From the NCBI GenBank assembly GCA_013288555.1, contig JABDBQ010000005.1, forward strand, positions 41,799 through 105,798: DNA of 64,000 nt, in the 5' to 3' direction. The stretch is from Bacteroidota bacterium (GTDB lineage Bacteria > Bacteroidota > Bacteroidia > CAILMK01). The position numbers and the translations under genes were made by a program. A model generated the notes under the pieces. That model worked only from the letters and a program-made list of their open reading frames with translations. It searched no databases and was not told where the DNA came from. How positions within the stretch are numbered: position 1 is the first letter of the stretch; each line of letters begins with the position of its first letter. Positions 1 to 64,000 of this stretch are shown here, in pieces.

Positions 1-918
1 TGTATTCGCGCCGTAGTGCGAACTGCTATCTACCATGGATTTAAAGTTTACGGGGTAGAGCGAGGATATCAGGGCATGATTGAAGGATTGTTTACACCTA
101 TGGATTCCTCTTCCGTTTCGAATATCATTCAAAGAGGAGGGACCATTATAAAAACGGCAAGGTGCAAAGAATTTGAAACTGTGGAAGGGCGCAGACTTGC
201 ATTTGAAAATCTTCAGATGAATCATATAGAAGGTGTTATTGCCATTGGAGGGAATGGGACCTATGCCGGAGCGGCACAATTTTATAAGGAATTCTCGTTC
301 CCGATAATTGGCGCTCCGGGCACTATTGATAATGATTTATACGGCACCGATTATACAATAGGTTATGATACTGCCATTAATACTGCTTTGGATGCAATCG
401 ATAAAATAAGGGATACAGCAGATTCATTCGATCGAACTTTTTTTGTGGAAGTGATGGGCAGGGATTCCGGTTTTATTGCCATGGATGTCGGGCTCGCCGG
501 TGGTGCTGAGGCGATCCTGGTTCCTGAACTCCATAATGAACTGGACCATTTGATTGGAATTCTGCAATCAGGCTGGGGCCGTAAAAAAGGATCTCAACTT
601 ATTGTTGTAGCTGAGGGAGATGATGAAGGAGGAGTTTATGAAGTTGTCAAAAAAATTAAAAAATACATCCCTTCGCTTGATCCCCGAATGGTCGTATTAG
701 GTCATATTCAAAGAGGTGGCTCGCCAACAGCCCGTGATCGAGTCCTGGCTTCAAGGTTGGGAGCTGCCGCAGTGATGGCAATAATGGAAGGCAAAGAAAA
801 TATTGCAGTTGGTATTGTAAATGATCAGATCAATTATGTATCCCTGGAGGAAGCCATAAATTTAAAAAAACCAGTCAAAGAAGGTTTATTAAAACTTGCA
901 GCGATGCTGAGTACGTAA
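1..918 (+). CDS. pfkA: 6-phosphofructokinase, 5' end cut by window edge
   Basis: Frame is open from base 1 (CIRAVVRTAIYHGFKVYGVERGYQGMIEG). Contains GGNGTYAGA, GTIDNDLYGTDYTIGYDTA, EVMGRDSGFIA and LGHIQRGGSPTARDR, all typical of PFK-A. The listed start at 16 is an internal GTG. Confidence 0.95.
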   Translation, partial: CIRAVVRTAIYHGFKVYGVERGYQGMIEGLFTPMDSSSVSNIIQRGGTIIKTARCKEFETVEGRRLAFENLQMNHIEGVIAIGGNGTYAGAAQFYKEFSFPIIGAPGTIDNDLYGTDYTIGYDTAINTALDAIDKIRDTADSFDRTFFVEVMGRDSGFIAMDVGLAGGAEAILVPELHNELDHLIGILQSGWGRKKGSQLIVVAEGDDEGGVYEVVKKIKKYIPSLDPRMVVLGHIQRGGSPTARDRVLASRLGAAAVMAIMEGKENIAVGIVNDQINYVSLEEAINLKKPVKEGLLKLAAMLST

Positions 919-933
919 TTTGTTCTGAATTAT

Positions 934-1866
934 TTATAAATTCTTGGAATAGAGATATTCATCCACGCTTGAGAAATAAAAATAGGGGTAATCTGAAAGA
1001 AATTTCAGGGATTTTAATCCCCCTTGCAATGGTCGTGGAGCGGACTGATTTAACTCAGATGTTTCTTTTGCATTGATGATTACATCATTTATCGGGAATC
1101 GATTCAGGACTTTCTGTGCCAATTGTACCCGGTTCAGATAATCTGTTGAAGCAATATTATAAACACCCGATTTATTGTCTTTAATGAGCAAGTGAAGCGC
1201 CTTTGCAATATCCAGTGCATTTACAGGAGTGGCAAATTGATCTACAGGAAGATTTAATATGGCTTTTTCATGGTTTTGACCCATTTCAATAAGTCGTGCA
1301 ACGAAATTTTTATTCCGGATTTCATCGCCGTAAACATTTGTTACACGCAATACCAGGTTATCCCCGGATTGATTTCGAACAAGCATTTCAGCTTCAAGCT
1401 TATGACGGGCGTAAACGCTTATAGGATTAACTTCAGCTTTTTCATCATAGGGGCCCGATTTTCCATCAAATACATAATCAGTAGATATATAGATTATTCG
1501 AGATCCGAATTTATCAGCCAGTTTCAGAATATTACGGGTGGAATGAACTGTTTTTAATTCACTTTCTTCAGGGTGCGTTTCGCAATAGTCAACATGCGTT
1601 AAAGCTCCGGCATGAAGGATATGGGTTGGTTTGAAACTGTCAATATCAAAATTATCTTTATTCCCGGGGTTCAGGGTATCATAGAAATACAACCCTTCAG
1701 CAGCAAAAGAAAAATAGGTGCCGGCAACTTCAAATCCTTCCTGGAATTGTAGATAATGCAAGCAATTTCCACCAACAAGACCCGATGCGCCGATGATCAA
1801 AATTCTGTAATCTTTCAAAATATTATCCTTTATATTATAGTTTTCTAGACTTATATACTTCTTCAA
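934..1866 (-). CDS. SDR-family dTDP-4-dehydrorhamnose reductase-like / NAD-dependent epimerase
   Basis: N-terminal GASGLVGGNCL Rossmann motif; YISTDYVFDGKSGPYDE and YARHKLEAE are RmlD-like. Confidence 0.8.
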   Translation of the reverse strand: MKKYISLENYNIKDNILKDYRILIIGASGLVGGNCLHYLQFQEGFEVAGTYFSFAAEGLYFYDTLNPGNKDNFDIDSFKPTHILHAGALTHVDYCETHPEESELKTVHSTRNILKLADKFGSRIIYISTDYVFDGKSGPYDEKAEVNPISVYARHKLEAEMLVRNQSGDNLVLRVTNVYGDEIRNKNFVARLIEMGQNHEKAILNLPVDQFATPVNALDIAKALHLLIKDNKSGVYNIASTDYLNRVQLAQKVLNRFPINDVIINAKETSELNQSAPRPLQGGLKSLKFLSDYPYFYFSSVDEYLYSKNL

Positions 1867-2887
1867 TGATACTTACACTTTCAGCCGCATCTTCTGCTGA
1901 AGCCATTTCATAAGATTCACCTTTTAAAGCTTTAACCACATTATCTATAACAAAAGCATGGTTCGCGGCGGATCCCTTAAAATGCCCGTAATCATTTGGC
2001 GGCAACGATGTTTCGAGTACCGGCATTGTCAGTCCTTCAACATTGAAATAATCTATTTTCTCCATGTACTGGCCTCCGGCTTTGATGGTTCCTTTTTCGC
2101 CAATAATGGTTATGCTGCTTTCCAGGTTGGCATTGTGTAAAGCCGTTGAATAGGTAAACTGACCGGCTCCTTCGCGTTCAAAATCAAAGGAAAATGTTCC
2201 TGTATCCTCTATACCTTCAAGATATGGATGGTTATTGTTATAAAATCTTGATTGAATATTTTTTACAGGACCAAAATTCCAATATAACAAATCAATAAAA
2301 TGACTGAACTGCGTGTAAAGAGGTCCACCGTCAAGTTCTTTGGTGCCACGCCAGCTTCCGGGTATATAATACCGATCATCCCGATTCCAATAGCAGTTTA
2401 TAGCCACCCAGTATATTTTGCCCAATGTCTTTTCCGTCATCATTTTATGAATGAATTGTGCCGGAGGGCTGTACCTGTTCTGCAAAACGCAGAAAACATT
2501 TTTATTCGAAGATTTCGCTAGCGAGATTAATTCCTCGCATTCCTTTTTTCGTAAACCCATGGGTTTTTCAACCAATACATTTATCCCGGCTTTAACAGCC
2601 ATTAATGCCATAGGGATGTGAAAACCATTCGGGGCACAGATATTAATGACATCAAGATCATTGTGATTCTGTAATAATTCATCAATGGTTTGATAAACAG
2701 GAATCTGAAGTTTTTCCTTCGATATCTTTGCAGTTAATGGATCTGTCTCAACTATGGCGATCAAAGACGCGTCTTTGTGGACTATTATTTCTTCAGCATG
2801 GCGCTTCCCGATATTGCCGTAACCGACAATTGCGAATCTTATATTAGTTGGTTTCCCCGTTTCCATATCTGAATCAAACCTAATCAA
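1835..2887 (-). CDS. Gfo/Idh/MocA family oxidoreductase
   Basis: FAIVGYGNIGKRHAEEI Rossmann motif, VLVEKPMGLRKKECEEL EKP motif. Overlaps the neighbouring ORFs at both ends. Confidence 0.88.
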   Translation of the reverse strand: MIRFDSDMETGKPTNIRFAIVGYGNIGKRHAEEIIVHKDASLIAIVETDPLTAKISKEKLQIPVYQTIDELLQNHNDLDVINICAPNGFHIPMALMAVKAGINVLVEKPMGLRKKECEELISLAKSSNKNVFCVLQNRYSPPAQFIHKMMTEKTLGKIYWVAINCYWNRDDRYYIPGSWRGTKELDGGPLYTQFSHFIDLLYWNFGPVKNIQSRFYNNNHPYLEGIEDTGTFSFDFEREGAGQFTYSTALHNANLESSITIIGEKGTIKAGGQYMEKIDYFNVEGLTMPVLETSLPPNDYGHFKGSAANHAFVIDNVVKALKGESYEMASAEDAAESVSIIEEVYKSRKL

Positions 2888-3866
2888 ATTTCAGGTTTAT
2901 ATCGTAGGCACATTTAAAATGACCTTTAGGACAAGCCTTATATCCATGCAATCCGCAAGGCCTGCATTCGAGGTTATCTGTTTCCTGTGCTATTCTGCTA
3001 TCAATAGATAACGGACCAAATCCAAATTCCGGTATTGTGGAGCAGAATATAGCCGTGACAGGGGCATCCATGGCTGATGCAAAATGAAGCGGGGCAGAAT
3101 CATTCGTAAAATTCATCCTGGCATTTTTCATAAGTGCGGCAGTTTGAAGGAAGCTTAGTTTACCAGCAAGAACTTCAATACCGGCATGTCTGCCGTTTTT
3201 TTTGATCTTACTGCAAAGTTCTGAATCACCTTTTCCTCCGGTAAGATAAATCATGTATCCATCCGGGATGGTTTTGATCAGTTCAATCCATTTATATTTT
3301 GGATATTGCTTTGTAAACCAAACAGATGCAGGAGAAATAGTGACATATGGCTTATTTTGATAAACAGAAACAGCTTCAAAATCCGGGTCTGATGGGTAGA
3401 GTTTTGGTTTTGAAGCATGAGCATCTGTGAATTCTGCAATCAATGCCTGGTTCCGCTCTGTTTCATGTAAGTATGCCAAATCCCCTCTTTTACCAATAAT
3501 ATGGGGGAATGATTTTGTAAATAAAAATGAAAATGGATTTTTTTCAAAACCATATCTGAGTTTGGCTCCTGAAAAAGATGCCAGTATTCCCGAAGCTGCA
3601 AATCTTTGAAGGTTGATAACCAAATCATATTTTTCCTTTTTGATTTGCCGGAATATAAACCACAGATTAGCATATTTTTTTTGCTTTTTATCCCAAACGA
3701 GTATCGTCCTTATAAATGGATGGCCCGCAAGTAATGTTTCATTCCCTTTCCTGAGAAGGAAATCAATTTGGGAATACGGATAAAAACTGTTAAGTTTTTC
3801 AACGAGTCCGGTTGCAAGTACTACATCACCGATAAAGGCAGTTTGTATGATCAGGATTTTTTTCAA
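2880..3866 (-). CDS. Glycosyltransferase family 9 (ADP-heptose:LPS heptosyltransferase-like)
   Basis: MKKILIIQTAFIGDVVLATGLVEKLN N-terminus; FTNDSAPLHFASAMDAPVTAIFCSTIPEFGFGP. Confidence 0.85.
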   Translation of the reverse strand: MKKILIIQTAFIGDVVLATGLVEKLNSFYPYSQIDFLLRKGNETLLAGHPFIRTILVWDKKQKKYANLWFIFRQIKKEKYDLVINLQRFAASGILASFSGAKLRYGFEKNPFSFLFTKSFPHIIGKRGDLAYLHETERNQALIAEFTDAHASKPKLYPSDPDFEAVSVYQNKPYVTISPASVWFTKQYPKYKWIELIKTIPDGYMIYLTGGKGDSELCSKIKKNGRHAGIEVLAGKLSFLQTAALMKNARMNFTNDSAPLHFASAMDAPVTAIFCSTIPEFGFGPLSIDSRIAQETDNLECRPCGLHGYKACPKGHFKCAYDINLKFD

Positions 3867-3919
3867 GGTATCAACCTGAATTTTGAAAAATAATATGCAG
3901 GTTTTACTGCACTGATAAT

Positions 3920-4729
3920 TTATATGGAGATATTAAACTCTCTTAATGCATCATTCAATGACGTTTTTAAATCAGTTGATGCTTTTCTTTGTCCGATAAT
4001 CAAGGCACATGAGACACCGAATGACCCTGCCGGATATGTTTTTTGATATGTACCGGGAATAACAACTGATCTTTCAGGAACAAAACCTTTTCTTTCATGA
4101 GGTGTTTCACCCGTTACGTCAATAATTTTGGTAGATGCTGTAAGTACAACATTTGCGCCCAGAACTGCTTCTTTGCCAACACGCACACCTTCAACAACGA
4201 TGCACCTCGAGCCAATAAATGCCCCATCTTCTATAATAACCGGCGCTGCTTGAACAGGTTCTAAAACTCCACCAAGTCCTACACCGCCGCTAAGATGAAC
4301 ATTCTTCCCAACCTGGGCGCATGACCCAACGGTAGCCCAGGTGTCTACCAATGTGCCTTCATCAACATAAGCTCCGATATTCACATAGGATGGCATTAGA
4401 ATAACGCCTCTTGAAATATAAGATCCGTAACGAGCAATACCATGAGGAACAACCCGAACACCCAGGGATTCGAAATCTTTTTTCAACGGAATCTTGTCAT
4501 AAAATTCCATGGGACCGGCATGAAATGTTTCCATTTTCCGGATTCCGAAATACATCAAAACGGCTTTTTTTACCCATTCATTTACCGTCCATCCGAATTC
4601 ATTTTCCTGTGCTACACGAATTTTGCCTTTGTCAAGCGCTTCGATAACTTCGGCAACGGCATCCTGGTTTGCCTGTTCTTTCAAAAGATCCCTGTTGTCC
4701 CAGATGGATTCTATAAGTTGTTGATTCAT
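3920..4729 (-). CDS. dapD: 2,3,4,5-tetrahydropyridine-2,6-dicarboxylate N-succinyltransferase
   Basis: Left-handed beta-helix hexapeptides; MPSYVNIGAYVDEGTLVDTWATVGSCAQVGKNVHLSGGVGLGGVLEPVQA is DapD-specific. Confidence 0.95.
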   Translation of the reverse strand: MNQQLIESIWDNRDLLKEQANQDAVAEVIEALDKGKIRVAQENEFGWTVNEWVKKAVLMYFGIRKMETFHAGPMEFYDKIPLKKDFESLGVRVVPHGIARYGSYISRGVILMPSYVNIGAYVDEGTLVDTWATVGSCAQVGKNVHLSGGVGLGGVLEPVQAAPVIIEDGAFIGSRCIVVEGVRVGKEAVLGANVVLTASTKIIDVTGETPHERKGFVPERSVVIPGTYQKTYPAGSFGVSCALIIGQRKASTDLKTSLNDALREFNISI

Positions 4730-4781
4730 TTATTAAAACTGAATTTAGGTGATGTATTGAATGTTAAATAAGGCCGCAAAG

Positions 4782-7481
4782 TTACTCACTAAGCCTGTAA
4801 TGATAAAGCTTTTTATCAGGTCCACCGATAATCAGGTCAGCATCACCGTTTCCGGACAGATCTCCGACTATAAAATCAGTATTCCCGGTGACAGGGAAAT
4901 TTGGAAATGAATTACCAAATGCAGTGAACAGATACACTTTAGCCGAAGCAACGCTTACATAGCCGATATATTTTTTGCTATTAAAATCGATAATGTGCGG
5001 CGGATATTTTATGTTGTCAGACGTGATCAGTTTCCATAATTCGGTTGAATCGGGACCAAATCCTGAAATCATTTTTTCAGAAGACAGGACAAGTTCCGGT
5101 TTAGCATTATCGTCTTTTTCAATATAATTAAAGAAGGGGCTTTTCCTGAAATTGGGATATGTTTTCTTTTTAACATTACCCGTAAAAGAGACTTCAAATC
5201 CGTTTCCAGTCGAATCCGCAGAAAAAAGAGCCTTGGAATCTAAAGATACCATGAATGAATTTTTGAATCCGGCATGTAATGGTACCGGATTCATAACCTG
5301 TTTGCCATTAATATCCCACAAATAAACAGTTCCTTTTTCAGAGTTGCCAAAAAGATAATGTTTCCCATTGTAAGTAAAATCCTTGATCGGCTTTGTCATG
5401 CCCGCATCGATGTTTTTCGGTACCCATCCGGCAAGCGGTTTCCCGTTTCCATTATACCCATAAATTTTCCCCCTGTTGCAGCATACAAAATATGTATATT
5501 CTTTATTATTATCCACATCAAAAAGGGATAAACCGGTATGTGTTGGCTCCGCGAGGTTTAAAGGATAACTGCCTGCATCTTTACCGTAATGATCCAGTAG
5601 ATAAAGTTTATTGGTAGTGGCAAAAAGATATTCCGATTGTTCATTCTGGAACAGGTCCATTGCATAAATATCTCCCTGTATAGGTTCCTCCAGGTGCTTT
5701 TCCCAAATTATGCTTCCGGAGCTTCCAATGAGGTATAAATTATTTAAAGAATCCTGTACCATAACTTCATGAGTTCCCGATTCATAATTCATTACAATGC
5801 TGGGCTTCCCACGCAGGCTGGCATCAAGGGTTGCAGTCCAAACTGATTCTACATTTCCCTCTTTATCAGAAGGTTTTGAAAGGGTAATCTGGCTGTAAAA
5901 ATTTTTTCCGTTGGCTGCCAGTTGAAATGCAAAACCATTAAATCCCCTATAGGTAGAAAGGTTTGCCTTATATTTAGTAAGGTATTCTGTTTTAAAATAG
6001 GAGGCTCCAAAGTCTGCAACTCTTGTAGGGTTGCAATACATGAAAAAGCTGGTCTCGCTTATTAATGATTTCGAAAATGATTTGTATGAAGATGATTTTT
6101 TCAATGTCTTGTCATCTTTGTAAGCATCAATACATTTTTGTATAGCGCTCAGATTGCTGGCAAAAATGAGAAAGTCGCCGACTTTGGTAAAATAGGGCGA
6201 TTGAAAACCTGCAAAAAGGTCCCCAAAGAGCAATTCGAATGATTTACTCACCCTTATCTGATTCAGTTGATACCCATTATATTCAATTGCAGTAAAATTC
6301 CTGTTTTTATCCGTGGCGAGTTTCTTAAGGTTATCATATGCTTTTGCACTGTCGGATGCTTTAAATACGAGCAATTCCTCAGGTTTTGCACCTTCCGCTG
6401 ATTCGAGCATTGCATAACCCCATTCTTTACCTATTGCCGGAAGGATATCTTTTACAGGATTAATACCAGTGCTTATATCTGTTTCCCTCATTTCAATGTC
6501 CCAGGCATTTGTTTTGCCTTTCTCATTTATATAATTTTTGTGATTTGAAAAGGAAGCATTAAAACTATCGGCACACCAATCCAGAAACATAGATGTTCCG
6601 GAAGGTAATATTCCTGCAATATCAGCTTTTTTTGACGCCTGGTTCTGAAGGCCTGAGAGGAAAGAAGTTTTGCCGGGACCGGCATCCAATGTTCCATTTA
6701 ACCTGAAAAGGCCTGGCTCAGCCTTCAGGGTGTAATCCGCAAAAGAAGCAAAATCAGCAAGGGAAGATATTTTATCACGGATACTTTCAGAAGCGTATAC
6801 ATTTAAGAATTGCGGCAGTCTTGCATAATTGACAAATAGTTTTTGTTGACCAAATGAAGCCGTCATTTCCTTAATCATGTCGCGTGACTTTGATTTACTT
6901 GAATGATACGCGCTTATGGCTTCTTCAACCAATCCGGTATTCCGACTCAGTGCAATGATCCCATCCATAAAAGCAACAGCAAATAATGGTTGCTTTTTGC
7001 TGTTCAGAATTTCGGTTACAGTTACATTATCAAAATTATGATCAAGTACCCTTTCTTCCGGATCAAATGTTTTAACAAGTTTTTCTATATCATACGTATT
7101 AAATTCATTTTGAGACTGGAGTAAAATGAGCAACTGAAAATTATCGGCACTAGTAACATGCAGGCTTACAATAACAGGATTTTGAGATAACGATTTCACA
7201 ATGCCATTATTTGTTTTTAGGACTGAATCGAAAAATCTGAAATCATCTTCAAAAGCCGAAACTGAAGGGTTTTTTTCCAGGAATTTATAGATATCTTTCG
7301 TTTTCAGGTCCTCGAATTCCTTCTCAGGATTTTGCCCCTGGTATGCAAAAACAGAAGATTCCGGCAGGGCAAGACAAGCTTTTGGGAATTGCTGATTTTG
7401 GCGGCTAAAATACAGGTATGCGCCCGCCCCTGCGATGACGATGAATAAGACGATCAACAATACACGTTGAGAAACTTTCAT
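4782..7481 (-). CDS. Large membrane-anchored protein: N-terminal TM, DUF3352-like region, C-terminal PQQ/beta-propeller-like repeats
   Basis: N-terminal hydrophobic segment VLLIVLFIVIAGAGAYLYF; C-terminal NNLYLIGSSGSIIWEKHL and GDLSGNGDADLIIGGPDKKLYHY propeller-like repeats. Confidence 0.6.
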   Translation of the reverse strand: MKVSQRVLLIVLFIVIAGAGAYLYFSRQNQQFPKACLALPESSVFAYQGQNPEKEFEDLKTKDIYKFLEKNPSVSAFEDDFRFFDSVLKTNNGIVKSLSQNPVIVSLHVTSADNFQLLILLQSQNEFNTYDIEKLVKTFDPEERVLDHNFDNVTVTEILNSKKQPLFAVAFMDGIIALSRNTGLVEEAISAYHSSKSKSRDMIKEMTASFGQQKLFVNYARLPQFLNVYASESIRDKISSLADFASFADYTLKAEPGLFRLNGTLDAGPGKTSFLSGLQNQASKKADIAGILPSGTSMFLDWCADSFNASFSNHKNYINEKGKTNAWDIEMRETDISTGINPVKDILPAIGKEWGYAMLESAEGAKPEELLVFKASDSAKAYDNLKKLATDKNRNFTAIEYNGYQLNQIRVSKSFELLFGDLFAGFQSPYFTKVGDFLIFASNLSAIQKCIDAYKDDKTLKKSSSYKSFSKSLISETSFFMYCNPTRVADFGASYFKTEYLTKYKANLSTYRGFNGFAFQLAANGKNFYSQITLSKPSDKEGNVESVWTATLDASLRGKPSIVMNYESGTHEVMVQDSLNNLYLIGSSGSIIWEKHLEEPIQGDIYAMDLFQNEQSEYLFATTNKLYLLDHYGKDAGSYPLNLAEPTHTGLSLFDVDNNKEYTYFVCCNRGKIYGYNGNGKPLAGWVPKNIDAGMTKPIKDFTYNGKHYLFGNSEKGTVYLWDINGKQVMNPVPLHAGFKNSFMVSLDSKALFSADSTGNGFEVSFTGNVKKKTYPNFRKSPFFNYIEKDDNAKPELVLSSEKMISGFGPDSTELWKLITSDNIKYPPHIIDFNSKKYIGYVSVASAKVYLFTAFGNSFPNFPVTGNTDFIVGDLSGNGDADLIIGGPDKKLYHYRLSE

Positions 7482-7706
7482 TCAGGATTGAAATGGATTA
7501 AACTGAGGTCAAAATTAATCAAATTAAAATAGAGGATTCCTATCGTTTTATAAAACTCCAGGATAGGAATATTTTACAACCCAGGAGAGCATTCTGATCT
7601 CAAATGTGATTGAATCAACGTGTCATTCCCCAAATAAACCTTAATTTTGAACCACAGAGTCTTTGACTTTTTTAAAAGTTAATGGATCTTAAAATAAAAT
7701 AATTAC

Positions 7707-9221
7707 ATGGGCATAAAGGCTTATGCCGCCAAATGGTTCGCTAATATTATCCACCGGCAGACTTTAAAATGGTCATTAGATCCGGTTGGCACGCAGGAAA
7801 AAGTTTTTCAGTCTTTGATCAACCAGGCTAAGGGGACTTTGTTTGGCGAAGATCATAATTTCTCAGGGATTAAATCGTATCAGGATTTCAGGCAGGCAGT
7901 GCCAATCCGTGATTATGAAGGTTTGAAGCCCTATATTCAGAAGATTATTGAAGGTGCAGAAAATGTACTCTGGTCAGGAAAACCTACCTATTTTGCAAAA
8001 ACATCAGGAACGACTTCAGGCGTTAAATATATTCCTATTTCTAAAGAATCAATGCCTTTCCAGATTGCAGGGGCGAGGAATGCATTGCTCGCCTATATTT
8101 ATGAAACCGGCAATTCAAGTTTTGTGGAAGGCAAATTGATCTTTTTATCCGGCAGTCCGGAACTGGAAGAGAAGAGCGGAATCCAAACCGGTCGATTGTC
8201 AGGTATTGTTAATCATCATGTGCCAAAATATCTAAGAAGAAATCAGTTACCTAGCTATACTACCAATTGTATTGAAGATTGGGAAACCAAACTGGACAAA
8301 ATTGTTGAGGAAACCATTTCTCAGGACATGACCCTTATCAGTGGTATTCCACCATGGATGCAAATGTATTTTGACAGGCTTCATGAAAAATCAGGTAAAA
8401 TGGCAGGAAACCTGTTCCCGAATCTGTCCGTAATTGTGCACGGAGGCGTTAATTTTGAACCTTATAAAGCAAAACTTCAGGAATCTATTTCTAAAAAAGT
8501 CAGCTTTATCGAAACATTCCCGGCATCTGAGGGCTTTTTCGCATACCAGGACAGCCAGAAAGAAGTTGGTCTTTTACTTTTATTGAATTCAGGGATATTT
8601 TATGAATTTGTACCTTCAAACGAAATATTCTCTGATAACCCGACAAGATTAACAATTGGAGAAGTAGAGTTGGGCGTTAATTATGCTATAATTTTGAATA
8701 CCAATGCAGGCCTTTGGGGATATAACCTTGGAGATACCATAAAATTTGTTTCAAAAAATCCATATAAAATTGTTGTTACAGGGCGTATCAAGCATTTTAT
8801 CTCAGCTTTCGGAGAACATGTTATTGCAGAAGAAGTTGAAGAATGTCTTTCTGAAACTTCAAGGCAATTGGGTGCAAGGATTGTAGAATTTACTGTGGCA
8901 CCGCAGGTAAATCCAACCGATAGCGAACACCCTTATCATGAGTGGTTTATTGAGTTTGAGTCTATTCCAGACAACCTGGATAAGTTCAGAATGATCCTGG
9001 ATGACAAACTGCAGCAAAAGAACATTTATTATAAAGACCTATTGACAGGAAATATTCTTGATCCCTTGCATATCAGTCCAATTCAGAAAGATGGGTTTAT
9101 CAACTATATGAAATCTATCGGCAAGCTTGGAGGTCAGAATAAATTGCCAAGACTGAGCAATGACCGTATTATTGCTGACAAGCTCAAACCATATCTTGTG
9201 GAAATTATGTCTGCAAATTAA
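7707..9221 (+). CDS. GH3 auxin-responsive-promoter-like acyl-adenylating protein
   Basis: FAKTSGTTSGVKYIPIS (P-loop of ANL/GH3 enzymes), WGYNLGDTIKFVS, ISAFGEHVIAEEVEECL; GH3-type length and order. Confidence 0.85.
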   Translation: MGIKAYAAKWFANIIHRQTLKWSLDPVGTQEKVFQSLINQAKGTLFGEDHNFSGIKSYQDFRQAVPIRDYEGLKPYIQKIIEGAENVLWSGKPTYFAKTSGTTSGVKYIPISKESMPFQIAGARNALLAYIYETGNSSFVEGKLIFLSGSPELEEKSGIQTGRLSGIVNHHVPKYLRRNQLPSYTTNCIEDWETKLDKIVEETISQDMTLISGIPPWMQMYFDRLHEKSGKMAGNLFPNLSVIVHGGVNFEPYKAKLQESISKKVSFIETFPASEGFFAYQDSQKEVGLLLLLNSGIFYEFVPSNEIFSDNPTRLTIGEVELGVNYAIILNTNAGLWGYNLGDTIKFVSKNPYKIVVTGRIKHFISAFGEHVIAEEVEECLSETSRQLGARIVEFTVAPQVNPTDSEHPYHEWFIEFESIPDNLDKFRMILDDKLQQKNIYYKDLLTGNILDPLHISPIQKDGFINYMKSIGKLGGQNKLPRLSNDRIIADKLKPYLVEIMSAN

Positions 9222-9272
9222 CATGGCATGATTATTACTAAACATTAACTAAAAATTATTCCAGGTTCAACC

Positions 9273-10433
9273 ATGTCTGAAACTGTAAAGAGACAAATCG
9301 CAATATTAGGTTCCACTGGTTCTATAGGAACCCAGGCATTGGAGGTTATTGACCAGAATCCGGATTTTTTTGAGGTCTCAGTACTTACTGCAAATGATAA
9401 TCATGAATTACTCATAGCCCAGGCTTTAAAATACCAGCCTAATGCTGTAGTAATTTGCAATAAGGACAAATACAATATTGTTAAAGAAGCTCTTAAAAAT
9501 GAGCTGATTAAAGTTTACGCTGGCTCAGAAGCTGTAGAACAGATCGTTCAGACAGATGAAATAGATATTGTGCTAACCGCTATGGTTGGTTTTGCGGGGC
9601 TCAGTTCAACTGTAAAAGCCATTGAAGCAGGGAAAATCATTGCATTGGCTAATAAAGAAACACTCGTGGTAGCTGGTGACCTTATCAGCCGGTTGGCTAT
9701 CGAAAACAATGTTCCGGTAATACCCGTTGATTCTGAACATTCGGCCATTTTTCAATGCCTTGCCGGTGAGAATAGTACAACGATAGATAAGATAATACTT
9801 ACAGCTTCCGGCGGCCCATTCAGGGGATACGGAAAAGAACAACTATCGAAAGTAACCAGGAATGATGCATTAAAACATCCGAACTGGACCATGGGTGCGA
9901 AAGTGACTATTGACTCTGCAAGTCTTATGAATAAAGGCCTTGAAATGATAGAAGCAAAATGGCTTTTTGGTTTGAAGCCATCCCAGATTGAAGTTATTAT
10001 TCATCCTCAATCGGTAATTCATTCTATGGTACAATTTCAGGATGGCTCAGTAAAGGCCCAACTCGGCCCCCCTGATATGAGATTACCAATTCAATATGCC
10101 CTGGCTTATCCGAAGCGGCTTGCAAATGATTTTCCAAAATTGAATTTCAAAAGCCTGTCTGTCCTTGAATTTGAACAACCTGATACGCAAACTTTCCGTA
10201 ATCTTGCACTTGCAATACAGGCATTGGAAGATGGCGGAAATATGCCATGTATATTGAACGCAGCTAACGAAATAGTTGTTAAAGCATTTCTGGAAGAAAG
10301 AATTTCTTTCCTGGATATGCCGGAAATCATTGAAAGAACGTTAGGTAAGATTGACTTTATAAAGGAACCGATGCTTGATGATTATTTTGCAACGGATAAG
10401 GAAACTAGGGAATTTACGAATACATTAATTTAA
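9273..10433 (+). CDS. dxr: 1-deoxy-D-xylulose-5-phosphate reductoisomerase
   Basis: IAILGSTGSIGTQALEVI, ANKETLVVAGDLI, PVDSEHSAIFQCL, MGAKVTIDSASLMNKGLEMIEA. Confidence 0.97.
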   Translation: MSETVKRQIAILGSTGSIGTQALEVIDQNPDFFEVSVLTANDNHELLIAQALKYQPNAVVICNKDKYNIVKEALKNELIKVYAGSEAVEQIVQTDEIDIVLTAMVGFAGLSSTVKAIEAGKIIALANKETLVVAGDLISRLAIENNVPVIPVDSEHSAIFQCLAGENSTTIDKIILTASGGPFRGYGKEQLSKVTRNDALKHPNWTMGAKVTIDSASLMNKGLEMIEAKWLFGLKPSQIEVIIHPQSVIHSMVQFQDGSVKAQLGPPDMRLPIQYALAYPKRLANDFPKLNFKSLSVLEFEQPDTQTFRNLALAIQALEDGGNMPCILNAANEIVVKAFLEERISFLDMPEIIERTLGKIDFIKEPMLDDYFATDKETREFTNTLI

Positions 10434-10449
10434 TTTTAAATAAGATAGA

Positions 10450-11775
10450 ATGGAAGTTTGGGTTAAAGCAGGTGAGTTTTTGCTTGCCATTTCAATACTG
10501 GTAATTGTACACGAATTTGGTCATTATATAGCTTCAAGGCTATTTGGAATAAGAGTTGAAAAGTTTTTTCTCTTTTTTGATGCTGGTGGATATAAGCTGT
10601 TTTCAAAAAAAATAGGAGAAACAACTTACGGCATAGGCTGGCTTCCCCTGGGTGGTTATGTAAAAATAAGCGGTATGATTGATGAGAGCATGGATAAGGA
10701 TTATGCTAAATCAGCACCGCAGGATTATGAATTCCGCTCCAAGCCCGCGTGGCAGAGGCTAATCGTGATGTTAGCTGGTATATTTATGAATGTGATCCTG
10801 GGGATTTTGATTTTTACATTTCATACATTCCATTATGGAGAAGAATATTTGCCGGTAAGCGACCTGAATAATGGAATTATTGCACATAGTCTGGCTAAAG
10901 AAGTAGGATTTAAAACCGGAGATGTTATCCTGAAAATGAATGGTGATAAGCTTAAGAAAGCAAGCGATATTATAAGCCCGAGTTTACTTCTTGATGATAA
11001 TGTCAATTATGAAATTCGGAGAGATGGTCAGGAACAAACCATTCACCTGCCAAAAGATTTTGCACGTAAAATAATTGATAGTCCTGATTCATTTCTTGAG
11101 CTAAGACAGAAATTTGCAGTGGAAACGGTTGATGGATTCCCGACAAATAATGCCAAAGAAGCAGGACTTAAGGCTAGTGATTCCATTGTAGCTGTAAACG
11201 GAATGGCTACGCCATTTTTTGGGGATATCACCCGTGTTTTTAGTCAGAATAAAAATAAAGAGGTTGAGATATCTGTAAAACGGAACGGTCAATCTACCCC
11301 AATAGCAATACATGGCAAAATAGACGCCGAAGGGCATTTTGGATTTGCTGCGAAATTTAATTTTGCATCAGAAACTTATGACTTGCCGAATTCATTCAGA
11401 ATAGGATCTAAAAGAGCCTGGCATGCTGTAGCTGACAATGTAAAAGGTCTATGGAGGATGATAACAGGTGCATTGCCTGCCAAGTCATTGCATAGTTTGA
11501 TAGGTATTGCAAATGCTTTCCCATCTACATGGAACTGGAGTGGTTTCTGGATGTTGACAGGGTTGCTTTCTATGGTTCTTGCTTTTATGAATCTGCTTCC
11601 GATACCTGCACTTGATGGCGGACATGTTATATTCCTTCTTGTAGAAATGGTTCGTCGTAAACCGGCGAGCATAAGGGTTTTGGAAATATCTCAAATAGTC
11701 GGCATGTCTATTTTATTTCTACTTATGGCCTTTGCCTTGTACAACGACGTAAGTCAGTATATATTCAGACGTTAA
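10450..11775 (+). CDS. rseP: RIP metalloprotease RseP (site-2 protease) with two PDZ regions
   Basis: HEFGHYIASRLFG (HExxH), internal PDZ-like repeats, NLLPIPALDGGHV. Confidence 0.95.
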   Translation: MEVWVKAGEFLLAISILVIVHEFGHYIASRLFGIRVEKFFLFFDAGGYKLFSKKIGETTYGIGWLPLGGYVKISGMIDESMDKDYAKSAPQDYEFRSKPAWQRLIVMLAGIFMNVILGILIFTFHTFHYGEEYLPVSDLNNGIIAHSLAKEVGFKTGDVILKMNGDKLKKASDIISPSLLLDDNVNYEIRRDGQEQTIHLPKDFARKIIDSPDSFLELRQKFAVETVDGFPTNNAKEAGLKASDSIVAVNGMATPFFGDITRVFSQNKNKEVEISVKRNGQSTPIAIHGKIDAEGHFGFAAKFNFASETYDLPNSFRIGSKRAWHAVADNVKGLWRMITGALPAKSLHSLIGIANAFPSTWNWSGFWMLTGLLSMVLAFMNLLPIPALDGGHVIFLLVEMVRRKPASIRVLEISQIVGMSILFLLMAFALYNDVSQYIFRR

Positions 11776-11807
11776 TTCGGTTATTCGATTCGAAGAGAGG
11801 GAAGTGA

Positions 11808-12620
11808 ATGATTAAATTATTTCAGGTATTCGCGGTTTGGATCACAATTTTTTTACCAGCGCACCTTTTTGGGCAGGAAAAAGATACCATTGTGACTTCA
11901 AAAAACCTTGGGAAAGTTATCATTATGGTGGTTCCTTTTTCTCCCCAGATGATAGACGCAAATGGCGATCAGTTTATTTGTGCCAAAAGCGACATTAATG
12001 CCGGGCAGTTCAGCGATATGGTTCGGACCAGTTTTACTTTGGCCTTAATGGAAAACCTTAATGAGTATTATGACGTAGTTGAGCCTAAGGATAATCTGGC
12101 GGATCAAAACAGTGATATATCTGTTCTATACCAGATATTCAGATATAAAACATTGCATAGAAAGCTGAAATCTTATGTAAAAGGTTATCCCAATTTTAGT
12201 CTTTGGCAAAAAATTGGCCCTGCATATCTGAGGTGGGGGAGTGATTGTGTTAATGATCAGAAACAAAAACCTGAGCGAAACAATCATAAGTTTGATAAAG
12301 CTGAGATAATCAAAGGGAAAGATTCAATTTATTCTTCTATCATGAATTTTCATGATGCATCATACACACTTATTATAACTGATTTTGAAATGACAACGAG
12401 GTTTAAAACCTGCCTTGATCTTCAAAGCAATGTCTTTCAAAGAGATTTTTATGTTCATTATTCATTGCTAAATTATGATGGAAAATATTTGAGCGGTGGT
12501 GTAGTGGGGACTACATATCAGTCATCAACAAATGATATTAAAAAGATTATCGATCATAATTTTAGTTTACTGAGTGGATTAATTGTTGCTAATATCCGCA
12601 ACAAAATTCCTTCTCAATAA
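11808..12620 (+). CDS. Secreted/periplasmic hypothetical protein
   Basis: Long ORF with hydrophobic signal-like N-terminus (FAVWITIFLPAHLFGQ). No family recognised. Confidence 0.55.
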   Translation: MIKLFQVFAVWITIFLPAHLFGQEKDTIVTSKNLGKVIIMVVPFSPQMIDANGDQFICAKSDINAGQFSDMVRTSFTLALMENLNEYYDVVEPKDNLADQNSDISVLYQIFRYKTLHRKLKSYVKGYPNFSLWQKIGPAYLRWGSDCVNDQKQKPERNNHKFDKAEIIKGKDSIYSSIMNFHDASYTLIITDFEMTTRFKTCLDLQSNVFQRDFYVHYSLLNYDGKYLSGGVVGTTYQSSTNDIKKIIDHNFSLLSGLIVANIRNKIPSQ

Positions 12621-12632
12621 AAAGAGAATCCC

Positions 12633-12640
12633 TATATTTG
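12633..12640 (+). promoter_or_regulatory. Bacteroidota -7 box TATATTTG upstream of tRNA-Leu
   Basis: TATATTTG matches TAnnTTTG, 17 bp before the tRNA 5' end. No clear -33 TTTG. Confidence 0.45.
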
Positions 12641-12657
12641 CCGCTCGTTTTTGTGAA

Positions 12658-12741
12658 GCCCGGATGGCGGAATTGGTAGACGCGCTGGTCTCAAACACCT
12701 GTGGATTCATCTCCGTGTCGGTTCGACTCCGACTCCGGGTA
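12658..12741 (+). tRNA. tRNA-Leu(CAA)
   Basis: GCCCGGA/TCCGGGT acceptor stem; GCG..CGC D stem; anticodon loop CTCAAAC (CAA); long variable arm; GTCGG-TTCGACT-CCGAC T arm. Confidence 0.93.
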
Positions 12742-12773
12742 CAAGTAAGACCTCAGAAATGATGAGTCTACAA

Positions 12774-12815
12774 ATATAAAAAGCCCGCTGGAAATTTCCA
12801 GCGGGCTTTTTATAT
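12774..12815. terminator. Bidirectional Rho-independent terminator (perfect palindrome)
   Basis: ATATAAAAAGCCCGCTGGAAATTTCCAGCGGGCTTTTTATAT is its own reverse complement over 42 bp; lies between + tRNA-Leu and a - strand CDS. Confidence 0.88.
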
Positions 12816-12835
12816 GAAAAAAATAAATATTTTTC

Positions 12836-13609
12836 TTACTGTGCCCCGAACTTCATAGTAATACCAACTTTGATTCCAACGCTGCTGAATGGAGAATAGA
12901 CTGTACTATAACTGGCGACCTGGTTTGTTGGCGACATATTTGTTACTTTGGTTGAATATGTAATGGTTTTGTCTTTGGGATCACCATCATAAGCCTGCGT
13001 ATTTTCTACCTGAGCGGGTTCCCATTGTAATGACCTGTCGAATATTTCCAGGTTCAATGCAAGGTTATCATTTAAAGGGTATTCAACTCCAAAGGCACCA
13101 TAAACCCCTACTGCTATATTTCCGCTGGCAGTAAGAATATAAGTCCCGGTAGGGGCGAAAGGCCCTGCAGCAGTTTCTGATATTGTAGCAGTGGGAGCTC
13201 CAATTACAATACCAAACCGACCATAAGGGTTTATTCCTGAATTATGAGCAGAAAGTACCAGAAATGGAGTTATTGAAAATAAATCACCTTTCATTTTCTC
13301 AGTAATTTGGTCAGCACCATCGTTTTCTGTAAATTTAGTTTCTGTTCCCGCCACAGCATTAAGGTCAAGACCTGCACCCAGGTGATCTCCAAAAAAATAT
13401 GTCCCTGAAAGAGCTACATTAAAGCCCATTCCCATACTATAAGGGACATCTGTATAGGTTGATCCTGAAACATCTGCACGGGAGCCGGGGCCGGATGTGA
13501 AACCATATCCTAGATCCAGCCTTGCTTCAATTAGTCCGCTTTGTGCAGAACAGATTTTTGTTGTAAAAATTGCAGTAAGAGCAATAAGGAGCATGAATTT
13601 CGTTTTCAT
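12836..13609 (-). CDS. Outer membrane beta-barrel protein
   Basis: Signal peptide (LLIALTAIFTTKICSAQ), alternating beta-strand pattern, C-terminal GIKVGITMKFGAQ. Confidence 0.65.
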   Translation of the reverse strand: MKTKFMLLIALTAIFTTKICSAQSGLIEARLDLGYGFTSGPGSRADVSGSTYTDVPYSMGMGFNVALSGTYFFGDHLGAGLDLNAVAGTETKFTENDGADQITEKMKGDLFSITPFLVLSAHNSGINPYGRFGIVIGAPTATISETAAGPFAPTGTYILTASGNIAVGVYGAFGVEYPLNDNLALNLEIFDRSLQWEPAQVENTQAYDGDPKDKTITYSTKVTNMSPTNQVASYSTVYSPFSSVGIKVGITMKFGAQ

Positions 13610-13861
13610 AAATATAAGTTTTAGATTTTAAAAACACACACAATTATTGATGATTCAATGAATTATTGAATTTAATAACCATTTCAAAAACAAATTGTTT
13701 AGTCTTAATAATTAGAAAACTTATATTTTTTGATTTTGCTAAATTCGGGCATGAGGTAAAGCACTTAATATCGGTTTTAAAGATATGAACTTCATAAATT
13801 GAAAGAAAGCGCTTTTTATGAGTCTAATGACTAATTTCGCACTTCAAAAAAACAGTTCTTA

Positions 13862-14506
13862 ATGATGAAAAAAACAGTTTTTCTGGCTATTTTAGCATAT
13901 TTCTTTTTTAAAATCGATGTTAACGCTCAGGAATCGCCACAAATTGGCATTTTTGGAGGCTATACCTTCCCCGGTGGCGTTTTTACAGATTTGCACGATT
14001 TTTCATATAAACCGGTAAATAATGCCGGGATATTTGCGGAGTTTGACAGGCTAGATCATTTATATATGAATACTGGAATTATCTATAGCCAGGAAGAGTC
14101 GGGCCCCATAACTTTATCACCGGAAGTAAAGATACCGAAGGACTTTACTTCAAATATGACTTTTGATTATCTTCAGATATATGGGAAATTAAAATATAGT
14201 TATAGACTTGTAGATCATGTAAATGTATATTATAATGTCGGGCTGTATGGAGGCTACCTACTGTATGGGAGCTATACTGAGAATAACGACAAAATAAATG
14301 CATCTTCAGACATGCATCATGGAAATGGCGGACTGCTTGGAGGCGTTGGCATCACATTAAATATATCTAAATTAAAAGTGAACCTTGGAGCAGATGCCAA
14401 CTATGGTTTCTTTTATACTGTGAAAGATCTTCCGTATCGCGGAACTATTTATGCTGCAGGGGTCAGGACCTCGCTTGGTATTTCGTATCCGATTGACTTA
14501 GAGTAA
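13862..14506 (+). CDS. Outer membrane beta-barrel (PorT-like) protein
   Basis: Signal peptide, repeated amphipathic strands (GGYTFPGGVF, VYYNVGLYGGYLLYG). Start may be the ATG at 13862 or 13865. Confidence 0.55.
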   Translation: MMKKTVFLAILAYFFFKIDVNAQESPQIGIFGGYTFPGGVFTDLHDFSYKPVNNAGIFAEFDRLDHLYMNTGIIYSQEESGPITLSPEVKIPKDFTSNMTFDYLQIYGKLKYSYRLVDHVNVYYNVGLYGGYLLYGSYTENNDKINASSDMHHGNGGLLGGVGITLNISKLKVNLGADANYGFFYTVKDLPYRGTIYAAGVRTSLGISYPIDLE

Positions 14507-14559
14507 CTACAAATCTACAACCGATTAAATTTATTAGCTTTGTATAAAATTTTGGGGTT

Positions 14560-15225
14560 ATGAACAGATTTATTGGATTTTGTGCAGTTGTGGGATTGTT
14601 ATGTGCTTCTTTAACTTTAAAAGCGCAAGTCAATCTTTCGAATGGGCTTATTGCCTGGTATCCATTCAGTGGTAATGCAGGGGATTCCAGCGGAAATGGT
14701 CATGATGGAATCGTTACTGATGCGACACTGGTAAACGACCGCTTTGGTAAAACCAATAGTGCCTATTTTTGCGATGGTAATAGTAAAGCGATTACAGTTC
14801 TGGCATTTGGAGATTATAATGCCCAGGGTGTTACAGTTTCTATGTGGATCAAAACAAGTAAAAAAGGTGCAGCTCTCCAATTGGTATCAGGAGCAATAGG
14901 AACTCTATATTTAAACGTTCATAAAATTGGTACTTTCGTAGCTGATTTTGATGGTAACATGAGCAATCTTTCAAGTGCAAATGCCTCTGATTCAGTGGTT
15001 ACCAATGGTGTTTGGGTCAATGTTATAGCAACCAATGATGGCACAACGACACGCCTTTATGTTAACGGCGCTTTGCAAAAATCATATTCGGAATCGTTAT
15101 CAACAGGTGGTAGTGATCTGATTATTGGTAATAAAGGCTATATCGGAAGTATCGATGATATAAGAATTTACAACAGGGCTATAACAGCTTCAGAAGTATC
15201 AGCTATTTATAGCTTGACGTATTGA
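14560..15225 (+). CDS. Secreted LamG/concanavalin A-like lectin domain protein
   Basis: Signal peptide; NGLIAWYPFSGNAGDSSGNGHDG, VTVSMWIKTSKKG and IGSIDDIRIYNRAITASEVSAIY are LamG hallmarks. Confidence 0.82.
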   Translation: MNRFIGFCAVVGLLCASLTLKAQVNLSNGLIAWYPFSGNAGDSSGNGHDGIVTDATLVNDRFGKTNSAYFCDGNSKAITVLAFGDYNAQGVTVSMWIKTSKKGAALQLVSGAIGTLYLNVHKIGTFVADFDGNMSNLSSANASDSVVTNGVWVNVIATNDGTTTRLYVNGALQKSYSESLSTGGSDLIIGNKGYIGSIDDIRIYNRAITASEVSAIYSLTY

Positions 15226-15247
15226 TTGCTCCTTACGCCTTGTTAAG

Positions 15248-16126
15248 TTAAATGATTCTATTTTCTCCAAGCCAATTACTGATAAATTCCGCAATTTCAT
15301 CCCACCCTTTATCCATTATCAGATTATGTCTCCGACCTGTGAAAACTTTATAATCAGTTTTTGAAGGAGCTTTTCGGTATTTACTCCAGTTTGTTTGATT
15401 CAACGAAGCAGGAATTATTTTATCTTTTTCACCGGCGATAAAAAGCAGGGGTTGCTGTTTTTTACTGTAATTAATCTTTGCTATTTTCTTCAAAGAATCG
15501 CGTGGAACTAATTTCCCCTGTGGAACAATATCATTGAAAGCATTAAGTAATTCCTGACCAGAAAGGTGATCAGCAAACGCAAAACAGAACTGGTCCTCTG
15601 TCCATAAACATGGTTTGTATTTGCTCATAAAAGGGTTAAGAACCGGCCAATTTGCTTTTAAAAAAGAAAATTCCAGAGATAAAACACCTTGCGGCGGTGC
15701 ACTGTCGATAACCACTGCACATGATCCCAAACCTTTTTGTAAAAGTAATTGTACAACCAAAGCACCCATACTGTGGCCGATAAGAATGGGAGGCTGTGGT
15801 AATTCAATAATAAACTTCTCAAAACTGGTAATAACATCTTTTAAGTGAACATTTCCTTCTCCTTTATAGTCAGGATGCCTTTTTAATAGGTTTTCAGGAG
15901 AATCATTCTTATAAGGCCATGCAGGTGCAAAACATTCGTATCCTTTTCCTTCAAAATACGGCAACCAGTTTTTCCAACATTTGTTGGTTACAAACATACC
16001 ATGAACAAATACAATTTGTGGTCTTATTGCGGTCATTTCGGTTGTTTTTATTTTATAACCGAAATTAGGTTGAAATTTTTTGGTGCGAACAAAATAATTT
16101 ATATTCATCTTCGTCTTATATTCCAA
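15248..16126 (-). CDS. Alpha/beta hydrolase
   Basis: VFVHGMF oxyanion region, LIGHSMGALVVQ nucleophile elbow, GRRHNLIMDKGWDEIAEFI catalytic His. True start possibly the internal Met preceding TAIRPQIVFVHG. Confidence 0.82.
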   Translation of the reverse strand: MEYKTKMNINYFVRTKKFQPNFGYKIKTTEMTAIRPQIVFVHGMFVTNKCWKNWLPYFEGKGYECFAPAWPYKNDSPENLLKRHPDYKGEGNVHLKDVITSFEKFIIELPQPPILIGHSMGALVVQLLLQKGLGSCAVVIDSAPPQGVLSLEFSFLKANWPVLNPFMSKYKPCLWTEDQFCFAFADHLSGQELLNAFNDIVPQGKLVPRDSLKKIAKINYSKKQQPLLFIAGEKDKIIPASLNQTNWSKYRKAPSKTDYKVFTGRRHNLIMDKGWDEIAEFISNWLGENRII

Positions 16127-16185
16127 AGTCTTACCAGATATTTTTGACCAATTAAATTTTATAAAATATTGATATTTAATATAAT

Positions 16186-17001
16186 ATGACAGGAAATACT
16201 GAAAGCATTATCACAGTAGAAAATCTTGTCAGGAAGTTCAAAGACTTTACTGCTGTAAATAATATCTCTTTCGAGATAAAAAAAGGGGAGATATTTGCTT
16301 TTTTGGGTCCTAACGGAGCTGGTAAAAGCACTACCATTAAGATGTTGACTACTTTATTGTCCCCAACCTCAGGTAAAATTACCCTGGATGGTTTTGATCC
16401 GGTTCAGCAAAAAAATGAAGCCAGAAAGTCTTTTGGGATTGTTTTCCAGGATCCAAGTCTAGACAGCGATCTTACAGCAAAAGAAAACATGACGTTACAT
16501 GCGGTAATGTACCATATCCCCGTAAAAATCAGAAAACAGAGAATTGAAAATCTATTGAGGTTTGTTGAATTATGGGATAGAAAAGATAGTGAAGTAAAAA
16601 CGTTTTCAGGAGGAATGAAGCGCCGCCTCGAAATTGCAAGAGGACTGTTGCACCATCCTAAAATCCTTTTTCTTGATGAGCCTACACTTGGTCTTGATCC
16701 CCAAACCAGGAATCATCTATGGAATTACCTGAAAGAAGTGAATAGATCAGAAGGAATGACTGTTTTTTTTACAACCCATTATATGGAAGAAGCGGAAAGA
16801 ATAGCTGACAGGATCGCAATCATCGATAAAGGAAAAATTATAGCCAGCGGAACGGCTGATGATCTGAAAACTCAAACGGAAACAGAATCACTTGAAGACG
16901 CCTTTCTTTCTTTAACAGGTCATGAAATCAGGGAGGAAGAGGCAAATGGATTAGACAGAATGCGTGCAATGGCTAAAAGATTTGAAGGAGGAAGACGATG
17001 A
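16186..17001 (+). CDS. ABC transporter ATP-binding protein (DrrA-type)
   Basis: GPNGAGKSTTIKML Walker A, FSGGMKRRLEIARGL signature, ILFLDEPTLGLDPQ Walker B. Confidence 0.93.
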   Translation: MTGNTESIITVENLVRKFKDFTAVNNISFEIKKGEIFAFLGPNGAGKSTTIKMLTTLLSPTSGKITLDGFDPVQQKNEARKSFGIVFQDPSLDSDLTAKENMTLHAVMYHIPVKIRKQRIENLLRFVELWDRKDSEVKTFSGGMKRRLEIARGLLHHPKILFLDEPTLGLDPQTRNHLWNYLKEVNRSEGMTVFFTTHYMEEAERIADRIAIIDKGKIIASGTADDLKTQTETESLEDAFLSLTGHEIREEEANGLDRMRAMAKRFEGGRR

Positions 17002-17744
17002 GTACAATATATATACTTTGGCTTAGGCAGATCAAAAAATATTTCCGCTCGAGATCCAGGATCATAGGTTCCCTTGGTCAGCCAGTGTTATTTCTGGTTG
17101 CCTTTGGCTTTGGGTTCGGTTCCATGTACCAAAAAGCCGGCGGCGGCAATTATATTCAATTCCTGGCACCTGGAATTATACTTATGAGCGTTTTGTTTAC
17201 AGCTATATTTTCTGGAATTGAATTGATATGGGATCGTCAGTTTGGTTTTCTAAAAGAAACAATGGTTGCACCTGTTCCAAGAATCCATATTATGCTAGGA
17301 AGAACACTTGGTGGCGCCACTGTTGCAACTATTCAAGGTGTTATCGTTTTTATTTTGACACTATTTGTCGGATTCAGGCCAGAACATTTATACATGCTTC
17401 CTTTAGCTCTACTTCTATTATTTCTGGTTGGGTTATTATTCACAAGTCTTGGAACCGCAATTGCCTCAATGATGGAAGATATGCAAGGTTTTCAGTTGAT
17501 TATGAACTTTTTGGTAATGCCTATATTCTTCTTGTCGGGCGCCTTATTCCCAATGAAGGGCCTTCCTAAGGCTATGGAATATGTTGTCAAAATGGATCCG
17601 CTTACGTATGGTGTAGATGGTGTGCGTGCAACTTTGATTTCTGTAAGTAATTTTTCGCTGCCTTTTGATTTTCTGATACTTGGAATTATTACGGTAGCGC
17701 TTCTGGCTTTCGGGAGCTACATGTTTGAAAAAATTCAGGCTTGA
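16998..17744 (+). CDS. ABC-2 type transporter permease (DrrB-type)
   Basis: 4-nt overlap with the ATPase gene; six hydrophobic segments; NFLVMPIFFLSGALFPM. Confidence 0.9.
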   Translation: MSTIYILWLRQIKKYFRSRSRIIGSLGQPVLFLVAFGFGFGSMYQKAGGGNYIQFLAPGIILMSVLFTAIFSGIELIWDRQFGFLKETMVAPVPRIHIMLGRTLGGATVATIQGVIVFILTLFVGFRPEHLYMLPLALLLLFLVGLLFTSLGTAIASMMEDMQGFQLIMNFLVMPIFFLSGALFPMKGLPKAMEYVVKMDPLTYGVDGVRATLISVSNFSLPFDFLILGIITVALLAFGSYMFEKIQA

Positions 17745-17772
17745 TTCTGGTGACCATTAATCTAACTCCCTT

Positions 17773-18378
17773 TTAAGAGTTATTCATATCTTGTTTCGCT
17801 ACGATATTTTTGAGTTCAATAAGACGATTGTTTTTTTCGGGAAGTCTAAGGCTTAATGCCGTTTTGGTGAAATAGTGATGGCTTTCAAAAAAACGAACCT
17901 GGAGCCGATCCCATTCTTTTTCGTCTTTAACAAAACCATAATGAAGGAATTCCCGAAACAAGGTATTCGAAATAGGATAAAAGTCTTTTCTTCCCAGATA
18001 ATCAAGGTCCGCATCACATAATATTTCTTCTAATGGTGTTTTTGGGCTTTGCGGAATTTTTGTGGCCATTATCATCCCGCAAATAATTTCAATATCGACC
18101 GGGCTATACCCATAGTGTCCAAGGCAGCCTCTCGCTATTTCGCACCCTACGTCTTCATGATTTCTGTATTGGACCGTAAAACCGATATCATGAAATAATG
18201 CCGCCGTTTTTAGCAGATGGGTATCGCGAACAGATATCTGTTCTGCTTTTGCAAGCATAATAGCAGCAGTGAGAACATCCTGAGTGTGGTGTATGCCATG
18301 ATACGTCAGATCAGGTAAAAGGTCTGCTGTTAGTTTAGCGAAAACAAATGCCTTCGCTTTCTCATAATCCATATGCAA
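17773..18378 (-). CDS. HD-domain metal-dependent phosphohydrolase
   Basis: GIHHTQDVL, AALFHDIGF, and C-terminal CDADLDYLGR are HD-family motifs. Confidence 0.85.
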   Translation of the reverse strand: MHMDYEKAKAFVFAKLTADLLPDLTYHGIHHTQDVLTAAIMLAKAEQISVRDTHLLKTAALFHDIGFTVQYRNHEDVGCEIARGCLGHYGYSPVDIEIICGMIMATKIPQSPKTPLEEILCDADLDYLGRKDFYPISNTLFREFLHYGFVKDEKEWDRLQVRFFESHHYFTKTALSLRLPEKNNRLIELKNIVAKQDMNNS

Positions 18379-18423
18379 AATTATTTTTTCTTTGTTAAAT
18401 TGCAGAAACAGCTCCGCTACAGG

Positions 18424-19542
18424 CTATTTTATTTCAGACTCAACATAATACATATCGATCTCGCCTTTATTCTTGGCTTCTATTTTGCCTCTGTAAGTGC
18501 AAATAAATTTATTTTTAATAAATTCATAAGTAGAAGAAGAGATATTTATTTTATTGACCTCGCAACTGCTTTCCATCCTTGCAGCAGTATTTACGGTGTC
18601 TCCCCATATATCATAGGCGAATTTTTTAGCTCCAACCACTCCGGCTACTACCGGTCCGGAATGAATCCCAATTCTGATTGAGAAGCCAATACCTCCGGTT
18701 TTTTCTTTTTCTTTTCGGTAATTCTCCATGTAGTGCTGCATTTCCAATGCGGCTTTTATTACTTTTTCTGGATGTGCGGTATCTGCTGTTGGCAATCCTC
18801 CTACACATAGATAAGCATCTCCTACTGTTTTAATTTTTTCGATATCGTTTTTTTCAATAATTTCATCAAAAGCCCTGAAGCAGCGATCAAGCTCATCTAC
18901 AAGCAGTTCAGGAGTTAGGGTTTCGCCAATTTTGGTAAAATTATGAATATCGGCAAACATGACTGTAGCATTTTCATATTTTCTCGGGGCTGATTTCCCG
19001 AATTTCTTTAGTTCCTCAGCTATTTCAGACGGAAGAATATTCAGCAGCAGATCTTCAATTTCTACCTTTTGTTTGTTAATGGTTTCAGTGCGATCAGCTA
19101 CTTTTTCTTCAAGGGTCTCATTTGCAGTTTGCAGTTCTTCAATAAGTATTCTATTCTTGTGTCTCAGGTTGAAGGTTTCATAAGCCTTGTCCAGTGTAAT
19201 TTTGAGCTCGTCCTTATTCCACGGTTTCGTTATATACCGATATACTTTGCCTGTATTAATAGCTTCAATAACAGCTTCAATATCACTAAAACCTGTAAGA
19301 ATCATTCGAATTGTTTCCGGTTCATCGGGAAGGCTTTGCAAAAATTGAATACCTGTCATTGAAGGCATTCGCTGGTCTGTGATGATTATGGGTATGGAGT
19401 TATTTTTTAAAATTTCCATTCCTTCATCAGCAGAAAGCGCTGTGAAAATTTTATAATCTCTCCTGAATGCCGCTTTAAAAACCACAAGATTATCCTCTTC
19501 ATCATCAATATAAAGGATTGTAGGTTTTTCTTCTTCTTCCAT
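18424..19542 (-). CDS. Response regulator receiver domain fused to class III adenylate/guanylate cyclase
   Basis: ILYIDDEEDNL...IIITDQRMPSMTG receiver; VMFADIHNFTKIGE, KIKTVGDAYLCVGG and FAYDIWGDTVNTAARMESS cyclase motifs. Confidence 0.93.
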   Translation of the reverse strand: MEEEEKPTILYIDDEEDNLVVFKAAFRRDYKIFTALSADEGMEILKNNSIPIIITDQRMPSMTGIQFLQSLPDEPETIRMILTGFSDIEAVIEAINTGKVYRYITKPWNKDELKITLDKAYETFNLRHKNRILIEELQTANETLEEKVADRTETINKQKVEIEDLLLNILPSEIAEELKKFGKSAPRKYENATVMFADIHNFTKIGETLTPELLVDELDRCFRAFDEIIEKNDIEKIKTVGDAYLCVGGLPTADTAHPEKVIKAALEMQHYMENYRKEKEKTGGIGFSIRIGIHSGPVVAGVVGAKKFAYDIWGDTVNTAARMESSCEVNKINISSSTYEFIKNKFICTYRGKIEAKNKGEIDMYYVESEIK

Positions 19543-19547
19543 GATAA

Positions 19548-21089
19548 CTAATTAAGATTTAAAGGTATTCTTATTGTAAATTGAGTTCCCACGCCAGGAG
19601 TACTGTCGACAGTAATCGTACCATGATGCTTTTCGATGATGCCATAAGAGATTGAAAGGCCAAGTCCCGTTCCAATTCCGACATCTTTTGTTGTAAAAAA
19701 CGGGTCGAAGATCCTGTTTTTTGTTTCTTCACTCATACCAATACCAGAGTCTTTGATGCTTATTTCTGCAAATCCATTTGCCACATGCGTTTTAATCCAG
19801 ATGGTTCCTTGACCCTCAATAGCTTGTGCTGCATTATTGAGGATATTAATGAATACCTGGTTAATTTGACCGGGGAAACAATTTACAAGTGGAATGTGTT
19901 CATATTCTTTTACAACCTCAATCCTATCTTTTAACTGGCTGTTAAGAATGACAAGGGTTGAATCCAGGCCTTCTTCTAGGCTGGATAATTTGAACTCATT
20001 TTCATCAAGGCGGGTAAAGTTTCTTAGGTTTTTAACAATTTCAGTAGTTCGGTTAGCCCCATTTTTGATGCTTCTATATAAATCCTCAACTTCATGAAGC
20101 AGTATGTCAATTTCTATTTCTTTTTTATGCTTTTCAATGCTTTTTAATTTTTCCTCATTGTCTTCACCCGGTTTGATTTGCATATATTCTTCCAGAAGTT
20201 TTTTTATTTCCTGGTAATTGCTTTTCAATGATTCTATGCCGGCAGAAACGAAATTGATTGGATTGTTGATTTCATGAGCTATTCCTGCAGTAAGTTGGCC
20301 TAGTGATGCCATTTTTTCCGATTGAACCAACTGAGACTGAGTTGCTTTTAGTTCTTCATAAACAGTTGAATTGTCAATGGCTACACTCACATAGGTAATT
20401 AATGATCTGATCATATTCAGATGATAATCGCTATAGGCGTTTTTCCTATAACTAATAACACATAGTACTCCTATCGGATGATCATTAACCGTCATCTGGT
20501 TACATATCATAGATTTAGCAGCCTCACCGTCAAGGGTTATTATGGGGTCAAAGAAATATCTGCTATAATCTTTTTCAGCATCGTCCAGAAAAATATCAAT
20601 TTTATTGGCAATGCTCCATTCAGCAACGCTTGTTTCCGAGACGGATTGTTTTTCGACTCTAACTTGAGGGAAATCGGGTGAGCGGAAATATTTAAGTTTC
20701 TTCTTACGGTCATTAATGCCCAGTAAAATAACCGGCGCATCCATTATTGAGTTAATAATTTCGGAAAGTTTTTGAAACATTTCCTGGATGCTGAGTGTAG
20801 AGGTAATTTTTTGTCCAAGTTCACCAATAATTGACAATTGGTCAATTGAACTTTGCTGTTCAACCAGTTTGTCTGAAAGTGTTTTATTTTGTTCAGAAAC
20901 GTTTTTTAGCTCCTTAATAGTAGCCAGCGCATCATTAAACTTTTTTCCGAGATTAATGAAATTCTCTGCTAAAGCACCGATTAAACCATCTTCTTCTATC
21001 TCAAATGGATGGAATTCTCCGCCTTCAATAGCACGTTCAGTTTTGTCTTTGAGAGTTTGAATGTCTTTCTTTGTGTTTCCTAAAATCAT
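19548..21089 (-). CDS. Soluble GAF-domain sensor histidine kinase
   Basis: GAF-like centre; LTAGIAHEINNPINFV (HisKA), NQVFINILNNAAQAI (N box), DSGIGMSEETKNRIFDPFFTTKDVGIGTGLGLSI (G boxes). Confidence 0.92.
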   Translation of the reverse strand: MILGNTKKDIQTLKDKTERAIEGGEFHPFEIEEDGLIGALAENFINLGKKFNDALATIKELKNVSEQNKTLSDKLVEQQSSIDQLSIIGELGQKITSTLSIQEMFQKLSEIINSIMDAPVILLGINDRKKKLKYFRSPDFPQVRVEKQSVSETSVAEWSIANKIDIFLDDAEKDYSRYFFDPIITLDGEAAKSMICNQMTVNDHPIGVLCVISYRKNAYSDYHLNMIRSLITYVSVAIDNSTVYEELKATQSQLVQSEKMASLGQLTAGIAHEINNPINFVSAGIESLKSNYQEIKKLLEEYMQIKPGEDNEEKLKSIEKHKKEIEIDILLHEVEDLYRSIKNGANRTTEIVKNLRNFTRLDENEFKLSSLEEGLDSTLVILNSQLKDRIEVVKEYEHIPLVNCFPGQINQVFINILNNAAQAIEGQGTIWIKTHVANGFAEISIKDSGIGMSEETKNRIFDPFFTTKDVGIGTGLGLSISYGIIEKHHGTITVDSTPGVGTQFTIRIPLNLN

Positions 21090-21315
21090 TATAAATGCCG
21101 TTTTAATTTCATAATAATCCTAATCAACATTCAATGAGCAAGTCTTTTCTGCTTTCCATTTGCCAAAAATAGACAATTTTATGGAATATACTTTTTTTCT
21201 TTGAGTTTATGAATAAATCAGCTTCCCTTAACATCAAACAACAATTATGGAACATTACTGTTGTTCATTTATAATTCACATGATCATCATAAATTTAAAC
21301 CTTTTTAAGTTTATT

Positions 21316-21323
21316 TAAATTTG
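21316..21323 (+). promoter_or_regulatory. Candidate -7 box TAAATTTG upstream of the STAND gene
   Basis: TAAATTTG matches TAnnTTTG, 50 bp upstream of the predicted GTG start; -33 element unclear. Confidence 0.35.
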
Positions 21324-21373
21324 TACTTTTGGCATTCGTTAGGGAGTTTTAATATTAACAATAACATAAATCT

Positions 21374-24300
21374 GTGACAGATACGAAAAATTCAGGCTCA
21401 ATATCTGAAAATCCATTTCCCGGGCTGAGACCATTCGATGTTGCAGAAAGCCATTTGTTTTTTGGCAGAGAGCATCAGGTTGATGAGCTTCTCAGAAAGC
21501 TTACTTTATATCATTTTGTTTCCGTTGTCGGAACTTCAGGAAGCGGCAAATCATCCCTGGTACGAGCAGGACTTTTGGCTAAGCTATATAATGGTTATAA
21601 TATAGGAGAGGGGTCGAAATGGTTAATAGCGATCATGCGCCCAGGGGCAAACCCGATTTTAAATCTTGCCAAATCGTTATTCAGTGAGCAAGTTTTCGGC
21701 ACGTCAAAAGATGTGCGCGCAAGAATTGATGCCGCCGTTGAATTGTTGAATGAAAGTCCACTGAGCCTTATCCAGATCATAAGGGCAAATATTCAGCGAG
21801 GAACGAATATTCTTATTCTTGCAGATCAGTTCGAAGAATTGTTCCGTTTTTCAAATGAATCTGATCCCGAATCTCAGAAACATGCTGCACATTTTGTGCA
21901 GTTACTTATTGAAGCGGTTAGGCAACATGATGCCGGAATTTATGTCGTAATAACACTTCGGGCTGATTTTCTCGGAGATTGTTCCGCATTTGAAGGGTTG
22001 CCAGAAGCTATAAATGATGGCCAGTATCTTATACCAAGGCTCAATAGAGAACATTATAAACTTGTAATTGAAGGGCCTGTAAATTATGCACATGGCAAAA
22101 TAGCTCCAAGACTGGTTCAGCAATTACTCAATGACATGAGTAACAACCAGGATCAGCTGCCTATTTTGCAGCATTCTTTGATGCGTGCCTGGGAAAATAC
22201 ATTAAAGTTTGGCGTTGAAGGAGATCCGATGGATTTGGCACAATATAAAGCCATTGGTACTCTGAAGCATGCTTTGAACCAGCATGCCAATGAGGCATTT
22301 GCTGAGTTAAATGAAAAGCAGAAGAAACTTGCCGCGCTCATTTTTAAATGTATTACGGTAAAAGGATCAGACAATAGAGGCATAAGAAGGCCGACAAAAT
22401 TTAAAGATATTTGTGAGATAACCAGGGCTAAAGATAAAGATGTCTTAGAAACCCTTGAAGTATTCCGGAAATCCGGCCGTGGATTTATTATGCCACCGGC
22501 TGACGTTGAATTATTGCCAGAAATGATGGTTGATATTTCTCATGAAAGTTTGATGCGTAACTGGAAACGTCTGGAAGAATGGGTTGATGAGGAATATGAA
22601 TCGGCTCAAATGTATCAGCGTCTGTCTGAAGCGGCAATTTTATATCAAAACGGCGTAGCAGGACTGTGGCGGGATCCTGAACTTTCCGTTGCCCTGGAAT
22701 GGAAAGAAGCAAACAATCCCCACGAGGCATGGGCAAAGCAATACAATGAGGATTTCGTTAAGAGCATGCGATTTCTCGATGAGAGCATTGAAGGAAAAGA
22801 AAGAATGCTGGCGGAAAAGAAAAGAAGAAGACTGGTTACAAATATTATTGTTATCATATTCTTGCTTAGCGCTGGTGGATTGAGCCTCTGGGCCCTGATT
22901 GAGCAAAATATTGCTTTTAAAAGTGCAAATGAAGCTATTTCCCAAAAATCAAAGGCGGAAGGAGCTGAGAAAACGGCTGTAAAAAGTGCCGCCGAGGCAG
23001 AAAAGAACTTTAATATAGCGGAAGAACAACGAAAAAAGGCTCTCGAACAAACCGAAAAAGCCGAAAATCAAAAAACGGAAGCTGAAAGACAAAAAAGACT
23101 AGCTGATATTCAAACCCTACAAACCAGGATACAAAGAAACAAAGCACAGCAAGCAAAAATAGCTGCTGAGAAATCTGAAAAAAAAGCTGAAGAAGAAAAG
23201 AAGTTAGCCCAGGAGGAAAAAATAATGGCTGATAGTCTAAGGATAATTTCTAATCAAAATGAAGAACTTGCAAAAGAACAAAATCAATTTGCCGTAGCGC
23301 ATAGCCTTGCGATCGAATCTTCAAACCAGAATGAAGATAAAGACCAGAAAGCGCTCCTGGCTTTAGAAGCATACAGGTTAAACCTGAAAAATAAAAATGA
23401 TTCTTTTGATGCATATATTATGACGGCATTATTTGATGCTGACAAAGCTTTTAACGATCGCGATAAATACGTTTTAAAAGGCCATGCCGGGCTGGTAAAA
23501 GGACTTGCGGCATCATCAGATGGCAAATACCTGGCATCATCCGGGGACGATGGCAAGGTCCTTTTATGGGATATGACTGAGGCTAAACCTAAGTCAACTG
23601 AAATTATTTCGGGGACAAATGAATTTAATTCGGTAGCATTTTCTGCAGATAATACCATACTGGCAGGTTGTTCTGATCAAAAAATCTATATCTGGAAGGT
23701 GAGTGATTTGAAACAAAAGCCATTAATACTTTCCGGTCACACGGGTAGAATTACTTCGCTCGTTTTTGGGGAAGGCGTATTGATATCAGGTGGCCTCGAC
23801 AAGATGATTATCGTTGAGAGCCTAAAGGATAATAGTCTGAGAATGGAATCAGTCAATTCATCTGTTATTTCACTAGCCTATTCTAAGACAACAAAGATGA
23901 TTGCCGTAGGCTGTGAGGACGGATCTATTTTTATGTTTGCCGAAAATAATAAAGATAGTAGACCAGGACTATTGATAAAAGAAAGAAGCCAGGTTACTGG
24001 TTTAAGTTTCAACGATACAGGCGATAAAATTGCAGGAGCTTTTTCGGATGGAAGTCTAAATTTATATTATACCAATCAACCAAATTCTCCTTTGGCGAAT
24101 AAAATTAAAAACAGGAACTCAGGCCTGGTTCAAGCTCTTACTGGGCATAAATCAGCATTATCCGCTGTTGCATTTGGTCGCGGTACTTTACTGGCAAGTG
24201 CCGGATTTGATAGGAAGGTAAAGCTTTGGCAATCAGAAACTTTGGCTGAACCAGTTGTCTTCACCGAGCATGATGACTGGGTGACAAGCATGGTAATGAG

Positions 24301-24481
24301 CGCAGATGGAAAAAGGATTTATTCGGGAGGGAAAGATAAAAATATCATCATCTATGACATTGACGAGAAGGATATTGTAAACAGGCTTAAAAAGAAAGTA
24401 AGCAGGAATCTTACTCCTATGGAATGGTCTCATTTTATGGAAGGAATACCATATCAGAAAACAGTTGATTCGCTGCCATAG
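21374..24481 (+). CDS. nSTAND1-type P-loop NTPase with TM segment, coiled coil and C-terminal WD40 repeats
   Basis: NPFPGLRPFDVAESHLFFGRE, GTSGSGKSSLVRAGL Walker A, ILILADQFEELF Walker B; TM NIIVIIFLLSAGGLSLWALI; Lys/Glu/Ala coiled coil; WD repeats (SSDGKYLASSGDDGKVLLWD etc.). Start codon is GTG. Confidence 0.9.
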   Translation: MTDTKNSGSISENPFPGLRPFDVAESHLFFGREHQVDELLRKLTLYHFVSVVGTSGSGKSSLVRAGLLAKLYNGYNIGEGSKWLIAIMRPGANPILNLAKSLFSEQVFGTSKDVRARIDAAVELLNESPLSLIQIIRANIQRGTNILILADQFEELFRFSNESDPESQKHAAHFVQLLIEAVRQHDAGIYVVITLRADFLGDCSAFEGLPEAINDGQYLIPRLNREHYKLVIEGPVNYAHGKIAPRLVQQLLNDMSNNQDQLPILQHSLMRAWENTLKFGVEGDPMDLAQYKAIGTLKHALNQHANEAFAELNEKQKKLAALIFKCITVKGSDNRGIRRPTKFKDICEITRAKDKDVLETLEVFRKSGRGFIMPPADVELLPEMMVDISHESLMRNWKRLEEWVDEEYESAQMYQRLSEAAILYQNGVAGLWRDPELSVALEWKEANNPHEAWAKQYNEDFVKSMRFLDESIEGKERMLAEKKRRRLVTNIIVIIFLLSAGGLSLWALIEQNIAFKSANEAISQKSKAEGAEKTAVKSAAEAEKNFNIAEEQRKKALEQTEKAENQKTEAERQKRLADIQTLQTRIQRNKAQQAKIAAEKSEKKAEEEKKLAQEEKIMADSLRIISNQNEELAKEQNQFAVAHSLAIESSNQNEDKDQKALLALEAYRLNLKNKNDSFDAYIMTALFDADKAFNDRDKYVLKGHAGLVKGLAASSDGKYLASSGDDGKVLLWDMTEAKPKSTEIISGTNEFNSVAFSADNTILAGCSDQKIYIWKVSDLKQKPLILSGHTGRITSLVFGEGVLISGGLDKMIIVESLKDNSLRMESVNSSVISLAYSKTTKMIAVGCEDGSIFMFAENNKDSRPGLLIKERSQVTGLSFNDTGDKIAGAFSDGSLNLYYTNQPNSPLANKIKNRNSGLVQALTGHKSALSAVAFGRGTLLASAGFDRKVKLWQSETLAEPVVFTEHDDWVTSMVMSADGKRIYSGGKDKNIIIYDIDEKDIVNRLKKKVSRNLTPMEWSHFMEGIPYQKTVDSLP

Positions 24482-24497
24482 TCAATTGGCTTAATCG

Positions 24498-25028
24498 TTA
24501 CAAATCCAGCAGTCCTTCCGGCAAGTCTACAGTAATTGTTTTTCTTTTGAGATCGATTTTTTTAACCAGGTCTTCATGAAATGGAATCAGGATTTCTTTT
24601 TCATCGGAATTTACTTCGAGAATACTCTGTTTACCCGATTCATCAAGACCGGTAACAATCCCAATTGATTTTTTTTGAAGATCAAAAACCTTAAAGCCAA
24701 TCAGTTCGCTGGGCTCCAGGTTTTGCAAAAGCTCCACCGGTATGGTTTTCTCTTCAAGTATAACCGCTCTGCCGTTAAGCCTTGTTGCTCCGGGAAGGTC
24801 TATAATATCCTTAAACTTAATACGTGCTGTTTTATCGTCATCCCAGATAATCGATTCAATCTGGTAAGGAACAGGTTTGCCAACCCACTCTATAAAAATA
24901 AAATCACCATCAGATAGTACTTCATCCAGGTCCGAAATTAAAAAGGCTACCTTGACAAAGCCAAGGTAGCCATATGGTTTGAGTATTTTGCCTAGCAGGA
25001 TGCCGTCTTCTAGCTTCCAAACAGGCAT
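24498..25028 (-). CDS. rimM: 16S rRNA processing protein RimM
   Basis: Adjacent to rpsP; LGKILKPYGYLGFVKVAF and IPVELLQNLEPSELIGFKV. Start trimmed to MPVWKLEDG because the 25097 start overlaps rpsP. Confidence 0.9.
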   Translation of the reverse strand: MPVWKLEDGILLGKILKPYGYLGFVKVAFLISDLDEVLSDGDFIFIEWVGKPVPYQIESIIWDDDKTARIKFKDIIDLPGATRLNGRAVILEEKTIPVELLQNLEPSELIGFKVFDLQKKSIGIVTGLDESGKQSILEVNSDEKEILIPFHEDLVKKIDLKRKTITVDLPEGLLDL

Positions 25029-25038
25029 AATCTGATTA

Positions 25039-25623
25039 TTATTCGTTAGCCGGTGCAGCTTCTTCTGCAGGAGATTCTTCAGCGGCAGGAGCCTCATTGG
25101 AAGCTTCTAAAACGGGAGTTTCAGTTTCTTCTTCAGAAGTTTCTGCTTCTTCAGCCACTGGTTCAGGATTGTTTTTTGCAAGGATATCTTTGGCGCGTTT
25201 GTGTGCAACCAGAGATTCGCGCTCAAGGCGGGTACGCTGTTCTTTGTCCATGCTGTCTTTGAGGCTGGCAATTTTCTGATCAATTTTATTTGCCTTTTCC
25301 TCCATCCATGCCGAAAACTTGGTGTCAGCTTCTTCAGCTGTAAAAGCTCCTTTAGCCACACCTCTTGCAAGGTGTTTGCGATACATGACGCCTTTATAAG
25401 ACAATATTGCCTTACAAGTGTCAGTAGGTTGTGCACCTTTTGCAAGCCAGTCCAAAGCCTTGTCGCTATCGAGATCGATAACTGCCGGGTTTGTGTTTGG
25501 ATTGTAGATACCGATTCTTTCGATGAATTTACCGTCGCGAGGCGACCGTGAATCCGCTACTACGATGTGATAATAGGGTTTTTTCTTGCGTCCCTGACGC
25601 GCTAATCTGATTTTAACTGCCAT
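25039..25623 (-). CDS. rpsP: 30S ribosomal protein bS16 with long acidic C-terminal tail
   Basis: [42 protein letters not shown] core; Ala/Glu/Pro-rich C-terminus. Confidence 0.96.
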
Positions 25624-25818
25624 TTAGTTTATAGTCTTCTAATGAATAGAAGCGGCAAAGGTACATTTATTTATATTATGAATGAAGAAAAAATTACAAT
25701 GATCGATGACCAATTATCAATGATCAATTCCATTAGCAAAAATTGAATCAATATAAATTTATAAATGCTTATAAATCATTAACCAAACTTCCCTAATATT
25801 GTTTCAATATTTAAATCA

Positions 25819-27519
25819 ATGAAAATTTCCGCTCTTGTCTTTATTCTACCTCTTATTGTTATGACGTCTTGTCACCAGAAGCAAAAAGTTGACCTTATCC
25901 TTCATAATGGAGTAATATACACTGTAGATGGTAAATTTTCTGTGGTACAGGCTTTTGCAGTAAAAGACGGTAAATTTATTGAAGCAGGCAGCGATGATGA
26001 AATCATGAGGAAGTATGAAGCTTCTAAAACAATAGACGCAGGTGGGAAACCTGTTTATCCGGGTTTTATTGATGCACATTGCCATTTTTATGGATACGGA
26101 AGGATACGAACTGAGGTAGATCTGGTTGGTTGTCTTTCTTTTAAAGAAATGATTGACAGGGTTGTTAAGTATTCAAAGACTAACAAATCTCCCTGGATTT
26201 TGGGTAGGGGATGGGATCAAAATCGCTGGCCCGGCAAAGAATTTCCTGTAAAAGACACCCTTGATAAGCTGTTCCCAAACATGCCTGTTTACCTGGCGAG
26301 GATAGATGGACATGCGGCTTTGGTAAATCAGAAAGCATTGGATTTGGCGGAAATTGACCATTTTACTGCTATCGATGGTGGCACAATTGTCGACAAATTC
26401 CTTTGGAAAAAACATCCTGCTAGGCTTGGTAAATTTTACTCATTTATAGAAGGAAAGCTAATTTCAAAAGATACATTAGTTTTTGAAGAAATTCCAACTG
26501 GAGTATTAGTAGACAACGCCACAGACCTCGTTAAAAAAGTCATCCCTCCTCCAACAAAAGAAGAAATGCGTCAGTATCTTCTCCAGGCCCAGGCTGATTG
26601 TTCCAAAGTAGGGCTGACAACTGTAGATGATGCCGGGCTGGACAAGGATGTAATTGACCTTATTGATGAAATGCAGAAGAAAGGAGAGCTGAAAATGCGG
26701 ATCTATGCCATGGCGAGTGGCACACCTGAAAACCTGGATTATTATTTAAGTCATGGCATTATAAAAACGGATCGCCTTCATGTCTGCTGTTTTAAATTTT
26801 ATGCCGATGGGGCGCTGGGTTCCAGAGGGGCATGTCTCCTAAAACCTTACCTGGACAAACCGGATCAACAGGGATTTTTGCTTAATCCTCCTGATTTTTA
26901 TAAGGGCGCCGCCAAACGTATTGCGAATTCTCCATTTCAAATGGCAACGCATTGCATTGGTGATTCTGCAAACCGGTTTATCCTACAAGTTTATGCTGAA
27001 GTTTTAAGGCTGGGCAATGACCGGCGCTGGCGGATAGAACATGCACAGATTGTAAATGAAAATGATTTCGAAATGTTTGGCAAATACAATATTCTGCCAT
27101 CCATGCAGCCCACCCATGCCACTTCTGATATGTATTGGGCTAAGGACAGGATCGGGGCTGAACGTCTGAAGGGTGGGTATGCTTTAAAACGATTGCTTGC
27201 GGAAAATAAAGTTCTGCCTACAGGAAGCGATTTTCCGGTAGAATCAATCAATCCATTATTTGGATTTTATGCGGCGGTTTCACGCCAGGATAGTGTTGGT
27301 TTTCCGGTTGGAGGATTTCAATCGGAAAATGCTTTAAACCGAGAGGAGGCTTTAAAAGGAATGACAATCTGGGCTGCATATTCTAACTTTGAAGAGCATG
27401 AAAAAGGCAGCATCGAACCAGGGAAATGGGCTGATTATGTCATTCTAGACAAAGATATCATGCAGATACCCATTAAAGAAGTCAGGAATGTAAAGGTCGT
27501 CACTAATTCTCTCAAATAA
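25819..27519 (+). CDS. Amidohydrolase family 3 (YtcJ-like), lipoprotein-like signal
   Basis: LPLIVMTSCHQ lipobox-like; GFIDAHCHFYGYGR, GRGWDQNRWP, LPTGSDFPVESINPLFGFYAAVSRQD. Confidence 0.88.
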   Translation: MKISALVFILPLIVMTSCHQKQKVDLILHNGVIYTVDGKFSVVQAFAVKDGKFIEAGSDDEIMRKYEASKTIDAGGKPVYPGFIDAHCHFYGYGRIRTEVDLVGCLSFKEMIDRVVKYSKTNKSPWILGRGWDQNRWPGKEFPVKDTLDKLFPNMPVYLARIDGHAALVNQKALDLAEIDHFTAIDGGTIVDKFLWKKHPARLGKFYSFIEGKLISKDTLVFEEIPTGVLVDNATDLVKKVIPPPTKEEMRQYLLQAQADCSKVGLTTVDDAGLDKDVIDLIDEMQKKGELKMRIYAMASGTPENLDYYLSHGIIKTDRLHVCCFKFYADGALGSRGACLLKPYLDKPDQQGFLLNPPDFYKGAAKRIANSPFQMATHCIGDSANRFILQVYAEVLRLGNDRRWRIEHAQIVNENDFEMFGKYNILPSMQPTHATSDMYWAKDRIGAERLKGGYALKRLLAENKVLPTGSDFPVESINPLFGFYAAVSRQDSVGFPVGGFQSENALNREEALKGMTIWAAYSNFEEHEKGSIEPGKWADYVILDKDIMQIPIKEVRNVKVVTNSLK

Positions 27520-27528
27520 TAATTCTTT

Positions 27529-28743
27529 CTATTCCCTAATTACTTCAATTCCTGGCAATGATATTCCTTCAAGGTATTCCAGCATGGCACCACCTCCTGT
27601 GGATACATAGCTTACCCTGGATTCCAGGTTAAATTTATTAATTGCAGCCACAGAATCTCCACCTCCGATTAATGAAAAGGCACCCAGACTGGTAGCATCT
27701 GCTACAGCAAAAGCGATTTCTTTGGTTCCGTTTTCAAAATTACTCCATTCAAAAACACCCATTGGGCCATTCCAAAGAATTGTTTTTGACTTCATTAGCA
27801 CATTTTTATATGTTTCAATGGCTTTTGGCCCGATATCCAGGCCCATTCTGTCGGCACTAATGTTATCCGAGTTTTCAATTTTTATGTCAGCCTCGTTGCT
27901 GAAATTATCAGCGGCCAGGCTATCTATAGGAAGAAACAATCCTACATTTTTATCTTTTGCTTTTTGAATTAGCATCCTAGCAAGGTCCAGTTTGTCATCT
28001 TCCGTTTTGGATTTACCAATATTGCCACCTGCTGCCTTAATAAAAGTATAAGCCATAGCGCCGCCAATTAATACATTATCAGCTTTTTGAAGCAGGTTTT
28101 CAATTATGCCGACTTTATCTGAAACTTTTGATCCGCCAATTATTGCAGTGAAAGGTTTCTCGTAGCTTTTTATCACCCTGTCTATATTCTTTATCTCATC
28201 GCTCATGAGGTACCCGAACATTTTATTTTTTCCAAAAAACCTTGCAATTATAGCTGTTGAGGCATGGGCACGATGTGCTGTTCCAAAGGCATCATTTATG
28301 TAAACATCTCCAAGCGATGCGAGTTTTTTAGAAAATTCTTCATCACCAGCTTCTTCTTCTTTATAAAAGCGAAGGTTTTCAAGCATCAAAACTTCTCCGG
28401 GCTTGAGGGTCGCAGCGTTTTCTTTTGCTCCACTTCCAATGCAATCAGCTGAAAATTTAATATTTACACCTGGTAATAATGCCTGTAAAGCAGGTAAAAT
28501 GTGCTTTAGTGACATATCCTCATTCACTTTACCTTTTGGCCTGCCCAGATGTGACATGAGGATGACCGAACCGCCTCCCAGGATAACTTTTTTAATAGTT
28601 TGGATGGCTGCTTTGATCCTGGTATTGTCAGTTACTTCAAAATTTTTATCAAGTGGAACATTGAAATCAACCCTGATAAGGGCTTTTTTTCCTGTAAAGT
28701 CATAAATATTAATATTCTGCATTTTAATTTTTTTAGGGGGCAA
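27529..28743 (-). CDS. pgk: Phosphoglycerate kinase
   Basis: [67 protein letters not shown]. Confidence 0.97.
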
Positions 28744-28842
28744 ATTTAACTGAATTAGGCGCTAAAAAAGTTAATAAGAATCATAATTGCATTTTTACCA
28801 ATGTCTTTTATCAAATTTGCATGCAAAAAGTCAAATTGAAAT

Positions 28843-29238
28843 ATGAGTGAATTAGCGATAAAAAGGGAAGAACAATATACTTTGATTACTGTCAATATTC
28901 AAAAAGCAGACAATGCACTTTTTGAATTGCTTTATAACCAGGTAATTCTAGAAATGGAAGAAGGCAGAGTAAACTTCATTTTCGATTTTGAAAAGATCCA
29001 GGATTTTAACCATTCTCTATATTTAAAACTCAATCATATTAATAATATTGTTCTGAAAGAAGGTGGGATATTGGTCATAGCTTGCTTTAGTGCAGTAAAC
29101 CCTGATTTATTTAATGATCTTGATATTGTTTCCACTAAAACAGTTGTTGAAGCCGGTGATTATGTCTTTATGGAGGAAATTGAAAGGCATTTTTTGGAAG
29201 TTGATGATGATGAAGATGAAGAAGATCAGGAGGATTAG
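28843..29238 (+). CDS. STAS-like (anti-sigma antagonist fold) small protein with acidic tail
   Basis: Length and pattern (VNFIFDFEKIQDFNHSLYLKLNHI...GGILVIACFS) suggest a STAS fold; C-terminal VDDDEDEEDQED. Confidence 0.5.
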   Translation: MSELAIKREEQYTLITVNIQKADNALFELLYNQVILEMEEGRVNFIFDFEKIQDFNHSLYLKLNHINNIVLKEGGILVIACFSAVNPDLFNDLDIVSTKTVVEAGDYVFMEEIERHFLEVDDDEDEEDQED

Positions 29239-29313
29239 TTGAACTCTATTTATAGTTATTTATATAATGCTTAATATTGCGTTTGGTTTTGAAACTCATT
29301 AAATCTACAGATC

Positions 29314-30066
29314 ATGAATAAAGTTATACTACTAATGCTTATGTTTTTTGTCATTGCATCAAAAATGTCAGCCCAAGCGATATGCACGCCAGATAGTTCA
29401 CAATTCCCAAAAGGAACCAGTTTTGGTATTTTACCCGATAGCTTAAGTGCTAATGCCAATGTTGGTTTTAACCAGACTTTAAATTTTAAATTTCCGAAAG
29501 ACACGACCTATTCATCATTCCCGGTTATAATTGATTCTGTTAAAATTGATTCCGTAAGTCATTTCCCAAAATCATTTTCTTATCAATGTACAAGTAAAAC
29601 TTGTACTTACAAAGGCGGAACATATGGCTGCGCACTGATAACGGGTAGTCCTGTAAACAGTGAAGTGGGTGTATATCACCTTAATATTCATTTTACAGTT
29701 TTCTTTCATTCGACACTAATACCAACCGAGATCCCATTACCTGATAGTGGTGCAATGAAGTTGACGATACATGCTCATTCAGGAATTTTAGAACCAATTG
29801 CAAACAGCAAATTTGAACTGGATCAGAATTACCCAAATCCATTTAGCAAAAAAACGGAAATAGGCTTCAATAATCCTGATGTACAGCCTGTATATCTCAC
29901 TGTCACGAATGAAATAGGACAGCAGGTTTATGCAAAACAGATTCAAAGTCACCAAGGATCTAATGTCATTGGTTTTGAGCGCAATGGCTTGCCCCAGGGA
30001 ATATATTTATACAGTATCAGAACCGGTAATAATATTATTACCCGGAGGATGGTTATTAAGGATTAA
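29314..30066 (+). CDS. Secreted protein with type IX secretion C-terminal sorting domain
   Basis: Signal peptide; C-terminus LDQNYPNPFSKKTEIGFNN...GLPQGIYLYSIRTGNNIITRRMVIKD. Confidence 0.85.
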   Translation: MNKVILLMLMFFVIASKMSAQAICTPDSSQFPKGTSFGILPDSLSANANVGFNQTLNFKFPKDTTYSSFPVIIDSVKIDSVSHFPKSFSYQCTSKTCTYKGGTYGCALITGSPVNSEVGVYHLNIHFTVFFHSTLIPTEIPLPDSGAMKLTIHAHSGILEPIANSKFELDQNYPNPFSKKTEIGFNNPDVQPVYLTVTNEIGQQVYAKQIQSHQGSNVIGFERNGLPQGIYLYSIRTGNNIITRRMVIKD

Positions 30067-30983
30067 TGTCTTTTGAGCTTACCATTTTAGGTTCCGGCTC
30101 TGCATCGCCAACGCCCGATCGTTTTGCAAGTTCCCAGTTTTTAAACTTTGCAAATCATTATATTCTAATTGATTGTGGTGAAGGGTCTCAAATCCAAATG
30201 ATGCGATTTGGAGTCAAATCATTCAAAGTTGATATGATTTTTATTTCGCATCTTCATCCGGATCATTATCTTGGATTACCGGGTTTTATAAGTTCCCTGG
30301 GTCTAAAAGGAAGGATGGAACCTCTTGATATTTATTGCCCGGTTGGTTTGAAGGAAATACTTGAGGTGCAGTTTCAATTCGGAGAAGTTCATTTAGGTTA
30401 TGAAATTCGTTATCATGTTTTTGCTGAAGAGGTGGAAAATGTTGAGTTCGAAGATCAATATCTTAAAATTTACAGTTTTCCTTTGAATCACAGAGTTACC
30501 TGCCGTGGGTTTTTATTTCAGGAAAAGAAATCAGTTCGAAAAATAAATAAACCAGCAAATTCAGAGGTGAAACTACCAAACGAATCATATCCTGTTCTCA
30601 GAAGTGGACATGATTTTACAGATAAAACTGGAAAGGTGTGGGAGTTTGAAAAATATACTTTACCCAACGAAGAGCCATTCAGCTATATGTATATTACTGA
30701 CACCACATATTTGCCTGAACTTGCTGAACAACTATCCAGATACAAGGTACACACCTTATATCACGAGGCAACATTTTTAGATGAATTAAAGGATAAGGCT
30801 AAGATAACATGTCATTCCACGGCTAAAGAAGCTGCTGAATTTGCGGTTAAAGCGGGCGTAAAAAGATTGATTTTAGGGCATTTTTCTTCCAGATATAAAG
30901 ATTTGGAACCCTTACTAAATGAAGCAAGAGAATTATTCGGCGAAGTCTTTCTTGCAACGGATGGTGCCGGATTTGAAGTGTAA
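30066..30983 (+). CDS. rnz: Ribonuclease Z
   Basis: FISHLHPDHYLGLPG metallo-beta-lactamase motif, TDTTYLPELAE, LILGHFSSRY. Confidence 0.95.
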   Translation: MSFELTILGSGSASPTPDRFASSQFLNFANHYILIDCGEGSQIQMMRFGVKSFKVDMIFISHLHPDHYLGLPGFISSLGLKGRMEPLDIYCPVGLKEILEVQFQFGEVHLGYEIRYHVFAEEVENVEFEDQYLKIYSFPLNHRVTCRGFLFQEKKSVRKINKPANSEVKLPNESYPVLRSGHDFTDKTGKVWEFEKYTLPNEEPFSYMYITDTTYLPELAEQLSRYKVHTLYHEATFLDELKDKAKITCHSTAKEAAEFAVKAGVKRLILGHFSSRYKDLEPLLNEARELFGEVFLATDGAGFEV

Positions 30984-31025
30984 GATTTTGATTTTTTATT
31001 AATAATTGGTTGGGTATTCTTTTTC

Positions 31026-31033
31026 TATATTTG
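31026..31033 (+). promoter_or_regulatory. Candidate -7 box TATATTTG for the C10 peptidase gene
   Basis: TATATTTG, 30 bp upstream of the ATG at 31063. Confidence 0.4.
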
Positions 31034-31062
31034 TAAAAATATGCAATTATAACATTTACTGT

Positions 31063-34000
31063 ATGAAAAATATTTGTACAATTTTTCTCTTTTTGCACTT
31101 ATGCAACATAGTTATTTCAAAACCGGTAAGTGAATCTACTGCCAGTAAAGCTGGTAGGAATTTTCTTTCTGTTAAGACCAATTCGGCTTATTACAAAACC
31201 GGAATTTCACTCACCCTTGCCTATAAATCCTTTTCATCGAATACTGCCGCCGTATCGACGGTTTCCAAGGGTAAGACTGCTTTTTATATTTTTAATACGG
31301 GTCATGGTTTCGTTATTGTATCGGGTGATGATGCAGTCCATCCTATTCTTGGGTATTCGAACGATGGGAATTTCGATCAAAAAAATATCTCACCATCAAT
31401 GTCTTACTGGCTTGATGGATATCAAAGCCAGATTCAATATGTTATTGACCATAATATTCAACCTACACGTTCAATTTCAGCCGAATGGAATTCATTAAAT
31501 AATAATTCGACACAGACCATGGCACAGACATCATCCGGGGTTTCGCCACTTATGGCCACAGATTGGAACCAATCGCCCTATTATAATGATCTATGCCCTT
31601 ATGACAACACCAAAAATGCATATTGCGTTACCGGGTGTGTTGCCACAGCGATGGCCCAGGTTATGAAATACTGGAATTTCCCGACTTCTGGTTATAATTC
31701 ATATTCATATAATGATGCACATTACGGTACACAATCAGTAAATTTCAGCACCACGACATATGGCTGGAGTTCAATGACAAATTCCATAAGTAGTTCCAAT
31801 ACAGCAGTTGCTACCCTAATGTACCATTGCGGGGTAAGCGTGAATATGGCCTATGGTACTGACGAGAGTACTTCATATGTTATTTCAGCGGCTTCTGCAA
31901 CAACCAACTGTGCAGAATACGCATTAAAGCAATATTTTGGATATAGTAGTTCACTGAAAGGATTGCTCAGATCTAATTTTGCAGATACAGCCTGGATTTC
32001 TAAACTCAAAAATGAGCTTGATAACCAAAGGCCTGTTATCTATGCTGGGTTCGGACCCGGTGGTGGCCATTGTTTTGACCTTGATGGCTATGATGCCAAT
32101 AATTATTTTCATGTAAACTGGGGATGGGGAGGAACGGATAATGGATATTTTTCAGTTGATGCATTAAATCCATCTAATGTAGGTACGGGAGGAGGAAGCG
32201 GCGATTTTAACAGCAACCAGGAAGCTATAATAGGGATTGAACCTTCGACCGGAGGCAGCCATTCTACGCCACCGGAAGCTGACAGTATTTCGCTATATGA
32301 CCAGGTAACCATATCATCTGCAACCATTAAATATGGGCAAGGATTTGCAGTATATGCCAACTTGCAAAATACAGGAACAGATACTTTTAAGGGTTCTTAT
32401 TGCGCCGCAATATTTGATAGTACCAACACATTTTTCGATTATGTGGATAGCTTTAATAATATAGTGCTTTTGCCAAATCAGTATTATACAAGTGATATTA
32501 GTTTTGGACGAAATGGGTCATTAAGTATGTTGCCCGGCAAATACAGTATTGCCATCTTTTATCATACAATAGGAGGCAGCTGGAAACTGGTTGCAAATAC
32601 CGGCACCTATACAAATTATGTCAAGCTCAGCGTCATAAACCCCGGAGTTCTTGAAATGTATTCGAAGATGAAATTATCAACAGGAACTACATTGGTACAA
32701 GGTCAATCGGTATCAGTAAACCTTGATATTATCAATACTTCAACAACAACATTTAATGGCGAATATGATTTATCTCTTTACAATCTGGATGGTTCCCACG
32801 TTTTATCCATTCAAACGCTCACCAGCCAGACTTTGAAATACAATTATCATTATACCAGCGGCTTAACCTTTTCAAATTCAGATGTTAATGTAAGCCCGGG
32901 AACTTATTTGCTGGCCATGCAATATCTCGAATCCGGCGGCAGTAATTTCGCATTAACCGGATCAACTAATTATCCCAATCCAATCAAGGTAATCGTAGTA
33001 GAACCTGCTTTAGGCCCGGATAAATATGAACCAAATAACACTATATCTGAAGCATATTCACTCCCTGTGACTTTCTCGAGTGATCTTGCTGATGTAAACA
33101 CCGCAGGGTCAAATTGTAATACCGGAACTGACTACGATTACTATAAAATTATACTGGATTCGGGTTTTGATTATAAGATTTCAGGAAGAATTGATGACGC
33201 CCGGGGAAGCGGTAATTCAAATACATACACGCTGGACGGAATATTTTCGTACTCCGTTGACAGTGGAAAAACATGGAATGGACCATTTAGTGGTGTTTTG
33301 ACAAATAATATCGTAATCAAAAACGGGGGGGGCGTTTACTTCCTGGTATCACCACAATTCAGTGGACAAACCGGTACATATTTACTTGATTTATCTGTTT
33401 CGAGAGTTATGGAAGCAGACAAGTACGAACCTGATAATTCAGTTGTTACGGCTTATTCTTTGCCTGTTAACTTTTCAGGAAATACAGCAAATGTTAACAC
33501 GCAGGGTTCCAATATAAATGTCAGTTCTGATGTCGATTATTATAAGATAATACTGGATCCAACAAAGGCTTATTCAATTTCTGCAAGGATAGATGATGCC
33601 CAGGGCAGTGGCAATTCAAATACATATAGCCTTAATGGACAGTTTTCTTATTCATTAGATGGAGGCAATACCTGGTCGGGTCCATATCAGGGTACCATTC
33701 CTTCAAATATCAATCTCAATCATGGTACGACGGTTTATTTCCTGGTCACTTCTTTATCAGGAACCGAGACCGGTACTTACTTGCTTGATGTTGATATTAC
33801 GAAATCTATTTCAGGGATTGAAAACAATAATAATACAACGATAATAAATGTATATCCAAATCCGACGTCTGATGTTTTGAACATAGATCTGTCTGGCTTT
33901 AAAGGAAATGTAAATAAGGTAACACTGACAGGTATGGATGGTAAAATTGTCTATTCCATCTTATCCCCCGAAAACCAAAGAGTGAATTCAATACCTGTTG

Positions 34001-34083
34001 AAAACCTGGCATATGGTATTTATTTTATTTATATCCAGACAGATAATGGTATCGTGAGTAAAAGAATAGAGGTGCAAAAATAA
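31063..34083 (+). CDS. C10 (streptopain-like) cysteine peptidase with duplicated C-terminal module and T9SS tail
   Basis: AYCVTGCVATAMAQVMKYWNFP (Cys), GPGGGHCFDLDGYDANNYFHVNWGWGG (His); C-terminal NVYPNPTSDVLNIDL...YGIYFIYIQTDNGIVSKRIEVQK. Start taken as MKNICTIFLFLH. Confidence 0.9.
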   Translation: MKNICTIFLFLHLCNIVISKPVSESTASKAGRNFLSVKTNSAYYKTGISLTLAYKSFSSNTAAVSTVSKGKTAFYIFNTGHGFVIVSGDDAVHPILGYSNDGNFDQKNISPSMSYWLDGYQSQIQYVIDHNIQPTRSISAEWNSLNNNSTQTMAQTSSGVSPLMATDWNQSPYYNDLCPYDNTKNAYCVTGCVATAMAQVMKYWNFPTSGYNSYSYNDAHYGTQSVNFSTTTYGWSSMTNSISSSNTAVATLMYHCGVSVNMAYGTDESTSYVISAASATTNCAEYALKQYFGYSSSLKGLLRSNFADTAWISKLKNELDNQRPVIYAGFGPGGGHCFDLDGYDANNYFHVNWGWGGTDNGYFSVDALNPSNVGTGGGSGDFNSNQEAIIGIEPSTGGSHSTPPEADSISLYDQVTISSATIKYGQGFAVYANLQNTGTDTFKGSYCAAIFDSTNTFFDYVDSFNNIVLLPNQYYTSDISFGRNGSLSMLPGKYSIAIFYHTIGGSWKLVANTGTYTNYVKLSVINPGVLEMYSKMKLSTGTTLVQGQSVSVNLDIINTSTTTFNGEYDLSLYNLDGSHVLSIQTLTSQTLKYNYHYTSGLTFSNSDVNVSPGTYLLAMQYLESGGSNFALTGSTNYPNPIKVIVVEPALGPDKYEPNNTISEAYSLPVTFSSDLADVNTAGSNCNTGTDYDYYKIILDSGFDYKISGRIDDARGSGNSNTYTLDGIFSYSVDSGKTWNGPFSGVLTNNIVIKNGGGVYFLVSPQFSGQTGTYLLDLSVSRVMEADKYEPDNSVVTAYSLPVNFSGNTANVNTQGSNINVSSDVDYYKIILDPTKAYSISARIDDAQGSGNSNTYSLNGQFSYSLDGGNTWSGPYQGTIPSNINLNHGTTVYFLVTSLSGTETGTYLLDVDITKSISGIENNNNTTIINVYPNPTSDVLNIDLSGFKGNVNKVTLTGMDGKIVYSILSPENQRVNSIPVENLAYGIYFIYIQTDNGIVSKRIEVQK

Positions 34084-34208
34084 TAAACACAGCAAAAATG
34101 TAATAATATAGGTTTTCTTATTTCTCAGGGTCCTATGATATTGGCTTTCTCCGATGTTTAATTTAAAATGGAATGCTCCTTTTCCCTTAACTTGCCTGAT
34201 AATAATCC

Positions 34209-36986
34209 ATGGAAGATTCCTTTATTCATTTTGTAACTAAAGACATCCTTAAAAGATTAAAAGGAAACCTGGATAATTCCGCTGTAATTTTCCCAAACCA
34301 GAAACCGGAGCAATATTTCTTAAAAGAATTAAAATCTGAGGGATATAAGGGAAAACCGCCTCAAATATTTTCAATAGAGAAATTTATTGATAGCCATTCA
34401 GGTACAGATTCTGAAAATTCCATTGATCTGCTTATTATTTTATTTAAACTATACCTGGAACATTATCCAGAAGCTGAATTTGATAGCTATTACAGCTGGG
34501 GATCTATGATGCTTAGTGATTTTGATGAAATAGACAGGTATATGGCTGATCCTGTTTCGCTTTTTAAAAATCTGTCGGCAGTAAAAGATCTGGAAAAATA
34601 TTTTCTCCAGGAACAAACCCTTCCCTTTGAAATGCTTCCTGAACTTAGTCCCGAGGATGAGCAATACCTAACAAAGCGATTCCTTGAAAACTGGGAAGTT
34701 TATGAAAAGCTTTATTTCGAATTCAAAAAAGAACTTTCTGCTCAGAACAAGGCCTATACTGGGATGAACTTCAGGAAACTTGCTGAGACTCTGCAAAATG
34801 GGGCATTCGGATTGGCATTTAATAAATATATTTTCATTGGATTTAATGCCATATCAAAATCAGAAGAAATAATTATACAAAAGCTTATTGATCTCGACAA
34901 AGCGCTTATTTATTGGGATGCCGACAATTATTTTATTGATAACGACCGCGAAGGAAGTGGGTATTTTATCAGAAGGTCTTTGCAGAACCTGCATGGGTAT
35001 AATGAACAGGTGTTTGGGAATCAATTATTAACCGGGTCTAAAGACATTCACATTATAGGAGCACCGCTCAGGGTAGGGCAATCAAAAGCCTTGGCTATTG
35101 AATTGAAAAAACTTTTCTCAATAAATAAACCTGGAAATGCCTGTATTGTGCTTGCAGATGAAAATATGCTTTCACCTGTCTTGTACGCTATTCCGGGGGA
35201 AGCTGAACCTGTAAACCTGAGCTCAGGCTATCCTCTTAAGTTCAGCAGTTTGTATTCACTTTTTCAATGCCTTACGAACCTGATAAATAATTATCGGGAG
35301 GAATCACATTCTTTTTATTACAAAGATGTCCTGGCTGTTTTATCCCATCCCTTAATCAGGAACCAGGATGAGGATGAGATGAAACGATTGTCCGATAAAA
35401 TACAAAATGATCAATTGATATTTATATCTCAGGATGAAATATGGGGTGAGAACTTAGAAGAAGAAACCGGTTCTGACATTCTGAAGTTGTATTTTAAAGA
35501 AGTACTAAACCTTGAGAGCTTGCATCAGTATTTCTATGATGTTTATTTAAATGCCGGGAAAAAGTCAGAACAATCAGAGAATGAGCCATTTGCTTTAATA
35601 TTTGACGAGATGTTCTCTCTTTTAAAATATCATGGCCAAATAGTGAAGCTGAAAATGTACCTGCGTATTTTTAAAGAAAAGGTAAATAAAGCGTCTTCAA
35701 ATGGCAAGGACCAAAACACTGATAATTTGCAGATTATGGGCATGCTTGAAACCCGTACCCTGGATTTTGAAACCGTATTTATGTTGCCTGTAAATGAGGG
35801 TATTATCCCTGAGAACAAGCGAAACAGGTCTTATATTCCATATGATATTCGCAGGAATTTTAGTCTTCCTATGCAGGACGAACAGGAAAATATTTATGCT
35901 TATAATTTTTACAGATTACTACAAAGGGCAAAGAATATTTACCTGGTCTACGATTCTGAAACTTCCGATGGAGGAGATGAGGAAAGTAGGTATATCAGGC
36001 AGATAGAATATTATTTGCCATCGGCAAATCCCAACATAAAGATTCAGCGGCGGTATTATGGCTTACCCCTTGGGAAAAATCCCTCAAAAGAGATAACCAT
36101 CCGTAAAGAAAAGCTTTTCAATGATGTTTTAATGGCCAGGAATGAATCGGGGCTTTCGCCAAGTTTATTCAGTTCTTATTTTATCTGTTCGCTCCAGTTT
36201 TATTTTAAAAATGTATTAAAAATCCCGGAAAAAGAGAGCATTGTAGAAGAACTGGAAGCGAAACATTTCGGAACACTTTTTCATGACCTGATGGACAGAA
36301 TTTATGATGGACTAAAAGGAAAGCTTATTGACAAAGACGTAATAAACAAAAGAAGAAGAGGCTTAACAATAGCTTTAGACAAAGTTTTGACTCATCAATA
36401 TGGGAAGCAAAAAGAATCTGTTGTTTTAAAAAACAATATCCTGATTGAAACTGTTAAAATTCTGGCAGATAAAGCGCTCGATGCAGATATGAATTACGCT
36501 CCTTTTAAACTGATTGATACTGAAGTTTTGGCATCATGGCAAATGCCATATTTTGAGGATGGGTTTGAAACCATTCATCTAAAGGGTATTATAGACAGGA
36601 TAGATGAAAAGGATGGTGTAACAAGGATTGTGGATTATAAAACAGGCAGTGTAAAGACCTATCATTTCAATTATACTGAACCTGAAGAGATATTGTATAA
36701 AGATAATAAGGAAGCCTTTCAAACTCTTTTTTATGGGATGCTCTACCTTAAAAAGAATCCAGATGCCAGGTTAAAGCCTACAATTTTACCACTTCGCGAA
36801 GTTATAAAAGGTTATGTCGATGTAAATGCCAGGGACGGTTTGTTTGGTAGCAATGAATCTGTGGTTTTTGAGAATAAATTAAAATCCATTATTCACACTA
36901 TATTGGACCCGGATTTATCAATCGGCCAAACAGAGGATTTGAATATATGCAAGATGTGCAGTTATAAGAATATCTGCATGAGATAA
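34209..36986 (+). CDS. AddB/RexB-like PD-(D/E)XK nuclease family protein with Fe-S cluster cysteines
   Basis: FGTLFHDLMDRIYDGL, GIIDRIDEKDGVTRIVDYKTGS nuclease core; Cys pattern FICSLQFYF ... CKMCSYKNIC. Confidence 0.85.
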   Translation: MEDSFIHFVTKDILKRLKGNLDNSAVIFPNQKPEQYFLKELKSEGYKGKPPQIFSIEKFIDSHSGTDSENSIDLLIILFKLYLEHYPEAEFDSYYSWGSMMLSDFDEIDRYMADPVSLFKNLSAVKDLEKYFLQEQTLPFEMLPELSPEDEQYLTKRFLENWEVYEKLYFEFKKELSAQNKAYTGMNFRKLAETLQNGAFGLAFNKYIFIGFNAISKSEEIIIQKLIDLDKALIYWDADNYFIDNDREGSGYFIRRSLQNLHGYNEQVFGNQLLTGSKDIHIIGAPLRVGQSKALAIELKKLFSINKPGNACIVLADENMLSPVLYAIPGEAEPVNLSSGYPLKFSSLYSLFQCLTNLINNYREESHSFYYKDVLAVLSHPLIRNQDEDEMKRLSDKIQNDQLIFISQDEIWGENLEEETGSDILKLYFKEVLNLESLHQYFYDVYLNAGKKSEQSENEPFALIFDEMFSLLKYHGQIVKLKMYLRIFKEKVNKASSNGKDQNTDNLQIMGMLETRTLDFETVFMLPVNEGIIPENKRNRSYIPYDIRRNFSLPMQDEQENIYAYNFYRLLQRAKNIYLVYDSETSDGGDEESRYIRQIEYYLPSANPNIKIQRRYYGLPLGKNPSKEITIRKEKLFNDVLMARNESGLSPSLFSSYFICSLQFYFKNVLKIPEKESIVEELEAKHFGTLFHDLMDRIYDGLKGKLIDKDVINKRRRGLTIALDKVLTHQYGKQKESVVLKNNILIETVKILADKALDADMNYAPFKLIDTEVLASWQMPYFEDGFETIHLKGIIDRIDEKDGVTRIVDYKTGSVKTYHFNYTEPEEILYKDNKEAFQTLFYGMLYLKKNPDARLKPTILPLREVIKGYVDVNARDGLFGSNESVVFENKLKSIIHTILDPDLSIGQTEDLNICKMCSYKNICMR

Positions 36987-36993
36987 TAATTAA

Positions 36994-37022
36994 TTTGATA
37001 AATAATTACATGACTATATTTG
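36994..37022 (+). promoter_or_regulatory. Bacteroidota promoter TTTG-N17-TATATTTG
   Basis: TTTG at 36994-36997 and TATATTTG at 37015-37022, upstream of the S46 peptidase ATG at 37074. Confidence 0.6.
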
Positions 37023-37073
37023 TATCGCAATCAAATCAAACCATCCGAACTAGAAATAAAAATTCCCTGACAA

Positions 37074-39197
37074 ATGTCCTCTTATAGAAAGGTTGTTATC
37101 GCATGTCTTTCATTTTTTGTTGTTACCCATTTTTGCCTGGCTGAGAACCCGGATGGCGGAATGTATCCAATCAGCACCCTCCACAAATTGCCATTAAAGA
37201 AAGCCGGACTCAAGATCTCGGAAACGGATATCTATAATCCAAACGGTACCGGTATTCTGCAGGCCATCGTTCAGATCGGTGGATGTACAGGTTCTTTCGT
37301 TTCCGGCGAAGGGCTGATCATAACCAACCATCATTGTGCATTCAGTTCTCTGGCACCTTACAGCAGTACCATCAATAACCTGTTTGAGAAAGGATACCTC
37401 GCCAAGTCGATGAAAACTGAATTGCCCATGAAGGGGCTTACCTGTAAAATTCTGGAAGATCATTCTGATGTAAGTTCAGAAGTGCTGGCAGGGACGGATA
37501 CTATTAAAGATGTTATCAGGAAAGAAGCGATGATCGAAAAGAATATGGATCATGTAAGACAACTGGCTCAGCTCAAGAATAATAAAATTGAAATAGAAGT
37601 ATCAGAAATGCTCCCTGGCAAAAGTTATTTGCTATTTAGCTATAAAGTAATCAATGATTTACGGATTGTATATATTCCACCAAGGGATATTGGTGAATTC
37701 GGGGGGGAAACAGATAACTGGGTATGGCCAAGGCATACCGGGGATTTTTCATTTATTAGAGCTTATGTCAATAAAACTGGAGATGGGGCGGGGTATGATA
37801 CTTCTAATATTCCTTATGAACCCAAAGAATACCTCAATATAAACGCAACTGGCCTTGATGTGGGTGATTTTGTTTTTGTTTTGGGTTATCCGGGACGTAC
37901 TTACCGACAGGAACCATCCGGGTTTTTGAAATATCAGGAGGAATACCAGTTGCCATTCATAAGCGAATTATATGAATGGCAGATCAATACCATGTTACAG
38001 CTTGGGAAATCGGATTCAGCTTACCAGATAAGACAGGACCCCCGGATTAAATCCCTTGCCAATGTTATGAAAAATTACAAAGGCAAATTGCAAGGGCTGA
38101 AAAAACTGGATCTGTATAAAACAAAACAGGCAGATGACCAGGCTCTTGCAGCTAAAATAAAAGACCCGGCAAATAGCAGAAAATACCTGGAAACCCTCAA
38201 AAATATAGATAGTACCTATAACCTCGCCGAAAAAGAATACAAAAAATATGCATGGTATAATAGATTGCTGATAGATGACTATTTCATAAAAATCAGTCAT
38301 GTAGTCGATTTATACAAAGCGATCATTGACACAGATAATAATCCGGAACCAAAAATAAGAATGACATATTCTAAACAACTTAGAGAATATTATAGAAATA
38401 TGTATATCAGGTTTGATACAATGTATTTTGCAAAAATGCTTCTAGATGCCAGTAGTTTTGACGCATCAGACAAGCCTTTAAGTCTTGAAGAAGTAAATTC
38501 AAAAATTACTGACCCCTCTAGAGCCATTGCTGCTTCAAAACTTCTTGACAGTTCTTATTTAATAGATATCATTCTAAATAAACCTTCCAAAATTCTCAAA
38601 CTAAAAGATCCTTTCGTGCAATTGGCACATATCTATTACAATGACGCAAAAAGGCTGGATTCTACAGAAGCGATTTATAAAACGCGTATTGAGGCACTTA
38701 CTGCAACTTATATTGATTTGAAAATGGACGCACTCCAGGAAGAATTCGTCCCCGATGCTAACCATACCCTAAGACTTACTTACGGATATATTAAGGGTTA
38801 TAGTCCCAGGGATGGCGTTTATTATGAGCCATTTACAACTACTGAAGGTATGATTGAAAAGAATGGTAAAAACCCTGATTATAATGCCAATGATTCCCTG
38901 ATGAAGATATTCAAATTAAATATGCATAATGAACAAATTGCACATCATGATGTGCCACTTTGTTTACTTTACAATACTGACACGACGGGGGGTAATTCGG
39001 GTAGCCCTGTTCTCAACAAATACGGCCAATTGATTGGTTTGAATTTCGATCGCAATTTTGAAGCAACAATAAATGATTATGCCTGGAATGACAAATATAG
39101 CCGAAGTATAGGGCTCGATATTCGTTTTGTGTTATGGGAACTCAATAGTGTTGCCGGGGCAAAAAATATCCTGAATGAAATGTTTATTGATAACTGA
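37074..39197 (+). CDS. S46 family peptidase (DPP7/DPP11-like)
   Basis: GCTGSFVSGEGLIITNHHCAF, ETDNWVWPRHTGDFSFIRAYV, TGGNSGSPVLN catalytic Ser. Confidence 0.95.
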   Translation: MSSYRKVVIACLSFFVVTHFCLAENPDGGMYPISTLHKLPLKKAGLKISETDIYNPNGTGILQAIVQIGGCTGSFVSGEGLIITNHHCAFSSLAPYSSTINNLFEKGYLAKSMKTELPMKGLTCKILEDHSDVSSEVLAGTDTIKDVIRKEAMIEKNMDHVRQLAQLKNNKIEIEVSEMLPGKSYLLFSYKVINDLRIVYIPPRDIGEFGGETDNWVWPRHTGDFSFIRAYVNKTGDGAGYDTSNIPYEPKEYLNINATGLDVGDFVFVLGYPGRTYRQEPSGFLKYQEEYQLPFISELYEWQINTMLQLGKSDSAYQIRQDPRIKSLANVMKNYKGKLQGLKKLDLYKTKQADDQALAAKIKDPANSRKYLETLKNIDSTYNLAEKEYKKYAWYNRLLIDDYFIKISHVVDLYKAIIDTDNNPEPKIRMTYSKQLREYYRNMYIRFDTMYFAKMLLDASSFDASDKPLSLEEVNSKITDPSRAIAASKLLDSSYLIDIILNKPSKILKLKDPFVQLAHIYYNDAKRLDSTEAIYKTRIEALTATYIDLKMDALQEEFVPDANHTLRLTYGYIKGYSPRDGVYYEPFTTTEGMIEKNGKNPDYNANDSLMKIFKLNMHNEQIAHHDVPLCLLYNTDTTGGNSGSPVLNKYGQLIGLNFDRNFEATINDYAWNDKYSRSIGLDIRFVLWELNSVAGAKNILNEMFIDN

Positions 39198-39219
39198 TAA
39201 TTTTCAGGGGATCAAGGCA

Positions 39220-40329
39220 TTAAACAACTACTTTTTTTGCACCCAAAAACCAACCGACCTCATTAAACCCCTCGTTCATTTTTTCTGTGATTTTTTTATT
39301 GGGCTTCTCAAACATATTGAGTTTTATTTTAAGCGTTTCCCCAGTAAATTTAGGTTCCCAAACGCCTGCTGCATATCCATTTAGCAATATTAATCCCAGG
39401 CCATTTCCACCAGTTGCGCCAATATCTCCATATACATGGTGTTGTATCTCAGGGCTTACGAAGCGTCCTCTGCCATCAGGTGCATAGCCCATGGTATAAC
39501 TGTCCCATTGCGGAATGATATCAATTTTGTCATTTGTCAGGGGCTTAACTTTTTCAAATTCTTTGATATCGTTTTTAAGAAGTAACAAACCATCTCCAAT
39601 ATCTATTGTATCAAATTGAGCAATAGCCGCTTTAGCTCTCCTAACAGTAATTCCCGCCCACCATTGAAAATCTTTAATTCGTATGGGGCCAAATGCCCGC
39701 AGGTATTCACCTGCAAGCCAACTTAAGGCTTTGTCCGGCTCAATGGTTTTATAATTATCACCGGTAAAAGATTTTGTAGAAACGTAACTGATAATATTGG
39801 ATCTGAGATTTTTTGAACCAAAACGAAGGAGTTGTCCTTCAAAAGCCATACGGTTCAACGTAGGCTTTAAAGAAATATCAGGAATATTGACAACTTTCTT
39901 AATATCAGATGATTCTAAAGGAGAGTCTGTTAATTTCAGGATTTTGGACTTCCAGTCGGGATATAGTTCGGCGGGAATAATTCTTGCTGCGTTAGTATAT
40001 CGTTTTACCCAAATCATGTCATCCGGAAGAGGGACTACGGCGCTCATAATTTTAAAAGCAGAATCCGAATGAAGCATATAATTTGACAAGCGCATGGCCG
40101 GCACCCTGTATGCTTGTTTTTCAGAATCTAGTTTATAAAAATCCTCAACTTTAAAGTTCTTTACCCGGGCCAGCAAAGAGAGTGGTGCAGAAGGATGCCA
40201 ACTGTAAACGCCAATAATATCATGAAGTACCTGGGGAGCGTCTGTACCTTGTTTACCCAGCCTCTGCCTTTGGTAAGAGAAACTTGTGAGAGAAGGGGTC
40301 AATGCGTTCATAAGAATACCTCTAATCAA
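39220..40329 (-). CDS. Winged-helix DNA-binding domain protein (HTH_42/YcaQ-like family)
   Basis: QRQRLGKQGTDAPQVLHDIIGVYSWHPSAPLSLLARV, LDGL-type AEYLRAFGPIRIKDFQWWAGI. Overlaps the upstream gene by 4 nt. Confidence 0.72.
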   Translation of the reverse strand: MIRGILMNALTPSLTSFSYQRQRLGKQGTDAPQVLHDIIGVYSWHPSAPLSLLARVKNFKVEDFYKLDSEKQAYRVPAMRLSNYMLHSDSAFKIMSAVVPLPDDMIWVKRYTNAARIIPAELYPDWKSKILKLTDSPLESSDIKKVVNIPDISLKPTLNRMAFEGQLLRFGSKNLRSNIISYVSTKSFTGDNYKTIEPDKALSWLAGEYLRAFGPIRIKDFQWWAGITVRRAKAAIAQFDTIDIGDGLLLLKNDIKEFEKVKPLTNDKIDIIPQWDSYTMGYAPDGRGRFVSPEIQHHVYGDIGATGGNGLGLILLNGYAAGVWEPKFTGETLKIKLNMFEKPNKKITEKMNEGFNEVGWFLGAKKVVV

Positions 40330-42743
40330 TAAAAGGCCGGGAACCGAGACGGATCAACCTCATTCATAATCTCATAAACCACCTGGAATACATCTTCCGC
40401 ATTTGGCTTTGAAAAATAATCGCCATCGGAGCCGTAAGCTGGGCGATGGGCCTTGGCAGTCAATGTTTTGGGTTGGGAATCAAGGAAGTAATAGCCGCCT
40501 TGTTCTTCCAGAACTTTTTGCATCATATAAGATGTGCAACCGCCCGGTACATCTTCATCGAAAAATAAAACCCTGTTGGTTTTTTTTAATGACTCTACAA
40601 TAGCATGATTTATATCGAAAGGCAGTAAAGTCTGTACATCAATGAGCTCAACAGAAATTCCACTTTCATTCAGTTTATCCAATGCTTCTTTTGCAATATC
40701 TGTACATGCTCCGTAGGTTACCACCGTGACGTCTGAACCTTCTACCAAAATTTCAGGGACACCAAGTGGTAATGTATATTCAGCAAGATTTGAAGGCATT
40801 TTTTCTTTATGACGGTAAGCGTTTAATCGTTCGATAATTAAAGCCGGTTCGTCTGCTTTCAAAAGGGTATTGTAAAACCCTGCCGCCTTGGTCATATTTC
40901 GTGGAACACAAACATACATGCCTCTCAATGCGCTTACGATAAAAGCCATTGGAGATCCAGAGTGCCATATTCCTTCGAGCCTGTGCCCACGTGTCCGTAC
41001 AATCAATGGTGCTTTCTGTCCGCCTCGTGTGCGATAATAAAGTGATGATAGGTCATCAGTAAGCGTTTGTATGGCGTAAGCCAGGTAGTCAAGATATTGA
41101 ATTTCAGCAATCGGCCTTAATCCACGCAGTGCACATCCTATTCCCTGACCAATAATGGTGGTTTCACGAATACCGGTATCTGTGATCCTGATTTCTCCGA
41201 ATTTTTCCTGTAACCCTGCCAGTCCCTGGTTCACATCTCCGATTTTACCGACGTCTTCACCAAATGCGAAAATTCTCGGATCATTCGAAAATGCTGTTTC
41301 GAAAAATTTTACAAGGATTTCACGACCGTCCACGATGGCAGAATCTTCAGAATATGCAACTGGTACCTCAGCTACTTTCAGCGCTGTTCCGCTATACAAA
41401 TCAGAACTATAATCCAAATTATTTTGGATTACAGACCTGTTTTTCCAGTTCAATAGATTTTTCCTTGCTTCATTTTCCTGATCTTTCCTGCTCAGGAACA
41501 ATACATTCCAGCATGCATGAACATTTGTTCGTTTGTCGATATCGAGGGAACTTTTTAATTCTTCAATCTCTTTCAATATGGCATCTTTCTGATCACTCAC
41601 AGAAGCAATACCGTTAAAATATTCAATCAATAACATGCGGTCACCAATGATTTCACGGGTCGCATCATCGGAAGCTGCTTTTTGTTCCTGGCGAACAAAT
41701 TTTTTGGCTTCATTTTCAATATTATCCAACTCTTCTGCCGTTGCTATTTGCTGCTCCAGCATCCATTCGCGCATTTTTTTCAGGCAGTCATATTCAGCTT
41801 CCCATGCCAGTCTTTCTTTGGATTTATATCGTTCGTGCGAACCTGAAGTAGAATGGCCTTGCGGCTGTGTCATTTCCTTAATATGAAATATAGCTGGAAT
41901 ATGGCTATTTCGCACAGATTCAATGCCTTCTTCATATATTTTTACAAGTTCTGCATAATTCCACCCCCGGGCTGTATGAAGATGATATCCCTGTTGTTTG
42001 TCCTGGCTATATGCAAACCCGCTTAATATTTCGCTTAGATCCTGTTTGGTGACCTGGTACTTATTGGGCACAGAAATTCCATACTCGTCATCCCATATTG
42101 AAATAGCCATGGGCCCCATTAATACGCCACCCGCATTTACACACTCCCAGAATGCTCCTTCCGCACAGGATGCATTGCCAATAGTGCCGAAAGCTACTTC
42201 ATTGCCTTGATTGGAAAATTGAGTCAGATAAGACAATTCAGTATTGTTTCTGTACAATTTTGATGCATAAGCAAGACCCAGCAACCGTGCCATTTGGCCG
42301 GCAGTTGGTGAAATATCTGAGGATGAGTTTTTTATTTCAGTAAGATCTTTCCAGTTCCCCTTTTCATCAAGGCTTCTTGTGGCAAAATGACCATTCATCT
42401 GCCTCCCGGCTGATGCTGGTTCCCTTTCTATACTTGTATCGGCATATAACTGCGCAAAAAACTGCCTGACGGTTAATTCCCCAATGGCCATCATAAATGT
42501 CTGATCCCTATAATATCCGGATCTGAAATCGCCTTTTTTGAATGCCTTTGCCATGGCAATCTGGGCAACTTCTTTACCATCGCCGAAAATACCAAATTTG
42601 GCCTTGCCAGTTAATACTTCTTTCCTGCCGAGCAGGCTGGCATGTCGACTTATTTGAGCCAATTTGTAATCATCAAGCGTTTGCTGCCTGAACTCATCAA
42701 ATGTTATCGTTTTTAATTCCTCTGTTGTTGCCTGACGTTCCAT
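40326..42743 (-). CDS. 2-oxoacid (2-oxoisovalerate) dehydrogenase E1, fused alpha and beta subunits
   Basis: Alpha part GNASCAEGAFWECVNAGGVLMGPM and HSTSGSHERYKSKE; beta part FAFGEDVGKIGDVNQGLAGL, RTRGHRLEGIWHSGSP, FFDEDVPGGCTSYMMQKVLEE. Confidence 0.93.
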   Translation of the reverse strand: MERQATTEELKTITFDEFRQQTLDDYKLAQISRHASLLGRKEVLTGKAKFGIFGDGKEVAQIAMAKAFKKGDFRSGYYRDQTFMMAIGELTVRQFFAQLYADTSIEREPASAGRQMNGHFATRSLDEKGNWKDLTEIKNSSSDISPTAGQMARLLGLAYASKLYRNNTELSYLTQFSNQGNEVAFGTIGNASCAEGAFWECVNAGGVLMGPMAISIWDDEYGISVPNKYQVTKQDLSEILSGFAYSQDKQQGYHLHTARGWNYAELVKIYEEGIESVRNSHIPAIFHIKEMTQPQGHSTSGSHERYKSKERLAWEAEYDCLKKMREWMLEQQIATAEELDNIENEAKKFVRQEQKAASDDATREIIGDRMLLIEYFNGIASVSDQKDAILKEIEELKSSLDIDKRTNVHACWNVLFLSRKDQENEARKNLLNWKNRSVIQNNLDYSSDLYSGTALKVAEVPVAYSEDSAIVDGREILVKFFETAFSNDPRIFAFGEDVGKIGDVNQGLAGLQEKFGEIRITDTGIRETTIIGQGIGCALRGLRPIAEIQYLDYLAYAIQTLTDDLSSLYYRTRGGQKAPLIVRTRGHRLEGIWHSGSPMAFIVSALRGMYVCVPRNMTKAAGFYNTLLKADEPALIIERLNAYRHKEKMPSNLAEYTLPLGVPEILVEGSDVTVVTYGACTDIAKEALDKLNESGISVELIDVQTLLPFDINHAIVESLKKTNRVLFFDEDVPGGCTSYMMQKVLEEQGGYYFLDSQPKTLTAKAHRPAYGSDGDYFSKPNAEDVFQVVYEIMNEVDPSRFPAFY

Positions 42744-42877
42744 GCCTTATTTTTTTGCAAAAATACGCAGTATGGCCGAGAAGTGAAAAGAAGAAGCGCA
42801 TGAGTTGGTAATTAAAAACTTTTTACGCCTTAAACCGTCATTATATTAGAATATGAAGCTATTGGTTTCATAAATTA

Positions 42878-42906
42878 TTTGTTTCAGTCAAAAAATAGTA
42901 AATTTG
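42878..42906 (+). promoter_or_regulatory. Bacteroidota promoter TTTG-N17-TAAATTTG
   Basis: TTTG at 42878-42881 and TAAATTTG at 42899-42906, 26 bp before the ATG at 42933. Confidence 0.55.
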
Positions 42907-42932
42907 AAGTCAAATAAAGACGACGAATCAAT

Positions 42933-43592
42933 ATGGCTAATGTCAAAGTAAAAGGCAGCGCAAAGTTGTTTGACAGTAAGATTCTTGATTTCCTTACCCG
43001 TACCAATCCGATTATCATTCTTGGAATGTATATTCCTTTGAGCGCATTTTTGTTATGGTATTTTTACAATTACATCCAACCAAGTGCTGGCATATTGATA
43101 GGTGTTTTCTTCTTTGGATTATTCAGCTGGACTTTTTTTGAGTATATTCTCCACAGGTATGTTTTTCATTTTGTAAACGAAACAAAATGGGCTCAGCGTT
43201 TTCATTACCTGATACATGGCGTGCATCATGAGTATCCGAAAGATAAGCAAAGGCTTGTAATGCCACCGGTACCAAGTATCATTATTGCCGGTTCATTCTT
43301 TTTGTTATTCAGATTGGTTATGGGCAGTTATGGGCTTGTTTTTTTCAGTGGTTTTATTATAGGATACCTATGTTATGCGATGATTCATTATACCATGCAT
43401 GCATTCAGGCCACCAAAAAACAGCCTGAAATTTGCCTGGGAATATCATAATGTCCATCACTTCAAACATCCTGATATGGCATTTGGTGTTTCTTCTCCAC
43501 TTTGGGATGTAATTTTCGGTACTTATCCTCCTATGAAAAAAAAGGATTCAAGTGCCGGTAAAAAGGAGAAAGCACATAAAAATGATCAATAA
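42933..43592 (+). CDS. Fatty acid hydroxylase / sterol desaturase superfamily (copy 1)
   Basis: His-box motifs HRYVFHFV, HYLIHGVHHEYP, HYTMHAF, EYHNVHHFKHPD; multiple TM segments. Confidence 0.9.
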   Translation: MANVKVKGSAKLFDSKILDFLTRTNPIIILGMYIPLSAFLLWYFYNYIQPSAGILIGVFFFGLFSWTFFEYILHRYVFHFVNETKWAQRFHYLIHGVHHEYPKDKQRLVMPPVPSIIIAGSFFLLFRLVMGSYGLVFFSGFIIGYLCYAMIHYTMHAFRPPKNSLKFAWEYHNVHHFKHPDMAFGVSSPLWDVIFGTYPPMKKKDSSAGKKEKAHKNDQ

Positions 43593-43640
43593 AAAGGCTT
43601 TGGTCATTTTTCAATCTTTTAATTTTCAATTATAAATTTC

Positions 43641-44249
43641 ATGTATACAGTAAAAGCAAAAGGCAGGGCCAGATTATTTAAAAGCGAAATACTGGAATCC
43701 GGGACAAAAACCAGTCCTATAGCTATTTTAGCGATATACGTACCCTTGGTGGCTTTTTTAGTATGGTATTTTTATAGCCATGTCCATCCCACTTTTTTAA
43801 CATTAGCCATCATGTTTTTTGCCGGATTATTTACCTGGACATTTTTCGAATATATACTGCACAGATATATTTTCCATTTTGTAAACGAAACAAAGTGGGC
43901 GCAACGTTTTCATTACCTCATCCATGGTGTTCATCATGAATATCCCAAAGACAGGCTCAGACTGGTCATGCCTCCCATGGCAAGCCTGGTTATAGCGGTC
44001 CTTTTCTTTTTTATATTTAATTTTTTACTTGGGAAATTTGTAAGTGTATTCTTTGGTGGTTTTATTACCGGATATATCTGTTACGATATGATACACTATA
44101 CTTTACATGCCTTTCGTGCACCCAAAAACAAACTGAAGTTTGCCTGGGAATATCATAATGTGCATCATTTTAAGCATCATGATAAAGCTTATGGGGTTTC
44201 TTCACCACTTTGGGATATCGTTTTTGGTACCTATCCTAAAAAGGATTAG
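43641..44249 (+). CDS. Fatty acid hydroxylase / sterol desaturase superfamily (copy 2)
   Basis: Same His boxes (HRYIFHFV, HYLIHGVHHEYP, HYTLHAF, EYHNVHHFKHHD); tandem paralogue of the preceding gene. Confidence 0.9.
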   Translation: MYTVKAKGRARLFKSEILESGTKTSPIAILAIYVPLVAFLVWYFYSHVHPTFLTLAIMFFAGLFTWTFFEYILHRYIFHFVNETKWAQRFHYLIHGVHHEYPKDRLRLVMPPMASLVIAVLFFFIFNFLLGKFVSVFFGGFITGYICYDMIHYTLHAFRAPKNKLKFAWEYHNVHHFKHHDKAYGVSSPLWDIVFGTYPKKD

Positions 44250-44758
44250 TGCTTCGAGCCTGATACAAGGTAGATTAATGCCATTATAAAAAGTACGCCA
44301 ATAACGATAGCGCCCCATTTCCAATAATTTATTTTTTGGCTATACATCCTGTTCAGGATGATGTTACTGATCAGGTATTGCAGTTGTATGGGGGCATATT
44401 CGTACTTTATAATATAATCATATGCACCTTCTTTTATTGCAAGGTTGGCAACTTCAACATCTGTTTCATTTGAAAGCAGAATCAAATGAACGCCAGGATT
44501 CTTTTCTTTGATAAGGCCAATGAGTTCAATGCCATTTAATGGTTTATTAGCTTGGTTTCCTGCTTCTTGTGGATAAAAATAATAATCCATAACGATGATG
44601 TCCGGCTGCAGGTTTAAATTTGATATGCATTGTTCGCCAGTAGTATAGGTATATATACGGGTTTTAAAATCCAGTTTTTCACTAAGAAGATCCTTGAGAC
44701 GTAAAATATATTGCTCATCCTCATCTACGAGAAAAATAACAGGTTGATCTTTTGCCAT
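44246..44758 (-). CDS. Receiver-domain protein with C-terminal transmembrane anchor
   Basis: VIFLVDEDEQYILRLKDLL...PDIIVMDYYFYP...HLILLSNETD...AYDYIIKYEYAP receiver; C-terminal WKWGAIVIGVLFIMALIYLVSGSKH. Start trimmed to MAKDQPV. Confidence 0.78.
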   Translation of the reverse strand: MAKDQPVIFLVDEDEQYILRLKDLLSEKLDFKTRIYTYTTGEQCISNLNLQPDIIVMDYYFYPQEAGNQANKPLNGIELIGLIKEKNPGVHLILLSNETDVEVANLAIKEGAYDYIIKYEYAPIQLQYLISNIILNRMYSQKINYWKWGAIVIGVLFIMALIYLVSGSKH

Positions 44759-44934
44759 GATTTTGAAGTTGTTATTTAGAAACTGAAAAGTTTGCTGTTC
44801 AAAGATAGTAATATACCTGATTTTAGTCAAATTAAGGTTTTGAACTATATACTATCCAAAAAAAATCTGGATTTCAAAAATATTGAGATCTGCCTGTTTG
44901 AGGATTTTAGCTAATTTTGAGAAAATTATCTGCT

Positions 44935-45450
44935 ATGGCTATACAAAATGCATTCAATTTAAAGAACTGGATTGAGGATCATAGGGATCAGCTCAAACCA
45001 CCGGTAGGCAATGCCCAGATTTATAAGGATGTAAAGGATTTTATCATTATGGTTGTGGGGGGGCCAAATGCCCGCAAAGATTATCATTATAATGAGAGCG
45101 AAGAATTCTTCTACCAGATACAGGGAGATATTATTGTCAAAATCATTGACGAAGGTAAACAGAGGGATATTCATATCAATGAAGGTTCTATTTTTATGCT
45201 GCCTGGAAAAACACCTCATTCACCCCAAAGAGGCGCAAATACAGTCGGACTTGTGATAGAGAAAGTCCGCCAGGATCATGAAATAGATGGTTTTTTATGG
45301 TATTGCGAAAACTGTGGCAACAAGCTGTACGAAGAATATTTTGAGATGACGGATATCGTTACACAACTTCCGCCACTCATGAATAAGTTCTATTCCAATA
45401 TTGACCTTTGTACCTGCAGCAATTGCGGAACTGTGATGCAAAGACCGTAA
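44935..45450 (+). CDS. 3-hydroxyanthranilate 3,4-dioxygenase
   Basis: NLKNWIEDHRDQLKPPVGNAQIY, GGPNARKDYHYNESEEFFYQIQGD, C-terminal rubredoxin-like CENCGN...CTCSNCG. Start trimmed to MAIQNAFNLK. Confidence 0.93.
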   Translation: MAIQNAFNLKNWIEDHRDQLKPPVGNAQIYKDVKDFIIMVVGGPNARKDYHYNESEEFFYQIQGDIIVKIIDEGKQRDIHINEGSIFMLPGKTPHSPQRGANTVGLVIEKVRQDHEIDGFLWYCENCGNKLYEEYFEMTDIVTQLPPLMNKFYSNIDLCTCSNCGTVMQRP

Positions 45451-45574
45451 TGCAATTTGAAAATTTGAGAATTTGGAAATTTGAAAATGTGGGAGAAGCT
45501 ACTCATTTAAATGAATTAGTGAAGTTAAATTGTTTTGACTTACGCCTAACCCCTTACGCCTTACGCCTGGAATA

Positions 45575-46630
45575 ATGAAAATAGACGTACATACCCATAT
45601 TCTTCCTGAAAAATGGCCTGATCTGCGGGAGCGCTATGGTTACGGCGGGTTCGTGAGGCTCGAGCACCATAAGCCTTGCTGTGCCCGAATGCTCATTGAT
45701 GATAAATTTTTCAGGGAAGTCGAATCCAATACATGGGATCCTGATGTCCGGATTCATGAATGCGATCGTTTCAGGGTAGATATGCAGGTGCTTTCAACAG
45801 TACCGGTGATGTTTAGTTACTGGGCCAGGCCCGATGATTGTTATGACTTGTCAAGAATTCTAAATGACCATATTGCTGAAGTTGTAAACAAATATCCGAG
45901 AAGATTTATCGGGTTGGGAACCATCCCGATGCAGGATTCAAAACTGGCCATCAAAGAGCTGGAAAGATGTGTAAATGAATTAGGCATGGCGGGCATCCAG
46001 ATCGGTAGTCATGTAAATGATTGGAACCTCGATGAGCCTTCGCTATTCCCGATCTTTGAAGCTGCCCAGGATCTGGGTGCCGCTATTTTTGTGCATCCCT
46101 GGAATATGATGGGACAGGAGAAGATGCCGAAATACTGGTTGCCCTGGCTCGTAGGGATGCCGGCAGAAACAAGTAGGGCCATATGTTCAATGATTTTTGG
46201 AGGGATATTTGAGCGTTTGCCAAACCTGAAAGTTTGCTTCGCACATGGCGGAGGGTCTTTCCCTTCTACTATAGGTAGAATTGCTCATGGTTTTGAAGTC
46301 AGGCCTGACTTGTGTGCTATTGATAATAATGTTAACCCAAGAGAATACATCGGTCGTTTTTTTATTGACAGCCTTGTACATGACCCATCCGTAATGAAAT
46401 TTGTGGTTGATCTTTTCGGTGCCAATAAGATAATGCTCGGTTCTGATTACCCATTCCCATTAGGAGAGCTTATTCCCGGTGAACTGATAGAATCTATGGG
46501 TTTTGATGAGGGGATTTCAGATTGGCTTCTGCATAAAAGCGCATTGGACTGGTTGAATATGCCGAAGGAACAATATGAGAAGCACGGGATAACAGACTTT
46601 GCCCAATTTTTGGGAAGGAAAGCCAGTTGA
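45575..46630 (+). CDS. 2-amino-3-carboxymuconate-6-semialdehyde decarboxylase (ACMSD)-like amidohydrolase
   Basis: KIDVHTHILPEKWPDL, VDMQVLSTVPVMFSYWA, FVHPWNMMG, CFAHGGGSFPSTIGRI, LGSDYPFPLGE. Confidence 0.92.
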   Translation: MKIDVHTHILPEKWPDLRERYGYGGFVRLEHHKPCCARMLIDDKFFREVESNTWDPDVRIHECDRFRVDMQVLSTVPVMFSYWARPDDCYDLSRILNDHIAEVVNKYPRRFIGLGTIPMQDSKLAIKELERCVNELGMAGIQIGSHVNDWNLDEPSLFPIFEAAQDLGAAIFVHPWNMMGQEKMPKYWLPWLVGMPAETSRAICSMIFGGIFERLPNLKVCFAHGGGSFPSTIGRIAHGFEVRPDLCAIDNNVNPREYIGRFFIDSLVHDPSVMKFVVDLFGANKIMLGSDYPFPLGELIPGELIESMGFDEGISDWLLHKSALDWLNMPKEQYEKHGITDFAQFLGRKAS

Positions 46631-47314
46631 TTATTTATCAATTGTTACTTGGCGCCAATGATGGATTGGGGCGCCTGTATTAATCTTGAGCAAAACGGCA
46701 TCAATATCGTGTGACCTTAAATACCCCTGAAGAAATTGCAACATATGAAGGTTTTGCTTTGGCTGATAAATGGCCCAATATGCGACTATTGTGTATTGGT
46801 GCACACCAAAATAGTTTTTTATCGGTATATCTTTCCCATCAAGTGTTGAATACATCTTCAAGTCAGATTCTAAGTTATCATTCCCATCAACCTTATATGC
46901 TGGAATTGCATCAGGTGGAAAAGGAGGATAAATAATATTACAATCTGAACTCCAACCTCCTATTAAGTCTCCTTTTTTATCAAATACTCTGTACTGACAT
47001 AGATTAAAAGTGCTGTTCTTTTTGTCTTCCTTGGGCGAAATGTCATATTTACCTGAAGCAAGACTATCACAATATATTCCCTTCAAAACAAATAAATTGG
47101 AAGTGTCCAAAAAGTACTTTTGGAGAAATTCCATTTGTTTTTCCTTATTTTCAAATTTAGGTTCGCTGAATCTCAATCCAAGGATATCCATCACTGCCAC
47201 GCATCCGGATAGTGTAGCTCCAATTACGATAAAAAAAAGAAAAGTGGGTTTAAAAAGCATGGACAATGTCTGATTCTTCGACCTTACAAATATACTGTGA
47301 AGGCATTTCTGCAA
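46631..47314 (-). CDS. Lipoprotein of unknown function
   Basis: Lipobox LSGC after a hydrophobic stretch (FLFFIVIGATLSGC). No recognised domain. True start probably internal (MLFKPTF or earlier). Confidence 0.5.
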   Translation of the reverse strand: MQKCLHSIFVRSKNQTLSMLFKPTFLFFIVIGATLSGCVAVMDILGLRFSEPKFENKEKQMEFLQKYFLDTSNLFVLKGIYCDSLASGKYDISPKEDKKNSTFNLCQYRVFDKKGDLIGGWSSDCNIIYPPFPPDAIPAYKVDGNDNLESDLKMYSTLDGKDIPIKNYFGVHQYTIVAYWAIYQPKQNLHMLQFLQGYLRSHDIDAVLLKINTGAPIHHWRQVTIDK

Positions 47315-47383
47315 AAAAAATAATTTTACCTTTGAACCCGGTTTATTCAGGATTCATTTACACCTCTTTCAGCAATTACCAAA

Positions 47384-48649
47384 ATGTTTGACAATACTTT
47401 AGAATATGCCCGCTCATTAGATTCCAAAGATCCCTTAAAATCATTCCGTTCACGTTTTTACATTCCTAAGGTAGATGGGGAAGAGGTTATTTATTTCTGT
47501 GGCAATTCTTTGGGCCTGCAACCTAAAACAGCTAAAATTTTTATAGATATAGAACTGGATGATTGGGCCAGACTGGGTGTGGAAGGACATTTTGAAGGAA
47601 CGAATCCATGGTTTGGTTATCATAAGCAATTTGAGGGCCCAGTTAGCAGACTTGTTGGGGCATTGCCGCATGAGGTCGTGGTTATGAATGCATTGACCGT
47701 AAACCTTCATTTATTAATGACCAGTTTTTATCACCCAAATCCTGCCAGGTTCAAGATATTAATTGAAGGCGGCGCTTTCCCTTCTGATTATTATGCCGTG
47801 GAAAGTCAGATCCGGAATCATGGATACGATGTAAATGATAGTTTGATTGAACTTACCCCAAGGCCGGGAGAACATATATTAAAGACCGATTATATATTGG
47901 ACAAAATACGAAAAGAGGGGAGCACCATTGCAATGATTTTGCTTGGAGGAGTAAACTATTATACTGGCCAGGCTTTTGACATGGAAGCCATTACCAAGGC
48001 CGGGCACGAGGCCGGATGTATGGTAGGTTTCGACCTGGCCCATGCTGCCGGAAACCTGAAGCTAAATCTGCATGACTGGGGTGTTGACTTTGCGGCCTGG
48101 TGTGGCTATAAATACCTGAATTCAGGACCCGGAGGAACATCCGGGGTTTTTGTCCATGAAAGATGGGCGAATAGTCCTGAATTGCCGCGCTTGGCTGGAT
48201 GGTGGGGCTATAAAGAAAGTGAGCGTTTTAAAATGCAACCTGGTTTTATCCCGGAATATGGTGCGGCAGGCTGGCAGCTGAGCAATGCTCAAATTTTTCC
48301 AATGGCCATACATAAAGCGTCACTTGAAATATTTGATGAAGTGGGCATGGAATCCTTGAGAAAGAAAAGCGATATGCTCACCGGTTATCTTGATTTCCTT
48401 ATCCGCGAAAGGATGAAAGGGCAAACTGAAGAAAATTTTATAATCATAACTCCGTCAGATCCAAGGGACAGAGGCGCGCAGATTTCATTGCTCGCACTGA
48501 AAAACGGGAAAGAATTATTTAACAAACTTACTGCAAATCATATCATTGCGGACTGGCGTGAACCCAATGTGATTCGAGTGGCACCTGTACCGCTTTATAA
48601 TACTTTCGAGGAAGTTTATCGGTTCGTGGAAGTGCTGTTTGGGGAATAG
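47384..48649 (+). CDS. kynU: Kynureninase
   Basis: FYIPKVDGEEVIYFCGNSLGLQPK, GFDLAHAAGNLKLNLHDWGVDFAAWCGYKYLNSGPG (PLP Lys), APVPLYNTFEEVYRFV. Confidence 0.96.
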   Translation: MFDNTLEYARSLDSKDPLKSFRSRFYIPKVDGEEVIYFCGNSLGLQPKTAKIFIDIELDDWARLGVEGHFEGTNPWFGYHKQFEGPVSRLVGALPHEVVVMNALTVNLHLLMTSFYHPNPARFKILIEGGAFPSDYYAVESQIRNHGYDVNDSLIELTPRPGEHILKTDYILDKIRKEGSTIAMILLGGVNYYTGQAFDMEAITKAGHEAGCMVGFDLAHAAGNLKLNLHDWGVDFAAWCGYKYLNSGPGGTSGVFVHERWANSPELPRLAGWWGYKESERFKMQPGFIPEYGAAGWQLSNAQIFPMAIHKASLEIFDEVGMESLRKKSDMLTGYLDFLIRERMKGQTEENFIIITPSDPRDRGAQISLLALKNGKELFNKLTANHIIADWREPNVIRVAPVPLYNTFEEVYRFVEVLFGE

Positions 48650-48682
48650 TTAGGGCAAGTTTTTTTGCTATCAATATAGTTA

Positions 48683-48834
48683 TTCAACCCCTTCAGGGTT
48701 GTGATATTTAGTCTTAGGATTTGCCCCGGGTTGCACCCAGGATTATTAAAATTGAAGCCCTTCAGGCTTCCAAAGAATTGGTTGCTTTTATTGAATATAT
48801 TCTATGTTAAATTTATAACCCTGAAGGGGTTGAA
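48683..48834. repeat. Intergenic multi-palindrome element bounded by 18-bp inverted repeats
   Basis: TTCAACCCCTTCAGGGTT (48683-48700) is the exact reverse complement of AACCCTGAAGGGGTTGAA (48817-48834); internal GAAGCCCTTCAGGCTTC (48754-48770) and CCCCGGGTTGCACCCAGG (48724-48741). Confidence 0.8.
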
Positions 48835-48837
48835 CTT

Positions 48838-49572
48838 CTAAGCCCGAGTTTTACTCGCCTCATAAAACACAATCCCGGCCGCAACTGATACATTCAAAGA
48901 TTGAATTTCTCCTGTCATTTTTATTTTGGCACTATCGTCGCAGATCTTCAATAATTCAGGATCTATTCCGGAGCCTTCTGATCCCATGATGACGGCAGTC
49001 GGCAGACTGAAATTAATTTCAGATATTTCTTTTGTGGCCTTTTCAGTAATAGCGACAAGTTGTAATCCGGAGTTTTTGATATTCTCTATGGATCGCATAA
49101 AATTGATCTCCCGGCAAACGGTCACTTTTTGCAAAGCTCCCGCTGATGCCTGCAATGCATCTGCATTAAGCATGGCGCTGCCAACTGCCGGAATAACCAG
49201 TGCGTGAATACCAAAACACTCCGCACTACGGGCTATGGCTCCGAAATTACGGACATCCGTTATCTTATCAAGCAATGCAATAAAAGGTGTTTCGCCGTTT
49301 TCAAAAATCTGGGGAAGCACATCATCTATCGAAGCAAAATCAACCGCTGAACTTATGGCAATGATTCCCTGGTGTGCCTTGGAAGTTAATCTGTTAAGTT
49401 TTTCTTTCGGTACAAACTGGAAAGGAATATCAAATTTTTTGAGTTCCAGGATAATCTCACGGATGCCATCGTTATGAATATCTTTCTGGATAAAAACCTT
49501 GGCAAGCGAGGTGCCGCTGTTTATGGCTTCCTGAACGGAATGGATGCCATATATTTTTTCTTTACTTTGCAT
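48838..49572 (-). CDS. rlmB: 23S rRNA (guanosine-2'-O)-methyltransferase RlmB (SpoU/TrmH family)
   Basis: EKIYGIHSVQEAI, LLDKITDVRNFGAIARSAECFG, VIMGSEGSGIDPELLK, IQSLNVSVAAGIVFYEA. Confidence 0.94.
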   Translation of the reverse strand: MQSKEKIYGIHSVQEAINSGTSLAKVFIQKDIHNDGIREIILELKKFDIPFQFVPKEKLNRLTSKAHQGIIAISSAVDFASIDDVLPQIFENGETPFIALLDKITDVRNFGAIARSAECFGIHALVIPAVGSAMLNADALQASAGALQKVTVCREINFMRSIENIKNSGLQLVAITEKATKEISEINFSLPTAVIMGSEGSGIDPELLKICDDSAKIKMTGEIQSLNVSVAAGIVFYEASKTRA

Positions 49573-49607
49573 GACTTAAGCGCAAAGGTCGATAATTATC
49601 AGCACAG

Positions 49608-50126
49608 TTGAAGAAAATAGGCATAATCAGTGATACACATGGTTACCTGGATGACAGAATCATTCATTATTTAAAGGATCTGGATGAAATATGGCATGCC
49701 GGTGACTGGGGTGGGATTGAGGTTTCTGATAAGTTAGCAACAATCGCAGAATTGCGTGGTGTATATGGAAATATTGATGGCAGAGAGATCAGGCTTACTT
49801 ATCCTAAAACGTTAAGGTTCAATTGTGAAGGCGTAAATGTTTTGATGACCCATATAGGAGGATACCCGGGAAAATATGCTCCTGATATCCGGGATGAAAT
49901 AAAATCCAACCCGCCTAATCTTTTTATATGTGGTCATTCGCATATTGTCAAAGTGATGCGTGATCAAAAACTAGGATTATTGCATATTAATCCGGGTGCA
50001 GCCGGACGGAGTGGGTTTCATAAAGTCAGGACTTTAGTTCTTATGGATATTGAAGGCTCACAAATGAAGAATTTGAGAGTAGTGGAATTGGGGCTGCGTG
50101 GTGAAGAAGGATTTATAACAGAATGA
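49608..50126 (+). CDS. YfcE/MJ0936-family phosphodiesterase (metallophosphoesterase), TTG start
   Basis: KKIGIISDTHGYLD, HAGDWGG, GNIDGREIR, THIGGYPGKY, CGHSHIVKV, NPGAAG. The first codon is TTG. Confidence 0.92.
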   Translation: MKKIGIISDTHGYLDDRIIHYLKDLDEIWHAGDWGGIEVSDKLATIAELRGVYGNIDGREIRLTYPKTLRFNCEGVNVLMTHIGGYPGKYAPDIRDEIKSNPPNLFICGHSHIVKVMRDQKLGLLHINPGAAGRSGFHKVRTLVLMDIEGSQMKNLRVVELGLRGEEGFITE

Positions 50127-50227
50127 GGAAATTTATAAATAAAATCTGGACAATCATTAGGCCTGACCCACTGCCGTAGATTATTATTCGTTATTAAAAT
50201 TATAAGATAACTTTTAATTCTTAAAAC

Positions 50228-50932
50228 ATGAAAAAAATCATTCTATTCTTTTGTTTTTCATTACTTGTAATTTCAACCTTTGCACAATTCCCAGATCCGG
50301 GTTCGAAAGGATTTACTTTTGGACTTAATGGACTCCAGGGGATAAGTTTGTCAGCAGCGCACACGAGCACGCTACAATACAAATTGTCTCAGAATGAAAA
50401 TTTTATCTGGCGTTTCTCAGGAGTCCTTACATTAACCAATTATGGTAGCACAAGTACCAGTGGCGGAAGATATTATGATAATGAAAGTCGTAATTCTACG
50501 GTCGGAATAGGTATTGGGTGTGAAAAAGTGATTGCAAAAGTGAACAGGTTTCGCATATATGGGGGTGGGGATCTGGTACCTATGATGACTTCCGGAACTT
50601 CAACAAGTTCCAATACAATCATCGATGAAACGCTAACAGGAAATGGACTAAATGGTGATTTTAGCAAGTCAGTTACCAAAAATCCGTCCATTATTAATAT
50701 TGGATTATATCCATTTCTTGGATTCGAATATTTTATATCAAAGAATTTTTCTATCGGTGCTGAATTTAGTTTTGGTATTTCATATTCGTTGGATGCAAAG
50801 AGCTCTACAGTAAGCTCTTCCCGCGTCAATGGTATCAATCAGCCAGACATCTCAAATTCTTCTGAACAGAAACCCCAGTTTAATTTCAACAGTACTAATG
50901 GCGCTGTGATCACTGGTTCGGTTTATTTCTAA
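50228..50932 (+). CDS. Outer membrane beta-barrel protein
   Basis: Signal peptide (LFFCFSLLVISTFAQ) and alternating-strand pattern. Confidence 0.6.
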   Translation: MKKIILFFCFSLLVISTFAQFPDPGSKGFTFGLNGLQGISLSAAHTSTLQYKLSQNENFIWRFSGVLTLTNYGSTSTSGGRYYDNESRNSTVGIGIGCEKVIAKVNRFRIYGGGDLVPMMTSGTSTSSNTIIDETLTGNGLNGDFSKSVTKNPSIINIGLYPFLGFEYFISKNFSIGAEFSFGISYSLDAKSSTVSSSRVNGINQPDISNSSEQKPQFNFNSTNGAVITGSVYF

Positions 50933-50957
50933 GTCTACTATACCTAAACAAAATATG

Positions 50958-50991
50958 ATGCCGAAGATTAAATTAGCTTCGGCATTTTTTT
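50958..50991 (+). terminator. Rho-independent terminator
   Basis: ATGCCGAAG-N10-CTTCGGCAT followed by a T run, just after the OMP gene stop. Confidence 0.85.
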
Positions 50992-51124
50992 ATACCCTAA
51001 AGCCAGCTAAAGTGCTAGTTTGGTTATATTTTATCTGTTTATTCCATTCCTAAATCCCCAAATCCCCAAATTATTTTCTCAAACCCCTGTAACTTTCCGG
51101 GCTCTTAGCCCGTCATACGACAAA

Positions 51125-51622
51125 ATGGATGCTAAAACGTACAATAGCCTGGTAGAGGCAGAAGCGGATGCTGTTTACCGGTTTATTTTGAAGTGCACCA
51201 AACATGAGGAAGACGCCCAGGATATAGTACAAGACGCATTTGAAAAAGTCTGGATGAATAAAGAAAATATAGACGGCACAAAAGCAAAATCCTACCTGTT
51301 CTCCACAGCTTATCATACCATGATAGACAGGATCAGGAAAGTAAAGCGGATTACGCCACTGGAAGAACATCATGAGGATATGAATTTTTATACTGAGGAA
51401 TATACCGGGACAAAAGAAATGGTTCAAAATGCTGTAAACCAACTGCCAGCCGATCAAAAGACTGTAATATTACTTAGAGATTATGAAGGATATTCTTATG
51501 AAGAAATTGGGACTATAACGCAATTGACTGAAAGCCAGGTGAAGGTATATATTCACCGGGCAAGGACTTTTTTGAGGAATTACATTGAAAAAACAGAGAA
51601 CTACTACTATGGAAATAAATAA
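51125..51622 (+). CDS. Sigma-70 family (ECF-type) RNA polymerase sigma factor
   Basis: DAVYRFILKCTKHEEDAQDIVQDAFEKVW region 2, PADQKTVILLRDYEGYSYEEIGTITQLTESQVKVYIHRARTFLRNYI region 4. Start trimmed to MDAKTYNSL. Confidence 0.93.
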   Translation: MDAKTYNSLVEAEADAVYRFILKCTKHEEDAQDIVQDAFEKVWMNKENIDGTKAKSYLFSTAYHTMIDRIRKVKRITPLEEHHEDMNFYTEEYTGTKEMVQNAVNQLPADQKTVILLRDYEGYSYEEIGTITQLTESQVKVYIHRARTFLRNYIEKTENYYYGNK

Positions 51623-52490
51623 AAATAATTATAAAGACTGGCTTATCAGGTACCTTGAAAATGACCTGAATACGGATGAAAGAGCAGATATGGAACTGTT
51701 TATTAAAGAGAATCATGAAGCAGCCTCTGAATGGGATTTGCTGCAGCGTACCCGCCTTCAGCCGGATCTGAGTATCCGTTTCCCGAATAAAAGCCTGCTT
51801 TTTCGTACTGAGGAACCTGTGGTGGAACTGAAGAAACCTGTAGTGGTTTTCAAATTATATCGCTATGCGGCTTTTGCAGCCGCGGCAGCGGTTCTTGCAT
51901 TCGTGATTATTTTTACTATTCGTAAGCCCGAAACCAGGATTGAGACTGCACATTCGTTTTTGAAAAATCAAAACACACCTTCAGTTCAAATCCCAGAGAA
52001 GAACCAAAATATTGCTTCATCACAGGAAGAAAATAAAATGGCTCAGGATACAAAATCGATCGATAATCAGAAGAATGATATTAATGGTTCAAAAAATAGT
52101 CATAAGAGCTTGATTGCGAAACAAATGCCAAATGAACCTGTTAAAGATAAATCTGTTCAAAATGCAATTCCGGAGCCAACGCAATTAAAAAGTCAACCCG
52201 TTGCGGAACAGAAAATACCAGGAGGTATAAAAAATGATACTGATAAAATTACACATCAGTCTATAATGAAAGAACAACTTGCTATTGCGAAAGAGCCGGT
52301 AAATCATTCTGTTTCAAAAAATCCGGTGAAAACAGTTTCTTCTAATGAGGATAATGATCAAACCCTGCTTCAGACTGCAATCAATCTTTTTCATCATGTA
52401 TCAATTAAAAAGCAGGAAAAAAACCAGCAGACCTATTATGCACTTTCAATACAGACACCCAATATTTCTATTAATAAAACTATCAAATAA
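51609..52490 (+). CDS. Putative anti-sigma factor, single-TM
   Basis: Overlaps the sigma gene; short N-terminal cytoplasmic domain MEINKNNYKDWLIRYLENDLNTDERADMELFI, TM AAFAAAAAVLAFVIIFTI, then a low-complexity region. Confidence 0.7.
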   Translation: MEINKNNYKDWLIRYLENDLNTDERADMELFIKENHEAASEWDLLQRTRLQPDLSIRFPNKSLLFRTEEPVVELKKPVVVFKLYRYAAFAAAAAVLAFVIIFTIRKPETRIETAHSFLKNQNTPSVQIPEKNQNIASSQEENKMAQDTKSIDNQKNDINGSKNSHKSLIAKQMPNEPVKDKSVQNAIPEPTQLKSQPVAEQKIPGGIKNDTDKITHQSIMKEQLAIAKEPVNHSVSKNPVKTVSSNEDNDQTLLQTAINLFHHVSIKKQEKNQQTYYALSIQTPNISINKTIK

Positions 52491-52506
52491 ATAAATTAAA
52501 AATAAA

Positions 52507-53724
52507 ATGAAAAATAAAAATATGATAACGAGAACAGTTTTAATAGCCTCTTTAATACTGATAGTCATGCCCTTTTCTATTAAAGCACAGGGCCAAAAAG
52601 ACAAAATCATTCATACTGAAAAAAGGTCGGTGGACAGAAATGGAAAGGACAGCATTGTAACAATATGCAAGGAGGACCGCGAAAATGGAGTGGATATAAA
52701 GAGAAACATTGTAATTCGCGATGGAGACACTATTACTAATATAGTAACTTCAGACAATAGCGGTACAGGGCCAGAGAGTGGTTCATCTGTTATAATTAAT
52801 GGTGATTCTGTTGTGAGGATTCATGGCGGCGTTGGTGGGAATAAAAATATAAATGTTGAAAAAAAGACAATTATTATTATGAACGGAGATTCTGTATATA
52901 CTGTGAAACCGGGTGATGGTAATGTTAACATTGATGTGGATACAGCCACCATCAGGAGGAAATTCAGTCTGAACAAATCACTTCAGGATGCGGATAAGAA
53001 GGGAATAACGATCTCTGATAAATACGTAATTATAAATCTCAATAAATTGTCACATAAGGATACTGCAAAAGAACATATTCGGAATGTTGAAGGCAGAATT
53101 GGACTCGAAGGATTTGATTTAGGGTTCACGCAGTTTATTGATGGTGGTAACTTTGGCGTATCCCAGCCAAACCGTCTTCTGGATCTTAATGTGGGGAAAT
53201 CTGTCAATGTCAATTTCCGCGTTGCCGATCTGATGGTTAACCTGGCTGATCATAAATTATTCCTGGATGCAGGGCTCGAATTTGATTTGCATGATTATCG
53301 TTTTACCAATAATATAACGATCCAGCCGAATGCTGCAAAGTTTAACGCTTATAATGATACAACCGCCAATTTTTCAAAAGATAAATTGTCAACTCAATAT
53401 CTTGAATTGCCTCTTATGTTGTGTTATAATTCAAACCCTAAGAAACAAAGCCATTCTTTCACAATCGGAGCAGGTGGATATGGTGGTATTTTGCTGGGAG
53501 CTTATACCAAACAAATCAGTGACGCGCACGGTACCCAGCACTATTATGGTGATTTTCATTGCAATGGCATTGATTACGGGTTGATGGGAATAATCGGATA
53601 TGGAGATGTTCAACTGTATGGGAAATTTAATACTTCTCCTTTGTTCCAGGGATCTTATGCTGCCCCAAATCTCCAGTCATTTACGTTTGGTATAAGGTTG
53701 TTCCATAGCTTCAAGTGGAGCTGA
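52507..53724 (+). CDS. Outer membrane beta-barrel protein, third gene of sigma operon
   Basis: Signal peptide; C-terminal beta-barrel pattern (FTIGAGGYGGILLGAYT, FTFGIRLFHSFKWS). Confidence 0.6.
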   Translation: MKNKNMITRTVLIASLILIVMPFSIKAQGQKDKIIHTEKRSVDRNGKDSIVTICKEDRENGVDIKRNIVIRDGDTITNIVTSDNSGTGPESGSSVIINGDSVVRIHGGVGGNKNINVEKKTIIIMNGDSVYTVKPGDGNVNIDVDTATIRRKFSLNKSLQDADKKGITISDKYVIINLNKLSHKDTAKEHIRNVEGRIGLEGFDLGFTQFIDGGNFGVSQPNRLLDLNVGKSVNVNFRVADLMVNLADHKLFLDAGLEFDLHDYRFTNNITIQPNAAKFNAYNDTTANFSKDKLSTQYLELPLMLCYNSNPKKQSHSFTIGAGGYGGILLGAYTKQISDAHGTQHYYGDFHCNGIDYGLMGIIGYGDVQLYGKFNTSPLFQGSYAAPNLQSFTFGIRLFHSFKWS

Positions 53725-53830
53725 TATTCAATTACGAATTAGTAATTATGAACCCGAAGGTTCGCGTTAGCAATTACGAGTGATGAAACGGATCTGCTCA
53801 TAATCTTTTCAATCATATTTCTGGTTCGCG

Positions 53831-53872
53831 ATGTCCCTTTTTCAAATTCTTGAAACAGGGGCATTGTTTTTT
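53831..53872 (+). terminator. Imperfect Rho-independent terminator
   Basis: ATGTCCCTTTTTCAA / TTGAAACAGGGGCAT stem (one G-U, one mismatch) followed by TGTTTTTTT. Confidence 0.6.
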
Positions 53873-53921
53873 TGAACGAGTATGTTGTATAACTGGCGTT
53901 GAAAGTATTTTCAAAAAACTT

Positions 53922-53929
53922 TATATTTG
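53922..53929 (+). promoter_or_regulatory. Candidate -7 box TATATTTG for the TPR gene
   Basis: TATATTTG, 21 bp before the ATG at 53951; TTG at 53899-53901 as a possible -33. Confidence 0.45.
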
Positions 53930-53950
53930 ACTTATAAAGACTTGAACAAT

Positions 53951-54778
53951 ATGAAAAACTTATTTCTGCTTATTCTTGCGTTTTATTCTACGATAAATGG
54001 ATACAGCCAAATTGCGAATGAGTATTATAATAAAGGACTTGCCAGAAGCTATTTAAAAGATTACCAGGGAGCTATTAAATTCTATAACAAGACAATAAAG
54101 ACTAATCCTGAATACGCTGAAGCTTATTGTGCCAGAGGTTTTGCAAAAGATAAATTGAAGGACTACAATGCAGCGATCAAGGATTACAGTAAGGCAATAG
54201 GTATAAACCCTAAATATACGGATGCATATTTCAGAAGAGGATTTGTAAAGTTATATTACCAAAAAGACTATCAGGGGGCGATTGCCGACTATAGTAAGTT
54301 AATAGAATTAAATAATTCTAATTCGACATCCTATAATGCAAATTTATATTTCAACAGAGCCTTTGCTAAAGATCAGTCACAAGATCACCAAGGAGCCATC
54401 GATGATTTTGGTAAATCAATAGAGATTAATCCGTCGTTTCCTGAGGCTTATTTCAGAAGGGGATTCGTAAAGAGCTATCTACAAGACTATAAGGGAGATA
54501 TAGAAGATCAGAATAAAGCCTTACAGATTGATTCCAGATACGCAGATGCCTATTATGCAAGAGGGTGTGCAAAAGCCAGCTTATTTGATTATACAGGATC
54601 AATAGCTGATCTTGATTCATGTATCAAAATTGATCCTGTTTACAATTATGCTTATTTTGAAAGAGGATCTGTTAAAATGAAGTTGGGGCAAAAGGATAAT
54701 GCATGCCAGGATTTTAGCCAGGCTTTAAAATTAGGAGATTCAAGAGCCAAAGAAGTCACAAAAGTGTATTGCAAGTAA
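53951..54778 (+). CDS. Secreted TPR-repeat protein
   Basis: Signal peptide MKNLFLLILAFYSTINGYSQ; repeated YxxGxAKxxLxDYxGAIxDYxKAIxINP units. Confidence 0.85.
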   Translation: MKNLFLLILAFYSTINGYSQIANEYYNKGLARSYLKDYQGAIKFYNKTIKTNPEYAEAYCARGFAKDKLKDYNAAIKDYSKAIGINPKYTDAYFRRGFVKLYYQKDYQGAIADYSKLIELNNSNSTSYNANLYFNRAFAKDQSQDHQGAIDDFGKSIEINPSFPEAYFRRGFVKSYLQDYKGDIEDQNKALQIDSRYADAYYARGCAKASLFDYTGSIADLDSCIKIDPVYNYAYFERGSVKMKLGQKDNACQDFSQALKLGDSRAKEVTKVYCK

Positions 54779-54816
54779 TATTTATCTTATTAATGAGTAC
54801 CCAAGAATTCGAGATT

Positions 54817-56676
54817 CTAAACCGTAATTATTTTCTCACTATCAACAAAATACATTGCAATGATCCCTTTGCTTTTTACCTCAATATTTCCACGGGAAGT
54901 ACAATTAAAATTGTCTTTCACAATATAATAAGTGTGCTCTGATATGTTTACTTTACCGGTCTCACCAAACTGTTCCATGCGGGCTGCCGTATTTACAGCA
55001 TCACCCCATATATCGTAAGCAAATTTCTTTATTCCAACCACTCCAGCCACAACCGGGCCTGTATTTATCCCGATACGGATCTCAAAATAAGACTGGTTTT
55101 TGCCCAGTTTCTCAAGTTTCTCTGCTTCTACATATTGTTGCATTTCAAGAGCAGCTTTTATGATATCAATTGGTGTCCCTTTTAACGAACCTGTTAGCCC
55201 GCCCGCGCATAGATAGGCATCCCCGATTGTTTTAATTTTTTCAAGTCCATGCCGCTCAATAATAAGATCAAACGAACCGAAATATTTATCAAGATCTTCA
55301 ACCAGTGCATCAGCTGTCATTGATTCGGCAATTTCTGTAAATCCTTTAATATCAGCAAACATCACACTAACTTCATCATAATTACGGGCAGTAGTTTTGC
55401 CGTATTTAATAAGTTCCTGGGCTGTTTCAGCAGGCAGGATATTAAGAAGCAATTCATCTGAACGTCGTTTTTCGGCGCGGATAATTTGAATTGCTTTTCG
55501 TTCAAAACGATAACGGTGGTAAAGAATGAATGAAATTATAAGAATGAGAATCAATCCTATTCCAAGTGTATAGCCAATAAAACTCTGACGCTGTGCATGA
55601 GCCTCTTCTATTTCGTGGTTTTTTGTTAGTATCGCAATCTGCTGTTCTTTCTTTTCCGTTTCATATTTGGTCTGCATATCTGCAATGGCTTTGCTCTTTT
55701 CTATATTGTATATGCTATCCTTTATTTTATCATATAAATCGAGCGTATTGTAGGCTTTTTGATAATCATTAATTTGTTTATAAAAATCTGATAGATTGCC
55801 ATATATCTCCATTAGTGATGACAAAGACCCTGTTTTTTTTGCAAGGGGAATGGCAAGGTTGAAATAATAAAGAGAACTATCTTTATTATCTTTTTCATAA
55901 GCAATTGCAATATTATCAAAAGCATTTGCCAAATCGCTGTAATTATTTAATGATTTCAGCATTCTGGCATTCTGAGAAAAATATACCAATGCTTTTTTAT
56001 AATTCCCTTCACTAAAATAAGTGGCGCCTATATTACTATAAATTTTTGCCTGGTTTTCTCTGTTATTGACCATAATAAATAGTGGAAGAGCTTTTAAATA
56101 ATAACTTCGAGCTAGGTCAAATCGCTTATAATTTTGATATAAAAAGCCGAGATCCATATTTATTCTAGCTTCATCAAGTATATTTCCAGTCTTTGAAATG
56201 AACTCTACACTTTTGTGTAAATAATACAACGCCTTTGCACTATCATTTAACCTAATATAAACATTTCCTAAATTTTCATTTGAATGCGCAATACCTGCGT
56301 TGTCATGAATGGTTTCCCTTAGTTTTAGGCTTTTCAAATGAAAATAAATGGACGAATCGTAAGCTCCTTCATTAAAGCAAATTAGTCCAAGGCTACTATA
56401 TATGTTGATTATAGCCGTTTGAAAATGTAGCCTTTGAGCAAGAACCTCAGCTAAATGGAAATATTTTTTAGAATCTGAATAGCTTGTATTCCTATATTCC
56501 CACGCAATTGACTTTAAAAGATTGACACGGTTGGTATCCGTTGTAGAATAGTATTGTAGAGAATCAATCTTGTTCTTTAAGCCGTAGTTATCAGCTTTAG
56601 CATCTATGAAACCAAAATAACTTGATAAAATCAGGATAAAACAAATACCGGATTTCGGGTTAAAAAAGTCAATCAT
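54817..56676 (-). CDS. TPR-sensor transmembrane class III adenylate/guanylate cyclase
   Basis: Signal-like N-terminus, TPR repeats, TM FIGYTLGIGLILILIISFILYHRY, cyclase VMFADIKGFTEIAE / KIKTIGDAYLCAGG / FAYDIWGDAVNTAARMEQ. Confidence 0.92.
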   Translation of the reverse strand: MIDFFNPKSGICFILILSSYFGFIDAKADNYGLKNKIDSLQYYSTTDTNRVNLLKSIAWEYRNTSYSDSKKYFHLAEVLAQRLHFQTAIINIYSSLGLICFNEGAYDSSIYFHLKSLKLRETIHDNAGIAHSNENLGNVYIRLNDSAKALYYLHKSVEFISKTGNILDEARINMDLGFLYQNYKRFDLARSYYLKALPLFIMVNNRENQAKIYSNIGATYFSEGNYKKALVYFSQNARMLKSLNNYSDLANAFDNIAIAYEKDNKDSSLYYFNLAIPLAKKTGSLSSLMEIYGNLSDFYKQINDYQKAYNTLDLYDKIKDSIYNIEKSKAIADMQTKYETEKKEQQIAILTKNHEIEEAHAQRQSFIGYTLGIGLILILIISFILYHRYRFERKAIQIIRAEKRRSDELLLNILPAETAQELIKYGKTTARNYDEVSVMFADIKGFTEIAESMTADALVEDLDKYFGSFDLIIERHGLEKIKTIGDAYLCAGGLTGSLKGTPIDIIKAALEMQQYVEAEKLEKLGKNQSYFEIRIGINTGPVVAGVVGIKKFAYDIWGDAVNTAARMEQFGETGKVNISEHTYYIVKDNFNCTSRGNIEVKSKGIIAMYFVDSEKIITV

Positions 56677-56695
56677 CCGATTAAAATGTGTTTTT

Positions 56696-57385
56696 TTACT
56701 TCCCTACATCTAGTAGCTTCTGCATGCGATTTATTGCTTTCTCAATGGCTGCATTAAATTCTTCCTCAATTATAAATTTAGCATGTGGCCATATCTGAGG
56801 CCCCATCGGAACACCTGAAGATGAATAAATATGTGGCTTGGTCCTGGATGTGCTGCTATCCTGGTTTTGTAAATTCACAATAAATGAAGGTTGGACATAG
56901 CTATTAGATTCAATGTTGTAGGACCTGAGATTAAACCACATTGAATCGTAATTTAATGGGTTTGGGCCTGACTCTACCTGTACATCATAAACATTATTAC
57001 CGGCTTCATCCACATAAGGATCACCCATTGGCCCACCCACCAATTGCAGATTATTTGCATTAAAGAAAACGACGATAGATAATTGTGTCGGATCTATATA
57101 AGTATAAGGTTTATTTTGTACCGGCGCTGTTCCGGGGGGTGAATAGGTATTCTTGCCGGGCAAAAATTGAGCAGAGTGCTCTAATCCCAAATCATCGAAG
57201 TAACTATACCAAACACCAGGTAGAGGAATCATAAGCTTGTTTTTTAAGTACGTTATTCGTAAAACCTCAACGGAAAAAAGTATAGCGATAACTTTTAAAG
57301 ACTTGTTTTCCAGCAAATACCCAATTCCTATTCCAAATGACGTCATTCTTTTTGTTACTACCAAATTATATTTTCGGGTTGCCAA
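56696..57385 (-). CDS. Hypothetical protein
   Basis: Long ORF with downstream-neighbour spacing; no family recognised; start uncertain. Confidence 0.4.
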   Translation of the reverse strand: MATRKYNLVVTKRMTSFGIGIGYLLENKSLKVIAILFSVEVLRITYLKNKLMIPLPGVWYSYFDDLGLEHSAQFLPGKNTYSPPGTAPVQNKPYTYIDPTQLSIVVFFNANNLQLVGGPMGDPYVDEAGNNVYDVQVESGPNPLNYDSMWFNLRSYNIESNSYVQPSFIVNLQNQDSSTSRTKPHIYSSSGVPMGPQIWPHAKFIIEEEFNAAIEKAINRMQKLLDVGK

Positions 57386-57441
57386 AAGGGTTCAACTTTT
57401 TAATTCATAATTCCTGATTCATAATTCGTAATTTTGCCCTC

Positions 57442-57822
57442 GCAAACCGTTCTATCGCCTTGAATTCGTTCAGGGAGGAAAGTCCGGGCAACACAGGGTA
57501 CCGCGCTTTTTAACGAAAAGGATCATCCCGCCATAGATGATACGGAAAGTGCCACAGAGACAAGACCGCCTTTGCAAGCAATTGCAAGGGTAAGGGTGAA
57601 AGGATGAGGTAAGAGCTCATCGCTGCCATCGGTGACGGTGGCAGAAGGTAAACCCCGCGGGTTGAAAGACCAAATAAACCGGCAGCTCCTGGTGCAAATC
57701 AGGATAAGGATACCCGTCCAATGTCGGAGGGTAGGTTGATAGAGGTGATCGGTGACGGTCATCCCAGATAAATGATAGAAGTCCCGGTTTACCGGGAAAC
57801 AGAACCCGGCTTACAGGTTTGC
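57442..57822 (+). ncRNA. rnpB: RNase P RNA (bacterial type A)
   Basis: GCAAACC...GGTTTGC terminal helix; GAGGAAAGTCCGGGC (5' P4) and ACAGAACCCGGCTTACAGG (3' P4) conserved signatures. Confidence 0.93.
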
Positions 57823-57836
57823 ATTATGGTATTTTT

Positions 57837-57875
57837 GAATAAAAAAAAGGAGCGGCAAGGCTCCTTTTTTTATTC
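57837..57875. terminator. Bidirectional Rho-independent terminator between rnpB and the DsbA-family gene
   Basis: GAATAAAAAAAAGGAGC-GGCAAG-GCTCCTTTTTTTATTC inverted repeat with A/T tracts on both sides. Confidence 0.85.
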
Positions 57876-57893
57876 ATATCTCTTCGCTATATA

Positions 57894-58595
57894 TTAGCAT
57901 GTTTCCGGGGTGCAAAATGCTCCGTCTTCGGAGTCATTAGCCAACATGATTTTAGCAGGTTGATGTTCTTCCCATGCCTGGTTGAGTGCAGCCAGGAATG
58001 TGGTACTTTCCTGTGCACCAGAAATAGCGTATTTACTGTCCAGTACAAAAAACGGAACACCATTTACGCCAATCTGTTGCGCAATATAAATGTCATTTTC
58101 AACCTCATCACTAAAATCATCTCCGGCAAGGGTATTTCTGATCTCACCTTCTTCAAGTCCGATCTCAGCACCGATCTTTACCAGTGTTTCCACATCAGCG
58201 GTGTTTTTACCTTCCGTGAAATAAGCTTTAAAAAGCTTTTCTTCAGCTTCATTTTGCAGGCCATGATTTTTAGCCAGGTGCGAAAAGCGGTGTGCATCAT
58301 ATGAATTGGCAACCACAGCCTGGTCGAATTTATAATCCAACCCAACTTGTCTGGCAATATTCGTCACATAATCATTCATTTCTTTTGCCCGCTCAAAAGT
58401 GACGCCTTTGCGCTCTGACAGGTGCTGGTAAACGGTTTTTGATGGGTCAGTAACAATATTAGGATCCAGCTGAAAGCTTTTCCATTCTACTTCAATATCT
58501 TCTTTATGAGGGAATTGTGCCAATGCATTTTCAAATTTCCGCTTGCCTATATAGCAGAACGGGCACATCACATCACTCCATATTTCAACTTTCAT
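57894..58595 (-). CDS. DsbA family oxidoreductase (FrnE-like)
   Basis: VEIWSDVMCPFCYIGKRKFENAL (CPFC), GVNGVPFFVLDSKYAISGAQ. Confidence 0.92.
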   Translation of the reverse strand: MKVEIWSDVMCPFCYIGKRKFENALAQFPHKEDIEVEWKSFQLDPNIVTDPSKTVYQHLSERKGVTFERAKEMNDYVTNIARQVGLDYKFDQAVVANSYDAHRFSHLAKNHGLQNEAEEKLFKAYFTEGKNTADVETLVKIGAEIGLEEGEIRNTLAGDDFSDEVENDIYIAQQIGVNGVPFFVLDSKYAISGAQESTTFLAALNQAWEEHQPAKIMLANDSEDGAFCTPETC

Positions 58596-58700
58596 ATTTT
58601 TAGAATTTTGTCTTTTGTCTAATTCCCCAAACAGAAGATTTTTGAAAATGGTTTTGTTATATGTTGTAACATGGAATGTTTATTTCAAGTAGAAAGATTT

Positions 58701-58818
58701 AACCGCAAAGAACACAGAGGTATAGCAGAGAACGCAAAGATTAAACCTGAGTAGAGATTGTAGAAATTCCTCATTAAAACTTTGTGCCCTTTGCGCCACC
58801 TTTGCGCCCTTTGCGGTT
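58701..58818. repeat. Intergenic inverted-repeat/word-repeat element (CGCAAAG ... CTTTGCG)
   Basis: AACCGCAAAG (58701-58710) is the exact reverse complement of CTTTGCGGTT (58809-58818); internal copies AACGCAAAG, CTTTGCGCC, CTTTGTGCC. Confidence 0.65.
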
Positions 58819-58878
58819 TTGACTTCTCTTATCCCATAATTTTCCTAATTTTCCGGTCTTTTAATTTTCTAACCGAAT

Positions 58879-61017
58879 ATGTACACCCCGGAACAAATAC
58901 AGGACTTCAAAAACTTAACCAATAAGTTGCTTGAGCATCTTGATTCTAACAATCATTCTCTCATTCAATCATCCATTCATTCAATATCCGAAGCCGCAAA
59001 AGAAGTCACCGACCTTCGCGACGTGATCAATTTTCACGATCATATGTATTATGTTCAAAGCGAGTCGATTATTACAGATTTTGAATATGATAGATTATTC
59101 AAACATCTCAAATCCATTGAAGATCATTTCCCGGCACTGGCTACGGATGATTCACCCACGCATCGTATCGCACAGGGATTGACCAAAGAATTCCCCACCG
59201 TTTCGCATATTGTGCCCATGCTGTCATTGGATAACTCTTATAATGAAGACGACCTGATAGACTTCGACCGTAAAGTAAAAGACTTGTCAAAACTGGAATC
59301 GGTAAACTATACTGTTGAGCCTAAGTTTGATGGCGGAGGTATTTCACTGGTGTATGAAAATGACAGGTTATCGCGGGCTTTAACAAGGGGTGATGGTATT
59401 ATGGGTGAGGAGATTACCCCAAATATCAAGGCTGTAAAATCTATTCCGCCTAAGGCCAATTTTTCAAAATATGGGATCAAAACCATTGAGATCCGGGGTG
59501 AGGTGATCATCCCCAAAGAAAAGTTTAAAAAGTATAATAAGGATAGGGCAGAGGCTGGCCTCTCAGAGCTGGCTAATCCACGTAATGCTGCTTCCGGCTC
59601 CTTACGTATGCAGGATGCGGCAGAGGTGGCCAGGCGAAACCTGGATGCCATTTTATACCATATCAGCTATGCTGTTGATGAGAATGGAAATGACCTGCTC
59701 GGTTCTACCTTCAAAAAGCGGTCTGACAATATTAAAATGCTGAATGACCTGGGATTCAAAACACCGATCAAAGAACTGAAAATACTAAATACAGGAAAAG
59801 CCATTGTTGACTATTGCGAAGAATGGCATGTCAAAAGGGATAATTTTACTTATGAAATAGATGGCATGGTGGTTAAGGTGGATAACCTTGAACTTGAAGA
59901 TATTCTGGGCGCTACCTCACACCATCCGCGCTGGGCCATAGCATATAAGTTCCAGGCCAGGCAGGCCAGAACAAAACTCTTAAAAGTGGAATTCCAGGTG
60001 GGGAGGATCGGGACGATAACCCCTGTTGCCAAATTGCAGCCTGTGGCGCTCGGCGGCGTAACGGTGTCTTCAGTTTCCATGTTCAATGAGGATTTTGTCA
60101 AAGATAAAGACATCCGCATTGGTGATGAAGTAGTTGTGGAAAGGGCAGGGGATGTAATACCTTATATTGCTTCTTCTATTAAAGAATCAAGAAGTGGTCA
60201 TGAAACCATCATTCATTTCCCGACGCATTGCCCATCTTGCGGGACAAAGCTTATCAGATCAGAAGAAGAAGCGGCATGGCGCTGTGTAAACAATGAATGC
60301 CCCGCCCAGGTATATGAACGGCTCGTGCATTTTGTCTCTAAAGATGCCATGGATATTGCTGGCCTGGGCCCTGCGAGCATCGACAGGTTTATCAAAGAGG
60401 GTTGGGTTAGCTCGATTCCTGATATGTTCCGACTGCCTTATGATGATATATCCAAACTGGAAGGCTTTGGAGAAAAGTCGGTTGAAAAGCTGAAACTTGC
60501 CATTAAAGCAGCAAAGCAGAAACATCCCTATCGGTTGCTGTTTGGGCTTGGGATCCGCCACGTAGGCGAAACCACTGCCAAAAACCTGATGGAGGAAGTG
60601 AATTGTATTGAAGATTTTGAAAGATGGAGCCTGGAAGAATTCAATGCCTTGTATGATGTCGGCCCGAAAGTGGCTCAAAGCATTTATGAATTTTTCCATT
60701 CAGAAGAGACGGTTAACCTGCTCAACGAATTGAAATCCATTGGACTGCAAACCTGTAAACCTCAAAAATCAGGATCCGAAACCGAAGGCAAACTAAGCGG
60801 ACAAATGTTTTTATTTACAGGCACCCTGGCTACCATGACCCGCCCCAAAGCCGAAGAAAAAGTTGAAGAACTGGGGGGCAAAATAGCGGGATCGCTCAGT
60901 GCCAAGGTCAATTACCTTGTTGTTGGTGCAGATCCCGGAAGCAAAGTAGAAAAAGCCAAGAAACTGGCTGGGGTGAAGGTGATTAGTGAGGATGAGTTTT
61001 TGGTGATGATTGCGTGA
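58879..61017 (+). CDS. ligA: NAD-dependent DNA ligase LigA
   Basis: KFDGGGISL adenylation motif, NPRNAASGSLR, C-x2-C zinc finger CPSCGTKL...CVNNECPAQ, HhH repeats, C-terminal BRCT. Confidence 0.96.
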   Translation: MYTPEQIQDFKNLTNKLLEHLDSNNHSLIQSSIHSISEAAKEVTDLRDVINFHDHMYYVQSESIITDFEYDRLFKHLKSIEDHFPALATDDSPTHRIAQGLTKEFPTVSHIVPMLSLDNSYNEDDLIDFDRKVKDLSKLESVNYTVEPKFDGGGISLVYENDRLSRALTRGDGIMGEEITPNIKAVKSIPPKANFSKYGIKTIEIRGEVIIPKEKFKKYNKDRAEAGLSELANPRNAASGSLRMQDAAEVARRNLDAILYHISYAVDENGNDLLGSTFKKRSDNIKMLNDLGFKTPIKELKILNTGKAIVDYCEEWHVKRDNFTYEIDGMVVKVDNLELEDILGATSHHPRWAIAYKFQARQARTKLLKVEFQVGRIGTITPVAKLQPVALGGVTVSSVSMFNEDFVKDKDIRIGDEVVVERAGDVIPYIASSIKESRSGHETIIHFPTHCPSCGTKLIRSEEEAAWRCVNNECPAQVYERLVHFVSKDAMDIAGLGPASIDRFIKEGWVSSIPDMFRLPYDDISKLEGFGEKSVEKLKLAIKAAKQKHPYRLLFGLGIRHVGETTAKNLMEEVNCIEDFERWSLEEFNALYDVGPKVAQSIYEFFHSEETVNLLNELKSIGLQTCKPQKSGSETEGKLSGQMFLFTGTLATMTRPKAEEKVEELGGKIAGSLSAKVNYLVVGADPGSKVEKAKKLAGVKVISEDEFLVMIA

Positions 61018-61043
61018 GTAAGTTTATCATGATCATAATACCC

Positions 61044-61051
61044 TATATTTG
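61044..61051 (+). promoter_or_regulatory. Candidate -7 box TATATTTG for the second TPR gene
   Basis: TATATTTG, 32 bp before the ATG at 61084. Confidence 0.4.
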
Positions 61052-61083
61052 AAGAAACCTAGTATATATTTAATTAGTCAAAC

Positions 61084-62199
61084 ATGAAATCTTTTCTCTT
61101 TTTGATACTTGCCATAACTCCAATTTTAAGTTGCCATAGTCAAACGAGCGAGGAATATTTTAACAGAGCTAAAGAAAAGGATTCGTTACATGAATACCAT
61201 CAATCAATAAGACTATATGATAAGGCAATTGCAATGAATCCAAAATTCGATTTAGCCTATTTAGGCAGAGGTAATGTAAAATTGGCGCTTCAGGATTATA
61301 AAGGTGCCATATCTGACTACAGTAAAGCTCTAGAAATCAATCCTAATTTGGATAAAGCTTATGATAATAGGGGGATGGCAAAATCAAATTTAAAAGATAT
61401 CAAAGGTGCTATGGAGGATTATAATTTGGGCTTAAGTATTAATCCAATGGATCCGTATCTTTATTTAAATCGAGGTAATGTAAAAGCTGACCTAAACGAC
61501 TATGACGGGGCTAATGCTGATTATGATGCAGCAATGAGAATTAATCCAAATATTTCAAAAATATATCTTGTCAAAGGGTTTATGAAATTTAAACAAAATG
61601 ATTATCAGGGAGCATTGAAAGAATACAACAAGTCAATAGAAATTAATCCGCATGATTCCAACGCATTCTATGAAAGGGCCAGGGCTAAAAAGCATTTGCA
61701 GGACTATGCCGGTGCAATAGAAGATTATTCAAAAGCTATTGGAATTAATCCAAATATGGAAGATGCTTATGTTCATAGAGGCGAGCTTAAAAAAATTGTT
61801 AAGGATTATCAAGGAGCAATTTTAGACTATAACAAAGCGATCGAAATTAATCCAAAGGATACTCCAGTTTATATTAATAGAGGTACGGCAAAATATGTAC
61901 TCCAGGATTACAAAGGTTCTATTATAGACTTAGATAAAGCTATTGAAATTAATCCAAATAACGCAATTGCATATTATGACCGAGGATTAGCAAAAGCACC
62001 TCTAGGTTCGTATCAAAATGCATTAGCAGATTTCGATAAGGCAATTGGGATTGACTCAACTTATCCAGCATTTTATTATAGCAGAGGGTTAGTGAAATGT
62101 TTAATGGGACAAAAAAATGGCGGGTGTAATGATTTAAATAAATCTCTAAGGTTAGGTAATAATGAAGCTCCGGATGCTATTAAGAAATATTGTAATTAA
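61084..62199 (+). CDS. Secreted/lipoprotein-like TPR-repeat protein
   Basis: Signal MKSFLFLILAITPILSCHSQ; about nine TPR units with a 102-bp DNA period. Confidence 0.85.
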   Translation: MKSFLFLILAITPILSCHSQTSEEYFNRAKEKDSLHEYHQSIRLYDKAIAMNPKFDLAYLGRGNVKLALQDYKGAISDYSKALEINPNLDKAYDNRGMAKSNLKDIKGAMEDYNLGLSINPMDPYLYLNRGNVKADLNDYDGANADYDAAMRINPNISKIYLVKGFMKFKQNDYQGALKEYNKSIEINPHDSNAFYERARAKKHLQDYAGAIEDYSKAIGINPNMEDAYVHRGELKKIVKDYQGAILDYNKAIEINPKDTPVYINRGTAKYVLQDYKGSIIDLDKAIEINPNNAIAYYDRGLAKAPLGSYQNALADFDKAIGIDSTYPAFYYSRGLVKCLMGQKNGGCNDLNKSLRLGNNEAPDAIKKYCN

Positions 62200-62240
62200 A
62201 AATTGCCATCTATGTAGCATACAATCTAATAAACCAAGCC

Positions 62241-62312
62241 TCAAATCCTCATTTCAGGCACCTCACCTTCAATAATCAATCTTCCAGCTGTTTTGGCTTT
62301 GATTTCAACCAT
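62241..62312 (-). pseudogene. Remnant of a scoB-like 3' end ([23 protein letters not shown])
   Basis: 62249-62306 matches 63096-63153 (scoB 3' end) at 54 of 58 bases; frame and stop preserved; scoB ends [21 protein letters not shown]. Confidence 0.85.
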
Positions 62313-62323
62313 TTTGAAATGTT

Positions 62324-62710
62324 TTACCAAATTACTTTTAAATCATTGTACATTGAGAAAGTATCATCTTTAGAAATGATCGACATTTTACCATTTATGG
62401 CTTGTGCAATCAGCATTCTGTCAAATGGGTCTCTATGATGAAATGGTAATGATGAAACTAAAACATTATCTTCATTTTGAATAGGAAGAATGCTGATTCC
62501 ACTTGAAATAATGTCATTAATATATTCCCGGAAAGGCCTGCTTATATTCAATTTATTTAAGCTGATTTTAACGGCCATTTCCCACAAAGAAACAACACTT
62601 ATATAATTTTCTGAATCGGGATTCTGGATGCAATCAAGTGCTTTTTTAGATAGCTGAGCGTCCTCTTTGAAGTACCAGATGAGTGTATGGGTATCCAAAA
62701 GGTAATCCAT
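62324..62710 (-). CDS. PIN-domain (VapC-type) toxin
   Basis: MDYLLDTHTLIWYFKED, YISVVSLWEMAVKISL, HHRDPFDRMLIAQAI conserved PIN acidic residues. Confidence 0.92.
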   Translation of the reverse strand: MDYLLDTHTLIWYFKEDAQLSKKALDCIQNPDSENYISVVSLWEMAVKISLNKLNISRPFREYINDIISSGISILPIQNEDNVLVSSLPFHHRDPFDRMLIAQAINGKMSIISKDDTFSMYNDLKVIW

Positions 62711-62922
62711 TACCTCATATATTCTTTAAAATCTTCCAGTGGAGCATCAAAATCAGGGCTCATTTCAATTTTGTCTTTCCACAAGCCATAGCCTTTGGTC
62801 TGGCGTTTATTTGTTTGATCCTTATTCGCTTTCGCAAATAAAAAATCAATAAAATCCTCAGCCTCAGCTTTCAGTGCATCTGGTAATCTCGTAAATTTTT
62901 GTATTACAACACTTACGTCCAT
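62710..62922 (-). CDS. DUF2281/VapB-type antitoxin
   Basis: VVIQKFTRLPDALKAEAEDFIDFLFAK...APLEDFKEYM; TAATG overlap with the PIN gene. Start taken as MDVSVV. Confidence 0.85.
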   Translation of the reverse strand: MDVSVVIQKFTRLPDALKAEAEDFIDFLFAKANKDQTNKRQTKGYGLWKDKIEMSPDFDAPLEDFKEYMR

Positions 62923-63007
62923 TATTATCCTGTTTATTGAACAGAACAAATTTAGTTAAATCTTTTGTTCCGAAAAATGTAGTTCTTTTGCCTTGGTCAG
63001 CATTTTC

Positions 63008-63032
63008 AGTTGACTACAACTTGTAGTCAACT
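63008..63032. repeat. 12-bp-arm palindrome AGTTGACTACAA-C-TTGTAGTCAACT
   Basis: Perfect inverted repeat with 1-nt centre, between the scoB stop and the antitoxin start. Confidence 0.9.
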
Positions 63033-63087
63033 AATTTTCAGCTTGCGTAAGCCTATTATCACATCATCACATTAACATATCATCACA

Positions 63088-63744
63088 TTAGATTTTCATC
63101 TCAGGCACATCACCCTCAATAATCAATCTACCAGCTGTTTTGGCTTTGATTTCTTCTATCGATACACCCGGCGCACGTTCCAGGAGTTTGAAACCGCTGT
63201 CAGGTGTTACTTCCAATACAGCCATTTCGGTTACGATCTTTTTCACGCAGCGCACACCTGTTATCGGCAAAGTACATTCAGGCAATAATTTCGATTCACC
63301 TTCTTTGTTAGAATGCATCATGGCTACAATGATATTATCAGATGAAGCAACCAGATCCATAGCGCCCCCCATGCCTTTTACCATTTTGCCGGGTATTTTC
63401 CAGTTGGCAATATCTCCCTTGTCGGATACCTCCATAGCTCCCAAAACAGTGAGTTGAATATGTTTGCCACGTATCATGGCAAAAGAAGTGGCAGAATCAA
63501 ATATAGCAGAACCGGGAAGGGTAGTTACCGTTTCTTTTCCGGCGTTGATCATGTCCGGATCCTGCTCACCCTCAAATGGATAAGGCCCCATTCCGAGCAG
63601 TCCGTTTTCTGATTGCAAGATAACAGTTATTCCCTCTGGAATGTAGTTTGCCACTAATGTGGGAATGCCAATTCCTAAATTTACATAATAACCGTCTTGT
63701 AGCTCTTGTGCGATTCTTTTCGCTATTCCGTATTTATCTAGCAT
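63088..63744 (-). CDS. scoB: 3-oxoacid CoA-transferase subunit B
   Basis: [72 protein letters not shown]. Confidence 0.95.
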
Positions 63745-63749
63745 TGCCT

Positions 63750-64000
63750 TTATCTTTTTGTAACAGTTACACGTTCAATTCTTTTCTCATAATTCGTTCC
63801 CTGAAAAATCCGGTTGACAAAAACCCCGGGAGTATGAATAAAATTCGGATCGAGTTCTCCAGGTTGTACCAGTTCCTCTACTTCCGCAATGGTAATTCTG
63901 CCGGCAGTGGCCATTGGCGGATTAAAATTTCGAGCTGTCCCTTTGTAAACCAGATTTCCCATGGTATCGCCTTTCCAGGCTTTAACAATCGCAAAATCGG
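63750..64000 (-). CDS. scoA: 3-oxoacid CoA-transferase subunit A, 5' part cut by window edge
   Basis: Frame open to the window end (..[60 protein letters not shown]). Confidence 0.93.

Follow-up and report, generated by a model that had tools for sequence, protein, structure and literature searches.

Restriction-modification systems have been reported to insert with long and variable target duplications of ~100 bp (Kobayashi and colleagues; PMC3874152). Homology-facilitated illegitimate recombination has been described for competent bacteria and, as a rare event, for E. coli conjugation (PMC3240628), and it has been proposed for the displaced immunity-gene arrays of T6SS (Vibrio cholerae) and for Rhs tips (PMC5361080). 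For small toxin-antitoxin (TA) modules, which have no transposase of their own, it has long been asked how they move from one chromosome to another. While comparable scars are already known for restriction-modification and T6SS/Rhs modules, we found no report of TA modules inserted with a displaced gene end in the literature searched, the coverage of which was partial, so that an earlier mention is possible.

The window analysed here, a 64 kb stretch of a Bacteroidota contig, encodes such a module on its minus strand in the order scoB, DUF2281 antitoxin, PIN toxin and a second scoB end. The intact scoB gene for CoA-transferase subunit B (63088..63744, minus strand) is an ORF of 218 aa with the Pfam domain CoA_trans (PF01144, E 1.5e-45), and its last 22 codons including the stop (63088..63153, minus strand) are the proximal copy of the duplicated end, in direct repeat with 62241-62306. 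The putative antitoxin gene (62710..62949, minus strand; PF10047, E 4.8e-19) lies directly upstream of the PIN-domain (VapC-like) toxin gene (62324..62710, minus strand; PF01850, E 7.8e-14) and has one base in common with its start. The acidic PIN residues D6, E44, D94, D97 and D115, taken as the catalytic set, were conserved in 93–100% of 58 aligned sequences. In gene order, one-base overlap and PIN acidic residues, the pair resembles VapBC-type modules; it is ordinary in itself, and only the insertion scar is unusual. Just the two TA genes lie between the two scoB-end copies, as had been claimed from a first reading, and neither a transposase nor an integrase is encoded there. A 25-bp palindrome, AGTTGACTACAACTTGTAGTCAACT (63008..63032), is present as an inverted repeat between scoB and the antitoxin gene and is a possible operator or terminator. 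Directly after the scoB stop follows a dispersed intergenic repeat, TAATGTGATGATATG... (63042..63089, minus strand), which the genome has in similar form at four further places.

The distal copy (62241..62306, minus strand) is a displaced and diverged scoB 3' end with its own stop. The gap-free match of 54 of 58 bases between 62249-62306 and 63096-63153, on which an earlier note on this DNA was built, was recovered by self-BLAST of the window (E = 1.5e-17) as its sole partial-gene repeat, the other matches being paralogous or internal-repeat genes. Elsewhere in the window (42933-44249), fatty-acid-hydroxylase-like genes form a tandem pair with 77% identity over 417 bp. The coding homology of the scoB ends is longer than the note had stated, with 58 of 66 nt identical between 62241-62306 and 63088-63153 including both stops (TGA and TAA). 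The eight differences over these 66 coding bases change seven codons, five of them synonymously (counting the stop) and two conservatively (D/E and K/R), in agreement with the reported retention of frame and stop; random substitution would be expected to give ~5.4 nonsynonymous changes where two were observed (P = 0.008). An in-frame ATG ahead of the remnant would make it a predicted mini-ORF (62241-62312, minus strand). The candidate junction placed by sequence comparison, from the PIN stop to the start of the remnant homology, measures 17 nt (62307..62323), close to the ~15 bp first given. Among 162 orthologous ends, the two scoB ends of the window were nearest to each other (8 differences), and none of the 162 was decisively closer to either of them.

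We then compared the flanks of homologs of the window PIN toxin, which were found in 43 of 395 genomes (best identity 48%), and of other toxin families. A locus was regarded as bracketed when the left and right flanks of the module shared a direct repeat scoring 40 bits or more. Each family was represented by its best-scoring loci within a single Bacteroidota class, many genomes of which are likely MAGs. For PIN, 12 of 60 loci were bracketed, compared with 2 of 3540 mismatched left/right flank pairs, and inverted repeats of at least 40 bits were found at none of the 60. Brackets were also detected at 9 of 24 loci of ParE-family toxins (0 of 552 mismatched pairs) and 8 of 28 loci of HepT-like toxins (0 of 756). 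Control loci treated alike gave none of 29 for GNAT and none of 28 for glyoxalase, and ordinary ORFs gave 3 of 330, a count that includes the window PIN gene itself and one palindromic repeat twice and that reduces to ~1 of 328. Long direct repeats of the target flank the module in the window (58/66 nt). Over all families, 29 of 112 TA loci were bracketed, compared with ~1 of 385 controls (Fisher 2e-19, or 2e-6 when only the GNAT and glyoxalase families are used as controls), and the bracket was undetectable at about three quarters of the sampled TA modules.

Fourteen PIN loci passed E < 1e-3. The right copy began at a median of 31 nt past the toxin, and at 12 of the 14 loci at 12–71 nt from the toxin stop. 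Regions 1.5–3 kb away from the PIN gene gave repeats in 1 of 55 cases. Pairs of regions on the same side, not split by the PIN gene, gave 5 of 56 on the left and 4 of 59 on the right, which is above background and arises partly from stacked modules and dispersed repeats. Not every bracket is therefore an insertion scar and, because TA neighbourhoods are repeat-rich, single brackets need inspection.

In the 14 PIN cases, the repeated sequences were the 3' end of the adjacent gene (seven), the 5' end of the downstream gene (two) and intergenic DNA (five). The seven 3' ends belonged to scoB, a PMT_2 glycosyltransferase gene, a 317-aa gene, an AraC-type regulator gene, methylmalonyl-CoA mutase twice and purB, to which the ParE and HepT loci added 3' ends of asnS and of an aminotransferase gene, along with the 5' end of a cyclase-like gene. 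Repeat lengths across loci ranged from ~31 to 375 nt. At locus L411 the repeat is exact (100%) and looks locally duplicated. The HepT locus L422 (G151) has a 261-bp direct repeat with 100% identity, the copies lying ~0.6–0.8 kb away to the left and right; it may stem from a very recent duplication or be a dispersed repeat. One genome (G018) showed a gene followed by a PIN pair, a remnant, a TumE-toxin pair and a second remnant.

A target with and without insertion was found at asnS. In the genus of G136, four genomes (G069, G195, G221 and G026) have asnS followed directly by rpoN (sigma-54) with no insert, while G166 has an MNT/HepT pair and one asnS remnant between the two genes, and G136 has two stacked modules there, first a HEPN/MNT pair and then a ParE pair, each followed by a remnant. 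The comparison with empty sites that had been proposed for the window locus was thus successful at asnS-rpoN in one genus (four empty, two occupied), where related genomes carry the empty target with one copy, but not at scoB, for which no syntenic close relative with an empty site was found and single-ended scoB was seen in non-syntenic relatives. For the aminotransferase locus of G119, none of the congeners had a close ortholog that could represent an empty site. In G136, the first asnS remnant has MTNV as in G026, G166 and G221, and the intact gene has MQNV as in G069 and G195, which hints that one of the two ends may be of foreign origin.

The differences between copies were evaluated at the codon level. 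Pooled over 12 coding repeat pairs, 95 synonymous and 49 nonsynonymous codon changes were counted, where random substitution predicts 120 nonsynonymous changes. Under local duplication, with the intact copy under selection and the remnant free, ~60% of changes should be nonsynonymous by our own estimate, and the pooled changes departed from this null with P = 3e-10. Synonymous to nonsynonymous counts were 10:0 for asnS, 14:2 for MCM and 13:2 for scoB of G016, while neutral divergence was not rejected by the 317-aa gene of G166, the aminotransferase of G119 and the 5' end of G229. Given that the differences are mostly synonymous, remnant and intact end appear to have diverged while both were coding, in separate lineages; on these codon counts, most copies probably diverged as coding sequence and were joined later. 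The pooled 95:49 is thus not that of two copies duplicated from one target molecule, with some single pairs undecided, and this synonymous divergence backs the original reading of the window remnant as the end of a diverged homologous gene and not a recent local copy. Comparisons with orthologs and congeners gave no decisive signal of which copy was native and which imported for scoB of the window, G016 or G136.

The C-terminal 69 residues of scoB were searched in the 395 genomes of the class, of which 314 had a match and twelve had two, and the eleven double-match genomes besides the window were followed up. A displaced end, i.e. a partial second end ~0.8–2 kb downstream on the same strand, was found in 3 of the 314 (window, G016 and G363), with a different break position and a different cargo in each. 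The cargoes were PIN/DUF2281 in the window, HipBA in G016 (HipB, Couple_hipA and HipA_C genes by Pfam) and a GT2 gene with a DUF2304 gene in G363, and the three cases are independent. The second end in G016 matched over 140 nt at 89% identity, where 13 changes were synonymous and 2 nonsynonymous, and its two copies were sister to each other among congeners without a direction signal, while the G363 remnant is old (73% over 79 nt). Second matches at contig edges (G171, G309 and G312), scoB copies on separate contigs (G100 and G121) and other CoA-transferases (G094, G226, G347 and G369) were set aside as not being displaced ends. In three of these genomes, contig breaks fall at the 3' end of scoB or within the gene (G309:C91/C101, G171:C172/C154 and G312:C31/C269), which could be caused by strain-variable insertions. 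In another genome, scoB contains an in-frame TAG stop (G050:C1:474580-475209).

No second scoB end was found in the stored flanks of 80 named-genome loci and 29 further relatives' loci. By inspection, TA pairs were located directly behind scoB at ~5 of ~150 loci, and Pfam confirmed those of the window, G016 and G062. Two congeners of G016 have a DUF6922 gene and an AbiEii nucleotidyltransferase toxin gene directly after scoB (L189 in G062, 3804-4699, by Pfam; L190 in G130), and a scoB remnant was undetectable behind the AbiEii-like pair in both. Judged by eye, L194 (G260, 4445-5126) has a HigBA/RelE-like pair immediately behind scoB but in the opposite orientation, a Vsr-like very-short-patch repair endonuclease gene adjoins scoB in L096 (Croceivirga radicis, 5993-6466), and a GNAT-like acetyltransferase gene is inserted between scoA and scoB in L118 (5858-6505) of a same-family genome (G001). 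The defined TA insertion site downstream of scoB that the earlier note had suspected was not supported. A displaced end was seen in only 3 of 314 scoB genes, one cargo of the three is no TA pair and the break point shifts, so scoB is one target among others, and we rejected a dedicated scoB hotspot as the main story, also in view of the ~5 TA pairs in ~150 loci. Because the host gene differs between genomes, the regularity belongs to the TA module and not to scoB.

The broader claim of the note, that recombination into the 3' end of a gene produced the insertion and left behind one intact end and a diverged remnant, gained support: two unrelated genomes show the structure again at scoB, it is present at many other genes, and empty sites exist at asnS-rpoN. 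We consider it probable that the module was inserted by recombinase-free, one-sided and homology-anchored recombination, in which it was imported with a gene end and the resident end was displaced. Given that the window insert is the module only, we infer recombination by the host, and likewise a donor, a route and a native copy as follows. The donor DNA would come from a related lineage in which the TA module was linked to the donor's own version of the scoB end. The incoming DNA would pair with the resident gene through the homologous gene end, and the other side would be joined close behind the toxin stop, possibly by homology-facilitated illegitimate recombination of linear DNA or, alternatively, by integration of a circle through a single crossover. 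The former route would leave one homologous side and one non-homologous junction; the toxin-side junction falls 12–71 nt past the stop in 12 of 14 PIN loci. The host gene would remain full-length with a second, diverged end on the far side of the module, and repeated events would stack modules, each followed by another gene-end remnant. The brackets at about a quarter of the sampled TA modules suggest that such modules spread without a transposase by recombining into ordinary gene ends. More tentatively, TA modules in Bacteroidia may be recombinase-free cassettes that travel with core-gene ends and home to them, where the carried gene-end piece would serve as the attachment site for host homologous recombination, keeping the host gene full-length and allowing stacking.

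A transposition-like insertion that duplicates 37–400 bp of the target, the copies then diverging in place, would account for the same geometry, which is known from restriction-modification systems with variable duplications of ~100 bp (PMC3874152), and for the pairs with 96–100% identity (L256, L411 and L422). Nevertheless, the strongly synonymous divergence of most coding pairs is unexpected of a dead remnant and the window insert consists of two TA genes without a transposase, so we regard this explanation as rather unlikely, though it is the strongest of the rivals. The codon pattern could be reconciled with the known geometry if, after local duplication, the intact gene end were replaced by a relative's allele. 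Core genes are commonly exchanged by homologous recombination, but a second event would be needed at most loci, reaching the gene end every time, which makes this sequence of events improbable.

Site-specific integration by a tyrosine recombinase using gene 3' ends as attachment sites would produce a regenerated end, a remnant and stacking, as in integration into tRNA or gene 3' ends. It is, however, very improbable here: the two-gene window insert contains no integrase, host genes and break points vary with no fixed crossover core (the scoB copies start at three positions), the repeats range from ~31 to 375 nt and 5' ends are duplicated too. An integron cassette was not supported, since the insert has no integrase and the repeats are host-gene ends differing by locus instead of a common site. 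We give least credence to a history in which scoB or scoAB was first duplicated in tandem, with deletion and TA insertion coming afterwards. This would leave a diverged partial second copy, but no tandem scoB on one contig was seen among the 314 genomes with scoB, and many genes show the same structure, asnS with its empty sites among them.

One-sided, homology-anchored insertion, the reading we favour, would have practical consequences. A scar in the form of a diverged neighbour-gene end on about a quarter of the sampled TA modules would allow insertion history, donors and transfer direction to be tested from sequence alone. Displaced gene ends could also help to find unknown TA or defence modules, as with the GT2/DUF2304 and HipBA genes behind scoB. 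In comparison with known systems, the long target duplications of restriction-modification systems are alike in that a selfish addiction module forms a unit without a transposase between long and variable direct repeats. Here, however, it is TA modules that are bracketed, often by ends of neighbouring genes, and most copies show coding-type divergence, which makes it improbable that they arose as identical copies in place. Integrative elements in gene or tRNA 3' ends share the regenerated end, the far-side remnant and stacking, whereas here the window insert has no integrase, no fixed core site is seen, the break point varies and 5' ends are used as well. T6SS effector-immunity arrays and Rhs orphan tips share the one-sided homology anchor, the old 3' end pushed downstream and the formation of arrays by repetition, but their anchor is the effector's own gene or cluster, while here any housekeeping gene next to the module serves as anchor, and what is carried is an intracellular TA pair.
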